Below are positions 1-64,000 of a DNA stretch of 64,000 nucleotides, piece after piece (within the stretch, counting starts at the first letter, position 1; each line of letters begins with the position of its first letter). Location: the NCBI GenBank assembly GCA_002238965.1, contig MPNJ01000003.1, positions 124,001 through 188,000 of the forward strand, in the 5' to 3' direction. The translations under genes and the position numbers were made by a program. The notes under the pieces were generated by a model. That model saw nothing but the letters and a program-made list of their open reading frames with translations, was not told where the DNA came from and ran no database searches. Source of the DNA: Nitrospinae bacterium bin107 (GTDB lineage: Bacteria > UBA8248).

Positions 1-542
1 TTCAAGACCTCGCAAAGAACACCCGCTGGCAGCAGGCCGGCCAGACGGGCCAAATCCACCGTGCCTTCCGTGTGGCCCGCTCGCCTGAGCACGCCTCCGG
101 GCTGCGCCCGCAGCGGAAAAACGTGGCCGGGCGTCACCAGGTCCGACGGCCTGGCGTCTTCCTGTATAGCGGTTTGTATCGTGTGGGCCCTATCGAAAGC
201 GCTGATCCCTGTCGTAACGCCTTCGCGCGCTTCTATGGAAACCGTAAAAGCCGTGCCGAAAGCGGAGCCGTTATCGCCGCTGGGCACCATCATGGGAAGA
301 CCCAGAGATTCCACTTTCTCGGGCGTGAGCGCGAGACAAACCAAACCGCGCGCGTGTTTCGTCATGAAGTTGATTGCCTCGGGCGTCACCCTCTCGGCTG
401 CAAGGATGAAATCGCCCTCATTCTCGCGATCCTCGTCATCCACGAGAATGACGATGCGCCCCTCACGAATATCGCCAATCGCCTCTTCAATCGTGGAGAA
501 AGGGCTCTCTCCAGAATCCTTTCCCTCCATCGGCTCAGGCAT
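1..542 (-). CDS. ribB: 3,4-dihydroxy-2-butanone 4-phosphate synthase (RibB or N-terminal half of RibBA), cut by the left edge
   Basis: This enzyme converts ribulose 5-phosphate to the four-carbon precursor of riboflavin. The visible 180 residues begin [15 protein letters not shown] and carry the family motifs [25 protein letters not shown] and the region ending [17 protein letters not shown], where acidic and histidine residues bind metal and substrate. The ATG at 542 overlaps the end of ribE by 8 bases, so the two genes are probably translationally coupled. The gene leaves the window before its end, so whether a GTP cyclohydrolase II domain follows (RibBA) cannot be seen. It is the most downstream visible gene of the ribD-ribE-ribB group. 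Confidence 0.93.
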
Positions 543-1185
543 AGCCTTGCTCCCTTAGTTTCTCCATCGTGACGCCACCTTGAGACCTCGATTCCGCGTG
601 GGGAGTGAGCAACTTTTCCACGTATTTTCCGATCAAATCCGCCTCCAAGTTTACGACAGCGCCGTCTTTCTTCTCCGTAAGAGTCGTCTGTTCGCTCGTA
701 TGCGGGATGATGGAAACCGAAAAAGTTTCGTCGTCGCACGCCGCTACCGTCAAGCTGATTCCATCGACCGCAATAGAACCTTTATAAACGACATAGCGCA
801 TCACCTCCACCGGCGCCTCGAATGTGAGCCAAATCGAGTCACCTTCAGATTTTCTGCCCAAGATCCTGCCCACGCCATCCACATGGCCGCTCACGAGGTG
901 CCCACCCAAGCGTTCTCCCAGCGCCATGGCGCGCTCAAGATTGCAGCGGTCGCCGACGGCCAGTTCCCCTAAATTCGTGCGCCTGAGCGTCTCGACGGAT
1001 AAATCGGCCTCGAATTTTCTTTCGTCAAAATCAACCACCGTGATACAAACGCCATTGAGGGCGATGGAATCTCCAAGCTGCACGCCATCCAATACACCCG
1101 GCGCCTCGATAGCGATTCGCGCGCCTTTGGCATCTTTATTCAGTGTACGAATTGAACCCACTGTTTCTATAATTCCGCTGAACAC
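535..1185 (-). CDS. ribE: Riboflavin synthase alpha subunit
   Basis: The enzyme dismutates two molecules of 6,7-dimethyl-8-ribityllumazine into riboflavin and the pyrimidine precursor. The protein has two tandem lumazine-binding repeats, seen as [18 protein letters not shown] in the first half and [18 protein letters not shown] in the second. I place the start at a GTG (1185) because the family begins with M/V-F-x-G-I-I-E and a GAGGA motif lies just upstream. A longer reading from a TTG at 1200 would add five residues. The start overlaps or abuts the end of ribD and the gene ends inside the start of ribB, so the three are an operon. Confidence 0.94.
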
Positions 1186-1189
1186 CTTT

Positions 1190-2335
1190 TCAATCCTCAA
1201 TATCTTGCCAGATCGGTTTATTGAAATATCCTTGAATCAACAAATCATCGCCAACAACTTCATGTGTTACATTAAATAGCCTCGGTAAAGATTGCAATTC
1301 CTTTTCATCAAGGCCTGTGACCGCGCCCGGCGCTTCGTGATCTCCCACCACCAAGGGAGCCAGAAAATAAAGGAGGCGATCCGCCAAGCCTTCCCTGATG
1401 AAGGAACCGTGAACCCGCCCCCCGCCTTCCACGAGAATATGACGAATGCCGCGACTTCCCAATTCCTCCACCAAAGGAGCCAGCGAAACCCGGCCACAGG
1501 GGTTCGCTTTTACGCGGATGATTTCCGCGCCCGTTTCGCGTAATGCCTCTTCCTTGTCATGTGGAGCTACTGCCGTGGTCGCAATGAGAGTGGAACTCCC
1601 CTGCCGAGGCGCCAGAACCCTAGCTTGAGCGGGCGTCCTGAGCCTTGAATCCAGGACAACCCTCATCAACGGCTTGTCCTCAACTCCATCGGGCCGGGCC
1701 GTGAGCAAGGGATCGTCTTCCAGCACCGTCTCCACACCCGCCAGGATAGCGTCTACTCTATTCCTCAAATGATGACCCGCGTTTCGCGCCGCCTCGCCCG
1801 TTATCCACCTGCTCTGCCCGCTTCGGGTAGCAATTTTTCCGTCCAGACTTGCAGCGATCTTTAATGAAATAAAGGGCCGACCACATCGCCACCAGTGAAA
1901 ATATGTTTCATTCTGGCGCACCGCCTCAGCGGCCATTGTTCCGACTTCCACCCGGACGCCTTGCGCACGCAAGTGTTCGAATCCTTTGCCGGAAACTTGC
2001 GGATTCGGGTCCGAGACGGCGGCGACGACGTGAGAAACACCCGCAGCCGCCACGAAAGGCGCACAAGGGGGGGTTCTGCCCTGGTGAGAACACGGTTCCA
2101 GTGTGACAATCAAGACGCCGCCTCGCGAACACTCACCCGCTTCCTGAAGAGCCAGGACCTCCGCGTGCGGCTCCCCCGCCTTTTTATGCCAGCCCCGGCC
2201 CACTATCTCTCCGCGAGCATCGAGAACAACAGCACCGACGAGCGGGTTGGGGCTCGTCCGCCCCTCCGCGTGCGCCGCGAGAGAGAGGGCTTCGGCCATC
2301 AATTCGTTTTTTCGCTCTTCGGAAAGTCGCACCAT
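1190..2335 (-). CDS. ribD: Bifunctional diaminohydroxyphosphoribosylaminopyrimidine deaminase / 5-amino-6-(5-phosphoribosylamino)uracil reductase
   Basis: RibD catalyses two consecutive steps of riboflavin synthesis, deamination and then NADPH-dependent reduction of the side chain. The N-terminal deaminase carries the zinc signature GEPHAEVLAL followed by PCSHQGRTPPC. The C-terminal reductase begins near GRPFISLKIAASLDGKIA and includes RWITGEAA and the VEGGGRVHGSF motif. The ATG at 2335 (MVRLSEERKNELM) fits the family; upstream in-frame starts would run into ppdK. Length is about 381 residues, normal for RibD. It starts 16 bases after the ppdK stop and overlaps or nearly touches ribE. Confidence 0.95.
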   Translation of the reverse strand: MVRLSEERKNELMAEALSLAAHAEGRTSPNPLVGAVVLDARGEIVGRGWHKKAGEPHAEVLALQEAGECSRGGVLIVTLEPCSHQGRTPPCAPFVAAAGVSHVVAAVSDPNPQVSGKGFEHLRAQGVRVEVGTMAAEAVRQNETYFHWWRCGRPFISLKIAASLDGKIATRSGQSRWITGEAARNAGHHLRNRVDAILAGVETVLEDDPLLTARPDGVEDKPLMRVVLDSRLRTPAQARVLAPRQGSSTLIATTAVAPHDKEEALRETGAEIIRVKANPCGRVSLAPLVEELGSRGIRHILVEGGGRVHGSFIREGLADRLLYFLAPLVVGDHEAPGAVTGLDEKELQSLPRLFNVTHEVVGDDLLIQGYFNKPIWQDIED

Positions 2336-2351
2336 CAACGAGAAATCCCGC

Positions 2352-5000
2352 TCAATGGATTTCGACCGTCTGGTATGAACCGTGCGTGATAGCGGCCTGG
2401 GCGGCGGCGAGCCTCGCAATCGGCGCCCGATAAGGCGCGCAGGAGACGTAATCCATTTTCACCATGTGACAAAATTCAACCGACGTCGGCTCCCCGCCAT
2501 GCTCCCCGCAAATGCCCACTTCGAGGTTCTCCCGTCTCGCACGGCCGCGTTCGATGCCGATTTGAACCATCTCGCCCACACCCTCGCGATCGACGGCCAC
2601 GAAGGGATCCCTGGGAATCAATTCCTTTTCGATGTATTTGGGCAGGAACCAGCCTGCGTCGTCGCGGCTCAAACCATAGGTCAACTGCGTGAGATCGTTC
2701 GTGCCGAAGCTGAAGAACTCCGCGCTGTCGGCAATCTCTCCCGCCAGGAGGCAAGCCCTGGGTATTTCGATCATCGTGCCTGTGAGATACCGGGGAGTGA
2801 CGCCTTTCTCCTCGATCACCTTCCCGGCGATGTCGTGCACGATGTCGCGGTTGAACTCCCATTCCCCTATGCCCGAGGTAAGAGGAATCATGATTTCAGG
2901 CAATACGTCCATGCCCCGCGATTTCATCTCGCAGGCCGCCTCGATGATGGCGCGCACCTGCATTTCGGCGATTTCCGGATAGGTCACAACAAGGCGACAG
3001 CCACGGTGGCCGAGCATCGGGTTCTGCTCTTCGGTCGCTTCGGTGGCGTTGCGAACCGCATCGAGGCCCACGCCCAACAACCTGGCCACGTGATTCATGT
3101 CTTCTTCCGTTTTGGGTAAAAATTCATGAAGCGGCGGATCCAGCAGCCTGATAGTGACCGGTCTTTCTTTCATCACTTCGAAGATGCCGATGAAATCCTC
3201 ACGCTGCATGGGAAGGAGATGATCGAGCGCTTCCCGTCTCCCCTCCTCCGTTGCAGCCAGAATCATCGCGCGCACGTAGTCGATGCGCTCCCCTTCGAAG
3301 AACATGTGCTCCGTGCGGCACAGGCCGATACCCTCGCAGCCGAACTTGATGGCCGCCTCGCTATCCGTCACTGTATCGGCGTTGGCGCGTACGCCCAGCG
3401 TCCTGATCTCGTCCGCCCATTCCATCAATGTGGCGAAATCCCCCGAAAATTCGGGTTGTTTGAGTTTCGCCTCGCCCAGAATCACCTCACCGGAAGTCCC
3501 GTTGAGTGAAATAAAATCGCCCTCCGATACCGTTTCGCCGTTTACGTGAATCACCTTCTCGTCCGCCCTCACGTTCAAGGCGCTGCAGCCCGTGACGCAA
3601 CACTTCCCCATCTGTCTCGCGACGACGGCCGCGTGTGAGGTGAGCCCGCCCCTCGCGGTGAGGATTCCCTGCGAAACGTTCATCCCGTTAATATCTTCGG
3701 GGCTCGTTTCCTGACGCACCAGGATTACGGGGTCCCCCGCTTCGGCCCGCTCGACCGCATCCGCCGCGGTGAAGACCACCCTGCCCACCGCGGCGCCCGG
3801 CGACGCGGCCAGACCCGTGGCCACTACTTCCAAGTCTCCCTCCGCGTCGATCATCGGATGCAGCAGTTGATCCAGGCTGTCGGGTTCCACCTTTTGCAGG
3901 GCGGCCCGCCTGTCAATGACGCCTTCCCTCACCAACTGTATGGCGATTTGCACGGCCGCCGCCGCCGTGCGCTTGCCGTTTCTCGTCTGAAGCATGAACA
4001 GGCGTCTGTTCTGAATGGTGAATTCCATGTCCTGCATGTCTTTGTAATGGGCTTCGAGCTTTTCTGTAATGCTTTCAAATTCGGCGTAACACTCGGGCAT
4101 TTTCTTTTTGAGGCTTTCGATAGGCTCGGGCGTTCTGATGCCCGCCACCACGTCTTCGCCCTGGGCGTTGAAGAGAATCTCCCCGTAGAGGGCATCTTCG
4201 CCGGTCGCGGGGTTTCGCGAGAAAGCGACACCGGTGCCGCAATCCTCACCCATGTTGCCGTAGACCATGCATTGCACGTTCACGGCAGTGCCCCAGTCAT
4301 GGGGAATGTTGTACAGCCTGCGGTAGGTGAAAGCGCGGTCGTTGTTCCAGGAATTGAACACCGCCTCGATGGCCAGCCGGAGTTGCTCATAAGGGTCCTG
4401 GGGGAAACTCGAACCCGTTTTCTCTTTCACGAGAGCGGCGTATTCATCCACCAGTTCGACAAGGTCGTCCGCCGTGAGATCCAGGTCGGACGCGGCGCCC
4501 TTGCGTTGTTTCATGGACTCGATCTTCGATTCGAAATCGTGGTGCTCCATTTCGAGAACCACGTTGCCGAACATGTTGATGAACCTGCGATAGCTGTCGT
4601 ATGCGAATCGGCGGTTGCCCGATTTTTTCTCCAGGGCGGCGACAGTCTTGTCGTTCATGCCAAGATTCAGGACGGTATCCATCATGCCCGGCATCGAATC
4701 GCGCGCGCCCGAGCGCACACTCACCAAAAGCGGATTTTCATCGCCGCCGAATTGCGCTCCCATCGCGTCTTCCAGACGCGCCATCTGTTCCTTCACATTC
4801 TCCCAGAGGCCCTCGGGAGACTTATTCTGTTCCAGATAATCGACGCAAACCTGCGTGGTGATGGTGAAGCCCGGGGGCACCGGTATGTCCAGACTCGCCA
4901 TCTCCGCCAGATTCGCGCCCTTGCCACCCAGCAGGTTGCGCATGTCGGCGCTGCCGTCAGTCCGTCCGGCGCCAAAGGAATAAATCATCTTCTCCGTCAT
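2352..5000 (-). CDS. ppdK: Pyruvate, phosphate dikinase
   Basis: The enzyme interconverts pyruvate, ATP and Pi with PEP, AMP and PPi. The order of domains is an N-terminal ATP-grasp part (LLGGKGANLAEM, PPGFTITTQVC), a central phosphohistidine domain with the catalytic motif GGLTSHAAVVARQMGK, and a C-terminal PEP/pyruvate barrel (FGTNDLTQLTYG, VGICGEHGG). Length is about 882 residues, typical of bacterial PpdK. I chose the ATG at 5000 because GGGAGG lies nine bases upstream; the ATG at 5009 sits directly on that motif. It lies between glyS and ribD on the same strand, with short gaps on both sides. Confidence 0.97.
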   Translation of the reverse strand: MTEKMIYSFGAGRTDGSADMRNLLGGKGANLAEMASLDIPVPPGFTITTQVCVDYLEQNKSPEGLWENVKEQMARLEDAMGAQFGGDENPLLVSVRSGARDSMPGMMDTVLNLGMNDKTVAALEKKSGNRRFAYDSYRRFINMFGNVVLEMEHHDFESKIESMKQRKGAASDLDLTADDLVELVDEYAALVKEKTGSSFPQDPYEQLRLAIEAVFNSWNNDRAFTYRRLYNIPHDWGTAVNVQCMVYGNMGEDCGTGVAFSRNPATGEDALYGEILFNAQGEDVVAGIRTPEPIESLKKKMPECYAEFESITEKLEAHYKDMQDMEFTIQNRRLFMLQTRNGKRTAAAAVQIAIQLVREGVIDRRAALQKVEPDSLDQLLHPMIDAEGDLEVVATGLAASPGAAVGRVVFTAADAVERAEAGDPVILVRQETSPEDINGMNVSQGILTARGGLTSHAAVVARQMGKCCVTGCSALNVRADEKVIHVNGETVSEGDFISLNGTSGEVILGEAKLKQPEFSGDFATLMEWADEIRTLGVRANADTVTDSEAAIKFGCEGIGLCRTEHMFFEGERIDYVRAMILAATEEGRREALDHLLPMQREDFIGIFEVMKERPVTIRLLDPPLHEFLPKTEEDMNHVARLLGVGLDAVRNATEATEEQNPMLGHRGCRLVVTYPEIAEMQVRAIIEAACEMKSRGMDVLPEIMIPLTSGIGEWEFNRDIVHDIAGKVIEEKGVTPRYLTGTMIEIPRACLLAGEIADSAEFFSFGTNDLTQLTYGLSRDDAGWFLPKYIEKELIPRDPFVAVDREGVGEMVQIGIERGRARRENLEVGICGEHGGEPTSVEFCHMVKMDYVSCAPYRAPIARLAAAQAAITHGSYQTVEIH

Positions 5001-5062
5001 CACCTGCATCCTCCCGCGCTTCCCGCGCGTCTGAACAAAGCGATGGGCGGCTGAAAAAGCTA

Positions 5063-7264
5063 CTATCGTTTCGTCGCCCTTAGTTGAATTTTCGTGAAAT
5101 CCGCGTTCGCCGAAAACAGCGCGCCCACGCCGGCCATCAGCGCAAGGCGATTTTTTCGCAAGGCGGCGTCCTCGGCCATCACCATCACTTCGTCGAAAAA
5201 ATCATCCACCACCGGGCGGATTTCCGCAATGGAAGTGTTCGCCGATACATAGGCCTCCTCCAGGGAGGCGGCGTCTCCCGCCCGGACGTTAGCCAATCCA
5301 TTTTTCACTGCCTCCGAAACCACGCACAGGGATGCGCTCAACCTCTTTTCGGCTTCATCTACCAGCAGTTGTGGGTCCGGCTTAGCCGCCAAATCATTTT
5401 CCCCGCCCTCGTTCGCCTGACGGATGATGTTGCTCACCCGCTTGAATGTCGTCGTGAGCGGCTCGAAAGTTTCTTCGCTCGACGCCAATCGCTCCAGCGC
5501 GCGGAGACGCGCCCGCGCATCTATCACATCGCGCCAGCCTGAGTCGCCTCCCGCCGAGAGCACCGCCTCCACCAGGTCGCCCCGCGCGCCGCCACGCGAG
5601 AGATAGGCGGACACCCGGTTGCGCAGAAAACCCAGAATTCTTTTTGACGCCTCGGCGCCGCCGCCTTTGAACTTATCTTCAAGAGGTTCACTCGCGACCC
5701 CCACCCATTCGGGCAAGGATATCCTGAAACCCTGATCCTCCAGAATAAGTAGTATCGCATTCGCCGCGCGTCTGAGTGCATAAGGGTCCTCCGAGCCGCT
5801 GGGCAGGTAACCGAGACCCACCATACCGACGATGGTATCCATGCGGTCGGCGAGCCCCACGATGGCCCCCGCACGGCCTTCCGGCAGGTCGTCCCCCTCG
5901 CCCCTGGGGAGATAATGCTCATAAATGGCGCGGGACACCGCTTCGTCCCTGTTCTCGCGCTCGGCATAGCGCCTGCCCATGACGCCCTGAAGTTCAGGGA
6001 ACTCATAGACCATACCGCTGGTCAAATCCGCCTTGCACAAAGATGCCGCCTCGTCCACGGTTTTCACCAACGCGGCGTCAGCCGGCGCGAGCTTCTCGCA
6101 CAGCCACGCGCTCAGGCGCCTGAAGCGCTCCACCTTGTCCCAACTCGTGCCCAGCTTCGGGTGATAGACTACGCCCTTCAACCCTTCCGCCATATCGACG
6201 AGCGGCGTTTCGAGGTCCTGGCGCCAATAAAAATCCGCGTCTTCCAATCTGGCGCGCACGACGCGCTCGTAGCCTTTTTGCACGACACTCATATCCTTCG
6301 CACGTGTGTTGCTCACGCCGATAAAGGATGGAATGAGCCGTTCTCCTCCCTTTTCCTTGAGCGCAAAGCACCTCTGGTGCACCTCCAGGGTGGAGATGAT
6401 TACCTCGCCCGGCAGATCCAAGAACTTCTCATCAAACCCGCATGCCACAGGAAACGGCCACTCCACCAGATGCGCCACCTTCTCGATCAAGCGTTCCACT
6501 GCATCTGCATCCGCTGCGGGTTCGCCGCCTTGGGAATCGGCTACATCAAGAACGCTTGTGCGCACCATGGGAATGCGCCCACCCCTGTTTCCGTCATCGA
6601 CGATAGGTTCTACGCCATTTTCATTCAATACTTGAATATATTCTTGAAAACTATTGATATTTAATATTTTATTACTATGAAATCTATGGCCGTACGTGAC
6701 CGAACCAAAGGGAGGAATCGATCCATCCTCACCAGATACGGGGCCTTCGACGCATTCCTCGCCATAAAGGGCCAAAACCCATTGCACGGGCCGCACAAAG
6801 GAAAATTTGCCCGCTCCCCAACGCATGGATTTAGGAGACGGCAACTCCTGGATCAGCTTCGTCAGCAAAGGCCCCAAAACGGCTTCGGTCTTCTCGCCGG
6901 CATCTTCTCTGAAATACATCAGGCGCGCACCCTTGGGCGTATCCACCTTCTTGAGTTCAGATACTTCGGCCCCGTTCGTCCTTGCGAAGCCGAGAGCCGC
7001 CTTTGTCGGATTCCCGTCCTCATCAAATGCGTTTTTGACAGGGGGCCCCAGGATTTCCTCTTGAAGCGGCTTCTGGCGCTCGGCCAAATCGGCCACATGC
7101 AAGACGAGACGCCTGGGCGTCCCGAACGTCTCCAGACCCTCATTATCCAGGCGCTTTTCGCCAAACGCCGTGTCCGCCCGGTCTTTCAGCGCGGCGATCA
7201 TCCCCTGTAGATAGGTAGAGGGGATCTCTTCGGTTCCGATTTCAAAAAGCAGTTCTTTGCCCAA
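5063..7264 (-). CDS. glyS: Glycyl-tRNA synthetase beta subunit
   Basis: This is the tRNA-binding subunit of the alpha2-beta2 bacterial glycyl-tRNA synthetase. It begins with the family hallmark LLFEIGTEEIPS and contains YGHRFHS, LEVHQRCFALK and the HD-like region ADRMDTIVGMVGLGYLPSGSEDP, with an anticodon-binding C terminus. Length is 733 residues, slightly longer than usual. The start is a TTG (7264) preceded by AGGGAG at seven bases. It follows glyQ after 12 bases. A stretch around 6605-6680, encoding HSNKILNINSFQEYIQVLNE, is strikingly AT-rich compared with the rest of the gene. Confidence 0.96.
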   Translation of the reverse strand: MGKELLFEIGTEEIPSTYLQGMIAALKDRADTAFGEKRLDNEGLETFGTPRRLVLHVADLAERQKPLQEEILGPPVKNAFDEDGNPTKAALGFARTNGAEVSELKKVDTPKGARLMYFREDAGEKTEAVLGPLLTKLIQELPSPKSMRWGAGKFSFVRPVQWVLALYGEECVEGPVSGEDGSIPPFGSVTYGHRFHSNKILNINSFQEYIQVLNENGVEPIVDDGNRGGRIPMVRTSVLDVADSQGGEPAADADAVERLIEKVAHLVEWPFPVACGFDEKFLDLPGEVIISTLEVHQRCFALKEKGGERLIPSFIGVSNTRAKDMSVVQKGYERVVRARLEDADFYWRQDLETPLVDMAEGLKGVVYHPKLGTSWDKVERFRRLSAWLCEKLAPADAALVKTVDEAASLCKADLTSGMVYEFPELQGVMGRRYAERENRDEAVSRAIYEHYLPRGEGDDLPEGRAGAIVGLADRMDTIVGMVGLGYLPSGSEDPYALRRAANAILLILEDQGFRISLPEWVGVASEPLEDKFKGGGAEASKRILGFLRNRVSAYLSRGGARGDLVEAVLSAGGDSGWRDVIDARARLRALERLASSEETFEPLTTTFKRVSNIIRQANEGGENDLAAKPDPQLLVDEAEKRLSASLCVVSEAVKNGLANVRAGDAASLEEAYVSANTSIAEIRPVVDDFFDEVMVMAEDAALRKNRLALMAGVGALFSANADFTKIQLRATKR

Positions 7265-7276
7265 GCCGAAACTCCC

Positions 7277-8250
<974 letters not shown>

Positions 8251-8254
<4 letters not shown>

Positions 8255-9459
8255 CCAACAAACTCCTTATGCAGCACGCGCACCGAATTCTCGGAGTCCG
8301 CCTGGCGAACCACGACGGATATGGAAATCTCGGAAGTCGAGATCATCATGATGTTGATGCGGCTTCTCGCCAAAGCGGAGAAAACGCGCGCCGCCACGCC
8401 GGCCTGGCTCTTCATACCCACGCCCACGACGGAGACTTTGGAGATATCGTCATCGCGGGAGATGGTGGCGCCGCCGAAGGTTTCATTCGATTCCACCATG
8501 ATTTGTTCCGCTTGCCCGGCCATGTCGCTGTTCACCGTGATGGAAATATCGGTCAAACCGTTCTCGCTGACATTCTGAACGATCATATCCACCATGATGG
8601 ATTTCTCGGCCAACTGGCCAAACAAAGAGGCGGCGATTCCGGGCCTGTCGGGCACGGCGCTGATCGTGAGCTTCGACTGTTTCGAGTCGCAACTCACGCC
8701 GCGAACGGCGGGAGACTCGATGCCCGTCGACTCTGGAATGATCAATGTTCCCTCTCCTTCATCAAACGCGGAGCGGACGACGAGTGGAAGGTCATGCTTC
8801 GCCGCCAGATCCACAGAGCGCGCCTGCAGCACTTTCGTGCCCAGGGACGCGAGTTCCATCATCTCCTCGAAAGATATCTGCTCCATCCGCTTCGCGTCGG
8901 GGACAAGGCGCGGGTCGGCCGTGTACACCCCGTCCACATCGGTATAAATCTCACAGCGATCCGCTTCAAGCGCCGCAGCCAAAGCTACGGCAGTGAGGTC
9001 GGAACCTCCACGCCCCAGCGTCATCTCCTCATCGAACTCATCGACTCCCTGGAAGCCGGCAGCTACGACCACCTTTCCTTCTTCGAGTTCCTTGAGAATC
9101 CTCGCTGGGCGGATGGACCGCACGCGGGCGCGGGTATGGGCGCCCTCCGTCAGTATGCCCGCCTGCCCGCCCGTCAGGGAAATGGCGGGAATTCCGGCCG
9201 CGTCGAGGGCGATGGCCAAAAGCGAACTCGCGATGCGCTCCCCGGAGGTGAGCAGTAAATCCATTTCCCGCCCTACCGGTTCGGGCGAGAGATCGTGTGC
9301 GAATCGAATGAGCTTATCGGTTTCGCCCGCCATCGCGCTCACCACGACGATGATGCGACCCCAGGAACTTCTCGCCGCCGACACCCGCTTTACCACGCTG
9401 CGGATCTTATCCAGATTCGCGACCGAGGTGCCACCGAATTTTTTTACGACAAGACTCAT
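8251..9459 (-). CDS. lysC: Aspartate kinase
   Basis: The enzyme phosphorylates aspartate, the first step to lysine, threonine and methionine. The N terminus [12 protein letters not shown] and the motif [19 protein letters not shown] are those of the amino acid kinase fold. The C-terminal part holds two ACT domains (around [20 protein letters not shown] and [20 protein letters not shown]) that normally mediate feedback inhibition. Length is 402 residues, as for lysine/threonine-regulated single-domain kinases. It is downstream of hom and the apgM-like gene, so a threonine/lysine pathway operon is likely. Confidence 0.96.
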
Positions 9460-9468
9460 TTTATCCCA

Positions 9469-10719
9469 TCATCCACTGAACAATCGTTTTTTCACCGTAT
9501 CGAGTGAATAAACGCGCGCCGACCGCCCAAGTTCTTCGGAAAATCCTGCATTCGAATTTTTTTGCATCCCCGAATCGCCACGAATCATCTCCCAAAGGGA
9601 AGCCAATCCGCCCGGACGCTTCGGCGGCGCGAGAGTCCCGCCAGCGAAATCCGCCATGGCGAACGGCACGGGGTCGGCAATCCATTCCTGGGATTCCACG
9701 CTGAATCCATGATCCCCCGCCACGAGAATACGGCAGGGCTCGCTCATGCCCTCCAACAAGGGCGCCATCAACCCGGCGTCGAATTTTTCGATGGCTTCGA
9801 TTTTCTCCTCCGGTTCGCGCCAGGGGGATATGTCGTCCGCATCCTCGATCAAGCAGACGAAATCATGTCGCGTAAGCGCCTCTCTCACCGTGGCGGATAC
9901 CTCCTCCCCCGGCTCATATACATCCGCGCCCCCTAGTTTGGCAAAGCCTCTGGCAAGTTGTGAGTCGGTTATCAGCGCAGAATCCCTGCCTCCCGTTTTT
10001 TCCGACATCCGCACCGCCTCTTCGGCGAGGCCGCCGCCCCAAAGCCAAACGGAGTTCGCCGCGAACATGCGGGTTTGCGCCTTTTCCTGCAAACCCGCGT
10101 GGGTGGATAGCACCATCTGGGAATCGTTGACAAAATGAACGAAACGCCGCGCCGCTTCCGCCTCCGGCATATGCTCCCCGATGGACCTTCCGGTGATTGC
10201 ATGCGGAGGCGCAAAGCCGTGAAAAGATTCCGGCGAGAGGCGCGCGCCTTCACGCTGATAAAAGAGAAGCGCCTCGCTTCCGCCCAGAGATTCGAACCGG
10301 AAAGATTCGCCCTCATCCGGCGGCATATGCTGCTCCAGATAGGCGATGAGTTCGCGGTTCTCCTCGTCCGTGACACCGAAGCCCGTCGGGTCGAGCATGA
10401 CGACGCTTGTGGCTCCGGGTTTCAGGCACACGAAGTTGAGGCGGAAGACCGCCTCTCCCGCTCCGGGGAGAAGGTCGGCGGCGGCGGCCAGCATCAAGCC
10501 GGAAGACAGAGAAGCGGAATAACCGAAAAACTGATTCAGAAATCCTTCCAGGGAGGGATACACGTCATCAGAGCCGGGAGCCCATACCCCGGAAAACCCC
10601 GCATCCGCCAGGCGATCCAGCGCGGGCGTACGCGCCCTTTGCAATGGCGTTTCACCACCAAAGTCCGCTACGGGCCTGTCTGCAAGGCCGCGCATGAGAA
10701 CCATCAGGATTTTCCGCAT
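9469..10719 (-). CDS. apgM / proposed homoserine kinase family protein with a degenerate active site
   Basis: The family is the archaeal-type cofactor-independent phosphoglycerate mutase group (alkaline phosphatase fold), whose members next to homoserine dehydrogenase have been proposed as homoserine kinases. Family landmarks remain: GLADRPVADFGGETPLQRA, FAPPHAITG (170-178), NSVWLWGGG and EEKIEAIEKFDAG. By eye the metal and nucleophile residues are mostly replaced: the Asp of DGMADRP is Arg10, the GSD nucleophile motif reads SLE (56-58), PPHDI reads PPHAI, the DxxxHD motif reads DISPW, and DHSTP reads DHGFS. Only D336-H337 and D349-P350 look intact. The ATG at 10719 (MRKILMVLMRG) matches the family start. 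It sits between hom and lysC. It is either a pseudoenzyme or a diverged activity. Confidence 0.8.
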   Translation of the reverse strand: MRKILMVLMRGLADRPVADFGGETPLQRARTPALDRLADAGFSGVWAPGSDDVYPSLEGFLNQFFGYSASLSSGLMLAAAADLLPGAGEAVFRLNFVCLKPGATSVVMLDPTGFGVTDEENRELIAYLEQHMPPDEGESFRFESLGGSEALLFYQREGARLSPESFHGFAPPHAITGRSIGEHMPEAEAARRFVHFVNDSQMVLSTHAGLQEKAQTRMFAANSVWLWGGGLAEEAVRMSEKTGGRDSALITDSQLARGFAKLGGADVYEPGEEVSATVREALTRHDFVCLIEDADDISPWREPEEKIEAIEKFDAGLMAPLLEGMSEPCRILVAGDHGFSVESQEWIADPVPFAMADFAGGTLAPPKRPGGLASLWEMIRGDSGMQKNSNAGFSEELGRSARVYSLDTVKKRLFSG

Positions 10720-10744
10720 CAGGGATGAACTCTTGTCTGCTCGC

Positions 10745-12073
10745 TCACATGAAAGCCATGCCGTCCGATTCCACGCGAACGAGCGCGTAAGTAGGCTGCA
10801 CCACGTCGAGGCGGGAAATTTCCCCGAGCGCGTTTTGCATGTTCTCCTCCGTCGCCTTGTGGGTGAGCAACACCAGGCGGGCATAGCCGTCCTCGCCAGC
10901 GCGGCCCTTCTGGACGACGGTTTCGAGGCTGATGTCGTGTTCGCCGAAAACACCGGAAATGCGGCTCAATACCCCCGGCTTGTCGAGAGCGGCAAATCGG
11001 ACGTAGAAACGCGTCGTAATTTCCCGGGGCGCAAGGATGTCGAGGCGAGCGCGCTGGTCCGGCAAAAAAGCGGCGGCGGGAATCCGCGAGTCGCCTCCGT
11101 TTTTCAGCCATCTCGCCACCTCGATGATGTCACCAACGACGGCGGAAGCAGTCGCCTCCGAGCCCGCGCCTTTACCGATGAAAACCTGCGGCCCGGCATT
11201 CACCCCCGAGACGGCCACCGCGTTGTAGACTCCGCCCACCTGCGAGAGGGGGTGGCTTTCGGGAAGCATCATCGGATGAACGCGGATGTCGAGTTTCCCC
11301 TCCCTCTCCTGCGCCATGGCGACGAGCTTGATCCGGTAGCCGAGTTCCCTGGCGATATCGATGTCGACGGACGTGATGTGGCGTATCCCTTCGGTGTGAT
11401 ATTCCTCGACATCCACAGGCGTGCCATAGGCCAGGTTCGCAAGTATTGCTATCTTGTGCGACGCATCGACGCCGTCGATATCAAACGCCGGGTCGGCCTC
11501 CGCATAGCCGAGTTCCTGAGCGCTTTTCAGCGTTTCGTCGAAATCCGCGCCCATCTCCGTCATGCAGCTCAGAATGTAGTTACACGTTCCGTTCAGGATG
11601 CCGGCGAGCCTCTCGATTTTATCCGCCGCGAAAGCTTCTCGCAGGTTTCTGACTATCGGAATGCCGCCTGCGACGGACGCCTCGAAACCCAGCGGGCAGC
11701 CCGCCTTTTCCGCTGCGGCGAATATCTCTTCCCCGTGAACGGCGAGCACCGCCTTGTTCGCGGTCACGACCGGCTTTTTTCTCTCGATCGCCCGCAGGAT
11801 GTGGCGCCTCGCATCATCCGTGCCGCCGATAAGTTCCGCGATCACATGCACCTCGGGCGCGTCGATGACGGCTTCGAAGTCCGTACCCATGTTCTCGGGA
11901 GACACCCCGCGTGCCGATTTTTTCTTGGTGAATACGCTGCGGTCCGCAATTCTGGAGACGCACACCTCAACGCCCAAGCGTCTTTTAATCAACTCCCGCT
12001 GCTCATCGAGCAGATTCACCACGCCGCTTCCGACGGTGCCCAAGCCCAATATGCCGACGCAGATTTTCTTCAT
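10745..12073 (-). CDS. hom: Homoserine dehydrogenase with C-terminal ACT domain
   Basis: The enzyme reduces aspartate semialdehyde to homoserine. It has an N-terminal NAD(P)-binding motif GILGLGTVGSGVVNLL, the conserved stretch NGTCNYILSCMTEMG, and DPAFDIDGVDASHKIAILANLA with the catalytic lysine region. The last about 85 residues form an ACT domain (FAALDKPGVLSRISGVFGEH) expected to sense threonine. Length is 442 residues, typical of monofunctional bacterial Hom. It is 26 bases upstream of the apgM-like gene and 27 bases downstream of the aminotransferase. Confidence 0.97.
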   Translation of the reverse strand: MKKICVGILGLGTVGSGVVNLLDEQRELIKRRLGVEVCVSRIADRSVFTKKKSARGVSPENMGTDFEAVIDAPEVHVIAELIGGTDDARRHILRAIERKKPVVTANKAVLAVHGEEIFAAAEKAGCPLGFEASVAGGIPIVRNLREAFAADKIERLAGILNGTCNYILSCMTEMGADFDETLKSAQELGYAEADPAFDIDGVDASHKIAILANLAYGTPVDVEEYHTEGIRHITSVDIDIARELGYRIKLVAMAQEREGKLDIRVHPMMLPESHPLSQVGGVYNAVAVSGVNAGPQVFIGKGAGSEATASAVVGDIIEVARWLKNGGDSRIPAAAFLPDQRARLDILAPREITTRFYVRFAALDKPGVLSRISGVFGEHDISLETVVQKGRAGEDGYARLVLLTHKATEENMQNALGEISRLDVVQPTYALVRVESDGMAFM

Positions 12074-12099
12074 ATCCCATTGACCCTAAGAACGGCGAA

Positions 12100-13296
12100 C
12101 TAGCTCGCCGCTCGCTTGGGCGCTTTCTCCTGAAACAGGGGTCGCAAGTTTCTGAGCGCCTGCCGCGTGCGGTGCTCATTCTCCACAAGCGCGAAACGCA
12201 CATGCCCGTCACCCAACTCGCCGAAGCCGACTCCGGGCGAGACGGCCACCTCGGCTTCGGTCAACAAGAATTTGGAAAACTCCAATGAACCCATATCTTT
12301 AAATTCTTCGGGAATCTCCGCCCAAACGAACATCGTGCCTCTTGGTTTTTGAACGGGCCAGCCGATTCTCTCCAATCCATTGCACAGCGCGTCGCGGCGA
12401 CTCTGATAAATCTGGCGAATTTCTTCGACGCAATCCTGAGAACCATTGAGCGCGATGATCGAAGCAATCTGGATAGGCTGGAACGCGCCGTAATCCAGAT
12501 AGCTCTTGATGCGCCTGAGCGCGCTGATGATCTCCTTATTCCCAACGGCAAAGCCTATCCGCCACCCGGGCATGGAGTAGCTCTTGGAGAGCGAGAAAAA
12601 TTCCACGCTTACATCCTTCGCGCCCTTCACCTGCAAAATGCTGGGCGGCTCATAGCCGTCGAAACCCAAGTCGGCATATGCGAAATCATGAACTACGATG
12701 AGGTTGTATTCTTTCGCGAAGGCGACGACTTTTTCGAAGAAATCCAGGTCCACGCAAACCGTGGTGGGGTTGTGCGGAAAACTCAAGACGAGGATTTTCG
12801 GCCTCGGCCATATCGGGCGGATGATGTCGGTCATGTTTTCAAAGAAATCATCCCCCTGTGAGAGCGGCACGTGAATCACGTTGCCGTTCGCCAGGACCAT
12901 CGCATAGGTATGGATGGGGTATGTGGGGCTCGGCACCATGACCAAATCGCCCGGGTTCGTGATGGCCAATGCAAGGTGAGAGAGTCCCTCCTTCACGCCG
13001 ATGGTGACGATGGACTCCTCTTCGGGATCGATATTCACGTCATAGCGGCGACCGTACCAATCGGCGATGGCCGTCCTCAGCCGGGTGATGCCGCGTGAAG
13101 CGCTGTAGCGATGATTCCTGGGGTTCGTCGCCGCCTCCACGAGTTTTTCCACGATATGCGGCGGGGTGGCGAGATCGGGATTCCCCATGCCGAAATCGAT
13201 GATGTCGTCTCCCCGGCGACGGGCCTCGATCTTCAATTCGTCGACGCTCGCGAAGACATAAGGGGGCAGACGCGTAATGCGTTGGAACTCATACAT
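12100..13296 (-). CDS. Class I PLP-dependent aminotransferase (AlaC / LL-diaminopimelate aminotransferase-like)
   Basis: This is a fold-type I aminotransferase of about 398 residues. It shows [26 protein letters not shown], the YADLGFDGY region and the PLP lysine in [17 protein letters not shown]. The best matches from memory are alanine- or LL-diaminopimelate-type transaminases that are often found beside hom in deltaproteobacteria-like genomes; the substrate cannot be read from sequence. The ATG at 13296 is preceded by GAGGA at nine bases, so the in-frame TTG two codons upstream is unlikely. It lies 12 bases after lipA and 27 before hom. Confidence 0.88.
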
Positions 13297-13308
13297 GTTC
13301 AAAAATCC

Positions 13309-14292
13309 TCAACTGACCGGCAAGGATATCAAGCGATGGGAGGGGGCCGGGACATTCAGCCCCGAACCATCGGTCGTCATGAAGGCGCGGGCCTCGGGAT
13401 CACCTTGCAAATTCCCTTCCCCAAAACCCCGGGAGGCGTGCAAGGCCTCCTCCGCATTGTAGGAGCTTCTCACGAAAGGGCCGGCGAACACATGCGCGAA
13501 ACCCCTCGACTCACCCGCCAGCCGGTAGCGCGCATAGACGTCAGGATGAATATATTCGCGAACGGGAATCGCTTTTTTTCTGGGCGCGAGATACTGGCCG
13601 ATCGTCATGATCTGGCAATCGACCCTTTCATCTCTCAAATCATCCATCAAGGAGAGCACGTCCTCTTCGGTTTCACCCATGCCGACCATGACGCCGCTTT
13701 TCGTCACCATCGCCGGGTCAATCTCTCGCGCCATGCCGATGACGCGCAGCGAGCGTTCGTAATCGCCATTCGGGCGCGTGCTCTTGAACAGCCGCCTCAC
13801 CGTCTCGATGTTATGATTGAAAACATCGGGCTTGGCGCGAACCACTCGCTCGACTGCTTCGAAATCGCCCATGAAATCACTCACCAAAACCTCCACCGTT
13901 GTCCGCGGCAGCAATTCGCGAATCGCCTCAATCGTCGCCACTACATGACCGGCTGCGCCATCGGGCAAATCATCCCGATTCACCATTGTGACGACAACGT
14001 GCTTTAATCCCAAGTGTTTCGCGGCTTCCGCCACGTGCAGCGGCTCGTTTACGTCCAAAGGATCCGGCGCACCCTTCGTGACGGCGCAATAACCGCAGGT
14101 TCTCGTGCAGACGTCGCCGCCTATCATGAAAGTAGCGGTGTTGCGTGAAAAACACTCGAACAAATTCGGGCACCGGGCTTCCTCGCATACCGTGTGCAGA
14201 TGCTTGTTGCGCATCAGCGCCTTGACTTCGTGCGAGCGGCTCGGACTCGGCAACCGCTTTACGAGCCAGGGAGGAAAGCGTCGAGAAGCCAT
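13309..14292 (-). CDS. lipA: Lipoyl synthase
   Basis: This radical SAM enzyme inserts two sulfurs into protein-bound octanoyl groups. Both iron-sulfur clusters are visible: the auxiliary cluster motif CEEARCPNLFEC and the radical SAM motif CTRTCGYC. The C-terminal RSSYNAEE motif is present too. Length is 327 residues. The ATG at 14292 has GGAGG seven bases upstream. Longer in-frame starts (14328, 14367) fall on or upstream of the -10 box of the promoter at 14327-14355, so they are ruled out. No lipB lies next to it. Its product would modify the E2 subunit encoded at 60.5 kb. Confidence 0.96.
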   Translation of the reverse strand: MASRRFPPWLVKRLPSPSRSHEVKALMRNKHLHTVCEEARCPNLFECFSRNTATFMIGGDVCTRTCGYCAVTKGAPDPLDVNEPLHVAEAAKHLGLKHVVVTMVNRDDLPDGAAGHVVATIEAIRELLPRTTVEVLVSDFMGDFEAVERVVRAKPDVFNHNIETVRRLFKSTRPNGDYERSLRVIGMAREIDPAMVTKSGVMVGMGETEEDVLSLMDDLRDERVDCQIMTIGQYLAPRKKAIPVREYIHPDVYARYRLAGESRGFAHVFAGPFVRSSYNAEEALHASRGFGEGNLQGDPEARAFMTTDGSGLNVPAPSHRLISLPVS

Positions 14293-14326
14293 CGAATTGC
14301 CTCCAGTCCCGGGAATCGGGAGGCTC

Positions 14327-14355
14327 ATATTAGGAATGCAAGACTCGGGTGTCAA
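14327..14355 (-). promoter_or_regulatory. Near-consensus sigma70 promoter for lipA and the downstream run
   Basis: Read on the minus strand, TTGACA (14355-14350) is followed by exactly 17 bases and TAATAT (14332-14327). Transcription would start near 14320, about 28 bases before the lipA ATG. A very AT-rich tract lies further upstream and could act as an UP element. Confidence 0.8.
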
Positions 14356-14408
14356 GCTTAAAGTCATTTATAGAAAACAAACTGCAAAATATTGTATTCA
14401 AATATATT

Positions 14409-15215
14409 TTACATGGTTGCAATTATAGCCTGTTGCAGCTTGATTTTCACCCGCATGCTGGAGAGCGCTTTTTGGGCTTCCGCCCTGTCCCGATAGTGGC
14501 CCACCCGGACGCGATACCACTTGCCCCTGGCGCCGAGATCCACATTCTTGATGAAGGGCTGAAAGCCGGCATCCCTCAACTTTTGCACGACTCGAAGCGC
14601 CTCGTCGAATTTTTTTACAGAAACCACCTGAATGGTGTATCCGCTCGCCTTCGTCCAGGGTTTCGAAGCACGCGCATCCGCCTCCACCCGCTTTTGGGTA
14701 TCTTCGCCGGCCCCAGTCGTATTTTCTTTCTTCTCCTCGGTACTCTTCTCATCAGCTCGCTCGTCGAGAGGCTTATCCTCCTCGGAAGGATTCTCCACCG
14801 CGGCAACAGGCGGGGGTGTTGGCTTAGGCGGTATTATTTTTTTCACCACCGGCAGTTTTATGGGCTCGATAGGCTGCTCGTTGTCCTGGTTCTCTTTGAG
14901 CAGGTCCTGATAAAATTTTGGCTTGATCGTATCTGCAGTCTTGATTGGCGCTTCTGGTTTCGGTTCGGGCATTTTTTTCTGCGCAACGACCTCGCTGCGC
15001 TCCGCCTCTTTCTTGCCGCCCTTTTCGAGAACCTTTGTCTCTGGCACGACCTCGGCCTTGGCCACCTCGTTCGATGCGCCGCGCGTTCCCCAGATGTAGC
15101 CAAGGCTGAAGGACACCGCCATTCCCACGCAGAGAATGAGCGCAAAAACGCCCGCCTGCGCTTTACCGAAAACAATCCTGTAGCGTTTCGTGGATGCTCG
15201 CTGCCTGGACTTCAT
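14409..15215 (-). CDS. SPOR-domain membrane protein
   Basis: The protein has a basic N terminus, one transmembrane helix (about residues 18-40, AGVFALILCVGMAVSFSLG), a long Lys/Glu/Pro-rich linker and a C-terminal SPOR domain starting near SGYTIQVVSVKKFDEAL. SPOR domains bind denuded septal peptidoglycan, so a role at the division septum or cell wall is likely (FtsN/DedD-like architecture), but the precise function is unknown. I used the ATG at 15215 (MKSRQRAST); upstream in-frame codons would overlap argS. It follows argS after about 30 bases and is probably cotranscribed. Confidence 0.85.
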   Translation of the reverse strand: MKSRQRASTKRYRIVFGKAQAGVFALILCVGMAVSFSLGYIWGTRGASNEVAKAEVVPETKVLEKGGKKEAERSEVVAQKKMPEPKPEAPIKTADTIKPKFYQDLLKENQDNEQPIEPIKLPVVKKIIPPKPTPPPVAAVENPSEEDKPLDERADEKSTEEKKENTTGAGEDTQKRVEADARASKPWTKASGYTIQVVSVKKFDEALRVVQKLRDAGFQPFIKNVDLGARGKWYRVRVGHYRDRAEAQKALSSMRVKIKLQQAIIATM

Positions 15216-15244
15216 GGACTTCTCGTCTCGTGGGCGGATGCTGC

Positions 15245-16918
15245 CTACATCTCCTCGGGAGCGGAGACTCCCAGCAAATCCAAACCATTCTTCAAAACAA
15301 CCTGCACACACTTCGCCAGGCAGAGACGTGCATGGGTGAGTTTCTCGTCCTGGCCCAGTATTCGATTGCGATTATAGTAGGCATGAAATTGTTTGGCGAG
15401 AGCGATGAGTCCGAATGTAACGTGGTGGGGCTCGAACCTCTCAGCCGCGGTCCGCACCACGTCGGGCCATTCGAGGAGATTCTTCATGAGCTGATGCTCC
15501 TCGGCCAACACGAGCACGCCGGGCATCGGCTCATTTAGTCCATCGAGCAGCTTATCTTCCTCCCCCGCCTGCCTGAACAGACTGCACACGCGCGCATGGG
15601 CGTATTGCACGTAATAGACCGGATTCTCGCTGCTTTGCTCTTTCGCCAAATCGAGGTCGAACTCGAGCGCCGTATCCGCACTCCTCATCAGGAAAAAAAA
15701 GCGGGCCGCGTCCACGCCCACCTCATCCACCACAGCAGATAATTCCTCGAACTCACCCGACCGCGTGCTCATCTGCACCGCCTCGCCTCCGCGGCGCAGG
15801 CTCACGAACTGAACGAAGAGAACGTCGAGCTTCTCGGTGTCATGGCCGAGCATCTCCATGGCAGCGCGCACCCGAGGCAGGTACCCATGGTGATCCGCCC
15901 CCCAGATGTTGATGTAGTGATCGAATCCGCGCTCATACTTGAGATTGTGATAGGCGATGTCGGACGCCAGATAGGTCGGGCGGCCATCGTCACGCACGAC
16001 GACCCGGTCCTTCTCATCGCCGTACGCACTCGAAGCGAGCCACTTGGCCCCGTCTTTCTCATAGAGTTTCTCGTTCGCTTCGAGCGCGGCGACCGCCTCC
16101 TCGACCTTGTTCCCGTTTTCTGAGAACAGGGAAGACTCGCTGAACCATTCATCGAAGCGAACCCGGAATTCAATGAGAGATTTTTCGATGTCCTCCAGTA
16201 TCAATTCCTTGGCGATGCCGCCCGCTTGTGCGAGAAACGCCTCTTCATCCCTTAAAGCTCCGACGCACTCGCGGAACTCCGCGGATTTCACGATCTCGCG
16301 GATGTATTCTCCCTGGTAGCCGTCCTCGGGAAAAGAGACGGTCTCGCCTTTCACGTCCTGCAAATAACGCGCACAGGCGGATTTCGCCAGCGTCTCTATC
16401 TGATTGCCCGCGTCGTTGATGTAATACTCCCGGTGCACGCGAAAGCCCGAAGCCTCCAGCACGCGCCCCAGAACATCGCCCAGCGCCGCGCCCCGGCCGT
16501 GGCCGATGTGAAGCGGCCCAGTGGGGTTCGCGCTCACGAACTCCAGGTAAACCGATTTCCCCGCTCCCGATTCGTTTCGTCCAAAATCATCCGGTGCGGA
16601 CAATATGTCCTTAAGCTTTGCGCAGAGGTAATCTCCATCGAGATACAGATTGATGAAGCCGGGCTTCTCGATCCGAACGTCTTTCACTAACCCTTCGGGG
16701 GCCTCGAAGTGTTTTACGATCTGCTCTGCAATCATCAGGGGCGCCTTGCGCTCTGCCCTGGCCAGCGTCATCGCGATGTTGCAGGAGAAATCACCGAACG
16801 CCTCGTTCGGCGGCGTCTCGATGACGACGGCGGGCATCTCCTCGGAAGTCAAGTCACCTGCTGCGCGCGCGCGTTCGAATGCGTTCTCGAATATGGGAAC
16901 CACCAGTTCTTTCAACAC
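15245..16918 (-). CDS. argS: Arginyl-tRNA synthetase
   Basis: This is a class I aminoacyl-tRNA synthetase. It has the N-terminal additional domain, the HIGH motif in NPTGPLHIGHGRG and a C-terminal DALR anticodon-binding domain beginning near YVQYAHARVCSLF. Length is about 557 residues. The GTG at 16918 (VLKELVVPIFENA) is preceded by TGAGG at five bases and matches the family N terminus better than an upstream in-frame start at 16957. It is followed by the SPOR-domain gene. Confidence 0.96.
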   Translation of the reverse strand: MLKELVVPIFENAFERARAAGDLTSEEMPAVVIETPPNEAFGDFSCNIAMTLARAERKAPLMIAEQIVKHFEAPEGLVKDVRIEKPGFINLYLDGDYLCAKLKDILSAPDDFGRNESGAGKSVYLEFVSANPTGPLHIGHGRGAALGDVLGRVLEASGFRVHREYYINDAGNQIETLAKSACARYLQDVKGETVSFPEDGYQGEYIREIVKSAEFRECVGALRDEEAFLAQAGGIAKELILEDIEKSLIEFRVRFDEWFSESSLFSENGNKVEEAVAALEANEKLYEKDGAKWLASSAYGDEKDRVVVRDDGRPTYLASDIAYHNLKYERGFDHYINIWGADHHGYLPRVRAAMEMLGHDTEKLDVLFVQFVSLRRGGEAVQMSTRSGEFEELSAVVDEVGVDAARFFFLMRSADTALEFDLDLAKEQSSENPVYYVQYAHARVCSLFRQAGEEDKLLDGLNEPMPGVLVLAEEHQLMKNLLEWPDVVRTAAERFEPHHVTFGLIALAKQFHAYYNRNRILGQDEKLTHARLCLAKCVQVVLKNGLDLLGVSAPEEM

Positions 16919-16979
16919 GGAAACCTCAAAAAATAAAACGCCGAAACGAGGGAACAAATACTCCCCTCACAAGATTCCG

Positions 16980-17732
16980 TCAACGCGAAGCGGAGGTGCG
17001 CCCCGATCGCCGGGGTAGAGTCTTCCCGCCGTGATATTGCAGAAACGCCTCCGCGCACCCGATGATCTCGGGCCCCAGGGATGCCGCGTATCGTATGGAA
17101 AAACATTTATCGGGCGGCAGGCCAAGAATTTCTCTCATCGCGGCGACGGAGCCCGCGCGCAGGCGCATCTCGCGCGCAACCGGCTCCGGGCACCTCGCAC
17201 AGCGAAGCTCGCCTGTGGCGATATCAAAACGCGCCGCTTCGCTCCCCGGTTTCTTCTCGCACGCCGCACAATAATCGAAGCCCGGGCCGAGGCCCATCGT
17301 CCTGAGCAACATCAGTAAAAAGACACCCTCCATGCCGGCCGCACCCACACCCTTCTCCAGCGCTTCGAGCGAGGAGCGGAGCAGAAGATAATGCGCGCGC
17401 TCTCCCTCATCCACGCCCAACACCGAATCGAGTATCTTCAAGAAGCGCGACGCCACCCGCATGGCCTCATAGTCTTTCCAGAGCCTTTGGTAGACACGGG
17501 TCGCCTCGCAGTTTCGCATGGTGCCCAAATCAGAGCCGCCGCGCCGGCTCCATTCGATATGGCTCTCGCTCGCGGGTTCGAGTCCCACGCCCACCCTCGA
17601 CTTCGCCGAGCGAACGCCCTTGGCCACCAGGCGCACCTTTCCATTTTGGCTAGTCAGAAACGTCACTATCATGCTCGTGTTCGAGAATGCGCGCGCGCCC
17701 AGGACAATGGCTTCGTCGCTCAGAATGGCCAA
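16980..17732 (-). CDS. recO: DNA repair protein RecO
   Basis: RecO helps RecR load RecA onto SSB-coated DNA and anneals single strands. The protein begins with the family pattern [21 protein letters not shown] of the OB fold and carries the zinc-finger cysteines CAAC and CARC in the helical domain. Length is 250 residues. The start is a TTG (17732) with GGAGG seven bases upstream; it is divergent from rpsU across about 127 bases. Confidence 0.92.
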
Positions 17733-17767
17733 GAAAACGCCTCCGACAGGTCTTCCAATTTTAGGTC

Positions 17768-17796
17768 TTGACGAAATCGGGCGGATGAGAGATAGT
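17768..17796 (+). promoter_or_regulatory. Candidate sigma70 promoter of rpsU
   Basis: TTGACG (17768-17773), a 17-base spacer and GATAGT (17791-17796) lie 64 bases before the rpsU ATG in the recO/rpsU divergent gap. Confidence 0.55.
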
Positions 17797-17859
17797 TTGC
17801 GACCGGAAAGTATCTATTTTCAGTCGCTTTATACCGCAAACGGGAGGAACACAACCAAC

Positions 17860-18048
17860 ATGCCAGGAGTAAAAGTACACGAGGGTGAATCCATCGACAA
17901 GGCTTTGAAGCAATTCAAGAAACAATGCGAAAAATCAGGCATTCTCACGGAAATCAAAAAGCGCGAGTATTATGAAAAACCCAGCGTAAAGCGCAAAAGG
18001 AAGATACTCGCCGCGCACAAAAAGCGCATGCGCGCCCAGAACCGCTAA
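17860..18048 (+). CDS. rpsU: 30S ribosomal protein S21
   Basis: This is a small basic ribosomal protein of 62 residues that helps mRNA base pairing near the anti-Shine-Dalgarno. It starts [20 protein letters not shown] and ends in the basic tail KKRMRAQNR, as usual for S21. An upstream in-frame reading is much longer but lacks any homology; the GGGAGG motif before 17860 fixes the start. It is a single gene convergent with era, whose stop is two bases away. Confidence 0.96.
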
Positions 18049-18050
18049 GC

Positions 18051-19040
18051 CTAGACATTCTCATAGCCAAGTTCGGATAGCGCGGCGTCCTTTTGCCGCC
18101 AGTTCGGCTTGATGCCCACCTTGAGACCGAGATATATCTGCTCGCCCAGTCGCAGTTCGATCTCCTTTCTCGATAGTTCTCCGATCTTCTTGATCAGGTT
18201 TCCACCCTTGCCCACCAGAATCCCCCGCTGGCTCTTTTTCTCCACGTAGATATCCGCCTCGACGTGCAGCAGGCCGGAATGATCGGCGCGTTCCATCTCC
18301 CGCACCTTCACCGCCACGGCGTATGGAATCTCCTTGTGCAGCAGGCGATACACCTGCTCGCGTACGAACTCCTCTATCAGGAGCGTTTCGCTCACGTCCG
18401 TCGTCATATCGGGAGAGAAATATCTCGGGCCCTCGGGAAGCGCCTGGATGATGTCTTCCACCAGCGGCTCCACGTTGTCTCCCTTGAGCGCCGAGATAGG
18501 ATAGGCGCTCTTGAACCCGTCGTCTTCCGCGTATTTCGCTAGAACGGGCAGGAGCTTCTCCTTGTCTTTCATCCGGTCCACCTTGTTGATGAGGAGAAAC
18601 GCGGGCACACCCGCATCCTCGATCAGAGCAAGAGCATTCTCGTCCACCTCCCCTTCGGCGTCATCCGTCATGAACAGGGCGAGGTCGGCTCCGGAACAGG
18701 CGGCCTTCACCTCTTCGAGTAAAAAACGCCCGAGTTTCGAAGCGGGACGCTCGAGACCGGGGGTATCGAAAAAAGCCGCCTGTGCGTCTTCCGTGTTCAA
18801 CACGCCGAGAAGCCGGCGACGCGTGGTCCCGGGCTTTCGGGTGACGATGGCGAGTTTTTCCCCGAGAATGCGGTTGAGCAGGGTGGATTTGCCCACGTTC
18901 GGGCGACCGATGATGGCGATGAAGCCGGAGCGGAACCCATCGGGCGTCTCCTGACGAGCGTCGCCGCTTCTTAAGATTTTTTCGAGGTCGAGCGTGCGAG
19001 CCTCACCCCTGGTTCGAGGCGCCCGCTTCCTTCGAGGCAC
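18051..19040 (-). CDS. era: GTPase Era
   Basis: Era binds 16S rRNA and helps 30S assembly. All G motifs are seen: GRPNVGKST (G1), the PGTTRRR switch region, DTPGLE (G3) and NKVD (G4). A C-terminal KH domain contains ILVGKGGNLIKKIGE. Length is 329 residues, about 30 longer than usual, because a basic N-terminal stretch (MPRRKRAPRTRGEA...) precedes the G domain. The GTG at 19040 lies ten bases after the aspS stop. A shorter start inside the extension cannot be excluded. Confidence 0.94.
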   Translation of the reverse strand: MPRRKRAPRTRGEARTLDLEKILRSGDARQETPDGFRSGFIAIIGRPNVGKSTLLNRILGEKLAIVTRKPGTTRRRLLGVLNTEDAQAAFFDTPGLERPASKLGRFLLEEVKAACSGADLALFMTDDAEGEVDENALALIEDAGVPAFLLINKVDRMKDKEKLLPVLAKYAEDDGFKSAYPISALKGDNVEPLVEDIIQALPEGPRYFSPDMTTDVSETLLIEEFVREQVYRLLHKEIPYAVAVKVREMERADHSGLLHVEADIYVEKKSQRGILVGKGGNLIKKIGELSRKEIELRLGEQIYLGLKVGIKPNWRQKDAALSELGYENV

Positions 19041-19049
19041 CCGGACGCC

Positions 19050-20834
19050 CTACCGAACTGCCCCGTCGATGCCCAACTCCCGAAGCTGAAGGCGCTCGAC
19101 CGAAGCCGGCGCGCCCGTCATCAGGCAGGTGGCTTTCTGGGTCTTGGGAAAGGCGATGACGTCGCGGATGGAGGGAGAGCCGGTCAGCAGCATCATGATG
19201 CGGTCCAGCCCGAACGCGATTCCCCCGTGAGGCGGCGTGCCGAACTCGAGCGCCTCCATGAAAAAACCGAAGCGGCGCTGCGCTTCTTCTTCATCCATAT
19301 CCAGGGCGGCGAACATTTTCTGCTGCACCTCGCGCTGGTGGATTCTCTGGCTGCCGCCGCCGATTTCACTCCCGTTCACCACCATGTCGTAAGCCTGGGC
19401 GCGGATGGCGCCGGGGTCGGAATCGAACAGCGGGGCGTCCTCGGGCACGGGCGCCGTGAAGGGGTGGTGAAGCGCATAGAATCTCTTCTCCGCCTCATCG
19501 TATTCGAGAAGCGGAAAATCCACGACCCAGCAGAAATCGAATTTCTGATCGTCGCGTGAAACGAAGCCCAGACGCGCGCCGATCTCTTCACGCAAATGCC
19601 CCAGAACCGACGCGCTCACCGCCGGCTTATCGGCCACCATCATCAGCAGATCGCCGACCTCCACGCCCGCTCGCGCGCCGATCTCCTCCAACTGGCCGTC
19701 CAGAAAGAACTTGGTGATGTTCGACTCATACCCGTTTTCCGTTCGCTTCGCCCAGGCGAGACCGCCCGCACCCAACTCCTGCGCACGCGCGATGATGTCG
19801 TCTATCTCTTTTCTCGATGACGACGCCATGCCCGGCCCCGCCATGGCGCGCGCCACGCCTCCTTTTTCCACCGCGCCCTTGAACACCTTGAACTCGCTCG
19901 CCTGCGCCACGTCGGTGATGGTCGCCAGCTTCATGCCGAAGCGCCTGTCCGGCCTATCGGTCCCGTACTGCGCTATCGCCTCCGCATAGGGAACCCGCTC
20001 GAAAGGCGTCTCGATTTCGACCCCGCCCACCTCTTTCCAAATCCTGGCCACCAGGCCCTCCATGAGGCCGAAGAAGGTTTCGCGGTTCAGGAAGGAGCAT
20101 TCGACGTCGATCTGCGTGAACTCGGGCTGCCTGTCGGCGCGCAAGTCCTCGTCCCGGAAACATTTCACTATCTGGTAGTAGCGATCGAAACCCGCGACCA
20201 TGAGAATCTGCTTGAACATCTGGGGACTCTGGGGGAGCGCAAAGAAACTTCCGCGCGCGAGGCGGCTCGGCACCAGATAGTCCCTCGCCCCCTCGGGGGT
20301 GCTCCTGGTGAGCACCGGGGTCTCGACGTCGACGAAGTGGTTTTCCGTCAGGTAATTTCGAATCACCTGGGTCGCCTGATGGCGCTTGATGAAATTCTCC
20401 CGCAAAGCTGATCGCCTGAGATCCAGGTAGCGGTACTGGAGGCGAAGCGCTTCGCCGGCGTCTGAATCGTCTTCTATCTCGAAGGGCGGCGTTTTCGCCT
20501 GGCTCAGAACTTCGAGCTTCGTTATCCGAACCTCGATTTCGCCGGTTGCGAGATTGGTGTTCGCCATCCCCTCGGGGCGTGCGATGACCACCCCCTGAAC
20601 GGCGAGCACCCATTCGCCGCGCACCCGCTCGGCGAGGGCGTGGGACGCCTCGTCATACGAGGGATCGGCCACCACCTGGGTGACGCCGTATCGGTCGCGC
20701 AAGTCGATGAAAATCAACCCGCCGTGGTCGCGGTTCGACCCCGCCCAGCCCATGAGGACAACCTCGCTGCCGACCTCGGTGGCGCGGAGCGCCCCGCAGT
20801 CGTGTGTTCTTCCTGTTTCCAGAAGCTCGCTCAA
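19050..20834 (-). CDS. aspS: Aspartyl-tRNA synthetase
   Basis: This is a class II synthetase. It has an N-terminal OB anticodon-binding domain, motif 2 in FRDEDLRADRQPEFTQIDVE, the bacterial GAD insertion and motif 3 in GIAFGLDRIMMLLTG. Length is 594 residues, normal for bacterial AspRS. Whether it is discriminating or Asp/Asn non-discriminating cannot be told here. The start is a TTG (20834) with AAGGA nine bases upstream. It is followed directly by era. Confidence 0.96.
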   Translation of the reverse strand: MSELLETGRTHDCGALRATEVGSEVVLMGWAGSNRDHGGLIFIDLRDRYGVTQVVADPSYDEASHALAERVRGEWVLAVQGVVIARPEGMANTNLATGEIEVRITKLEVLSQAKTPPFEIEDDSDAGEALRLQYRYLDLRRSALRENFIKRHQATQVIRNYLTENHFVDVETPVLTRSTPEGARDYLVPSRLARGSFFALPQSPQMFKQILMVAGFDRYYQIVKCFRDEDLRADRQPEFTQIDVECSFLNRETFFGLMEGLVARIWKEVGGVEIETPFERVPYAEAIAQYGTDRPDRRFGMKLATITDVAQASEFKVFKGAVEKGGVARAMAGPGMASSSRKEIDDIIARAQELGAGGLAWAKRTENGYESNITKFFLDGQLEEIGARAGVEVGDLLMMVADKPAVSASVLGHLREEIGARLGFVSRDDQKFDFCWVVDFPLLEYDEAEKRFYALHHPFTAPVPEDAPLFDSDPGAIRAQAYDMVVNGSEIGGGSQRIHQREVQQKMFAALDMDEEEAQRRFGFFMEALEFGTPPHGGIAFGLDRIMMLLTGSPSIRDVIAFPKTQKATCLMTGAPASVERLQLRELGIDGAVR

Positions 20835-20919
20835 GATTTCTTATCCTTTAATCATTTTCGCGCTTGAATTTTCGCATCCCTTCACTGGCGCGGGAGCCTA
20901 TCGGCTTCGCATCAGGAAT

Positions 20920-22167
20920 TCAAGCATCCTGCGCCCGCCTCTTCAGTATACGGGAAAGCCAGACGATTCCGCCCAGTCCGATCCAGACGGCCACGCCCAC
21001 CGACGCCCAGGCCGCCGTCCACTCCGTGGGCAGAACCTCGCCGCGGGATCCGGGATTGGTAATGTCCAGAATATAGCCCACTTCGATTGAGGAAAGCGCG
21101 CCGAACAAAAAACCGAACCCGGCGAGGCAGCCCAGCGCCGTGCCCAGATGTCGTTTGGGCGCGATTTCGCTCATCACGACCAGGAATACGGACGCATCGA
21201 CGGCCATGATCACCGCCCAGACCAACAACACAATCAGCAAAGCGGGGATCGGGGCATGAAACAGAAATCCGATCCCGTACGTCATCGCGCCGCTCAGGAA
21301 CAAACTACCCCCGATGCTCCGGAGGCGTCCGAACCTGTCGGCCGACCATGCGCCGATGAAGTTCGAAAAAGCGGATATCGCGATCAAGAACGCCAGGGCC
21401 GTCGCGGCGTTATCCACGGCGTCCCCTCGCGGAAGTCCGTGCGCCAAGAACGCCGAAGCCAGGAACGTGACGCCCCAGCCCCTGAAGGCGAACAACTCCC
21501 AGCGGTGCATGACGTAGGAACCGATGAGCACCCAGCATCTGAGCGGCAGGCGCGGAAAGGCGAATTTCTCACCGCTTGCCGATTTCTCCCTGCCCGGGTC
21601 GGGCACCCAGATCAGCACCATCAAGATGCCGATGATGGGGCCGAGCGAACCCGCGGCGAAGGTGAAGCGCCAGCCGAAATCGGGAAGCAGATAACCCGTC
21701 AGGAACATCGAGACCGATACGCTGAAGGTGAAGAAAAAGGCGTAGCCCGACACCATCTTCGCCCGCAAAACCGCGGAAGAGTGCTCCGCCACGATGCGCA
21801 GACCCGGCCCGAAGACGCCCGCAAGCCCTACCCCGCAGGCGCACCGGAGAAGAGCGGCCGTCCACAAACCCTCGGCGAAGAATGGGAACATGAGGTTCGT
21901 GAAACCGAGCCAGGCTGCCGAAAAGAGATATATCGTTCTCGCGCTGAAATAATCCGTCGCCCCGGTGAGCACGGCGGAGGCGATTACGTAGCCCACGTAA
22001 AACATGAAATAGATGAAACCGGCATCCGCATTGGTGAGGGACCATTCCGCCTTCAGGATCGGGATGGCGGTCGGGTAGTTGGCGTAGACCAGCATGATGG
22101 GCAGCTGGGAGAAACTGAGCACCCACAGGGCGGGTCGGCTCATGCGCGCATTGCGAGGCGTGTCCAT
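20920..22167 (-). CDS. MFS transporter
   Basis: The protein has about twelve hydrophobic helices in 415 residues. The loop between helices 2 and 3 contains GATDYFSARTIYLFSA, a weak version of the MFS motif A, and the second half repeats it in GAWSADRFGRLRSIGG. It resembles cyanate/nitrate-type members in general form, but no substrate can be assigned. It is 26 bases from the aldo/keto reductase on the same strand, which may be cotranscribed. Confidence 0.85.
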   Translation of the reverse strand: MDTPRNARMSRPALWVLSFSQLPIMLVYANYPTAIPILKAEWSLTNADAGFIYFMFYVGYVIASAVLTGATDYFSARTIYLFSAAWLGFTNLMFPFFAEGLWTAALLRCACGVGLAGVFGPGLRIVAEHSSAVLRAKMVSGYAFFFTFSVSVSMFLTGYLLPDFGWRFTFAAGSLGPIIGILMVLIWVPDPGREKSASGEKFAFPRLPLRCWVLIGSYVMHRWELFAFRGWGVTFLASAFLAHGLPRGDAVDNAATALAFLIAISAFSNFIGAWSADRFGRLRSIGGSLFLSGAMTYGIGFLFHAPIPALLIVLLVWAVIMAVDASVFLVVMSEIAPKRHLGTALGCLAGFGFLFGALSSIEVGYILDITNPGSRGEVLPTEWTAAWASVGVAVWIGLGGIVWLSRILKRRAQDA

Positions 22168-22193
22168 GAATTCAGCGACCGGTCAGCTCTTGT

Positions 22194-23192
22194 CTAGGCG
22201 AAATCGTTTTGCCAAATTTTTCCGAGCCTCTGCATTTCATCTTCCTTCAGAGGACCGGCGCCGACGCTGGAGAGCGCCTCCGAGAGTTGCTCCTCGCCCG
22301 AGAAACCCACCAGAGCGCAGGAAACCTCTTCGTGCATCAAGACGAAACGAAGCGCCGCCTGCGCCAGGGTGCGTCCCTCTTGAACGAGGAACGCGAGTTT
22401 TTCCGCGCGCGCCACGTCATCGTCGTATTCCGAACCCATCGAGAGGACCGGCGGGCGTTCATCCAGAAAGCCCAGCAGATTCGGCTCCGCGGTGAGCGCG
22501 CCAAGCGCCAGGGCGCGAATCGCCAGCACTCCCATCCCGAGTTTCGCTGCGCGCTCGATGAGCAGGCCGTAATCCACCGCGCTGAAACCCTCGGGCACGG
22601 CGTACGCCGCGCTCGGGTTGAGCAGATTGAAATAGGCCTGCACCGTATGGAACTCGCCGCTGTCGATCATCTCTGCCAGCGAGGCGGGATGCCCGATACC
22701 GGTGAACCCGAAAAAGCGCACGAGGCCCCGGTCGCGCAATTCCCTGAAACCATCGAGCACGCCGCCGGCGCCGAAAATATCCGATAGATCGAAAACCACC
22801 TCCCCCACGGGCCAGTCCCTCCCGGGGGCCACGTAGTTATGGATCTGGATCAGGTCGACCCGGGGTCGGCCCAGCCGCTCGAGGCTCTTCTCCACCGAGG
22901 CGACCACCGCCTCCCTGGGCGCTTCGCGCTCCTGGGCGGTGAGGCGGATCTTCGTCGTGAGGACGACCTTCGCCCCCAGCCGGTTGAGCGCAGCGCCCAG
23001 GTTGGCTTCGGACTTGCCGCTCCCGTAGCCCATCGCCGTATCGAAGAAATTCACGCCCCCGTCCAGCGCGCCGCGAACCGCGCGAAGCTGCGCCTCGTGG
23101 TCGTCGCTCACCATGAGGCGGCTGATTCCGCCCGTGCCGAAACCTATCCCGGACACGGAGATGCCCGTATCCCCCAGGGTGCGCTCGCGCAT
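22194..23192 (-). CDS. Aldo/keto reductase
   Basis: This is an NAD(P)H-dependent oxidoreductase of the AKR barrel family. It has the N-terminal GDTGISVSGIGFGTGGI, DTAMGYGSGKSE with the catalytic Asp and Tyr, and the Lys-containing VVLTTKIRL strand. The conserved HNYVAPG region takes the place of the usual His. Length is about 332 residues, close to the D-threo-aldose dehydrogenase-like subgroup; the substrate is unknown. The ATG at 23192 is chosen because GAGG lies six bases upstream, whereas the ATG at 23198 touches that motif. Confidence 0.88.
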   Translation of the reverse strand: MRERTLGDTGISVSGIGFGTGGISRLMVSDDHEAQLRAVRGALDGGVNFFDTAMGYGSGKSEANLGAALNRLGAKVVLTTKIRLTAQEREAPREAVVASVEKSLERLGRPRVDLIQIHNYVAPGRDWPVGEVVFDLSDIFGAGGVLDGFRELRDRGLVRFFGFTGIGHPASLAEMIDSGEFHTVQAYFNLLNPSAAYAVPEGFSAVDYGLLIERAAKLGMGVLAIRALALGALTAEPNLLGFLDERPPVLSMGSEYDDDVARAEKLAFLVQEGRTLAQAALRFVLMHEEVSCALVGFSGEEQLSEALSSVGAGPLKEDEMQRLGKIWQNDFA

Positions 23193-23323
23193 CGACATCC
23201 TCAAAAAGTATTCATCCGTTCATCCGGGGCGAAGCCTACCACGAGCGGGCGTTCAGGCGAAGGAGAATGCGCGCCCGGCGCAATTTGATGTAAAATGGAC
23301 GATTCCCTATCAATGGAGAGAAC

Positions 23324-25849
23324 GTGCACCCCCTGCATCTGCTGGCGATTGGGTACATAGCGGGTTTGTTGATGGGCGAGTTTTCCCTCGACTTCGAGCG
23401 GGGTGACGCCTTCTCCACCCTCGCCGCCGCGCTTATTTTGGCCTTATCCGTCCTGCTCGCCATGAGCCGCCGCATCCGGGGAAAAAAGCAAGGCTTCTTC
23501 GCGGCGCTCCTCGTGCTCGCGGGGCTCGTCGCCTCTTTCGCCGTGCCTGCGTTCCATCGTCATATGACGCCGGCGCACCATCTGCTGCGCCAGATTCCCT
23601 ACGAGCGCATGAACGTCACGGGCCACCTCTCCCGGCCCGTAGAGCGAAACGACGGCGAGACGCCCCGACCGCGGATTTTCATCGACGTGGAACGCGCCCT
23701 CATCCGCGGGGTCGAGGTTCCCATGACCGGTGTCGCACGCGTCACGCTGGCTTCCAAGCTCGAAAAAACCCCCGAAGTAGGCGACAGGCTGCTCATCCGG
23801 CGCGCGCGTCTCAAACCCCCCGAGCGCTTCAAGAACCCGGGCGCATTCGACTACCGGGAATTCCTCCGCTTAAGAGGCGTCCACGCCGTCGGCTACAGCG
23901 GGGTGAAGAATCTTCACCAGCTTGAAGAAATAGAGAAATGGGGCTGGCGGCGGCTATTGTTCCGCTTCCGGGATCGAATGAACGCACACATAAACGCCGT
24001 CTACCCCGAGCGCGCCGCCAGCCTCATTGCGGCGATGACCATCGGCCTGCGCGAAGGAATCGACCTGGAACTCAAAGACGCTTTCAGGAAATCGGGGGCG
24101 GCGCATCTGCTCGCCATCAGCGGCCTGCACGTGGGCTTCATCGCCGCATTTTTCTTCTTCTCTCTCCAGGGGCTTCTCCGCAGGCTGCCGCCCAAGTTTT
24201 TTCCCCTGCGCCCGTTCGTACTCACGCCGTCCAAACTCGCATCGCTCGGCGTCATCCCCCTCGTGATTCTCTTCGCGCTGCTGAGCGGGGCCCGAATATC
24301 CACGGTGCGCGCCACGATCATGATCGTCGTCTATCTCATCACCCGGCTGCTGGAGCGGCCAGGAAGCGCGATTCATTCCGTCCTGCTCGCCGCCCTGCTC
24401 ATCCTTCTGGCGCAGCCGGACTTCATTCGGGACGTGGGATTTCAGCTCTCTTTCGTGGCGGTGAGCGCCATCATCCTGGCGGCGGACAGGCTCCCGCGGC
24501 CCGAAGCTAACTTAAGAATCTGGGAGAAGGAGTGGTGGTTCGCGCGGGCGCATCAACTCGCCATCATCCAGTTGGTCGTCACCGCGGCGATCACGCCGCT
24601 CACGGCGCTGCATTTTCACGAGGCGCATCCCATCGGCCTGCTCGTGAATTTCCTGCTCATTCCGCTCGCCTCGCTGCTCGTGCCCCTCTCCTTCGTAGCG
24701 AGCGCTCTCGCCGCCATCATCCCGGCAGGTGCGGCCGCACTCCTGCTCCCCGCCACATGGCTCACCGGCGCGATGGCGGAATTCATGATTTTCGTATCGA
24801 CCTATTCCTCTCAAATTCCCTGGGCCAGCATCGTCACGCCAAGTCCTGAAATCTGGATCATCGCCTTGATCTACGCCCTCATGGCTCTCGCATTACAGTC
24901 GAGACGCGTGCGGCGGCGGAAACTCGCCTGGGCGGGCGTGGGCTGCCTGATTTTTTTCCTCCTGCTCCCCAGCACCACTACACAGGCTGCGGGGCCTAAG
25001 CGAACTACGCTGCTTCTGCCCGACGCCGGGAACGTGGACGCCTTATTCTTGCGCCTCCCCGATGGAAAGGGCCTGGCGGTCGACGCCTCCGGCAAACGGA
25101 CGGGCGGCTTCAACGCCTGGGGAAACGTGCTCGCTCCCCTGATGCGCCGGGAGAATGAGTTGAACTGGCGCACGATGCTCAGCCTCTCCAGCTATCCCAA
25201 AGATCAACTCGCCGTGAACGAATTCGCCACCGGCATTCGGGTCGAAACCCTGCTTCGCATCAAAGACCTCCGCGCTTCCGCACTAAATCGTACTCGTTTC
25301 AGTAAGCGCCGCATTGCCCGCCGCATCGTCTGGCGCACAGCCGGAGGAGGTGCGCGGGTTTCGCTTCATTCGTGGAGAAGAGGCGCGATGGGTTTCGAGG
25401 TCCAAAACCCGGGTTCCCGCTGGCTGCTCATGCTGCCTTCGAAATACGCGGCGTTCGACGCCAGATGGTTTCGCGGGAAAAGATACGACCTCGTGCGCCT
25501 GCCCGAGAGCCTGCTCAGAAAACGGGAAGTGCTCGACTGGCTCGAAGCGCGACCGCCCCGCGCGGTCCTGGCCACTCCCCAAAGGGTGAAATGGATGCGG
25601 ACAGACCTTTGGCGGGAAACGAGGAGGCGGCAGAAAAGACTGGGTGTCTATCGCCCCTGGCGCGGCGGGATGCTGCGCGTTCAGGCGGGCGGTGAGGCGG
25701 ATGCGGGACACTTTTCAGTCGAGCGGTTCCGCGCGACCGAAGCCTGGCCCAAGAGCGGTGTGGCCAGGTGGAGCGCTTTTCGAAGGAGCCTCGCGCCCGG
25801 GTTTTCAAGGCGTGAAGTGAGGAATCAACGGGCCTCACCCACTCGGTGA
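23324..25849 (+). CDS. comEC: ComEC/Rec2-family DNA uptake channel with a degenerate C-terminal beta-lactamase domain
   Basis: ComEC forms the inner-membrane channel for single-stranded DNA in natural transformation. The 841-residue protein has N-terminal membrane helices, a DUF4131/OB-like soluble domain, and the competence core with HLLAISGLHVGF (about 261-272) and many helices to about residue 550. The last part aligns with the metallo-beta-lactamase-like domain (LLPDAGNVDALFLRLPDG, about 563-580). It lacks the HxHxDH metal motif: the equivalent stretch reads SLSSYPKDQL. The start is a GTG with GGAGAG upstream. It is monocistronic and divergent from the aldo/keto reductase. Confidence 0.88.
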   Translation: MHPLHLLAIGYIAGLLMGEFSLDFERGDAFSTLAAALILALSVLLAMSRRIRGKKQGFFAALLVLAGLVASFAVPAFHRHMTPAHHLLRQIPYERMNVTGHLSRPVERNDGETPRPRIFIDVERALIRGVEVPMTGVARVTLASKLEKTPEVGDRLLIRRARLKPPERFKNPGAFDYREFLRLRGVHAVGYSGVKNLHQLEEIEKWGWRRLLFRFRDRMNAHINAVYPERAASLIAAMTIGLREGIDLELKDAFRKSGAAHLLAISGLHVGFIAAFFFFSLQGLLRRLPPKFFPLRPFVLTPSKLASLGVIPLVILFALLSGARISTVRATIMIVVYLITRLLERPGSAIHSVLLAALLILLAQPDFIRDVGFQLSFVAVSAIILAADRLPRPEANLRIWEKEWWFARAHQLAIIQLVVTAAITPLTALHFHEAHPIGLLVNFLLIPLASLLVPLSFVASALAAIIPAGAAALLLPATWLTGAMAEFMIFVSTYSSQIPWASIVTPSPEIWIIALIYALMALALQSRRVRRRKLAWAGVGCLIFFLLLPSTTTQAAGPKRTTLLLPDAGNVDALFLRLPDGKGLAVDASGKRTGGFNAWGNVLAPLMRRENELNWRTMLSLSSYPKDQLAVNEFATGIRVETLLRIKDLRASALNRTRFSKRRIARRIVWRTAGGGARVSLHSWRRGAMGFEVQNPGSRWLLMLPSKYAAFDARWFRGKRYDLVRLPESLLRKREVLDWLEARPPRAVLATPQRVKWMRTDLWRETRRRQKRLGVYRPWRGGMLRVQAGGEADAGHFSVERFRATEAWPKSGVARWSAFRRSLAPGFSRREVRNQRASPTR

Positions 25850-25867
25850 AGCGAACCCGCTCGGAAG

Positions 25868-26094
25868 GGAACTGTTGAAAAACCCATCCCAAAAGGGAAA
25901 CTGTCTGTAGCGCATTCGTCACCCTTGCCCATAATACCATCTTCATCCCGAGTAGGCGCGCTTGCGCGGCGTATCGAGGGAGAGCGCCCTTCGATACGCC
26001 GCCTTCGGCAGCTACTCAGGGTGAGGCAGATATGGAGAAATGCAAGGCGAGGAGGATGCGTTTGTTCAAATGCCGGGTTTTTCAACAACACCTG
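25868..26094. repeat. Structured intergenic element with inverted ends (copy A)
   Basis: The left end contains CTGTTGAAAAACCC and the right end GGGTTTTTCAACAACACC, an inverted pair with 13 identical bases. Inside is a strong hairpin made by GGCGTATCGA and TTCGATACGCC. Similar ends occur at 34021-34260 and 37936-38301. There is no transposase, so it looks like a non-autonomous element. Confidence 0.6.
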
Positions 26095-26106
26095 AAGGGT
26101 CTCAAA

Positions 26107-27810
26107 TCAAGAGCCCGCATCGGGCGGCGGCGCGGTGGCGGCTCCTCCCCGGAAGGATTTCACCGTCCGCGTCCACCTGGAGGAGAGCACCTCGCGGTCG
26201 ATCGGACAGTCGATGACGTGCACGCCGCCCTGCGCCTGAGCGTCGCGAATGACGCTCCCCAACGCCTCCGCCGATTCCACGCGGTGACCATGCGCGCCGA
26301 ATGCGCGCGCCAGCGCCGGGAAATCGGGATTGTTGAGCGAGGTGGCGATGTAGCGCTCACCGAACACGTGCTTTTGCGAATGCCTGAGCGCGTTGTATTC
26401 CCCGTCGTTGAAGATGAGGTATGTGATCGATAAACCGAGCGCCGTCGCCGTGGCCAGTTCGCCGCAGGTCATGGTGAAGCTGCCGTCTCCCACGACCGCG
26501 CACACCGGCCTTTCGGGGGCGCCGAGCTTCGCCCCGACCGCCGCGCCTATGGCGTAGCCCATCGACTGGTAGGCTTCCGAGAGCAGGATGCTTCTCGGAC
26601 GGTGAATCACGAACGCCTGCTCCATGAGCCAGCTCTGGGTGGCGGAGGAATCGGAGACGAAAATCGTATCGGGCGAAAAATTCTCGCGCAGCGTCTTCAT
26701 CACGAAAAGACCGTGGAAGGGCGGCTCGGCGGGTTTCGTCGAAAACGAACGCAGCCTTTCCTCATAGCGCATTTTTCCCTCGCGCACGCGGACGTGGCCT
26801 TCCGAGAGTGCGACGTCCTTCGCATCCGAAATTCTTTTGAGCAGGCCTTCGAGTGCGGGTTTCAGGTCGCTCACCAGGCCCTTGGATGCCGGGTAGTTCC
26901 GCCCGATACGATCGGGGTCGATGTCTATCTGCACGAGGTTCTTCGGCATCGGCGCCTTGAAGTAGAACGTGGCGAACTGACCGAAGCCCGTACCAAGCGC
27001 CAGACACAAATCCGCCTCTTCGAGCATCTCCTGACAACCCAGGAAATGCACCAGGCCGAAAGATAGCGGGTCGGCTTCCGATAAAATCCCCCGCCCCTTC
27101 ACGGAGGTGACGACGGGCGCGCCGAGTTTTGAGGCGAGAAGCTGTACATCTCTTTCGCAACGGGCGGTCACCACGCCATTTCCGGCATAGATCACCGGGC
27201 GTTTGGCCGCCAATATCGACTCCGCGATTTCATCGAGCGCGCGCTCATCGACGGGCGGCGCGGGCGGCGGCCCCTCGAACTCGGGCGCAATGATCACCCG
27301 CTCCTCTTCGGCCTGAAAGAGGTCCGCCTTCATCACCACCTGCGTCGGGCCGGGCCTTCCCGCCGCCGCCCAGCGGAACGCGGCCTCAACAGCGGGCGCG
27401 ACCCCTGCGACCGAATCGGGCGTGAACGCCTTTTTGACGCAGCCCGCGAGCGCCTTTTCCATATCCACGTCGTGGATGGCGCTCCTGTCGCGCATGTTGT
27501 CGGCGAGCGTGGCCGTCACCGCGACGACGGGAACCGCGTCCTCATAAGCCGAACGGAGCGCGGTGGCGACGTTCGTGCCGCCGGGTCCCGGCACGGTGAA
27601 CACAACGCCCGTCTTTCCCGACACCTTGGCGTAGCCGTCCGCCGCGAATCCCGCCCCCTGCTCGTGGCGCGTGACGATGGGCGTCGCACCCGCGCCGTCG
27701 ATCATCGCGTCGTAGACCGGCAGCGTGAGCGTGCCCGGAATGCCGAAAATGTATTCCGCGCCGTTCGCCTGAAGCGCATCCAGCAGGACTTGCGATCCGT
27801 TTCGCGCCAT
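26107..27810 (-). CDS. Thiamine diphosphate-binding enzyme (acetolactate synthase / decarboxylase family)
   Basis: This is a three-domain ThDP enzyme of about 567 residues. The Pyr domain has the catalytic glutamate in VTRHEQGAGFAADGYA, the middle domain is a transhydrogenase-type fold, and the C-terminal PP domain has the GDGSFTMTCGELATA...FND ThDP/Mg motif. It resembles catabolic acetolactate synthase or benzoylformate decarboxylase-type proteins. No small regulatory subunit lies beside it, so a role in branched-chain synthesis is not supported; substrate unknown. The ATG at 27810 has GGAGGAG upstream. Confidence 0.85.
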   Translation of the reverse strand: MARNGSQVLLDALQANGAEYIFGIPGTLTLPVYDAMIDGAGATPIVTRHEQGAGFAADGYAKVSGKTGVVFTVPGPGGTNVATALRSAYEDAVPVVAVTATLADNMRDRSAIHDVDMEKALAGCVKKAFTPDSVAGVAPAVEAAFRWAAAGRPGPTQVVMKADLFQAEEERVIIAPEFEGPPPAPPVDERALDEIAESILAAKRPVIYAGNGVVTARCERDVQLLASKLGAPVVTSVKGRGILSEADPLSFGLVHFLGCQEMLEEADLCLALGTGFGQFATFYFKAPMPKNLVQIDIDPDRIGRNYPASKGLVSDLKPALEGLLKRISDAKDVALSEGHVRVREGKMRYEERLRSFSTKPAEPPFHGLFVMKTLRENFSPDTIFVSDSSATQSWLMEQAFVIHRPRSILLSEAYQSMGYAIGAAVGAKLGAPERPVCAVVGDGSFTMTCGELATATALGLSITYLIFNDGEYNALRHSQKHVFGERYIATSLNNPDFPALARAFGAHGHRVESAEALGSVIRDAQAQGGVHVIDCPIDREVLSSRWTRTVKSFRGGAATAPPPDAGS

Positions 27811-28066
27811 CAAATAACTCCTCCGGAACCCTCGAAAAAACGAAACCCGCCAAAGCTAGGCGGCATCCGCGCGCGTGTCAACTTCCAACCCCGTTTGCGC
27901 GCGGAGGGGCCAATAGTCTACTTTCTCGCCTACTGTTTCATATTGGCAGGCATAGTGAGTAACGGATGTATAAGCAGCCTGTACTCGCAGCAGACAAACT
28001 CGACAGTTTCATGCCGGCCGGCATAGTGAGGAGCACCATAATTCGCAGCCAAGCGGTGACCGTACG

Positions 28067-28828
28067 ATGGAGAAAGCGATGTTCAGCCAACGCGCGATAG
28101 ACGCACTCAATGAGGCGGAATCGGTGGTCGTACTGACCGGGGCGGGCGTGAGCGCCGAGAGCGGCGTGCCCACCTTCCGGGGAGCGGGCGGCCTCTGGCG
28201 CGAGTACAGCGCCACTTCTCTGGCTACGCCCGAGGCCTTTCGCACCGACCCCAAGCTCGTCTGGGAGTTCTACAGCTACCGCCGCGAGGTGCTCGCGCCC
28301 CTGACGCCCAACCCGGGCCATTACGCCATCGCCTCGCTGGAGGAGCGCTTTGCGCGCTTCACCCTCATCACCCAGAACATCGACAACCTGCACCGCGTCG
28401 CCGGGACGAGGGAAATCGTGGAGCTGCACGGCAACATCTGGCGCGTTCGCTGCACGAACCCCGGCTGTGAGCGCTACACGCTCGCGTGGGAGAACCGCGA
28501 CGTTCCGGTCGACCCCCTGCCGCCCCGGTGCGAGGCGTGCGAGAGCCTGCTGCGCCCCCACGTGGTGTGGTTCGGCGAGATGCTCGACCCCGAGCAGTTG
28601 CGCCGGTCGCTTGTTGCGGTGGATGATTGCGATTACCTGATCGTGGCGGGCACGTCCGCCGCGGTGCAGCCGGCCGCCTCCATGCCCATGACGGCCTCGC
28701 GAGGCGGCGCGTTCGTGCTCGAGGTGAACCCCGAGCCGACGGACATCAGCCCATACATGAGCGAGGCGGTGCAGGAGCCCTCGGGCGTCGCCCTCCCCCG
28801 CCTGCTCGAAGCGGCTTTTGGAGGATAG
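28067..28828 (+). CDS. cobB: NAD-dependent protein deacylase, sirtuin class III type
   Basis: Sir2 enzymes remove acyl groups from lysines using NAD. The protein has the NAD motif LTGAGVSAESGVPTFRG, NIDNLHRVAG and the catalytic His in VELHGNIWR. Four zinc cysteines are seen (CTNPGC and CEAC). The Y-x-x-R pair in EFYSYRREVL is the signature of desuccinylase/demalonylase members such as SIRT5 and CobB. Length is 253 residues. Start is ATG 28067 or, less likely, ATG 28079. The gene ends two bases before hisS, so the two are cotranscribed. Confidence 0.9.
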   Translation: MEKAMFSQRAIDALNEAESVVVLTGAGVSAESGVPTFRGAGGLWREYSATSLATPEAFRTDPKLVWEFYSYRREVLAPLTPNPGHYAIASLEERFARFTLITQNIDNLHRVAGTREIVELHGNIWRVRCTNPGCERYTLAWENRDVPVDPLPPRCEACESLLRPHVVWFGEMLDPEQLRRSLVAVDDCDYLIVAGTSAAVQPAASMPMTASRGGAFVLEVNPEPTDISPYMSEAVQEPSGVALPRLLEAAFGG

Positions 28829-28830
28829 CG

Positions 28831-30093
28831 ATGGCGCGGCCCAGAATCACGGCGGTGCGCGGGGTGAAAGACATTCTGCCCGAAGAATCGACAAGCTGGT
28901 ATGGCGCCGAGCGACTGGCGCGCGAGATTTTCGCACGCTACGGCTACGGGGAGATACGAGTGCCCGTATTCGAGCGCACGGAGATCTTCGCGCGCGGCAT
29001 CGGCGAGGAAACCGACATCGTCTCCAAGGAAATGTACACCTTCAACGACAAGGGGGGGGACTCCATCACCCTCCGGCCCGAGGCGACCGCCTCGATCTGC
29101 CGCGCCTATGTGCAGAACGGCCTGCACAACCGTCCCGGCGTCTCGAAGCTCTTCTGCATCGGCCCCATGTTCCGCTACGAGCGTCCCCAGGCGGGCCGTC
29201 TGAGACAGTTCCACCAGATAGACGCCGAGGTATTCGGCTCGGTGGACCCGGCGGTCGACGCCGAACTCATCGTGATGCTCATGGAATTTCTGGACGCCAT
29301 GGGGGTCGAGGGTCTTTCGCTCCAGATCAACAATTTGGGGGACAAGGAATGCCGCCCGGCCTACGCCGCAGCACTCCAGGAATATCTCAGAGAAGAAACG
29401 AAGCATCTGGGCGCTGAAATCGCGGAGCGCATCGAGCGCAATCCGCTGCGCTTTCTGGACAGCAAGGACCCGGCGCACCAGGAGATCATCGCGCGCGCGC
29501 CGAGGATAGACGCATTCTGGAACGATTCATGCCGGGAACATCTGGACAGCGTATGCCGACTCATCGAGAGCGCGGACGTCACTTATGAGATTAACCCGAG
29601 GCTCGTTCGCGGTCTCGACTACTACTGCCTTACCGTGTTCGAGGTGACGAGCGAGAGCCTGGGGGCGCAGAACGCCGTGTGCGGCGGGGGGCGCTACGAC
29701 GGCCTCGTGGAGGAGCTGGGCGGTCCACCCACGCCGGGGATCGGCTTCGCTGTCGGTGTGGAGCGGCTCTTGCAACTGGCGGGCGAAAAGGCCCCGGCAC
29801 CGAAAGAAGAAGCGCAAGTCTACATTGTCGCGCTCGGCGACGCCGCGCAGGCGCAAGTATTCGAACTCGCCACCGAATTGCGCGCCCAGGGAATCCGGAC
29901 GGAACGCTCATTCGGCGGGGGCAGCATGAAAAGCCAGATGAAGCGCGCCGATCGCTCGGGCGCCGCGTTCGTTCTCCTGCTGGGCGATGACGAGGCGGCC
30001 AAAGGGGTGGTGAGCGTTCGCCATATGAATGAGAGCCGCCAGACCGAGGTGAGACGCGAGGAAGTATCGAGCTATGTAAAAAGTAATTTATAA
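28831..30093 (+). CDS. hisS: Histidyl-tRNA synthetase
   Basis: This is a class II synthetase of 420 residues. The N terminus AVRGVKDILPEES is typical, motif 2 is MFRYERPQAGRLRQFHQID, and the histidine-specific motifs LVRGLDYYC and GGGRYDGLVEELGG follow. The C-terminal anticodon-binding domain ends the protein. The ATG at 28831 has GGAGGA upstream and lies directly after the sirtuin gene. Confidence 0.96.
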   Translation: MARPRITAVRGVKDILPEESTSWYGAERLAREIFARYGYGEIRVPVFERTEIFARGIGEETDIVSKEMYTFNDKGGDSITLRPEATASICRAYVQNGLHNRPGVSKLFCIGPMFRYERPQAGRLRQFHQIDAEVFGSVDPAVDAELIVMLMEFLDAMGVEGLSLQINNLGDKECRPAYAAALQEYLREETKHLGAEIAERIERNPLRFLDSKDPAHQEIIARAPRIDAFWNDSCREHLDSVCRLIESADVTYEINPRLVRGLDYYCLTVFEVTSESLGAQNAVCGGGRYDGLVEELGGPPTPGIGFAVGVERLLQLAGEKAPAPKEEAQVYIVALGDAAQAQVFELATELRAQGIRTERSFGGGSMKSQMKRADRSGAAFVLLLGDDEAAKGVVSVRHMNESRQTEVRREEVSSYVKSNL

Positions 30094-30131
30094 TTAAATA
30101 ACAATATTATACAAGGACTTATTAAAGTAAC

Positions 30132-31070
30132 TCAAGAACTACTGCAGAGCCATTCATACACGCTGATGACCCCTACTTCACTGAATCCCATGCTTTGATA
30201 GAAAGCGCGTACCTGCTGATCGTCGGCGGATACGATGAGTTCGAGCGCCTCCGCGCCACAATCCCGCGCTCTTTGGGCGGAAGCCTGGATCAGCAAGCGG
30301 CCCAGTCCTCTTCTGCGGTGAGCGGGCATGACGCCGAGGTCGGGAATGTAGACGGCTTTATCGCCCGCAGCCAACCGGTTCGGGTCGACGGCCAGTATCG
30401 CCATCCCCGCCCCCTCGGGATTTCCGGATTCACCATCCAGGAATTCGAGGATGAACGAATTATCCGGTTCCGTGTCCGGAGCGTCGTACCAGGCGGTTAT
30501 CGTCTCGGGCGTATGCGGCATGAAATTCCACATATACTCAAAAATCCGGTTGAAAAGTTCCGCAAGATACTGCGCGTCGCCGGGCAGGGCCGCCGCGCGA
30601 ATCCCGTATCCCGCCGGCAGGCGGGGCGCTCCCAAATCATCGAGCGATTCATGCTTCAGAAAGCGGAGATCGTGAACCTTGCGGCCACCGCTCAGATATA
30701 TGAACCGCCCCGGGAGCGAGACGGGCAGATACGCCCAGATGCCGCCCAGGCCGTTTTCCCTGGCATCGGCGAGGGCCGCCTCCAGCAGATGACGGGCGTA
30801 ACCCGCCTTTCTCGCTTCTGTCCGCACGTAGAGTGCGTCGATACAGGCCCTATCCCGCGCTCTCGCCTCCCGGTTCACCACCATCCGGCAATAGCCCGCC
30901 GGAACCTCGTCGCCGCCCTCCCCCGGCCAGACCAGCCAGACTTTCGTGCCCGGCGCGCCGAAACCGGCGACCACCTCTTCGCGCGAGAGCCCGAAAGCCT
31001 CCGCCGCCAGGCCGGTCAGCGCATGGCGGTGCTGCGGGCCGACGGGCTCCACCCTAGCCGCGGTAGACAT
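30132..31070 (-). CDS. Protein with two tandem GNAT acetyltransferase domains
   Basis: The 312-residue protein holds two GNAT folds. The first has the acetyl-CoA loop region VRTEARKAGYARHLLEAAL; the second has VMPAHRRRGLGRLLIQASA followed by FYQSMGFSEVGV. Tandem GNAT proteins include mycothiol synthase-like enzymes, but nothing here points to a substrate. The start overlaps the end of fxsA by 17 bases, with GAGGG before the ATG, suggesting coupling. Confidence 0.8.
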   Translation of the reverse strand: MSTAARVEPVGPQHRHALTGLAAEAFGLSREEVVAGFGAPGTKVWLVWPGEGGDEVPAGYCRMVVNREARARDRACIDALYVRTEARKAGYARHLLEAALADARENGLGGIWAYLPVSLPGRFIYLSGGRKVHDLRFLKHESLDDLGAPRLPAGYGIRAAALPGDAQYLAELFNRIFEYMWNFMPHTPETITAWYDAPDTEPDNSFILEFLDGESGNPEGAGMAILAVDPNRLAAGDKAVYIPDLGVMPAHRRRGLGRLLIQASAQRARDCGAEALELIVSADDQQVRAFYQSMGFSEVGVISVYEWLCSSS

Positions 31071-31446
31071 GCACGTTTCCCTCGTCGATCATTTTCTCGA
31101 ATTTTTTCATCAGCCAGCCCCGCACCACGGCCCGAACGGCGGGCACCATGAGGGCGAAACCGGCGGCGTCCGTGAGAAGGCCGGGTGTGAGGAGCAGCAC
31201 GCCGCCCACGAGCACCATCGCGCCCTCGAGCATTTCGGCCCCGGGGAGCCTGCCCTCAGCCATTTCCGCCTGGACCCGCGAGACCACGTAAAACCCCTGG
31301 GTTCTGGCCGCCCATGCGCCCAGCGCGCCGGTGAGGATGACGACCCCCAGCGTCGGGGCCAGGCCGATGGAGGTTCCCAGATCGATGAGAATCATCAACT
31401 CGATGATGGGGATGAGCGTGAAGAGCAAAAACAGTTTGAATATCAA
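31054..31446 (-). CDS. fxsA: FxsA family membrane protein
   Basis: This is a small membrane protein with a hydrophobic N terminus (FKLFLLFTLIPIIELMILI), the conserved GARTQG-like region (AWAARTQGFYVV) and LVGGVLLLTPGLLTDAAGF, all typical of FxsA, whose E. coli member affects phage T7 exclusion when overproduced. I place the start at a TTG (31446, LIFKLFLL) because GGGAGA lies just upstream; an in-frame ATG at 31485 would add 13 residues that the family lacks. It overlaps the GNAT gene. Confidence 0.8.
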   Translation of the reverse strand: MIFKLFLLFTLIPIIELMILIDLGTSIGLAPTLGVVILTGALGAWAARTQGFYVVSRVQAEMAEGRLPGAEMLEGAMVLVGGVLLLTPGLLTDAAGFALMVPAVRAVVRGWLMKKFEKMIDEGNVHVYRG

Positions 31447-31602
31447 GACACTTCTCCCTGGCAGCGTGTTGATTGATTTTAGCATGAGTCCGCGCGGAAT
31501 GGATATATGGAGGATTCGTGTAAAGCGGGGAAAATAGAGGAAAATGATGGAGAAGGCTCATTTCCGGAAACACCCCTTATCCGTCATTACCCTTGACGAA
31601 TA

Positions 31603-31618
31603 TTGTCAATTATGACAA
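31603..31618. promoter_or_regulatory. Candidate operator of the toxin-antitoxin pair
   Basis: TTGTCA-ATTA-TGACAA is a 6-bp inverted repeat ten bases before the toxin ATG. TTGACG at 31593-31598 is a possible -35 box, and a weak -10 near 31616-31621 would place the transcript start at or near the toxin ATG. This fits autorepression by the antitoxin, but is inferred from position only. Confidence 0.45.
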
Positions 31619-31627
31619 CATCTTCGA

Positions 31628-31975
31628 ATGAACGACGACACGCGTCCGATTGGCTGGATCAGGGCGGCGCGGAAAACGTACGAGATGTTCCCCCTGAGCG
31701 TTCGGGACCGCGTCAACACGGCTCTGACGATTGCCGCAGAAGGCGGCAAGGCCGACATCGCCAAACCGCTGAAAGGACTCGGTTCCGGCGTCATGGAGAT
31801 CGCGATTCGCTACCGAAGAGACGCCTACCGCGTCGTCTATGTCGCAGAGGTCGCCGAAGCCTTGTGGGTGGTTCACGCGTTTCAGAAGAAATCGAAGACG
31901 GGGATCAAGACCCCGAAGGCCGAGATCGATCTCATCCGGGCGAGACTGGAACGCCTGAGGAAGGAGTTGCTGTGA
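31628..31975 (+). CDS. higB: HigB/Gp49-like toxin
   Basis: This is a 115-residue RelE-superfamily mRNA interferase-type protein. The core VMEIAIRYRRDAYRVVYVAEV and LWVVHAFQKKSKTGIKTP matches the phage-derived Gp49/HigB group, including the basic C-terminal FxKKxxKTP signature. The antitoxin follows with a one-base overlap of stop and start, the toxin-first order typical of HigBA. No Shine-Dalgarno is visible before the ATG. Confidence 0.85.
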   Translation: MNDDTRPIGWIRAARKTYEMFPLSVRDRVNTALTIAAEGGKADIAKPLKGLGSGVMEIAIRYRRDAYRVVYVAEVAEALWVVHAFQKKSKTGIKTPKAEIDLIRARLERLRKELL

Positions 31976-32307
31976 TGAATGAAAACGATTTCGAACTGGT
32001 TCGGGGAAGCGGAAACGTTTTTCGGGATTTCGACGACCCTCATGCGGATTTGAAGCAGGCCAAGGCGATCCTCGCCGCCAAGATCATCGCGGTGCTGGAC
32101 GAACGCGACCTCACGGTGCGAAAGGCCGCGAGCATGACCGGTTTCGCCGCGGCGGATTTCTCGCGCATACGCAACGCGGCTCTCGGGCGCTTCACGCTGG
32201 ATCGGCTGATGAAGATGCTCGCCGCCCTGGATGCGCGCATCCGGGTCACGGTCCACTTCGACTCGCGGCGAAGCGTACAGACGGCCATGCCGGGCGCCGG
32301 TCGATAG
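31975..32307 (+). CDS. higA: HigA-like XRE-family antitoxin
   Basis: This 110-residue helix-turn-helix protein contains KIIAVLDERDLTVRKAASMTGFAAADFSRIRN, read as two helices around a turn, and FTLDRLMKMLAALDARIRVTV at the end, as in antitoxins paired with HigB/Gp49 toxins. It would neutralise the toxin and repress the operon through the palindrome at 31603-31618. The ATG at 31975 shares its A with the toxin stop codon. Confidence 0.83.
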   Translation: MNENDFELVRGSGNVFRDFDDPHADLKQAKAILAAKIIAVLDERDLTVRKAASMTGFAAADFSRIRNAALGRFTLDRLMKMLAALDARIRVTVHFDSRRSVQTAMPGAGR

Positions 32308-32431
32308 CGGGCCAACCATGGCCGCCCCTTTTCAGGGCGGGTGAAAAACCCTTATAAAGTCCCTTAAGACATTTCGACATTTGCACTCGCTTCGGCCGAT
32401 GTACCCCGATGAGACGGAAGGAGGCTACGAC

Positions 32432-33493
32432 ATGGCATCCACGATGAAAGCAATGCGGCTTCATGAGTTGGGCGGCTCGTTTCGGCTCGAGGAGGTCCCG
32501 GTGCCACAGCCGGGGCCGAACGACGCGCTGGTGCGCTTAAAGGCCACGGGCGTGGGCCTCACGCTGGTCATCATGCGCAGCACGCCGGGCCTGGTGGATG
32601 AGTACCCGAGAATCCTGGGACACGAAATAGCGGGCGAGGTCGTCGAGACCGGCTCCCACGTCACGAACGTGGGCGTGGGCGACCACGTGACGTGCCACTT
32701 CTACCTGACCTGCCACAACTGCCGCTTCTGCCGCAGCGGACGCGAGACGCTCTGCGAGAATTTCCGGGGATACTTCGGCCTCGTGATGGACGGGGGCTAT
32801 GCCGAATACACGACCGTCCCCGCCGTAAACCTGTGCAAGATTCCCGCGGGCGTGAGTTCGCTCGACGCCTGCGTGGCGGCGGACGCCATCTGCACGCCCT
32901 ATCACAACTGCGTGGCCGAGGCGCAGATAAAGCCCGGCGACGTGGTGGCCATTGTGGGCGCGGGCGGCGGCGTGGCGATTCACGCGGTACAGATGGCCCA
33001 GGTGTGCGGCGGCCACGTCATCGGTATCGACGTGTCGGAGAAAAAACTGGAGACCGTCTCCGGGCTTGGCGCCTTCGCCACCCTGAACCCGGCGCAGACC
33101 GACACGGTGGAGGAGATCCTCTCCCTCACCGACGGGCGCGGGGTGGACGCCTACATCGACTACGTGGCCTCGCGCGAGACGCTGGAAGCAGGCGTGGCCA
33201 GTCTGGCGCGCGGGGGCAAGCTGGTGATCGTGGGCTACCGACCGGCGGCGGCGTACAACAACGTCTCGCCGAACTTCACCGTCGACCCGCTTCAGCTTCT
33301 CACCTATGCGCAGGAGATACACGGCTCGCGCTATTGCTCGATGGAAGAACTCGGACAATCGCTCACCCTGGTTCAGCAGGGGAGGATCAAACCCATCGTC
33401 ACCGAGACTTTTTCGCTCGAGCAGACGGAAGACGCCTTCCAGGCGCTCATCGAAAACCGGGTGACCGGGAGGGCCGCGGTGGTGTTCGACTAG
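32432..33493 (+). CDS. Zinc-type medium-chain dehydrogenase lacking the usual catalytic cysteine
   Basis: This is an MDR-family oxidoreductase of 353 residues. Four structural zinc cysteines lie in CHNCRFCRSGRETLC, and the Rossmann fold has VAIVGAGGGVAIHAVQMA. The GHE motif (ILGHEIAGEV) is kept, but the position of the first catalytic zinc ligand, usually in GVCHTD, reads GVGLTL. Catalytic zinc binding is therefore doubtful. The ATG is set by AAGGAGG eight bases upstream. OsmC follows after 50 bases. Substrate unknown. Confidence 0.83.
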   Translation: MASTMKAMRLHELGGSFRLEEVPVPQPGPNDALVRLKATGVGLTLVIMRSTPGLVDEYPRILGHEIAGEVVETGSHVTNVGVGDHVTCHFYLTCHNCRFCRSGRETLCENFRGYFGLVMDGGYAEYTTVPAVNLCKIPAGVSSLDACVAADAICTPYHNCVAEAQIKPGDVVAIVGAGGGVAIHAVQMAQVCGGHVIGIDVSEKKLETVSGLGAFATLNPAQTDTVEEILSLTDGRGVDAYIDYVASRETLEAGVASLARGGKLVIVGYRPAAAYNNVSPNFTVDPLQLLTYAQEIHGSRYCSMEELGQSLTLVQQGRIKPIVTETFSLEQTEDAFQALIENRVTGRAAVVFD

Positions 33494-33543
33494 ACCTCAT
33501 ACGCGAAGACCTATTCGCTTTCATATCATAAGGAGAAATACCG

Positions 33544-34020
33544 ATGGTGGAATCCGTAGACAAGGAAGTGATGGCCAAGCAGGAGCGCCGCGTGCGGGCC
33601 AGGCGCTCGGAAGGCTGCCGGGTGGAGTTACAAGCGCGCAAGCACGCCTTCGTCGCCGATGAACCGGCCCAGGGCGGCGGGACCGACACCGGCCCCACGC
33701 CGCGCGAACTCGCGCTCGGCGCGCTTTCCGCCTGCATCACGGTCATCACGAACAAGGTGGCCGAAGGACTCGACTTCAACGTCATCGCCCAGGAGGTGGA
33801 GGTGCGCGGCACGGCCGACCCCCGGGGCGCGAAAGACGCGGACAACGGCATCAGCCCCAACTTCGATTATGTGGAGGCGAAAATCCACCTGACCACGGAT
33901 GAGCCAGACGAGCGGGTGGAGGAACTGAAGCGCCAGCATCACGGGCGCTGCCCCATCTCGGCACTCTACCGCGAGAGCGGCTGCGAACTGGTGGAGGAGT
34001 GGATCGTCAAGCGGCCCTGA
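33544..34020 (+). CDS. OsmC family protein
   Basis: OsmC/Ohr proteins are thiol peroxidases that reduce organic hydroperoxides, and many relatives have other roles. The 158-residue protein has the family region TPRELALGALSACITVITNKVAE with one cysteine, and a second cysteine in HHGRCPISALYRESG. The spacing matches the two redox cysteines of OsmC. It follows the MDR dehydrogenase and may share its transcript. Confidence 0.82.
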   Translation: MVESVDKEVMAKQERRVRARRSEGCRVELQARKHAFVADEPAQGGGTDTGPTPRELALGALSACITVITNKVAEGLDFNVIAQEVEVRGTADPRGAKDADNGISPNFDYVEAKIHLTTDEPDERVEELKRQHHGRCPISALYRESGCELVEEWIVKRP

Positions 34021-34260
34021 GGGGGTGTTGAAAGAGCCCTTCAAATGGATCATTGACCTCCATCGAAAGTGCCAACGTCATTCCGGCGAAAGCCGGAATC
34101 CATTGTTACGCCTTTTGCCTTTCGTCAGGGTTCCCGCGCATCGGTGGGGAATGAAACGCCGCTGTTCATACACCCGTGCCCGCAAATGGATTCCGGCTTT
34201 CGCCGGAATGACGGCAGTGATCACTTTCGAGCGCAGAGGAGTTTTCAACAACTCCTGAAG
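34021..34260. repeat. Structured intergenic element with inverted ends (copy B), containing a nested inverted repeat
   Basis: The outer ends GGTGTTGAAAGAGCCC and GAGTTTTCAACAACTCC are inverted relatives of the ends of copies A and C. Nested inside, 34077-34104 and 34185-34212 are inverted copies of a 28-base unit built on ATTCCGGCGAAAGCCGGAAT, resembling in form the dRS3 repeats of Neisseria. No coding potential is convincing. Confidence 0.65.
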
Positions 34261-34301
34261 TTCCGAAGACCATGCCACGCGCAGCCTTTACAGGGGCACC
34301 T

Positions 34302-34382
34302 CATCAGAAGTCCTCGCCGGTGGCGAGGGAAAATGGATTCCGCGGCCCCTCCTTCCTCAGTCGGGACTGACACTGGAATGAC
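34302..34382. repeat. Direct repeat unit, copy 1 (copy 2 at 34841-34922)
   Basis: The 80-base stretch containing CCTCGCCGGTGG, AAAATGGATTCCGC and CCCCTCCTTCCTCAGTCGGG recurs almost unchanged at 34841-34922. A shorter version is at 37861-37882, and its reverse is found around 62763-62780. The two full copies flank the GIY-YIG gene. Confidence 0.7.
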
Positions 34383-34431
34383 GAGCAAGGCAAAACCAAG
34401 GTCGGGGTAGCGCGAAAAGCCGGAAGGTATT

Positions 34432-34719
34432 TCAGATAATATCTTCATACAAATCACGCCACGTCGGATTGCTCTCCTCGATCAATTCGAGCTTCCATAT
34501 ACGCCGCCAGTTTTTAATGCTCTTCTCACGCGCAATCGCGCTCTCCATCGTTTCGTGGCTCTCATACCAAACCAGCGTGTGAACGCCGTAACGCTTCGTG
34601 AAACTTTCCGCCGAGCCGTTCTTATGTTGCCAGACCCTGCGGAGAAGGTCGGACGTAACGCCGATGTAGAGCGTGCCGCGATGTTCATTGGCGAGAATGT
34701 AGACGCAGGGCTGCTTCAT
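34432..34719 (-). CDS. GIY-YIG nuclease superfamily protein (UPF0213-like)
   Basis: This is a 95-residue single-domain protein with the GIY-YIG core seen as CVYILAN and TLYIGVTSDLLRRVWQHKNG, then ARE-K (IAREKSIKNW). Such stand-alone proteins are common; the in vivo role is unknown. It is flanked on both sides by repeat units, which suggests that it may have moved together with them. Confidence 0.88.
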   Translation of the reverse strand: MKQPCVYILANEHRGTLYIGVTSDLLRRVWQHKNGSAESFTKRYGVHTLVWYESHETMESAIAREKSIKNWRRIWKLELIEESNPTWRDLYEDII

Positions 34720-34745
34720 TTTTCCTATTTTCTTGGTTCTTCACC

Positions 34746-34773
34746 GTCATTCCGGCGAAAGCCGGAATCCATT
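34746..34773 (+). repeat. ATTCCGGCGAAAGCCGGAAT unit
   Basis: This is one further copy of the 28-base inverted-repeat unit found twice inside 34021-34260. Together with the direct repeat at 34841-34922 it fills the gap between the GIY-YIG gene and the CoxG-like gene. Confidence 0.7.
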
Positions 34774-34840
34774 CTGACTTTTCGTCCACTCGCGCGTGGC
34801 TCCTTTTTCCCGCCGCGCGCAGACTTTCCCAGGCATTCTC

Positions 34841-34922
34841 CATCAGGAACCCTCGCCGGTGGCCAAGGGAAAATGGATTCCGCAGCCCCTCCTTCCTCAG
34901 TCGGGACTGACGCCGGAATGAC
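34841..34922. repeat. Direct repeat unit, copy 2
   Basis: This is a near-identical copy of 34302-34382 in the same orientation, ending in GCCGGAATGAC, which is half of the ATTCCGGC unit. Confidence 0.7.
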
Positions 34923-34960
34923 GAAACTGGCAAGCCGTGGTGAGGGGTGCGGCGAAGAAG

Positions 34961-35404
34961 CTACTCCACTTTCGCTTTCACGTTCTTTGCGAACTCGGCG
35001 AAGATCTTGTTCGCCTGGTTCTTGATGACGGTGAAGCCGAGCGAGCCGAGTTTGCCGAATACGTCGACGCTCGAGTTGATGCGCACCTTCGTCTCGTTCT
35101 CGGAGACGGCCTCGAGCGTCACCTCGTTTTTCTGCTTGAGGCTCGCCGCGATTTTCGAGTCCTTCCCCTCGCCCACCGTGCGGATGTACTCGGGCGCGCG
35201 GACTTCCTCGATGTTGATCTGAAGCTGAAAGCTCGCCTTCAGGAAACTGACCTTCTGCTCGACCCGCACACCGTAGGTCGTGTCGTCTATTTTCTCCACG
35301 TCCTTCACGCCGGGCACGCAGGAGGCGAACTCCTCGACCTGCCAGATGAAGTCCCACACCTTCTCCCGGGGGGCGGCGACCGTAATCTCCTGATTGAATT
35401 CCAT
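34961..35404 (-). CDS. CoxG-like SRPBCC family protein
   Basis: The 147-residue protein begins MEFNQEITVAAPREKVWDFI and has WQVEEFASCVPGVKDVEKID, the start of the CoxG (carbon monoxide dehydrogenase subunit G) family within the START/Bet v1 superfamily. In CO oxidisers CoxG anchors the dehydrogenase to the membrane, but no cox genes are present here, so a general ligand-binding role is as likely. Confidence 0.8.
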   Translation of the reverse strand: MEFNQEITVAAPREKVWDFIWQVEEFASCVPGVKDVEKIDDTTYGVRVEQKVSFLKASFQLQINIEEVRAPEYIRTVGEGKDSKIAASLKQKNEVTLEAVSENETKVRINSSVDVFGKLGSLGFTVIKNQANKIFAEFAKNVKAKVE

Positions 35405-35514
35405 GTTGGATGTCCTTTTTGCTCAATGTGACGCGAAATGAAAACCAAACGAAGGTATGATTCTAGCAATACGGGAACTTTTCCTCCACAGACCCTTGCC
35501 TCTCAGGAACGACG

Positions 35515-36198
35515 ATGGCCGCCGAAACTCTCATCCTCTTCGCCAAACCGCCCCTCGCCGGCCGGGTGAAGACGCGCCTCGCCGAAAGCCTCGGGCGCGA
35601 GGGCGCCGCGCGACTTTACGCGTGTTTCCTGCAAGACGCCGCCGAGACGGCGCGCGCGCTCAGGGATGCGAGGCCGGGCGTCGGCATCGTCTGCGAGTGG
35701 ACATTGGAGGAGGCTGAGTCGCTCGATGAATTTCCGCTCACGGACTGGCTGCCCGGCGCATATCTCCACCGCGCGCAAACGGGCGCGGACCTGGGCACGC
35801 GCATGGCGGCGGCTCTGGGACGATGCCTGGCTTCCGGGAGGCGGGCGGTGCTCATCGGCACGGATTTTCCGGATCTGCCGCATAAGGTTTTGCTTGACGC
35901 GTTTCGGAATCTGGATTGCGGGGATGACGCCAAGATTACGCTCGGCCCCGCTGCGGACGGGGGCTATTACCTCGTCGGGATGAACCGGTTCGTCCCGGAT
36001 ATTTTCGCCGGCATCCCCTGGAGCACGCGCGAGGTGTTATCGCGCACGATGGAGAGAGCGGACGCGCTCGGGGTCGGGACTTCGCTCCTCCCCGAATGGC
36101 GCGACGTGGACGATGCGGATGATCTGGAGGCCCTGAAGGACCGCCTCGCGAATCGCAGCGCCTCGCGCGCCCGGCATACGCGGGAATTCCTCTCCTGA
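35515..36198 (+). CDS. TIGR04282-type glycosyltransferase (DUF2064)
   Basis: The protein is a CofC/GT-A-like nucleotidyl/glycosyl transferase of 227 residues. It opens ETLILFAKPPLAGRVKTRLA and has VLIGTDFPDLP and LGPAADGGYYLVGM, the hallmarks of this family. The family was first described as 'rSAM/selenodomain-associated transferase 1' and is now often annotated as an arsenosugar-biosynthesis glycosyltransferase. That link fits the probable selenoprotein gene that follows after 79 bases. The exact substrate is unknown. Confidence 0.85.
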   Translation: MAAETLILFAKPPLAGRVKTRLAESLGREGAARLYACFLQDAAETARALRDARPGVGIVCEWTLEEAESLDEFPLTDWLPGAYLHRAQTGADLGTRMAAALGRCLASGRRAVLIGTDFPDLPHKVLLDAFRNLDCGDDAKITLGPAADGGYYLVGMNRFVPDIFAGIPWSTREVLSRTMERADALGVGTSLLPEWRDVDDADDLEALKDRLANRSASRARHTREFLS

Positions 36199-36277
36199 TC
36201 CGCATCCTGCGTTTGCGCCGAAATAATTAAAATGAAAAGATTGGCGCTCAAGCCCGCCGAACGATGAGGACAGCGCA

Positions 36278-36907
36278 TTGCCGAACCAATCCGTCGTAGA
36301 AGCCACCTACACCTATTGCGTCCACTGAGCCTGGTGCCTGATCGCGACCGGGCGGTTGCGAAAACTGACCGAACAGGCGGAGGGACGCCTCGCCACCCGC
36401 TACCGCGCCTTTCTGCTCTCGCCCGAGCCGGACAATCGTCCGGCCCGCAAGGAAGCCATCATGGGCCACTGGGCGATGGCGAAAAGCCACCCCGGCGGCG
36501 AGGAGATAAACCCCGAACTCATGGCGCGCCGCGACTTCCCCTACCCCCATTCCACCCCCGGCGCGGTCGCCATCAAGGCCTTCGCCGCCCAGATGCCGGA
36601 GCGCGAAGGCGCGTACCTCGAAGCCGTGGAGCGAACGCACCTGGTCGAGTGCAGGAACATCGACGATGCCGAAGTGCTCGTAGCCGCCGCCGAGCGGCTG
36701 GGGGCGGAGCCCGCGATGATGCGCGAAGTCATGGCCGACCCGGATATGAAACAGCGCGTCCGGGCGGACCACATCGAGGCGGTGAACTCTGGCATACAGT
36801 CCACGCCCACGGTCGATTTTTCCGGCAGCTACAGAATCACCGGCGCGCAGCCCATGGAGATATTCACAAAAGCCCTGGAGCGCGCCATGGCCGATCTGGA
36901 CACATAG
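36278..36907 (+). CDS. Probable selenoprotein: DsbA/FrnE-like thioredoxin-fold oxidoreductase with in-frame TGA (Sec17)
   Basis: Read through the TGA at 36326-36328, the 209-residue protein starts (TTG) PNQSVVEATYTYCVH-U-AWCLIATGRLRKL. The motif U17-A-W-C20 aligns with the CPWC active site of FrnE/DsbA-like proteins, so the TGA replaces the first catalytic cysteine. The rest (HSTPGAVAIKAFAAQM, GIQSTPTVDFSGSYRITGAQ) has the thioredoxin-fold cis-Pro loop. GAGGA lies seven bases before the TTG, and other TTG starts occur in this window. A SECIS-like stem-loop follows at 36342-36361. It is eight bases from the next gene. If selenocysteine is not inserted, the product would end after 16 residues. 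Alternatives are a nonsense mutation or a sequencing error, but the exact position argues against them. Confidence 0.8.
36342..36361 (+). promoter_or_regulatory. Candidate bacterial SECIS element
   Basis: TCGCGACC pairs with GGTTGCGA (eight pairs, one G-U) around a GGGC loop. The loop starts 21 bases after the TGA, within the 16-37 base range of the bacterial SECIS model, and has guanines at its first positions. It lies inside the coding sequence, as expected in bacteria. Confidence 0.7.
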
Positions 36908-36914
36908 CGCGGCC

Positions 36915-37811
36915 ATGCGATCAGCCTGGCGGCTCGGAAGGTTCATCGTCATGCCGGCGGTGGTTTTGCTGCTTGCGGGCTGCGAGAACGTCCGCGCCTT
37001 ATTCACCCCCTGGGAGCAAACGGAGCCCGTACGCCAGTCAAAACCATCGCCCGAGAAAAAAGCGGAAGACCCTCATTTTTTCCGCGTCCTGACGCTCCCG
37101 ACCTACGACATGGCGAAGGAGGCGTATGACAAAACGGCCATACTCGGGATTCCCTTCCGCAAGGTCGCCCGCGAGTTCAGGGAAAAGGCGGTCGCCATCC
37201 GCATTGCGGAGCCTTCTGAATTCAGCGTCGGCGTCCGGGCCGAGGTGCAGGACTTGAAGCTCGGGGTGACGTCGAGAATCATCGAGTCGGACGAGGGGTT
37301 TTCGATTTTACAGAAGACGACGAGCGCGCATTACGAGCGCGCCCTGGGGCTCATGGAGAAGAAAAAAGACGAGGCCGCGCTCAAGCTCATCCGCCGCGAT
37401 CTCAAGATCAACCCCGGAAACGTGAAGGCCTGGCTCGCCCTGGCGAAGATGACGGACGAGGCGGGGGACTTGGAGGAAACGCTCGCCGCATACGAGAAGG
37501 CCCGCGAACTCGACCCCGGGAACCCGGTCGTCTCCAACAGGTACGCCAGATACCTGGTGTCTCAATACCGCTACGAGGAAGCCGAGAAAATCCTGAAAGC
37601 CGCAGTTAGAAAATCGCCCGAGGACGTGGGCGTTCTGGTGAACCTCGCCTCCCTGCTCGTCTACCTGAACAAGGAGCCGGACCTCGCCTTTCGCCTCATC
37701 GAGCGCGGTTCCAGAATCGACCCCGGCCGCGCGGCCTGGTACCGCCTCTCGGGCGTCATCCGGAAAAGGCGGGAGCTGGGCATCGCGCCGAAAGCGAAGG
37801 GGGTGAATTAG
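36915..37811 (+). CDS. TPR lipoprotein with a parvulin-like segment
   Basis: The 298-residue protein has a lipoprotein signal with lipobox LLLAGC, so it should be anchored in the cell envelope. Residues about 55-135 (FFRVLTLPTYDMAKEAYDKT ... DEGFSILQKTT) look like a shortened PpiC/parvulin domain by pattern. They are followed by TPR repeats (KAWLALAKMTDEAGDLEETL, EEAEKILKAAVRKSPEDVGV). It starts eight bases after the probable selenoprotein and is clearly in its operon. A periplasmic partner in thiol or folding control is a guess. Confidence 0.75.
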   Translation: MRSAWRLGRFIVMPAVVLLLAGCENVRALFTPWEQTEPVRQSKPSPEKKAEDPHFFRVLTLPTYDMAKEAYDKTAILGIPFRKVAREFREKAVAIRIAEPSEFSVGVRAEVQDLKLGVTSRIIESDEGFSILQKTTSAHYERALGLMEKKKDEAALKLIRRDLKINPGNVKAWLALAKMTDEAGDLEETLAAYEKARELDPGNPVVSNRYARYLVSQYRYEEAEKILKAAVRKSPEDVGVLVNLASLLVYLNKEPDLAFRLIERGSRIDPGRAAWYRLSGVIRKRRELGIAPKAKGVN

Positions 37812-37815
37812 GGGT

Positions 37816-37852
37816 CAATCGCGACTGATGAAGGAGCGATTGCGCCTTTTTT
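37816..37852 (+). terminator. Candidate intrinsic terminator of the 35.5-37.8 kb operon
   Basis: CAATCGC and GCGATTG form a 7-bp stem with a 13-base loop, followed after four bases by TTTTTT. It begins five bases after the lipoprotein stop codon. The loop is large, so it is of moderate quality. Confidence 0.5.
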
Positions 37853-37935
37853 ATCAAGCAGCCCCTCCTTCCTCAGTCGGGGCTGACCCCACCGATGCGA
37901 CTTCAGGCTTACGCCTTCGTCTTGCCGACTCCTCC

Positions 37936-38301
37936 TCAAGGGGTTGTTGAAAAACCCTCGGCAAGCGAATTTGGGTTGCGCGAACGCCTTTGAAGTTCAC
38001 TCCCCCCTTGAGGGTCGGTCTATCCTCCTCGGGTAGACCGACAGTGAACTGAGGGCGTAAGCCCGAAAGTGAACTGGTGGGGGGTATGATTCGGAATGGC
38101 AATAAAACGCATTTTACCCCCCACCGATTCAGCCTTCGCAAATATCGCTCGGCTTCATCGTCGGTCTTCCCCTAGGGAGACCGACCCTCAAGGGGGGAGT
38201 GGTTGGTTGGCACTCTGCAAGGAAGGAGTAAAGTTTCATTCATCCCTGGTCAGCTTCAAACTTGGAATCACGAAAACGGGGCTTTTTCAACAACCCCTCA
38301 T
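37936..38301. repeat. Structured intergenic element with inverted ends (copy C)
   Basis: The ends share GGGGTTGTTGAAAAA in inverted orientation. Inside is a perfect 23-bp inverted repeat (37999-38021 and 38178-38200), local hairpins at 38014-38042 and 38160-38184, and an 11-bp pair GGTGGGGGGTA / TACCCCCCACC. It fills most of the 590-base gap before the amidohydrolase. No open frame in it looks coding. Confidence 0.65.
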
Positions 38302-38404
38302 CAGTCGGGTTTCATCCCTACGCCCTTATGCGTCATAATGCCGCCGTTCCCGAACCACGCGAAAAGTTTCACGCCGAATTACAAAATCATGAGAGGGCAA
38401 CCGC

Positions 38405-39757
38405 ATGAGCGCCGACCTTTTGATCAAGAACGCGAAAATCGTGACGCCCACGGACACCTACGAGGGCTGCGTCTACGTGGAGGGGGGGCGGATCTCCGCC
38501 ATCACGCATAAAGCAGAAGCGGGCGCGGCGCGCGAAATCGACGCCGCGGGCCGCCACCTGCTGCCGGGCATGGTGGACGAGCACGTGCACATGATGGACC
38601 CGGGCTTCACGGACCGGGAAGACTGGACGACGGGGACCGAGGCGGCGGCCAGGGGCGGCATCACCACCGTGATCGACCACCACCGGAGCGACCCGCTCGT
38701 CTACACGCGCGAGATTCTCGAAGACAAGACCGCCTACATCGACTCGCGCTCGGTGGTGGATTTCGGCCAACTCGGCGGCCTCGACGTCGACAACCTCGAA
38801 CATCTGCGCCCCATGTGGGAGGGCGGCGCGCTGGGCTTCAAGGGCTTCATGTGCGAGCTGCACGGCGTGCCCGACCTCTCCGAAGGGGTATTGTTGAACA
38901 TCATGCGCGAGGTCAAATCCTTCGGCGGCACGGTGATGCTGCACTGCGAGAGCGATTCCATCCTCAATAAATCGAAAGAGAAGATCGACGCCGATAACCG
39001 GACGGACTACATGTGCATCAGCGACTGGCGCAACCCGGAGAGCGAATACGTGGCGACGCTCGACGCCGTGGCGCTCGCCGAACTCACGGGCTGCACCGTG
39101 CTGGTGGCGCACGTGAGCCAGCCCGTATTGCTGGAGGCCATCCAGGCGGCGCGCGGGCGCGGTGCGCGGATTTTCGCCGAAAGCTGCCCCCAGTATTTCT
39201 ATCTCGACCACTCGCATCTCGAAGAACTCGGGCCGTTCGTCAAGTTCACGCCCGTCATCCGCTCCGCCGAGACGCGCGACGGAATGCGCGCCGCGCTCGG
39301 GCGCGGCATGGTGGACACCATCGGCACCGACCACTGCCCCTTCCCCCGCCAGCGGAAGGTGGACGGCTTAGAGAACATCCACGACGCGCCCTTCGGCATA
39401 CCGGGCGTGGAGACGACGGTGCGCCTGATGCTGAACGCCGTGAGCGAGGGCGTCCTGACGCTCAACCAGATGGCGCGCATCTGCTGCGAGCAGCCCGCGC
39501 GCGTATTCAGCATCTATCCCCGCAAGGGGTGCATCCAGGTGGGCGCGGATGCGGACTTCATCGTCGTGGACATGGACCGGGAAGAGACGCTGCGCGACGC
39601 GGACATCGTCTCCAAATGCAAGTGGACGCCGTTTGACGGCTGGACGATGAAGGGCGCGCCCGTGATGACGCTCGTGCGCGGCGAGGTCGTGATGGAAGAC
39701 GGCGAGGTGACCGGAAGGGCGGGGTACGGCGAGACCGTCGAGCGCGTGGGGGGTTGA
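38405..39757 (+). CDS. Cyclic amidohydrolase (dihydroorotase / allantoinase / hydantoinase family)
   Basis: This is a metal-dependent hydrolase of 450 residues. It shows the HxH metal motif (DEHVHMMDPG), the lysine to be carboxylated in LGFKGFMCELHG, histidines in MLHCES and AHVSQP, and the catalytic Asp in GTDHCPF. A C-terminal beta strand set (GADADFIVVDMDREE) is typical of the family. The substrate is a cyclic amide but cannot be chosen between dihydroorotate, allantoin and hydantoins. It stands alone. Confidence 0.88.
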   Translation: MSADLLIKNAKIVTPTDTYEGCVYVEGGRISAITHKAEAGAAREIDAAGRHLLPGMVDEHVHMMDPGFTDREDWTTGTEAAARGGITTVIDHHRSDPLVYTREILEDKTAYIDSRSVVDFGQLGGLDVDNLEHLRPMWEGGALGFKGFMCELHGVPDLSEGVLLNIMREVKSFGGTVMLHCESDSILNKSKEKIDADNRTDYMCISDWRNPESEYVATLDAVALAELTGCTVLVAHVSQPVLLEAIQAARGRGARIFAESCPQYFYLDHSHLEELGPFVKFTPVIRSAETRDGMRAALGRGMVDTIGTDHCPFPRQRKVDGLENIHDAPFGIPGVETTVRLMLNAVSEGVLTLNQMARICCEQPARVFSIYPRKGCIQVGADADFIVVDMDREETLRDADIVSKCKWTPFDGWTMKGAPVMTLVRGEVVMEDGEVTGRAGYGETVERVGG

Positions 39758-39780
39758 GGGAGCGTTTGCAGAATTTCAGG

Positions 39781-39806
39781 TAGGGCGGCCCCGTGTGCCT
39801 GCCCTA
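39781..39806. repeat. Hairpin repeat TAGGGC...GCCCTA
   Basis: This short palindromic unit downstream of the amidohydrolase is related in form to the hairpins at 62794-62852 and 63458-63481. There is no T run, so it is a poor terminator. Confidence 0.45.
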
Positions 39807-39924
39807 GTCATATTAGAAACGGGCAAGCAGCATAGGCTGTATAAGTATTTCACCCTGCTACAGGGATGTGGTTTTTGTCCGTTGTTATTGCGTATGCCAA
39901 CGACAACGCATAGATGAAATACAA

Positions 39925-40965
39925 TTACTCAATCAAAGCCAGCATTTGGTCATGGATATTGCGCCAATCTTGTGCAAGATCGATGCTCCGGGCCTGGAGC
40001 GGGAAGCCTTCCAGGCGGACGTCGATTGTCACTGGCGAGTCGATTGTCGGATAGAGCAAGATGCCTTCGTGCCTCGGTCCCGGAGCTTCGGTGGCCTCAC
40101 GATTTCTCAGGTAGGCCATGAGTTGGTAGAGATTGTCCGAATGCAGCTTTCCGCCGTACTGGCCGCCCAGGGCCTTCCGGTAGTACTTCGCATCCATGAT
40201 GATCCGGCGTTCCGGCGCTTCGAGAATGACGTCGGCTACCATGCGCGGAATCTTCGAGCGCTGGTGTTTCGGCGTGCCCTCGTCAACCCATGCAATGGTG
40301 CGTCCTCGATGGTTGACCCGGTAATGTTTTTGTTCACGTCGGTAGAACCCGATGATGAAGTCCTCGTACAGTTTTTCCATCCGCTCATCGCTGAAGTCGG
40401 TGAACGTGGCCTCCCCGGAGCGCTCGTCAATTAGCAATTGCTCATGGATGAGTAGGCACACGGACAGCAGGAATCGATAATACCGGCGGTTGCGGTCGAG
40501 TTGCACTTGCTGGAACAACCGGCGGTTCAACTGCACGTTGCCTATTCCCTTGAGTTTCGTGTAGGCGCTTCGGACATTGGCGCGTACATCGGGATGCAAG
40601 TCCGGGAGTTGTAACAAGGACCTCAGCGTAGAACGCAGGATGCGGTTGTGCAGCACGTCATGGGATAGTTCCTCGAAGTCACAAGTCACCTGTCCACGTG
40701 CTCGCAGCGCACGTTTCGCCGTCTCTCCTACGGCGATCTTTCCGCGTATGCCGGTGAGGTCCTCGCGCACCTCCCGGTAGCCGCGATCAATGCCCCTGCG
40801 GATCAGCCGGAAGGTCCCTTCGGCCAGCACCTTGCCCAGCAGGTCCTGTACTCTTTCCAGCCCTTCGAGTTCCTCCAGCCTTACTACATCGCGCTCCTCG
40901 ACATGGTCCCACGCGTAGCACAGGAGGTAGTAGATGTTGGCGATGGGGATTTTCCTGCTGCTCAA
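39925..40965 (-). CDS. mcrC: McrC, nuclease subunit of a type IV restriction system
   Basis: McrC cuts DNA once recruited by the McrB motor. The 346-residue protein starts with the family N terminus IANIYYLLCYAWDH and carries a PD-(D/E)xK nuclease core: ADVILE, then IIMDAKYY, with D and D-x-K seen near residues 245-260. Its ATG overlaps the mcrB stop by four bases. Together they should restrict DNA carrying modified cytosines. Confidence 0.9.
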   Translation of the reverse strand: MSSRKIPIANIYYLLCYAWDHVEERDVVRLEELEGLERVQDLLGKVLAEGTFRLIRRGIDRGYREVREDLTGIRGKIAVGETAKRALRARGQVTCDFEELSHDVLHNRILRSTLRSLLQLPDLHPDVRANVRSAYTKLKGIGNVQLNRRLFQQVQLDRNRRYYRFLLSVCLLIHEQLLIDERSGEATFTDFSDERMEKLYEDFIIGFYRREQKHYRVNHRGRTIAWVDEGTPKHQRSKIPRMVADVILEAPERRIIMDAKYYRKALGGQYGGKLHSDNLYQLMAYLRNREATEAPGPRHEGILLYPTIDSPVTIDVRLEGFPLQARSIDLAQDWRNIHDQMLALIE

Positions 40966-43178
40966 CGCCCCAGGTCCTCGACCAGTTTATCCACCTGCTC
41001 GGGGCGGTCGAACCAGTACTCGCGCAACAGGGGTGCGATCTGGGTATCCACTATGCCCAGGTACCACTGCTCGTCCGCCGACTCCTCGGGCACGAAGTAG
41101 CTGTGTCCGATCTGGAAGCCGGGTCCGAGGTCCTTGTCGTCACGGATGCGCTCGTTGAGCGCCGAGAGGTTCCGCTCGATCCGGTCGACGATGTCCTTGT
41201 CGACCTCCGCTTCGAGCAGGTATTCCCGAAATTTCCCGGTGCCGTACGCGGGCTTGAGCGTCTCGAACGCGAACCGGCGGCGCAGCGCGTAGTCCACTAT
41301 CGCCAGAGAGCGGTCCGCAGTATTCATGAGTCCCAGGAGATGCACGTTGTCAGGCACGCTGAAGCGTTCTCCGGACTCGCCGTAGGTCAACGCGATTGCG
41401 TGCTCCGGGCCGCGCTTGTCCGCTTCGATGAGCATGAGCAACTCTCCGAATATCCTGGACAGGTTGCCCCGGTTGATCTCGTCGATAATGAATACGAAGG
41501 GAGTATCGGGCTGTTCCTCCGCGCGCTTGCAGAACTCGAAGAAAACGCCATCACGCAATGTAAAGCCGCCGTTCTCCGTCGGCCGCCAACCCTGCACGAA
41601 GTCCTCATACGCGTAGGACTGATGGAACTGCACGATCTCGATGGGGTCCGAGTCCTTTCGTCCAATCAGGCACCACGCGATCCGCCGGGCGATGAAAGTC
41701 TTGCCGACTCCCGGCGGCCCCTGGAGGATCAGGTTCTTGCGCAGCGCGATGGAGTCGAGAATGCGGCGGAACTGCGTTTCCTCCACGAACAGGTCGGTGA
41801 GTGCGGTGGTGATGTCATAAGATGCTTTATCCGTGACATCAGGACAGGTTCCAGGCTTTTGTTTAACTCTCGATTCGAAGACGTCCCGCAACCAATTCTT
41901 GTATAAAGTGAATCGAGTCAGCGTCTTAGTGGTGATCGGCTCCTGGAGGTCGATCGGTTCATCGAAAGGGTGCCACTCCACCTTCCGGAGGTGATGATAC
42001 TCCGGTCGCTCGGGCTCGTATGCGTATTCTCCGGTAACCTTACCCCATGCAAGAAGGGTCTTGCGTCCTCTCTTTGCTATGAGAACGTCCCCGTTCTTTA
42101 TCTCATGTACGAATTCCCACACGGCAAGCGAATGGTTGATCGGGTTTTGCAATGCCCCGTTTTCTCTCAAGGCACTGTGGATGGCGTCTTTGGAATCGTA
42201 ATCGTTGAGGTCTCCTAGTTCGTCGTATCCGATCGCAGCGATGCCATGCTCCTGGAAATCCCTCCACAAGCGAGCGCCCTCACCCGGCGCGATGGCCCAC
42301 ACGTTCGCCGTGCCGAAACGCTCCTGGAACCATGCCTCATCACTGGCCTTATCAGTTTGATCGTCACCCCTCGGCGTCGACGAACCGCCGTCCCAACGCT
42401 CTTTCAAGGATGGCTCATAGAAATATATTTCTTCCCCCGGACGCTCGCCTTCGAGGCGTTTTCTTACCGCCAGCAACGCCCTGTCGACATCGATGGGTTC
42501 CATATGGGTGACATCGGGAGTCTCGCCGTTGTCCTCACGAAAAGCCTTGACGATGTCTCTCTTGTGCCTCAGCGTTACGATGTCTTCGAACTCGTCGGGG
42601 AACAACAGGAACAACAGGGCATGGCGGAATTGACGACGGCGGCCGCCTTTGTGCTCGTCAACCCATTTCGCGAAACCCCAAGTATCTCTTAGCAGAGATT
42701 CCCGTTCATCCACGGAACGAGAGCACCAGTCGCGCATCATGGTGATGATGAAGTTGAACTCTATCCACTGCTGAATCAGATAAAACGTGCCTGGGCTGAT
42801 CATTCCTCCGCCCAGAACGTCGCCCAACGCCCAGTGACCCTCGGGCAACGACTCTCCCGACCACTCCCAGACAGTCCTGATCCTGTCGAGCTTCTTTACC
42901 GGTGTTACGGGCTCCACGATGAGGTAGTACAACCACGTTAATTCCGCCCACAGGCGCTTCGCATCCGGGGATGCAGGTTCGAGTTGGCGTCGTAGTTTCT
43001 CCTCGAACGAATCGCTTCCCTTATCGGGATGCTCGACAAAGTAGGTTTGAAGTTCCTCGAAGCATTCCTTTGTCCAGAGCCGCTCATCGGAGAACAGCGA
43101 ACCGCTCTCGAGCAGGCATCGCCGCTTCCATTTTTCGGCAGCTTCGAGGATGGTAGCGGCGATTTTCAATCGAGCCAT
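40962..43178 (-). CDS. mcrB: McrB-like AAA+ GTPase with an EVE-like domain
   Basis: The 738-residue protein has three parts. Residues 1 to about 285 form an uncharacterised helical domain. From about 289 to 400 lies an EVE/PUA-like domain (NVWAIAPGEGARLW ... GDVLIAKRGRKTLLAWGKV) likely to read a modified base. The C-terminal AAA+ motor has Walker A GPPGVGKT (about 486), Walker B VFIIDEINRG and the McrB signature MNTADRS. GTP use is inferred from the family. It is translated just ahead of mcrC. SD GGGAGG precedes the ATG. Confidence 0.9.
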   Translation of the reverse strand: MARLKIAATILEAAEKWKRRCLLESGSLFSDERLWTKECFEELQTYFVEHPDKGSDSFEEKLRRQLEPASPDAKRLWAELTWLYYLIVEPVTPVKKLDRIRTVWEWSGESLPEGHWALGDVLGGGMISPGTFYLIQQWIEFNFIITMMRDWCSRSVDERESLLRDTWGFAKWVDEHKGGRRRQFRHALLFLLFPDEFEDIVTLRHKRDIVKAFREDNGETPDVTHMEPIDVDRALLAVRKRLEGERPGEEIYFYEPSLKERWDGGSSTPRGDDQTDKASDEAWFQERFGTANVWAIAPGEGARLWRDFQEHGIAAIGYDELGDLNDYDSKDAIHSALRENGALQNPINHSLAVWEFVHEIKNGDVLIAKRGRKTLLAWGKVTGEYAYEPERPEYHHLRKVEWHPFDEPIDLQEPITTKTLTRFTLYKNWLRDVFESRVKQKPGTCPDVTDKASYDITTALTDLFVEETQFRRILDSIALRKNLILQGPPGVGKTFIARRIAWCLIGRKDSDPIEIVQFHQSYAYEDFVQGWRPTENGGFTLRDGVFFEFCKRAEEQPDTPFVFIIDEINRGNLSRIFGELLMLIEADKRGPEHAIALTYGESGERFSVPDNVHLLGLMNTADRSLAIVDYALRRRFAFETLKPAYGTGKFREYLLEAEVDKDIVDRIERNLSALNERIRDDKDLGPGFQIGHSYFVPEESADEQWYLGIVDTQIAPLLREYWFDRPEQVDKLVEDLGR

Positions 43179-43748
43179 GGAACCTCCCTTGCAGTAAATA
43201 ACTTCCCCCTAAAGTACAAGGAAACTTCTGATCGGGTCTAGCGGTTTCACGAGGGTGAACGGTCTTTATTCACAATTGGTCATGGCGCTGAGTGCCTCCA
43301 CAGCCACTTTTTGTAATCAGTGTCCACCATGAAGTCAGGCCATTAAAGCAACATTCGCAAATTCCCGCATTTACATTTGGTGAATGTCGAGCATTACCAG
43401 ATATAGTTACGGAGCAAAACAGTTCGCTAGAAGTCGAGTGAATTTCCGGAAATTTCGATAAAATTAGATAAATTCACGGGGTATTTCGATAAATTACCGA
43501 GGGGAAATGCGGGGTTCTGCGGGGAGTTGCGGGGGTGGGATGCGCGTAAATACGGGCAAATGCGCGCGTGAGAACCGGTTGTGACGGCCGGATTCCGCCG
43601 CCGCCCCCAGGCGCAGGGGAATTCTCCCATGGCCCGTGACTCTTTCGATGACGGCAAATGCGGGCAAATGCGCACCGGCTCAGACGCCGTCCGACGCTCC
43701 GGTGTCCGCTCCTGCGAGTGACACGTTTCTTCTCATATGATGTTGATA
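43179..43748. other. Gene-free gap with short repeats
   Basis: No convincing gene is seen between mcrB and ada. The part at 43440-43500 is AT-rich; AGATAAATTCACGGGGT (43466-43482) recurs inverted at 61802-61818. GTAAATACGGGCAAATGCGCG (43546) and GCAAATGCGGGCAAATGCGC (43654) are related and recur at 62036. Short open frames here do not resemble proteins. The mcrBC promoter must lie near 43180-43260. Confidence 0.5.
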
Positions 43749-44792
43749 TTACTTCTGTTTCTTCTCCCAATCCAGGAGTTTTCTCTTGCGCTCCACGCCC
43801 CAGCGATAGCCTGCGAGACTGCCGTCTCCCCGGACCGCCCGGTGGCAGGGAACGAGCAGCGCCACCGGATTGCGGGCGCATGCGCTCCCCACCGCCCGCG
43901 CGCCTTCGGGTACTCCTAAGTCACCGGCGATATCCTTGTATGTCATTGTATTTCCGTGAGGTATGGATCTGAGACGCTCCCATACGCGGCACTGAAACGC
44001 GCTGGCGCGCACGTCGAGCGGCAAGGAACCGGAGGCCGGCGCGCCTTCGGCCAAGCCCGCAACGACGTTCAAGTATTCCTTCAGCTCATCATCTTTACGA
44101 CTCAGAATCGCATGGGGATATTCGTTTTTGAGATCAGAGACGAGTTCGCCGACTCTCTCCCCGATGCTCACGCGGCACACACCCTTCTCCGTAGCAGCCA
44201 CGAGCAGCCTGCCCAGGCGGCAGGAGGTGACCCCGTAGCGTATCGAAACGCCCGCCCCGCCCTTCTTATAGGTGGCCGGCGTCATGCCCAGATAGCGCGA
44301 TGCGCCCTCGTACACCCCCCTGCTCGAGCCGTAACCGGCCTCATAACCTGCGCCCGCCAGGTCGCTTCCGTTTTTGAGCAACTCTTTGTAATTCTGTGCT
44401 TTAAGGGATTCGATATACTGGCGGGGGCTTACGCCCAGGGCCCGCTTGAAGGTGCGCTGCAAATGGTGGGGACTTGCTCCCACCCCCCGCCCCAGCACCG
44501 CGAGCGTCGGGTTTTCATCGGCGTGTTCTTCGATGTAGCGAACGGCTTTTCTCACCTTCTCCAGGCGGGGGTCGCAGCCCGCATCCTGCGGAGCACACCT
44601 GAGACAGGGCCTGAACCCGCGGGCTTCGGCCATCTCGGGGAATTCGAAGAACAACACGTTGTTTTTCCTGGGCTTTCGGCTCGCGCACGAAGGACGGCAA
44701 TAGATTCCGGTGGAGCGAACGGCGTATACGAAACGGCCATCCGCCGTTGCGTCGCGGTCGAGGACGGCTTCCCATCGAGCATTCATTTTCAC
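43749..44792 (-). CDS. ada: Bifunctional Ada: methylphosphotriester sensor, AraC regulator and O6-alkylguanine-DNA alkyltransferase
   Basis: Ada repairs methyl damage and activates the adaptive response. In order: the N-terminal zinc domain with four cysteines (IYCRPSC ... PCLRC), an AraC-type helix-turn-helix region (PTLAVLGRGVGASPHHLQRTF), and the C-terminal methyltransferase with the PCHR acceptor (LLVPCHRAVRG). Length is 347 residues, full. The GTG at 44792 has GGGAGG seven bases upstream; an ATG lies two codons inside. A palindrome lies 26 bases before the start. Confidence 0.94.
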   Translation of the reverse strand: MKMNARWEAVLDRDATADGRFVYAVRSTGIYCRPSCASRKPRKNNVLFFEFPEMAEARGFRPCLRCAPQDAGCDPRLEKVRKAVRYIEEHADENPTLAVLGRGVGASPHHLQRTFKRALGVSPRQYIESLKAQNYKELLKNGSDLAGAGYEAGYGSSRGVYEGASRYLGMTPATYKKGGAGVSIRYGVTSCRLGRLLVAATEKGVCRVSIGERVGELVSDLKNEYPHAILSRKDDELKEYLNVVAGLAEGAPASGSLPLDVRASAFQCRVWERLRSIPHGNTMTYKDIAGDLGVPEGARAVGSACARNPVALLVPCHRAVRGDGSLAGYRWGVERKRKLLDWEKKQK

Positions 44793-44817
44793 CTGAGAAC
44801 CTCCCTAAGGAAATGAA

Positions 44818-44846
44818 CGATTACATATTCATCTATAATGTAATCG
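44818..44846. promoter_or_regulatory. Palindrome upstream of ada
   Basis: CGATTACAT and ATGTAATCG form a 9-bp inverted repeat with an 11-base centre containing a -10-like CTATAAT on the plus strand. It does not resemble the E. coli Ada box. It could bind a dimeric repressor or Ada itself. Confidence 0.45.
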
Positions 44847-44957
44847 CAACGCCGGGAGTCTTCTACCCGATTCTTGCCGTCAAATCCGATTCTTCATGAT
44901 TGAAGGACAGAAGCATAACTGACCAATATTCAAATAGATACATAGTTTCCCCCGGTT

Positions 44958-46634
44958 TCATATCCCCGAGCGGAAAACGATTTTCCCCCCGACCATCGTG
45001 AGCAAGGGCTTGGTGTCCCTGATCTGATCTTCGGGTATCTTCATGTAATCGCGGTCGAGCACGACGAGGTCGGCCAGTTTGCCCTTTTCGATGGAACCCA
45101 GCTCATTTTCCTTGAAAAACAGGTACGCGTTCGAACGCGTGTGGGCGATGAGCGCGTTTTTCCTGGAAACGGTTTCGGCCTCCAAAAGCGCCCTCTCCCC
45201 GCCCAAATCCATGCCCGTAACCGCCCACCAAAGGGAAAGCATGGGCGGATAAGGGGCCACGACGCCGGCATCCGTGCCGAGCCCCCAAACGACTCCGCTA
45301 TTCTGAACCGTACGCAATGGCGGCAGCGAGAGCGCGCGTTCGCCCAATCTCCGCCTCAAAGCGGAGCCCAGAATCGTCATTTTGCTGTGCAGGGCCAGGG
45401 TCATCCCGAGCGCTTTCGCGCGCTCGATGTTTCTCTTCGAGATGAAATCCGCATGGTGAATCGACCAGCGCAGATTCGTTATGTTCTTTTTCTGATTGAT
45501 TTTCTCGAAAATATCCAGATACCGCGTAATCGTCGTATCACGAAAAGCATGTTCGTGAATCGTCCATCCCCCATCCGCCGCCACCCGGGAAACCTTTGCA
45601 AATTCAGCATAATCCTCATCCGGATACCGGGAGGGCCGGAATGCCGAGTCGTGGATTCGCGCGTACATATGCTCGCCAAGCGCGATATTTCCCATCATTC
45701 TGGCGGATTTCTCAGGGCGGGAGTTTCGAATTCTCTCTATCACTCTTTTGTTTTGTTCTGGAGATCGGGCCCGGAAGCGGGGTGTGTGAAAAATCCTCAG
45801 CGTGAGGCCGTTGTTATCAGCCAGTCTTTGCTTGATCATCTTGTAGGTGGCGTCCCGGACCCCGCCGCCACCCAGTTCAAATACGCTCGTGACGCCGGCG
45901 CGGTTGAAGTCCGCCATCAGCTTCTTGAGGCCTGATATGGTTTTGTCATCCGTTACTTTTGGCAGTTCACGCCGCCAGAATCTGAAAATGGCCCGACGGC
46001 CACGAATAACGCCCGTGGGAGCACCGGACTCGTTTCTGGCTATCCGCCAGCCTCTCGGAGCTTCAAAATTCTCATCGATGCCCGCCTTCTTCAGAGCCAG
46101 GCTGTTCAGAATCATGAACCGGTATGACTGCTGGATGAACACGGGGTTGTTCGGGGCGGCCGAGTCCAACTCCGCTTTCGTGAACAATCCCGGCTTATCG
46201 CGAAATTGCCCGGGGCTCCATCCACCAATGATGAGCACCCATTCTCCGCGTTTCAACGACTTCGCCCTGGCGGATATGATGTCCAGCGCCTTTTGACGCG
46301 AAGTGACTCCGTCGATTCTCGCTTCGTGCTCCCAACGCAGCGCATGGCGGATGAAATGAACATGATTGTCTATCAGACCGGGAATCAGCGTTTTCCCTTT
46401 CAGATCAATCACTTTCGTACCGGAATTCACCAGTTGCCTTATCTGAGAATCACCCCCCACAGACAAGATGCGTTCGCCCTGGATGGACACCGCCTGTTGC
46501 GTGGAGAAATTCGCATCGACCGTCAACACTTTCCCGTTCACCAGGGCGATATCTGCGGTTTGAGCAAAGCCAGAAGATGGGAGAACCACGAAAACGACGA
46601 GCATCGCTGCGAAAATTCTAATCTTCAGAACCAT
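44958..46634 (-). CDS. Secreted YtcJ-like amidohydrolase (amidohydrolase family 3)
   Basis: The 558-residue protein begins with a signal peptide (MVLKIRIFAAMLVVFVVLPSSGFAQ, cleavage probably after FAQ). The hydrolase core has LIPGLIDNHVHFIRH with the HxH metal pair, WSIHHADF and WGLGTDAGVVAPY, and ends with KGKLADLVVLDRDYM. Members act on amides of unknown identity in the envelope. SD AGGGGG precedes the ATG. It is divergent from the bicupin gene, with 160 bases between. Confidence 0.87.
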   Translation of the reverse strand: MVLKIRIFAAMLVVFVVLPSSGFAQTADIALVNGKVLTVDANFSTQQAVSIQGERILSVGGDSQIRQLVNSGTKVIDLKGKTLIPGLIDNHVHFIRHALRWEHEARIDGVTSRQKALDIISARAKSLKRGEWVLIIGGWSPGQFRDKPGLFTKAELDSAAPNNPVFIQQSYRFMILNSLALKKAGIDENFEAPRGWRIARNESGAPTGVIRGRRAIFRFWRRELPKVTDDKTISGLKKLMADFNRAGVTSVFELGGGGVRDATYKMIKQRLADNNGLTLRIFHTPRFRARSPEQNKRVIERIRNSRPEKSARMMGNIALGEHMYARIHDSAFRPSRYPDEDYAEFAKVSRVAADGGWTIHEHAFRDTTITRYLDIFEKINQKKNITNLRWSIHHADFISKRNIERAKALGMTLALHSKMTILGSALRRRLGERALSLPPLRTVQNSGVVWGLGTDAGVVAPYPPMLSLWWAVTGMDLGGERALLEAETVSRKNALIAHTRSNAYLFFKENELGSIEKGKLADLVVLDRDYMKIPEDQIRDTKPLLTMVGGKIVFRSGI

Positions 46635-46794
46635 GCGATACCCCCTGAAACCAAAACATATTCTCTATGATTCACCCAAAGATCGAGGGATAGAAATACA
46701 TCCGTGATGGTGATACCATATTCGCCCGGATCACCAATGACAGCAAATGCGTGGTTGGAGAAATGGTAATTCTCACCGTCGAGGAGGACCAAGA

Positions 46795-47796
46795 ATGAAT
46801 ACTTCCAATAATTCAAATCAGAAAACCCCCAGACCGAAAACAACCGTGGCGCCGGTTACCGTCATTCGCTTCGGAGAAATGATTCCTGATTGGGGTGAAT
46901 ATCATGAATCAAATATGGAGGGGAATCACCGGGCGATTTACAGATACATCGGAGGTATCTCCGGTCAAAATCTCCGCTCTCCCCTCCCCGGCTGGGAATT
47001 CACCTGCGGCATCGCCATGGCTCCTCCCCAAAACGGCGCACCGCTCCACGATCACCCTGACGAAGAGATATTCATGGTCTGGGAAGGTGAATTCGAGATA
47101 TTCTGGGAGGAATTCGAAACCAATGCTCCCAAAAGCGTCGTTTTGGGCAAATACGATCTCATCCGCGTACCCTCCGGCATCATGCGCGGGTTCAGGAATG
47201 TCGGAAACGATGACGGGTTCATTCATTTCATCCACGGCCAGGGCGACTACCAGTATCCCGTCTACCCTGATTCGCTGCGAGAAGGTCTGCCGGATGGCGC
47301 TCGAACCGAGTCTTACGTCAAAAAACCCGCCTATGACCCGGCTACCCAACTGGTCCGCCACGAGGAATGTCCCCGGAACTGGAGCGTTTATTATGAGGCG
47401 AAACTTCCCGAGGGGGTTCGGTCTCTCAGGCGCTATATCGGCGGCGTATCCGGTGATACGGATGAAGGCCCGCCGCCTTCCCTGTCCGAAGGAGAGATAG
47501 GATACGCGATGGTGGAATGCGGCAATGGCCGCGGCGCACCGCTTCATGACCATCCATGCGAGGAACTTTTTATCGCTTTAGAGGGCAGATGGGTCGTCTA
47601 TTGGGCTGACGAGCGGGGAAACATCGAGCAAGCCGTTCTCGAACCATGGGATGCCTGCTGGGTGCCTACCGGTGTGCAGCGCGGATTCCGAAATGCCGAC
47701 CGAACCGAAGGGAAAATCCACATCATCCAGGGACAAGGAGCAACCCCGGCCCCCAACTACACAAAAGATTATGCTGCCCTGCAAGAAAATGCCTAG
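46795..47796 (+). CDS. Bicupin protein
   Basis: The 333-residue protein holds two cupin domains with parallel motifs: GAPLHDHPDEEIFMVWEG with VPSGIMRGFRN, and GAPLHDHPCEELFIALEG with VPTGVQRGFRN. Both keep the HxH and Glu metal ligands and end in H-I/H-GQG, so both probably bind a metal ion. Function unknown; bicupins include dioxygenases and oxalate decarboxylases, but this sequence does not match either closely. The ATG at 46795 has GAGGAGG upstream. Confidence 0.83.
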   Translation: MNTSNNSNQKTPRPKTTVAPVTVIRFGEMIPDWGEYHESNMEGNHRAIYRYIGGISGQNLRSPLPGWEFTCGIAMAPPQNGAPLHDHPDEEIFMVWEGEFEIFWEEFETNAPKSVVLGKYDLIRVPSGIMRGFRNVGNDDGFIHFIHGQGDYQYPVYPDSLREGLPDGARTESYVKKPAYDPATQLVRHEECPRNWSVYYEAKLPEGVRSLRRYIGGVSGDTDEGPPPSLSEGEIGYAMVECGNGRGAPLHDHPCEELFIALEGRWVVYWADERGNIEQAVLEPWDACWVPTGVQRGFRNADRTEGKIHIIQGQGATPAPNYTKDYAALQENA

Positions 47797-47917
47797 ATGA
47801 ACCCGCAGGATAGCGATTGTATGTGTATTTTGCGAGCATGGAAAACAGAAGCTAGATCAAATAGTTAGGGGGAAACATCCCTGACGGGGGGTGCGACCCG
47901 TTTGTATCGCTCAGCTT

Positions 47918-49006
47918 CTAATGCCCTTCTCCCAAAGGCAATTGCACGGCCTCTCCCGTTTTGGAAGACAATTCCATCGCTATCGTCACTTCCAGGGTCT
48001 GACGCGCATCCTCGGCCGTGGCGTGGGTTGTCGGCCTCCCGTTGATGACATGATCCAGCCAGCTTCTTGTTTCATCACCCAGCGGACCCCAATAATCACC
48101 CGCCGCCCAGTCACCAGGCGTCGTGCTGCTCAAAAATGCCGTATTGATGTAATGATCCGGTATATATGTGTGCGGAATTCCCTTATCGGTATACAGCATT
48201 TCATCCTTGTGGTCTTCGTCCAGCATTAAAACGCCGTCCGTACCGTAAATCTCCATTCTCACACTTTGGCCCAGCGCCGGATATTTCGCGGGCAGAGCGT
48301 AAAAAACGCCCAGATTCATTACAGCCCCATTATCAAAGGTGACGATTGACCAAGTAACGTCGTTCGCCGAATAGCCGTGCTCTTTATATATTTTCCCGTT
48401 CCCACGAGCGACCACTTCCACCGGACGATGACCTTCCATGAACCAGCAGGCCATATCCACCCAATACGTGAGAACGTCCAGCACAGGCGTTGCGTGAGGG
48501 GAGCGCTTCAGAATCTGCAGCCCCTGGGCGCGGGTGTTACAGGTTCGGCCCGTGCCGGCGAGGATTTCCCCAAGCCTTCCCTGAATAATTTGCTCTTTCG
48601 CCATCTGGTAGCGACGTTTGAACCGTTGGGCATACCCTACCCGAAGTTCAGTGCCTGTCCTCTCGGCAACCGAGAGTATACGGTCGGCGTCTTCCAATGT
48701 GAGGGAAATCGGTTTTTCCACCAACACAGGCTTGCCCAATTCCAGGGCATGGATAATGGAATCGGCGTGATCGTGCTCGGGTGTGGATACGATAACGGTC
48801 GTGACATCGGGGTGTTCAATAACTTCTTCATTCTTACCGGTAGCGAGTTGGGCGCCTACCTTGCCCCCCAATTCTTTCGCCCGCTCCTGATCGATGTCCG
48901 ATACCGCCAAAAATTCAAGAGACGGATGATGTGAGACAAGATTCGCCCGCAAAGTCCCTATTCTACCGGAACCCACAACACCCACACCTAATGCTTTTTT
49001 GCCCAT
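47918..49006 (-). CDS. Gfo/Idh/MocA family oxidoreductase
   Basis: This is an NAD(P)-dependent dehydrogenase of sugars or cyclitols, 362 residues. The Rossmann fold has GVVGSGRIGTLRANLV and the EKP motif with the catalytic lysine (PVLVEKPISLTLEDA). The second half (VLDVLTYWVDMACWFMEGH) carries the family's conserved Asp and His positions in altered form. Substrate unknown. SD AGAGGG precedes the ATG. It faces the bicupin gene tail to tail and may be functionally linked to it. Confidence 0.85.
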   Translation of the reverse strand: MGKKALGVGVVGSGRIGTLRANLVSHHPSLEFLAVSDIDQERAKELGGKVGAQLATGKNEEVIEHPDVTTVIVSTPEHDHADSIIHALELGKPVLVEKPISLTLEDADRILSVAERTGTELRVGYAQRFKRRYQMAKEQIIQGRLGEILAGTGRTCNTRAQGLQILKRSPHATPVLDVLTYWVDMACWFMEGHRPVEVVARGNGKIYKEHGYSANDVTWSIVTFDNGAVMNLGVFYALPAKYPALGQSVRMEIYGTDGVLMLDEDHKDEMLYTDKGIPHTYIPDHYINTAFLSSTTPGDWAAGDYWGPLGDETRSWLDHVINGRPTTHATAEDARQTLEVTIAMELSSKTGEAVQLPLGEGH

Positions 49007-49092
49007 TTTACCCTCTGAATTTCCTTGAAAAGTTATCTAGACAGAAGCCGAATCAAGTAATGCCCTGCTTCTCTCCCTCGTAGGAGCAAATG

Positions 49093-49120
49093 AAAAAAAC
49101 CGGCCTCCTGGGAGACCGGT
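49093..49120 (-). terminator. Intrinsic terminator after pnp
   Basis: On the minus strand ACCGGTCTCC pairs with GGAGGCCGGT (one wobble pair) and runs straight into seven T residues. It lies 24 bases after the pnp stop and ends the rimP-to-pnp operon. Confidence 0.88.
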
Positions 49121-49143
49121 GCACACATCAAAATCCGGGAGCA

Positions 49144-51279
49144 TCAAGTCACGGGTGCATAGAATTGCTTCCATTCTTCGGGCAACTCTTCTTCTGTCAC
49201 ATCTTTCATGGAGAGACGGATTCTCCCATTCCCTTCCACTTCAATGCATTTCACCAAAACCTTCTGGCCTTCTTTCAAGACATCAGTCACTGAACCAATT
49301 CTCTTCTTGGCAATCATGCTGATATGACAAAGACCATCCGTACCCGGGAAAATTTCGACGAATGCTCCAAAATCCATGATTTTTCTGACTGTCCCATGGT
49401 AAATCGTGCCCTTCTCGGCTTCCTGAGTCAGTTCACGAATGATCTCAATCGCCCTGAGAGCAGCCGCCTCATCCGTGGAGGAGATGAAGATGGTTCCATC
49501 ATCTTCAATATCTACATCCGCCCCAGTCTCCTCGACAATGCCGCGAATTACTTTTCCGCCTGGTCCAATCACATCCCTCACGCGATCTTTCGAGACCTGT
49601 ATCGTCAAAATCCTCGGCGCGTAAGGGGAAATCTCTTCGCTTGGCTGAGAAATCACTTTATCCATCTGATCAAGTACATGCATTCTCGCGTCGTTGGCCT
49701 GCGACAAAGCATCTCTCACGAGGCTCAGTTGCAACCCTTTGATTTTGATGTCCATTTGAAGGGCCGTAATGCCATGGCGCGTGCCACCAACCTTGAAGTC
49801 CATATCTCCCAAATGATCTTCCAAACCGAGGATATCCGTGAGTATTGCCGTTCTTCCTGTGGATTCTTCACTGATCAAACCCATGGCAATGCCGGCCACT
49901 GGAGATGTTATCGGTACGCCCGCGGTCATCAAGGCCAGACTGGCCCCGCAGATGCTCGCCATAGATGAGCTGCCATTGCTCTCCGTGATGTCTGAAACCA
50001 CGCGGATTGTATAGGGGAAATCTTCCTGTTCAGGCAAAATCGCCTGCACGGCGCGAGAAGCCAACGCACCGTGGCCAATTTCGCGGCGGCCAGGGCCGCG
50101 GTTCGGCTTCGCTTCACCAACGCTAAATCCGGGGAAATTGTAGTGCAGCAGAAAAGTCCTGTCGGCTTTGCCGTCTAGGGAGTCTATCAATTGCGCTTCG
50201 GAGGCAGTACCCAACGTTACAGTCACCAGCGCCTGTGTCTCGCCCCGTGTGAACAATGCGCTGCCATGAGGCCTGGCAAGGGGTGACATTCTGATGGTAA
50301 TCGGCCTGACATCACGCAGCCCCCGACCATCCGAACGTTTCCCCTCATCCAAAATCAAGCCACGGAAAACTTCTTTTTCGAGTTTGCCAAAACATTCCGA
50401 GACATCACCCTTATCAGGAGCCCCATCCTCGTCTGTACAAAGAGAGTCAACCGCAGCAGCTTTCGCCTCATCAATTGCGCCATATTGTCCTGCTTTGTCG
50501 TAAATCTCGGCAGCCGCTTGTAATTTGGGAACTACAATTTCACGAACCTTCCCCAATAGTTCCGCATCTTCTTCCTCAGTTTCGATGACGCGTTTGGTTT
50601 TTCCGCATTCGGTCCTGAGTTCTTCTTGTAGGACACACAACTCTTTAATTACCGAATGGCCTTGCTCAAACGCTTCCATATATACGTCTTCGGAAACTTC
50701 AAAACTTCCTGCTTCCACCATGACAATTGCGTCCGATGTGCCGGCCATCACACAGTTCAGATCGCTGTCAATTTGCTGTTCTACCGTCGGATTAACAATG
50801 ATTTCGCCATCAATTCGCCCGACACGAACAGCACCGATAGGACCGGCGAATGGGATGTCCGAGATGTGGAGGGCGGCGGACGTGCCATTGATTGCCAAAA
50901 TGTCGGAGTCATTCAACTTGTCATAAGACATGACCATAATCTGAATCATCGTCTCACAACGAAATTCCTTCGGGAAAAGAGGCCGGATTGGCCTATCGAT
51001 TAAACGACAAGTTAATGTTTCTCTCTCGCCAGGCTTTGCTTCGCGCCGAAAAAAGTTGCCGGGAATAATTCCTGCTGCGTAGAAAAATTCCCGGTAGTCA
51101 ACCGTAAGCGGGAAAAAGTCTATCCCTTCACGAGTAGAGTGCGAGGCGCAAGCCGTACAGAGCACACTGGTTTCACCATAATGCATCATTACGGCGCCGC
51201 CGGCTTGCTTGGCTATCTCACCTGTTTCAAAAGCAAGAGTATAACCATTGATAGATATGTCTTTACGATACGGTGGCAT
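49144..51279 (-). CDS. pnp: Polyribonucleotide nucleotidyltransferase (PNPase)
   Basis: PNPase degrades RNA from the 3' end with phosphate. Two RNase PH domains are visible (TREGIDFFPLTVDYRE, DITESNGSSSMASICG), linked by a helical domain, then a KH domain (DVIGPGGKVIRGIVEETGA) and an S1 domain (TVRKIMDFGAFVEIFPGTDG). Length is 711 residues. The ATG at 51279 (MPPYRKDISI) has GAGGG upstream. It follows rpsO, the classic rpsO-pnp order. Confidence 0.97.
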   Translation of the reverse strand: MPPYRKDISINGYTLAFETGEIAKQAGGAVMMHYGETSVLCTACASHSTREGIDFFPLTVDYREFFYAAGIIPGNFFRREAKPGERETLTCRLIDRPIRPLFPKEFRCETMIQIMVMSYDKLNDSDILAINGTSAALHISDIPFAGPIGAVRVGRIDGEIIVNPTVEQQIDSDLNCVMAGTSDAIVMVEAGSFEVSEDVYMEAFEQGHSVIKELCVLQEELRTECGKTKRVIETEEEDAELLGKVREIVVPKLQAAAEIYDKAGQYGAIDEAKAAAVDSLCTDEDGAPDKGDVSECFGKLEKEVFRGLILDEGKRSDGRGLRDVRPITIRMSPLARPHGSALFTRGETQALVTVTLGTASEAQLIDSLDGKADRTFLLHYNFPGFSVGEAKPNRGPGRREIGHGALASRAVQAILPEQEDFPYTIRVVSDITESNGSSSMASICGASLALMTAGVPITSPVAGIAMGLISEESTGRTAILTDILGLEDHLGDMDFKVGGTRHGITALQMDIKIKGLQLSLVRDALSQANDARMHVLDQMDKVISQPSEEISPYAPRILTIQVSKDRVRDVIGPGGKVIRGIVEETGADVDIEDDGTIFISSTDEAAALRAIEIIRELTQEAEKGTIYHGTVRKIMDFGAFVEIFPGTDGLCHISMIAKKRIGSVTDVLKEGQKVLVKCIEVEGNGRIRLSMKDVTEEELPEEWKQFYAPVT

Positions 51280-51311
51280 TAGATAGCTTCCCTCTGATGC
51301 AAGACCCACAT

Positions 51312-51581
51312 CTAGCGACGCAGGCCAAGATCCTGAATGATCGTGCGATAGCGGCTGATGTCCTTCTCTTTCAAATAATCAAGGAGACGCCGCCGCTGAC
51401 CCACGAGTTTCAATAGCCCTCTTCGGGAATGATGATCTTTCTTGTGGGTCTTGAAATGGTCTGTGAGGTAGGTAATACGCTCGGTTAGGATAGCTACCTG
51501 CACTTCTGGTGAACCGGTATCGGTGTCATGTGTGCGAAATTTTTCAATAACTTCCGATTTTCGCTCCTTTGCTAGGGGCAT
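51312..51581 (-). CDS. rpsO: 30S ribosomal protein S15
   Basis: S15 binds 16S rRNA early in 30S assembly. The 89-residue protein has the conserved [31 protein letters not shown] and [11 protein letters not shown] segments. The ATG at 51581 (MPLAKERK) has GGAGGAAG upstream, so the six extra residues of a longer reading are unlikely. It is followed by pnp after 32 bases. Confidence 0.97.
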
Positions 51582-51715
51582 TTCTGTCACTTCCTCCACT
51601 GCTTATATCGCCGCTCTCGATTCTGCCGAGCCACTTTGGTGTAACTTCTTGAAAACGGGCGGATTCTATACAACTTTTCCATCAATGTAAATACAGAACG
51701 TATTTTCTCTTAAAT

Positions 51716-52642
51716 CTAAGTGGCAAACACTTTTTCAGGCGCCACAAACCCTTGGCTTCGTTTTCGTGCATTTTCATGGACCATCTTTCCGACCGCCAAT
51801 AACTCCCCCGGTTCATTCAACATACGGACACGAGTATCTACTGGCAAATCAACAGCTTCCCGAACATCTTCGAACCTGATCATAGCGCCATTCAGCACCC
51901 GCACCTCCGCTCTCGGGTGTACATGGATAGCAGGTAAATGCGCGAGAGCCTGTGCTGGACTTATGAGAATATCCATAAGGCGTCTTTCTCTCGAATAGCG
52001 TTGAACATCTTCAAGAGAAAGAGTATCCGCGAGTTCAAACGGGCCCAAAGCGGTTCGCGTGAGCGCTTGCAAACAACCGCCAGCCCCTTGATTGGCCCCA
52101 ATATCGTGACATATCGAGCGAATATATGTTCCCCGTGAACAGGTAACATCAAAGGTAAGTTGGGGACCTACTATGCTAATTGCCTTGATCCTGAACACCT
52201 CTATGGGCCGCTTATCTCTTTCAATTTCCTTGCCAGAACGCGCTAATTCATGCAGACGCTTTCCATTGGATTTCAAAGCAGAATACATTGGGGGCATCTG
52301 CTTTGTCTTACCAAGCATCGCATTTAGCAGCTCTTGGGCTCGAGTAATTGTAATCTCTCCTGGCTCAGATTCGGCTAACAATTTTCCCGTAATATCCTGT
52401 GTATCTGTTACTCGCCCAAACAACATGACAGCCCGGTATGTTTTCTTGCACTCTAAAAAATATGAGAATAATTTCGTCGAGGGGCCAATACAAATTGGCA
52501 ACACTCCTTCGGCCATAGGGTCAAGTGTACCTGCATGCCCCACTTTTGTTTTTCTAGGAAGAAGTTTTCTCACTTCATCAACCATATCGTGTGAAGTAGG
52601 ACCATTCGTTTTCTTCAGATTCAAAACACCCGAAAGTTCCAA
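51716..52642 (-). CDS. truB: tRNA pseudouridine(55) synthase
   Basis: TruB makes pseudouridine 55 in the T loop of tRNAs. It has the catalytic Asp in KVGHAGTLDPMAEGVL and the later motifs KTYRAVMLFG and CSRGTYIRSICHDIG. Length is 308 residues with a PUA-like C terminus. The start is a TTG (52642) with AGGG seven bases upstream. The gene begins three bases after the rbfA stop. Confidence 0.95.
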   Translation of the reverse strand: MELSGVLNLKKTNGPTSHDMVDEVRKLLPRKTKVGHAGTLDPMAEGVLPICIGPSTKLFSYFLECKKTYRAVMLFGRVTDTQDITGKLLAESEPGEITITRAQELLNAMLGKTKQMPPMYSALKSNGKRLHELARSGKEIERDKRPIEVFRIKAISIVGPQLTFDVTCSRGTYIRSICHDIGANQGAGGCLQALTRTALGPFELADTLSLEDVQRYSRERRLMDILISPAQALAHLPAIHVHPRAEVRVLNGAMIRFEDVREAVDLPVDTRVRMLNEPGELLAVGKMVHENARKRSQGFVAPEKVFAT

Positions 52643-52645
52643 AAT

Positions 52646-53020
52646 CTAACCCTTTTTTGAACTTACCTCTTTACATACATTCGATAACAAACGTTCAATT
52701 TCGGCGCTATAAGCCAAACTGTGGTCGACGTAGAATTTTAGCTTGGGTGTACTTTTCAATTTCAAACGCTCGGCAAGTTTCATCTGCAAGAATCCACTGG
52801 CGCGTTCGAGTCCCTTCAAACCTTCTTCTATCTCTTCCACATTACCTTGATTTTCACCGTATCGGCTAAAGTAGACCTTCGCAACTCTTAAATCCGTGGA
52901 CACTTCCACCCGGGTAATCACAACATGTTGCACGCGCGGATCTTTTACATCCCTCATCACCATATTTGCGAGTTCGGATTGTATGAGTTCCGCTACGCGC
53001 AGCAAACGAGAATTGCCCAT
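52646..53020 (-). CDS. rbfA: 30S ribosome-binding factor A
   Basis: RbfA is a KH-like cold-shock and 30S maturation factor. The 124-residue protein shows RLLRVAELIQSELANMVMRD, DPRVQHVVITRVEVSTDLR and AKVYFSRYG, all typical. It lies between DUF503 and truB in the translation operon. Confidence 0.94.
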   Translation of the reverse strand: MGNSRLLRVAELIQSELANMVMRDVKDPRVQHVVITRVEVSTDLRVAKVYFSRYGENQGNVEEIEEGLKGLERASGFLQMKLAERLKLKSTPKLKFYVDHSLAYSAEIERLLSNVCKEVSSKKG

Positions 53021-53044
53021 GCTATCAATTTCCCTCCATAAAAT

Positions 53045-53329
53045 TCAAAAAATCTCGATATCAAAATCCAGTACAATCATTAAACCCATTCCCTCAAGGA
53101 AATTCAGCACTTTTCTAAGCTGGCTATCTACAAATCGACTGTCATTGCTTACGACGCATACGCCGATACGACATCTCTGCCACTTATCTTGAAAATCGAC
53201 TTCCGCGACAGACACATTAAACTTTTGACGCAGGCGAGTCGTGACTGACTGAACTATTTTACGCTTTGCCTTGAGCGAACGGCATTCAGGAATCTGAACA
53301 TCGATATTCAATAGACCTACGACAGGCAT
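53045..53329 (-). CDS. DUF503 family protein (YlxP-like)
   Basis: This is a small conserved protein of 94 residues (MPVVGLLNIDVQIPECRSLK, KWQRCRIGVCVVSND) found between infB and rbfA in many bacteria. YlxP proteins have been linked to ribosome assembly, but no reaction is known. Confidence 0.85.
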   Translation of the reverse strand: MPVVGLLNIDVQIPECRSLKAKRKIVQSVTTRLRQKFNVSVAEVDFQDKWQRCRIGVCVVSNDSRFVDSQLRKVLNFLEGMGLMIVLDFDIEIF

Positions 53330-53365
53330 GGAGTGGTGATTTCAAAATAGGTGATGCAAATCAAG

Positions 53366-55624
53366 CTAAAGCGTCCGCGAAACTTCTTCCGTAACATACG
53401 GTTCTACGATATCGCCATGTTTGATGTCATTATAATTCTCAATTCCGATTCCACACTCATAACCAGATTGAACCTCGTTAACATCATCCTTGAATCGCCT
53501 CAAAGATGAAATAGTGCCCGTATATATGACCACATTATCCCGGATGAGACGCACGTTCGAATTTCTGTTGATGTTTCCATCGGTGACATAACAACCCGCT
53601 ATGGTACCCACATTGGGAACATGGAATAACTCCCGGATTTCCGCGTGCCCACGAACTACTTCTCTCTGGACGGGTTCGAGTATTCCCTCAAGAGCCGACT
53701 TGATTTCATCGATAGCGTCATAGATGACCGAATATAAACGAATGTCTACTTTTTCATGTTTCGCGACTTCTCTGGCTCCTGGCGTCGGACGAACGTTAAA
53801 ACCTACGATTACGGCTGCCGAGGCAGCTGCAAGCATCACGTCGGTTTCTGTAATTCCACCCACCGCACTATGTAGGACCTTAACCCCTACTTCCTCATTC
53901 CCCAGTTTGCCCAAGGATTCTTTCAAAGCTTCTATGCTACCCTGCACATCCGCTTTTAAGATTAAGCTCAGTTCTTTCACCTGGCCTTCTTCTACGCTTT
54001 CCATGAAACTTTCCAAAGAAACACGCGCAGAAGCCATAAGCGCCGCCATACGTTCACGTTGTTGACGTCTTGCGCTTATCTCTCTCGTCATCTTCTCATC
54101 ATCTAAAACCGTAAATGTATCACCCGCCTCAGGAACACCTGCGAATCCCAAAATTTCTACTGGAGTAGAGGGCCCTGCAAACTTCAATTTGCGCCCTTGG
54201 TCATCTAATAATGCGCGAACTTTGCCATTCCATTTACCGGCCACGAAGTTATCACTCACATTCAAAGTACCTCGTTGAACCAAAACAGTAGCAACCGGAC
54301 CACGTCCCCTATCCAGCTTTGCTTCCACGACAACACCGTTAGCGAGGCGGCTCGGGTTTGCCTTCAATTCCATGAGTTCGGCCTGCAGAATGGCAAGGTC
54401 CAAAAGATCATCAATTCCGATATTCTCTTTTGCGGAAATTTCCGAATAAACCGTGTCTCCCCCCCAATCTTCCGGAATTAAGTCCAATGTCGAAAGTTGC
54501 TGTTTTACTCTATCGGGATTAGCGTCTGCCAAGTCCATTTTATTCATCGCCACCATAATCGGGACTCCAGCGGCTTTTGCATGATCGATCGCCTCTCGAG
54601 TCTGGGGCATGACACCTTCATTGGCAGCAACTACGATGATAGCTAAATCTGTCACTTGCGCCCCCCGCGCCCTCATTGCTGTAAAGGCTTCGTGTCCAGG
54701 GGTATCCAAGAATACAGCTGTCCCTTTATCCGTAGTGACTCGATAAGCGCCTATATGTTGCGTGATTCCACCTGCTTCGCCTTCCATCACATTGGCTTTG
54801 CGGATTGCATCGAGAAGTCTCGTTTTCCCATGATCAACATGACCCATAATCGTTATGACAGGAGATCTGGGCTGAAGATCTTCCACCCTATCCTCTTCTT
54901 GAATCAGCAGATCTTCAATATTGTCTTTGGATATTTCAACTTCATAGCCGAAGGTTTCAGATATATTTGTAGCCGTATTGTGATCTATCATTTGATTGAT
55001 AGTCGTCATCTGGCCCTTTTTCATCAACTCCTTGATAACTTCCGTCGCCTTTACGTTAATTTTTTCAGCAAGTTCTTTCACCGTTATCGTCTCTGCAATA
55101 CGTACGCGCCCTCCATGTCGACGAGTAGGTTTCTCTTTGCTGACATCGCGCTCAACCTTGGCACTTGGTGATGGCGTGATTGTTTTATCTACTGGCAACG
55201 GAGTTGCTTGGTCGACGACTGTTTGTTCATTTGTACTAGCATCGACTTTTTCCGCGCTTGGCTTTTCGTCAACAGCGACATCTTCTGATGTGACAATTTC
55301 TTGAACTTCTGCTTCTGGAATGGCGGGAGAGACTGTAGTTTCTTCTTTGGATTCTACATCTTCAGAGGAAGGTTCACTTGCTTTTTTCGGCTTTTCAACT
55401 TTTGTCTTTGTTGAAATCTTTTTTTCAGTCTTGCTTGGTGGCGCCTCTTTTTCCTCTTGGAGTGATTCCTGAGAAAAAAGCGCCATCACCAGTTCGGCAG
55501 TTTCATCATCCACAGTACTCATATGGCTTTTAACTACGATTCCTTCTCTGGCTAATTCCTCAACAAAAGTCCTGCTGTCGTAACCAAGATTTTTTGCCAA
55601 TTGGTATACGCGTACGCTCGCCAT
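53366..55624 (-). CDS. infB: Translation initiation factor IF-2
   Basis: IF-2 is the GTPase that places initiator tRNA on the 30S subunit. The N terminus [20 protein letters not shown] is the IF2_N motif, followed by a Lys/Glu/Thr-rich linker and a second IF2_N region. The G domain has [22 protein letters not shown] and NKMD. The C domains follow, ending in [18 protein letters not shown]. Length is 752 residues. Upstream is ylxR-L7Ae and then nusA. Confidence 0.97.
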
Positions 55625-55702
55625 AAAACCTCCACTGCAGATTATTTACATCCATGAGCCAACAAAAAGTAAATCCACGATGCGCCCGATACATATCTTG
55701 TT

Positions 55703-56266
55703 TCAACCGTTGCTAATTCCTCTTTCCTGCATCAAGCGCAAGCAAATGCTGTCTACGAGAAGCACATCATCGATAAATAACAGGCCAAACGGTTTTCTAC
55801 TCAAGCATTCTCCAAGTTCGTTCATCGTAAAAGGCAGAATATAAAATTCTTCCGACATGCGTTTCAAGTTCACCAAACTTTTAGTTGATATATCTTTCGA
55901 AACAAACGGTCTCCCAAATTTCGAGAGTTTTATCTTTTTGGAAACCGCCTCTTTTCCAATGGAGAGTACACCCTTTCTTTTAGAAGCAATCAACATACCT
56001 TCGAGGTTTCGCCTAAGAAGCATTCTCACATTCTGAAGCAACTCGTCCGAATGAATCCTGGAATTCCTTCTTTTCAGCGCAATTTCCAAACGATTCGAAG
56101 AAACAAGCTTTGTAATGCAATTCATGTCAAAACAACAATGTGCCCCTCTTCCTGGCAATATTCTTCTTATTTCGCAAACGACATCCCCGGTCGGGCTAAT
56201 TACCATTCGAAAAAATATATTCGCATTTCCTTTTTTTCGACAAACTATACATGTTCTATCCGGCAA
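55703..56266 (-). CDS. YlxR (DUF448) domain fused to an L7Ae-like domain
   Basis: The first about 75 residues are a YlxR RNA-binding domain (RTCIVCRKKGN with a CxxC, GRGAHCCFDMNCI). The rest (NVRMLLRRNLEGMLIASKRK ... DDVLLVDSICLRLM) resembles a diverged L7Ae/YlxQ domain. In many Gram-positive bacteria these are two genes, ylxR and ylxQ, between nusA and infB; here they are one 187-residue protein. The L7Ae match is by position and general pattern and is less certain. Confidence 0.78.
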   Translation of the reverse strand: MPDRTCIVCRKKGNANIFFRMVISPTGDVVCEIRRILPGRGAHCCFDMNCITKLVSSNRLEIALKRRNSRIHSDELLQNVRMLLRRNLEGMLIASKRKGVLSIGKEAVSKKIKLSKFGRPFVSKDISTKSLVNLKRMSEEFYILPFTMNELGECLSRKPFGLLFIDDVLLVDSICLRLMQERGISNG

Positions 56267-56278
56267 ACAATCATCCCT

Positions 56279-57631
56279 TTATTGGCCGTCATCGGACTCC
56301 GAACCTGTGGATTCTTCATGAGTGCGAGCAGCTTCAATCAACATCTCGGCCCTCTTCGGGCCAATTCCAGGAACCTCGCACAATTCATCCGTCGATGCCG
56401 CACTAATCGCCGCAATTGAAGAAAACCCATTATCAGCCAAAAGCCGCGCCATTTTCTCACCGACAAGATCTAGTTCCACCAATTCACTGGAAGTGTCTCC
56501 ATCAACTTCAGCAGGCTGAATGCTCTCGTCTTGAGCTGCTTCACCCGCACCATTCTCTTCTCGCTCATCGCTCGAAAATGCCTGTTCGGCGATAATGCGT
56601 CGATACTCGCCCTCACCTTTCAGATCAATTTTCCAGCCCAGGAGTTTTGCCGCCAAGCGAACATTTTGGCCGCCTTTTCCGATCGCCAAAGATAGCTGAT
56701 CGTCAGGTACCAACACCTCCATTCGGCCTTCATCTTCAAATAAAGTAATATGCTGAATCTTCGCAGGACTGAGCGCATTTGCCGCATAGGTGCGTATGTC
56801 GTCACTCCAGGAGATGATGTCGATCTTCTCCCCCCTGAGTTCTTGAACTATCGATTGCACACGACTGCCTCTTGTCCCTACGCATGCACCTACGGGGTCA
56901 ATGTCTCGCTCATGGCTTACAACAGAAACTTTGGAGCGTCCGCTAGGCTCTCGGACGCAACCTTTTATTGCCACTATCCCGTCATAAATTTCGGGCACTT
57001 CCATCTCAAAAAGACGAATCAGCAAACCAGGATGCGTTCTACTGAGAACGATTTGTGGCCCCTTTGTTATCTCTCGCACCTCCATAATATAGGCGCGGAT
57101 ACGATCTCCACGTTTATAAACCTCTCTGAAAATTTGTTCCCGTCGAGGGAGGATCGCTTCTGTCCGCCCAATATCCACATAGATATTCCCGCGCTCTACT
57201 TGGGAGACAGACCCTGTAATCAAATCACCTTCACGTTCCTTGAACTCCTGGTAAATATTCGCACGCTCCGCCTCTCGTACGCGCTGTAATATCACTTGTT
57301 TCGCGATTTGTGCGGCTATTCTGCCCAGTCCTTCTGTTTCTACACCTTGCGAAAGAAAATCCCCAACCTGTATATCGGGGTTTTCTTTCCGCGCTTCATC
57401 CAAGAGGATCTCACTCTGGGGGTTCTGTATAATCCTGACGACTTCTTTCGCCGCCATGACGTCAATTTCACCCGTTTGTTCATCAAATGATACGTCTACA
57501 TTTTTACCCAAACCATATTGCTTCTTCGCAGCTGACGCCATCGCGACTTTCAGTGTGTCGAGTAGCACATCTTTGGAGACACCCCGCTCTCGTTCCAATT
57601 GTGTCAGGACAGCAATCAATTCTTGACTCAC
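56279..57631 (-). CDS. nusA: Transcription termination/antitermination factor NusA
   Basis: NusA binds RNA polymerase and RNA, favouring pausing and termination. The order is an N-terminal domain, an S1 domain (DLITGSVSQVERGNIYVDIG), two KH domains (DPVGACVGTRGSRVQSIVQE, LSLAIGKGGQNVRLAAKLLG) and a C-terminal helix-hairpin-helix region (LCEVPGIGPKRAEMLIEA). Length is 450 residues. It lies directly after rimP. Confidence 0.97.
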   Translation of the reverse strand: MSQELIAVLTQLERERGVSKDVLLDTLKVAMASAAKKQYGLGKNVDVSFDEQTGEIDVMAAKEVVRIIQNPQSEILLDEARKENPDIQVGDFLSQGVETEGLGRIAAQIAKQVILQRVREAERANIYQEFKEREGDLITGSVSQVERGNIYVDIGRTEAILPRREQIFREVYKRGDRIRAYIMEVREITKGPQIVLSRTHPGLLIRLFEMEVPEIYDGIVAIKGCVREPSGRSKVSVVSHERDIDPVGACVGTRGSRVQSIVQELRGEKIDIISWSDDIRTYAANALSPAKIQHITLFEDEGRMEVLVPDDQLSLAIGKGGQNVRLAAKLLGWKIDLKGEGEYRRIIAEQAFSSDEREENGAGEAAQDESIQPAEVDGDTSSELVELDLVGEKMARLLADNGFSSIAAISAASTDELCEVPGIGPKRAEMLIEAARTHEESTGSESDDGQ

Positions 57632-57664
57632 AAAACTACTCCTCTAAGATGGATTGAGTCGATT

Positions 57665-58162
57665 CTAATTCTTGTTCTTCAAACCTTGAAATTCCATTTC
57701 CCAATCCACATCCAAGTTCGCTTTTGCGATATCAGCCAGTGAAAATGATACCTTCTCCCCACTCTCGAAAAGTAGGCAAACAAAATTTTCCTCAACCTCA
57801 ACCAACTGACCTACAATTTTCCTCTTGCCCTTCAGCCTTCCTTTAAGTCGTATCCGCAATCTATGTCCGAGATAACGCTCATAATCCTGGATTTTCCGTA
57901 AAGGCCTCTCAATCCCGGGACTCGATACTTCAAGGCGATAAGATTTTTCAATGACGTCTTTCTCATCGAGACGTTCTCCGAGATTCCGGCTGACGACTAC
58001 ACAATCAGAGAGAAGAATACCTCCTGACTTTTCAATGTATACCCGAATTGCCAGTTGGCTGCGGTTACCGGTCAGTTCAATGTCAACCAATTCATACCCA
58101 AGGTCAGAAACTACTTCCTGGGTAATGGTCCAGATTTGATTTTCAACATCAATTGTCACCAT
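57665..58162 (-). CDS. rimP: Ribosome maturation factor RimP
   Basis: RimP acts in 30S maturation. The 165-residue protein has the family pattern GYELVDIELTGNRSQLAIRV, then DCVVVSRNLGERLDEKDVI and YRLEVSSPGIERPLRK. It is the first gene of the nusA-infB operon. A terminator-like hairpin at 58185-58210 lies in its leader. Confidence 0.95.
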   Translation of the reverse strand: MVTIDVENQIWTITQEVVSDLGYELVDIELTGNRSQLAIRVYIEKSGGILLSDCVVVSRNLGERLDEKDVIEKSYRLEVSSPGIERPLRKIQDYERYLGHRLRIRLKGRLKGKRKIVGQLVEVEENFVCLLFESGEKVSFSLADIAKANLDVDWEMEFQGLKNKN

Positions 58163-58184
58163 AAACTCAATTCTGAGTGTGAAT

Positions 58185-58210
58185 AAAAAAATGGGCCATC
58201 AATTGACCCA
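58185..58210 (-). terminator. Terminator-like hairpin in the rimP-nusA-infB leader (candidate attenuator)
   Basis: On the minus strand TGGGTC pairs with GGCCCA around a seven-base loop and is followed by seven T residues. It ends 23 bases before the rimP ATG. The upstream gene is divergent, so it cannot terminate another operon on this strand. It may let NusA limit its own operon. Confidence 0.55.
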
Positions 58211-58300
58211 CTTACTCAACAGTCAAAATCATCGATACTTTAATCGCCATTAAAGCAAAGCGCAAGTGTAATAACTTCTTTGTATTACATGAGGTAATTC

Positions 58301-58410
58301 TTGCTCGAAGAAATGGGGCGTGTTAAATTCTGCCGAATTAAGCGAATATACTATTCTGAAACATAACGAACGGCGAATCATCTTTGCATTTTGTTCGAAG
58401 AAACGCCGCG
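58301..58410. promoter_or_regulatory. Divergent promoter region with a 20-base direct repeat
   Basis: The 20-base stretches at 58301-58320 and 58391-58410 match at 16 positions, sharing TCGAAGAAA, and are spaced exactly 90 bases apart in the 314-base gap between rimP and the E1 alpha gene. They may be binding sites of a regulator of the dehydrogenase operon. Confidence 0.4.
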
Positions 58411-58476
58411 GGTTGCCTTGCCCAAAGATAGAGTTGTCTCCTGGTTAGGCAAATTCATTAGAGAAGAGTTAAATCC

Positions 58477-59448
58477 ATGATTCGATTAACCAAAGTCAAG
58501 TCTCTGTGGATTTACGAAACGATGGTCCGCATTCGAAGGTTCGAGGAGCGTTCCATTGAACTATTCCAGGCAGGGGAATTGCCGGGTTTTCTCCATGCCT
58601 ACATCGGCGAAGAAGCCGTCGCCGCCGGGGTGTGTGCTCACCTAACCCCTAAAGACCAGATCACATCTACACACCGCGGCCATGGGCACATGATTGCCAA
58701 GGGGCTCGAATACAAGGGCATGTTCGCCGAGTTGTACGCTCGTGCGACCGGTTATTGCAAAGGGAAAGGAGGCTCCATGCACATCGCCGACCAGGACTTG
58801 GGTGCACTGGGTGCGAATGGCATTGTGGGCGGAGGAATCCCTATTGCTACGGGAGCCGCTTTGGGGCTTCAGTTGAAGGGTGAAAAACATGTCGCCGTCA
58901 GTTTTTTTGGCGACGGGGCCAGCAATGAAGGCGCTTTCCATGAAGGTATCAACATCGCTGCTACCTGGAAGCTGCCTGCCGTATTTGTGTGCGAGAACAA
59001 CGGATTTGCCGAAAGCACGCCTCGCGCCACCCACCAGGCGGTTCAGGACATCGCGGATCGAGCAAAGGCTTACGGTATGCCCGGTATTGTTGTCGATGGT
59101 ATGGACCCTCAAGCCGTATACGAAGTGGCAGGTGAAGCGATTGCGCGCGCACGCAAAGGGCGAGGACCTACGCTGATCGAAGCGAAAACAATGCGTTTCC
59201 TGGGCCATTACGTGGGCGACCCGGGCACCGCTTACGGACATGACAAAGAGGTGGGCAAGTGGCTCAAGCGTGACCCGCTCATCACATTTGCCGAAACACT
59301 CAAGCAGAAAAAATGGCTGAGCAAAAAAAGTATCGAAGCCATCCATGCGATCGTGAACAATGAGATGGAAGAGGCCATCGAATTCGCCCGGAAAAGCCCG
59401 GAACCCGATCTTGATGACGCCATGACCGACATCTACGCATCCGTTTAG
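58477..59448 (+). CDS. 2-oxoacid (pyruvate/acetoin-type) dehydrogenase E1 alpha subunit
   Basis: This subunit binds ThDP and decarboxylates the substrate. It has ITSTHRGHGHMIAKG, GKGGSMHIAD and the ThDP motif GDGASNEGAFHEGIN ... ENN. Length is 323 residues, as in AcoA/PdhA-type heterotetrameric E1. The substrate (pyruvate or acetoin) is not decided by the sequence I can see. E1 beta starts 11 bases downstream. Confidence 0.92.
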   Translation: MIRLTKVKSLWIYETMVRIRRFEERSIELFQAGELPGFLHAYIGEEAVAAGVCAHLTPKDQITSTHRGHGHMIAKGLEYKGMFAELYARATGYCKGKGGSMHIADQDLGALGANGIVGGGIPIATGAALGLQLKGEKHVAVSFFGDGASNEGAFHEGINIAATWKLPAVFVCENNGFAESTPRATHQAVQDIADRAKAYGMPGIVVDGMDPQAVYEVAGEAIARARKGRGPTLIEAKTMRFLGHYVGDPGTAYGHDKEVGKWLKRDPLITFAETLKQKKWLSKKSIEAIHAIVNNEMEEAIEFARKSPEPDLDDAMTDIYASV

Positions 59449-59458
59449 GAAAAGGGAA

Positions 59459-60439
59459 ATGCGCGAGATATTATACCGAGAAGCCATCATCGAGGCCATG
59501 GATGAGGAAATGGCGAGGGATGATTCGGTTTTCCTGCTCGGAGAGGATATTGCCGAATTCGGCGGCTCATACAAGACGACAGTGGGGCTATTGAGCAAAT
59601 ATGGCGCTGAGAGGGTGAGGAATACTCCCATCTCGGAGCAAGGAATCATCGGCGCCGCCCTTGGGGCTGCGCTCGTCGGCATGCGGCCTGTGGCGGAGTT
59701 GATGTATATCGATTTTTCCGCTGTCGCCATGGATCAAATCGTCAACCAGGTCGCCAAGGTGCGCTACATGTTCGGCGGAAAGGCGAATACCTCGCTCGTC
59801 ATCAGAACCCAAGGCGGCGCGGGACGCAGCTCCGCCGCCCAGCACGCGCAAAGCCTGGAGGCGTGGTTCGTTCACGTGCCTGGCCTCAAAGTGGTCATGC
59901 CCTCCAGCGCGCGTGACGCCAAAGGCCTTTTGAAAGCGGCCATCAGGGATGACGACCCGGTATTTTTCATCGAACACAAACTCCTTTATCTGGAAAGAGG
60001 TATTGTTCCCGAGGAAGAGGAAGTGATCCCCATCGGCGTCGCTGAGGTGAAAAAAGAGGGAAAAGACCTCACGATTGTCGCTACCTCCTCCATGGTCGGA
60101 AAATCACTTGTTGCGGCGGAGGAACTTGAAAAAGAAGGAGTACGCTGCGAGGTCATCGACCCCAGAACGCTTTTCCCATTGGATACGGAGACAATTCTCG
60201 CCTCTGTCCGCAAAACGGGCCGGCTCCTCATCACACATGAGGCGGTGCAGCGTTGCGGCTGGGGGGCGGAAATCGCCGCCCTGGCCGCAAAAGAAGCTTT
60301 TGATTACCTGGACGCGCCCATTGAACGCGTCTGCGCCAAGGAAACACCGGTGCCTTTTTCGCCCAAACTCGAATCCTATGTCATACCCGACAAAGATGAC
60401 GTAATCGCCGGGGTTCGTGGTATGTTAGAGACTGTATAA
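59459..60439 (+). CDS. 2-oxoacid dehydrogenase E1 beta subunit
   Basis: The protein is the partner of E1 alpha. It starts REILYREAIIEAMDEEMARD and has GEDIAEFGGSYKTT, NTPISEQGIIGAALGAAL, RTQGGAGRSSAAQHAQSLEA and the C-terminal transketolase domain with EVIDPRTLFPLD. Length is 326 residues, normal. It lies between E1 alpha and E2. Confidence 0.94.
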   Translation: MREILYREAIIEAMDEEMARDDSVFLLGEDIAEFGGSYKTTVGLLSKYGAERVRNTPISEQGIIGAALGAALVGMRPVAELMYIDFSAVAMDQIVNQVAKVRYMFGGKANTSLVIRTQGGAGRSSAAQHAQSLEAWFVHVPGLKVVMPSSARDAKGLLKAAIRDDDPVFFIEHKLLYLERGIVPEEEEVIPIGVAEVKKEGKDLTIVATSSMVGKSLVAAEELEKEGVRCEVIDPRTLFPLDTETILASVRKTGRLLITHEAVQRCGWGAEIAALAAKEAFDYLDAPIERVCAKETPVPFSPKLESYVIPDKDDVIAGVRGMLETV

Positions 60440-60475
60440 CTTCAAAACACATCCAATTCTTAGGAGCAAAGATTC

Positions 60476-61726
60476 ATGGCCACTCCCCTCCCGATGCCTA
60501 AACTCGGCCTCACCATGGAAGAAGGAACTATCCTCAAGTGGCGTAAGGACGAGGGTGAAGCGGTCGAAAAGGGCGAGATCATCCTCGACATCCAGACCGA
60601 CAAGGTCGAATACGAGGTCGAATCGCCGGACGGCGGCCTCCTGCTCAAAACACTGGCGGGAGAAGGCGACGTCGTTCCCTGCGGGACGGACATTGCCGTT
60701 ATCGGCGAGGCGGGAGAGGATACCAGCAGCTTTGGAAGCGCTCCTGCAAAGGCTTCTGCAGAGACCGAACCCGAGGCGCCGGAAGCGCCCACGACGCCAA
60801 CGCCCGCACTTGCGCCAACCCCTGCTCCGCCAGCATCTATGGCAGCTCAACCCGCGCCCACGGGCCGAATTTTCGCCAGTCCGGCCGCCAGGCGCGTGGC
60901 CCGCGAACTCGGAATCGACTACCGCGCGCTCAAAGGCTCAGGCCCCGGCGGGAGAATCGTACAGGCCGACGTAAGAGCGGCAGCGGCATCTGGCCTTCCC
61001 GCTGCACCAGTCGCCGCTGCGAGCGGCCCTGCGGCCGTGGCGGGTTCAACACCCGTGGCCGGGATGCGAAAAATCATTGCCGATCGCATGCTCTCGAGTT
61101 GGTCCCAGGTGCCGCGCATCACCATGCAGGCCGAGGTGGACCTCACGAACCTCCTCGCCGTGCGCGAGGCCAGCCGCCAGGCGTGGGAAAACGACCTCGG
61201 CGTCAAGGTGTCCATCAACGATCTCATCCTCTTCTACACCGCCCGCGCCGTACGTCGCTGTCCGGCCGTGAATGTTCGCCTCGGCGATAACGCTCTGGAA
61301 CAAATGCAGGACGTGAACATCGGCGTGGCCGTCGCCGTCGAGCAGGGGCTGATGGTGCCCGTCATACGGGGCGCAGATCAGAAATCCATCGACGCCATCT
61401 CGCGCGAGTCGCGAGCGCTGGCCGAAGCGGCCCGCGCGGGCGCGCTGGGGCTGGATGCGCTGGAAGGCGGCACTTTCACGGTCTCGAATCTGGGAGCGTA
61501 CGGGGTCGACCATTTCAGCGCCATCATCAACCACCCCGAATCCGCCATCCTCTCGGTCGGCGCGGCGCGAGAGCGCGCCGTGGCTCGAAACGGCGAGGTC
61601 GTGGCCCGGACGACGGCCTTCGTCGGCATCAACGCCGACCACCGACTGGTGGACGGTGCGCCGGCGGCCGAGTTCCTCTCCACGCTCAAGGAGATGCTCG
61701 AGCATCCCAAGGTGATGCCCGCATAA
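60476..61726 (+). CDS. Dihydrolipoamide acyltransferase (E2)
   Basis: E2 carries the acyl group on lipoyl-lysine. One lipoyl domain contains the modified lysine in IQTDKVEYEVES (about residue 43). An Ala/Pro linker and an E3-binding domain (FASPAARRVARELGID) follow, and the catalytic core ends with ADHRLVDGAPAAEFL. Length is 416 residues. LipA, encoded at 13.3-14.3 kb, would supply the lipoyl group. No E3 (lipoamide dehydrogenase) gene is in the window. Confidence 0.93.
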   Translation: MATPLPMPKLGLTMEEGTILKWRKDEGEAVEKGEIILDIQTDKVEYEVESPDGGLLLKTLAGEGDVVPCGTDIAVIGEAGEDTSSFGSAPAKASAETEPEAPEAPTTPTPALAPTPAPPASMAAQPAPTGRIFASPAARRVARELGIDYRALKGSGPGGRIVQADVRAAAASGLPAAPVAAASGPAAVAGSTPVAGMRKIIADRMLSSWSQVPRITMQAEVDLTNLLAVREASRQAWENDLGVKVSINDLILFYTARAVRRCPAVNVRLGDNALEQMQDVNIGVAVAVEQGLMVPVIRGADQKSIDAISRESRALAEAARAGALGLDALEGGTFTVSNLGAYGVDHFSAIINHPESAILSVGAARERAVARNGEVVARTTAFVGINADHRLVDGAPAAEFLSTLKEMLEHPKVMPA

Positions 61727-62350
61727 ACGGCATCCCTTTTTATTTCCGAATCTTACAACGGTTTATTCAACCAGTTTATATTTTTATTTAATTACCGGAA
61801 AACCCCGTGAATTTATCTATATTTCTCGAATTGTTCGGGAATTCCCTGACGGTCCGTCCCGGGATCGATTTCGGTTCGCCGAGCCGGGGAGAAGAAGAAC
61901 CTCCTGGCTGAAGATTTGCTGTTGTTCCGATCCGAATCTGAATCGTCCTTTCCATTTTCTCCCCTGCTCTCATCCACGAGAACACTCACGTTCGCGCGCG
62001 GGATTCTCGCCCATCCCGACGAAAAACCGCCGGCGGCAAATGCGGGCAAATACGCGCCCGACGACGAGCCATGCGAAGTGAGAATTCGTGAACATTCGGA
62101 GGCGTGGGCTCAGCACATTAGATTTGCATCGGCTGACGATCGAGAGCTCTCCTTTTCGCAGGGCTCGCGGACAGGCATTGTCTCCTTTTTGGCCTGAGCA
62201 ATCCCACCCTCGGCAGCCGAAATTCACCCCGTTTACCTCTCCTCGCCTCGTGTTGTATGATGAATTGCGTTGTGGCGCGCGTCTTGGGGCCGCCCATGAT
62301 TCGAGAATATCCCGCCCCCCGGAGAGCCCGGGTCAATCAGGAGACTGGCA
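61727..62350. other. Gene-free gap with repeats
   Basis: The first 100 bases after E2 are AT-rich with no clear terminator. ACCCCGTGAATTTATCT (61802-61818) is the reverse of the unit at 43466-43482, and GCAAATGCGGGCAAATACGC (62036) matches the units at 43546 and 43654. A 93-residue open frame at 61916-62197 has no recognisable features and I do not call it. The promoter of the ACT gene must lie near 62250-62340. Confidence 0.5.
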
Positions 62351-62761
62351 ATGGCCGAGACAGTTCGGGAAGTACCCTACTACTACATCAACGCTTCGAA
62401 CAAACCGGGAGAGGGCGCCGCCCTCGCCGAGCTTTTCAAGGACGCGGGCGTCAGCCTGCTGGCGATGCACGCCTTCCCCTCGCGCAGGCGGGTCCAGGTC
62501 GACTTCGTTCCCGAGGACGCGCGGGCATTCACCTCCTTCGCGCGCAAGGCGAAGCTCAAGCTAAGCCCCCGGAAAAAGGCCTTTCTCGTCGAGGGCACGG
62601 ACCGCACCGGGGCGCTCGTGCCGGTTTTCACCAAACTCGCCGAGGCAGACATCAACATCACCGCTATCACGGCCATCGCCGCGGGCAAAAAGCGCTACGG
62701 CGCCATCTTGTGGGTGAATCCCAAGGACCAGCGCAGGGCCAAGCGAGCGCTGGGGGCGTAA
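62351..62761 (+). CDS. Tandem ACT-domain protein
   Basis: The 136-residue protein consists of two ACT-like halves, starting YYYINASNKPGEGAALAELF and FLVEGTDRTGALVPVFTKLA. ACT domains bind amino acids; without a catalytic domain it is probably a small regulatory protein. AGGAG lies ahead of the ATG. It is a single gene. Confidence 0.8.
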   Translation: MAETVREVPYYYINASNKPGEGAALAELFKDAGVSLLAMHAFPSRRRVQVDFVPEDARAFTSFARKAKLKLSPRKKAFLVEGTDRTGALVPVFTKLAEADINITAITAIAAGKKRYGAILWVNPKDQRRAKRALGA

Positions 62762-62793
62762 ACCCGACCGAGGAGGGAGGGTACCGGAACTCC

Positions 62794-62852
62794 GTAGGGA
62801 CAACCCCCTGTGGTTGTCCTCCGTCAGGACAGGCGCGGGGGCCTGTCCCTAC
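62794..62852. repeat. Two-hairpin palindromic repeat closed by an outer stem
   Basis: GTAGGGACA and TGTCCCTAC close the unit; inside are two perfect hairpins, GGACAACC/GGTTGTCC and GGACAGGC/GCCTGTCC. A short T run follows on the plus strand, so it may also terminate the ACT gene. Related single hairpins are at 39781-39806 and 63458-63481. Confidence 0.65.
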
Positions 62853-62886
62853 GTTGTTTTTGCGGATTGAACGATACGCCTGACTC

Positions 62887-63360
62887 TCACCCCTGCCCCA
62901 ACGCCAATTCCATGAACACCACACCCTCCACAGGGGTTTTGTCGTAAGGGACGATTTCCCTGAAGCCCATGGAGCGGTAAAGAGCGATGGCCTCGCGCAT
63001 GGCGGGCAGCGTATGGAGCCGCACCGAGGCGTAGCCCATCTCCTTTGCCGCACGAACTATTTCCTCCGCGCACTTTCTTCCCAGCCCCCGTCTCCTGAAA
63101 CCGGGCCGCACATAGAGACGCTTCATCTCACAGGTTTTTCCGCCTGAATCCACAAGGGCGACGCAACCGGCGGTCTCCTCCTCCACGCGGAGCAAGAGAA
63201 ATCGCCCGCCAGGCGGACCGTACATCCGCTCGAGGCTTTCGAGTTCTTCGGGAAAACCCTGAAAACACAGGTCGACTCCGAGATCGGCCTCGTACTCGCG
63301 CAGCAAGTCTGCAGCCAAGCGGTAGTCTTCTTTCGTCTGTGCGATAATGAATTCGGGCAT
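62887..63360 (-). CDS. GNAT family N-acetyltransferase
   Basis: The 157-residue single GNAT domain has MKRLYVRPGFRRRGLGRKCAEEIV, the acetyl-CoA loop, and ALYRSMGFREIVPY near the end. Substrate unknown. It stands alone between repeat-rich gaps. Confidence 0.88.
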   Translation of the reverse strand: MPEFIIAQTKEDYRLAADLLREYEADLGVDLCFQGFPEELESLERMYGPPGGRFLLLRVEEETAGCVALVDSGGKTCEMKRLYVRPGFRRRGLGRKCAEEIVRAAKEMGYASVRLHTLPAMREAIALYRSMGFREIVPYDKTPVEGVVFMELALGQG

Positions 63361-63872
63361 TCTATGACTGCCTCCTTATACTCCCATCCTACAGTGAGCG
63401 GGGCGGTTCGTGAATCATCCTGAGAACGGCGCAGGAGCATTAGCCCAAAATATGTAGCGGACAAGCCCCTGCACCTGTCCGAGGGCGCGACCTGCCCAGT
63501 TCGCAGGGGGTGACCCATTTATACCTTCGCTTCTTTGCCTTTGTTCGTCATTCCGGCGAATGCCGGAATCCAGAACCGATGAGAGGAATAACCAACGGCA
63601 ATTCCATCCCTTCATATAACTCGGACAAGACACAAAAGAGCAAAAAACAAAATCTCTGGATTCCGGCATTCACCGGGATTACGGCGGTAAAACCTGATTC
63701 TTATTTCTGAAGAATCGCCACTCCCCGGTCGCGTCGAACACTCATCCATCAATCGCGTTTGACCCCTTGCGCGTCACACTTTCGGGAACGATATTGAATC
63801 ACATAGGCGGTCGTTTACTCCTGGCCGCTGACGAGATATGGCGTAGATGACCGCAGATGCGGAGGTCACGCC
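63361..63872. repeat. Gene-free gap with an inverted-repeat element at 63547-63682
   Basis: 63547-63572 (GTCATTCCGGCGAATGCCGG...) and 63657-63682 are inverted copies of the ATTCCGGC unit, enclosing 84 bases, the same layout as 34077-34212. A hairpin CGGACA...TGTCCG lies at 63458-63481. No gene is seen; the promoter of the edge gene should lie near 63800. Confidence 0.6.
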
Positions 63873-64000
63873 ATGAAAAAAACCTTTCTCCTCGGTTGCT
63901 TCTTCCTCACCTGGCTCGCATCCGGAGCTCTCTTCCCGTCCGCTGATGGCGCGATGCCCATCATCGGCGAGGCGCAGGCGCACAAGTTCATGAAGAAAGT
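63873..64000 (+). CDS. Start of a secreted protein, cut by the right edge
   Basis: The visible 42 residues begin MKKTFLLGCFFLTWLASG and look like a signal peptide with a cleavage site near SADGA, followed by MPIIGEAQAHKFMKK. GGAGG lies eight bases before the ATG. The family cannot be recognised from this fragment. Confidence 0.7.
   Translation, partial: MKKTFLLGCFFLTWLASGALFPSADGAMPIIGEAQAHKFMKK

Follow-up and report, generated by a model that had tools for sequence, protein, structure and literature searches.

Does the in-frame TGA at position 36326 terminate a truncated gene, or does it encode the catalytic residue of a selenoprotein? The codon lies within a forward-strand frame of the window, by which we mean the whole 64,000-nucleotide stretch of Nitrospinae DNA analysed here. 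This frame (36278–36907) runs for 210 codons from a TTG to the TAG at 36905–36907, with TGA 36326–36328 as its sole interruption, and translation with TGA as U gives TYTYCVHUAWCLIATGRLRKL near the N terminus. Mechanical ORF finding that avoids the TGA yields 36356–36907, with a TTG start at 36356, as a sequence-only reading of this DNA had expected of standard gene callers. That reading's positions for the TTG, TGA and TAG, and its frame open on both sides, are also recovered here, and the good Shine–Dalgarno sequence it reported is present as a GAGGA-type motif ahead of TTG 36278 (atgaggacagcgcaTTG). The features of the gene are as follows.

36264–36270, forward strand: probable Shine–Dalgarno sequence atgagga, identified from the sequence; gatgagga is retained by most orthologs.
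36278–36280, forward strand: TTG start codon, at the same alignment position as the ATG of the ortholog from another genus (L040).
36278–36907, forward strand: putative selenoprotein gene, DSBA/FrnE-like, 209 amino acids including U17 (PF01323, E 1.1e-15; eight orthologs with the same frame and TGA).
36317–36319, forward strand: TGC, Cys14 of a CxxUxxC motif; invariant in the eight UGA orthologs.
36326–36328, forward strand: in-frame TGA, read as selenocysteine 17.
36335–36337, forward strand: TGC, predicted resolving Cys20 of UAWC; invariant.
36806–36808, forward strand: Pro177 of S-T-P-T, predicted to form a cis-Pro loop facing the active site, a role we take from general knowledge of thioredoxin-fold enzymes; invariant in the orthologs and in Cys-type homologues L064 and L063.

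The encoded protein matches the Pfam DSBA family (PF01323) with 58.4 bits against a gathering cut-off of 25.6, and its best relatives of solved structure are SCO1869 (3gl5) and FrnE (5cnw). Aligned to either protein, U17 sits opposite the first Cys of CPWC, in agreement with the earlier proposal that the TGA replaces the first Cys of a C-x-x-C active site. A scan of the window for UGA genes found no second convincing case: TGA 36326 is the only one that has both a UxxC context and homologous protein on both sides, and the one other UxxC-type TGA, at 15574, has flanks that by eye are not protein-like.

If the TGA were a true stop, the locus would be a pseudogene, or translation would restart at TTG 36356 to give a DsbA-like protein lacking its active site, as the outcome of standard ORF finding would have it. 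To this reading we give very little credence, because the codon and its surroundings are conserved. Six relatives from public genomes were read codon by codon and 18 genomes of the phylum were searched. Together with the window gene itself, this gives eight orthologs, of which seven are within the genus and the eighth is L040. The other genus members are 86–90% identical to the window gene and L040 is 59% identical. TGA occupies codon 17 in all eight (7/7 genus genomes, representing seven species, plus L040) and never varies, and the flanking active-site residues Cys14, Trp19 and Cys20 are invariant. Within the genus, changes 5′ of the TGA fall mostly at third codon positions (26, 6 and 53 at positions one, two and three), a pattern by which the codons upstream of the TGA evolve like coding sequence. 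The same conservation rules out a sequencing or assembly error, which we consider the least credible origin of the TGA: nothing speaks for it except the draft 60-contig assembly and the metagenomic origin of the relatives, and an identical TGA is present in seven separately assembled relatives that are 59–90% identical, six from the genus and one from another genus.

Relatives that carry Cys in place of the TGA also argue against a true stop. A profile search of 386 genomes recovered three more distant homologues from unrelated genomes, with the active sites CAWC (L063 and L064) and CAFC (L065). All three have Cys at column 17, making Cys the alternative residue there and providing the U/C exchange that the sequence-only reading had proposed to look for. 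The two CAWC proteins (from genomes G228 and G053, respectively) are about 29–33% identical to the window protein. All three homologues (L065 being from G097) share with it a DFPYPxS-type block and the pattern HL..C.NI.D, and L064 also has TPT. The Cys-type proteins differ from the window protein in having Cys for Sec and Asp for Cys14, the Asp being present in both CAWC homologues where the UGA orthologs have Cys14.

The machinery for selenocysteine decoding is encoded elsewhere in the same genome, with selA, selB, selC and selD all present. The genes for SelA (L026, 576 bits) and SelB (L010, 386 bits) are adjacent to each other on contig C14, while those for SelD (L028, 334 bits) and tRNA-Sec (L018, 75.9 bits) both lie on C32. 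All four matches exceed curated cut-offs, and ARAGORN confirms the tRNA-Sec with anticodon TCA (UCA). The selD gene is itself a selenoprotein gene, with an in-frame UGA (GGUGSKLGP) at the Sec position known for selD. Reassignment of UGA, or its readthrough as Trp or another residue, would account for the frame being open across the TGA. This is still less probable than a true stop, since several neighbouring genes terminate in TGA, which is thus an ordinary stop here and the genetic code is not reassigned; moreover, TGA 36326 occupies the catalytic Cys column and the Sec machinery is complete.

Selenocysteine insertion in bacteria is directed by a SECIS element, and the sequence-only reading had noted a stem-loop with a G-rich loop at a suitable distance from the TGA. 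We find the following structure intact in every ortholog.

36342–36361, forward strand: SECIS-like hairpin of 8 bp, with a GG-initial loop GGGC at 36350–36353, 21 nt after the UGA; conserved, with similar hairpins following the UGA codons in selD and in three paralogs (L080, L083 and L085).

In the window its letters are TCGCGACC and GGTTGCGA on either side of the loop GGGC. The ortholog consensus is TCGCRACC[GGKC]GGTTGCGR, so that the 8-bp hairpin can form in all of them around a loop of GGGC or GGTC. Pairing holds in 100% of cells, against 27–61% for slid controls. Six of the eight pairs are invariant and two vary on one side, with no two-sided compensatory change, so the alignment supplies no compensatory proof for the helix. 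The stretch, which was chosen after inspection, is more stable than synonymous recodings of itself (the fraction at least as stable is 0 to 0.003 per ortholog). When 48 nt are folded, a competing structure is preferred in some orthologs. An Rfam scan of the window gave no match. In the same genome, selD, L080, L083 and L085 have hairpins with 3-nt, G-initial loops 17–21 nt after their UGA codons; that of selD is strong and lies at 17 nt. Only a weak hairpin follows the UGA of a further paralog, L082.

Together, the Cys exchange, the Sec gene set and the conserved hairpin support the original reading of the TGA as selenocysteine. UGA 36326 almost certainly specifies selenocysteine in a probably cytoplasmic thiol:disulfide oxidoreductase of the DSBA superfamily (FrnE-like), decoded through SelB under the direction of the hairpin. 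The frame, the conservation of the TGA, its replacement by Cys in relatives, the Sec machinery and the conserved hairpin are direct observations; we infer that Sec is actually inserted and that the protein is an active enzyme, and likewise its redox direction, its substrate and the part played by Cys14. In DsbA and thioredoxin-fold enzymes and in selenoproteins, the chemistry of nucleophilic attack, resolution and the cis-Pro loop is established. In the proposed mechanism, SelB and Sec-tRNA(UCA) would decode UGA 36326 as directed by hairpin 36342–36361, and the Sec17 selenol would attack a disulfide or other oxidized substrate. The resulting mixed selenenylsulfide would be resolved by Cys20, or possibly by Cys14, which may act as a second partner in the CxxUxxC arrangement, and STPT would supply the cis-Pro loop.

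The FrnE-like label from the sequence-only reading holds, given that SCO1869 and FrnE are the closest structures. These proteins and the window protein have in common the DSBA domain by sequence, the aligned location of the active site, the predicted cis-Pro region and the lack of an apparent signal peptide, but SCO1869 and FrnE are longer and have CPWC, with Cys. UAWC and STPT are present by sequence; a structure model built with seven close orthologs reached a pLDDT of 54.6, too poor to place either in the fold or to base a fold search on. No NCBIfam model attains its cut-off on the protein. By eye we see no signal peptide, which makes a cytoplasmic role likely, as for FrnE. A C-terminal CxxxxC occurs in many, but not all, members of the FrnE subfamily (cd03024); in the window protein it is absent, the last Cys being C125. 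The protein has UAWC where the subfamily has CP(W/F)C, and so we describe it only as FrnE-like. In Deinococcus, FrnE has a CP(W/F)C active site, and D. radiodurans FrnE (DR_0659) carries a C-terminal CxxxxC that the window protein lacks; FrnE proteins are predicted to be cytoplasmic, and a disulfide reductase role has been proposed (PMC8945050). Searches of viral contigs found no relative, and phage and plasmid records gave nothing beyond distant or partial DSBA matches.

The genome contains six PF01323 genes, and in five of them the catalytic position is occupied by an in-frame TGA.

Window, 36278–36907, forward strand: UAWC.
Contig C21 (L080): UPFC, in-frame UGA.
Contig C29 (L082): UPWC, in-frame UGA.
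Contig C21 (L083): UPYA (CYVUPYAY), in-frame UGA.
Contig C34 (L085): UPWA (HEYHUPWAY), in-frame UGA.
Sixth gene (L081): CGFC, with a Cys codon where the other five have TGA.

All five thus look like selenoprotein genes. Two of them lack the second Cys of the UxxC motif: L083, in which a Cys stands at −3 (CxxU), and L085, which has neither Cys. The UPWC paralog (L002/L082) resembles the window protein in having its UGA at the same column, but is only 28% identical to it and belongs to another subfamily; in the phylum, all 16 of its loci that were read have UGA. DSBA genes with a TGA are found across the 18 phylum genomes searched. The lineage is strongly biased to Sec-type DsbA proteins, which is slightly unusual.

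Sec-containing DsbA-like UxxC proteins are already documented, so the window gene joins a known class and is not a new kind of selenoprotein. Nine such sequences (COG2761) were described from the Sargasso Sea set in 2005 (PMC1088965), and others are known from bacterial genomes (PMC1794560). The GOS data contained DsbA 1–3 selenoproteins, of which 'DsbA 1' and 'DsbA 2' are pfam01323 (PMC2398784), and a 2026 review includes a 'DsbA-like protein form 1' (PMC13188914). The window protein shares with the published proteins the DSBA domain, Sec for the first catalytic Cys, UxxC and a downstream bacterial SECIS; going by their descriptions, it is set apart by UAWC and the extra Cys at −3 (CxxUxxC). 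Judged from sequence, the CxxUxxC motif, and UAWC rather than UPWC, are slightly unusual. A novel subfamily defined by UAWC and CxxUxxC is possible on a comparison with published relatives by description only. Tentatively, and at somewhat less than even chance, the gene could represent an unnamed DSBA-type selenoprotein subfamily in which CxxUxxC allows Sec17 to form a selenenylsulfide with Cys14 or Cys20, in a lineage that has moved five of six DSBA genes to selenocysteine. Our literature search returned no paper linking selenoproteomes to Nitrospinota and, by titles, none linking FrnE by name to prokaryotic selenoproteins. Recognizing the selenocysteine codon restores the active-site end of a gene that would be cut short there in standard annotation. 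It also draws attention to a lineage of bacteria, represented by MAGs named Nitrospinota, in which DsbA-type redox chemistry depends heavily on selenium; knowledge of Sec decoding itself is left unchanged.

Across the genus the gene is kept between an upstream DUF2064 gene and a downstream gene for a TPR protein. A hydantoinase-like amidohydrolase gene (38405–39757 in the window) is retained farther downstream on every contig long enough to reach it, and in L040 it directly follows the DsbA-U gene, so that the proximity spans two genera; we claim no functional link from this neighbourhood. Further along, on the reverse strand (39925–43178), are adjacent genes that by inspection resemble a McrB-type GTPase and a McrC-type partner, as in a restriction system.
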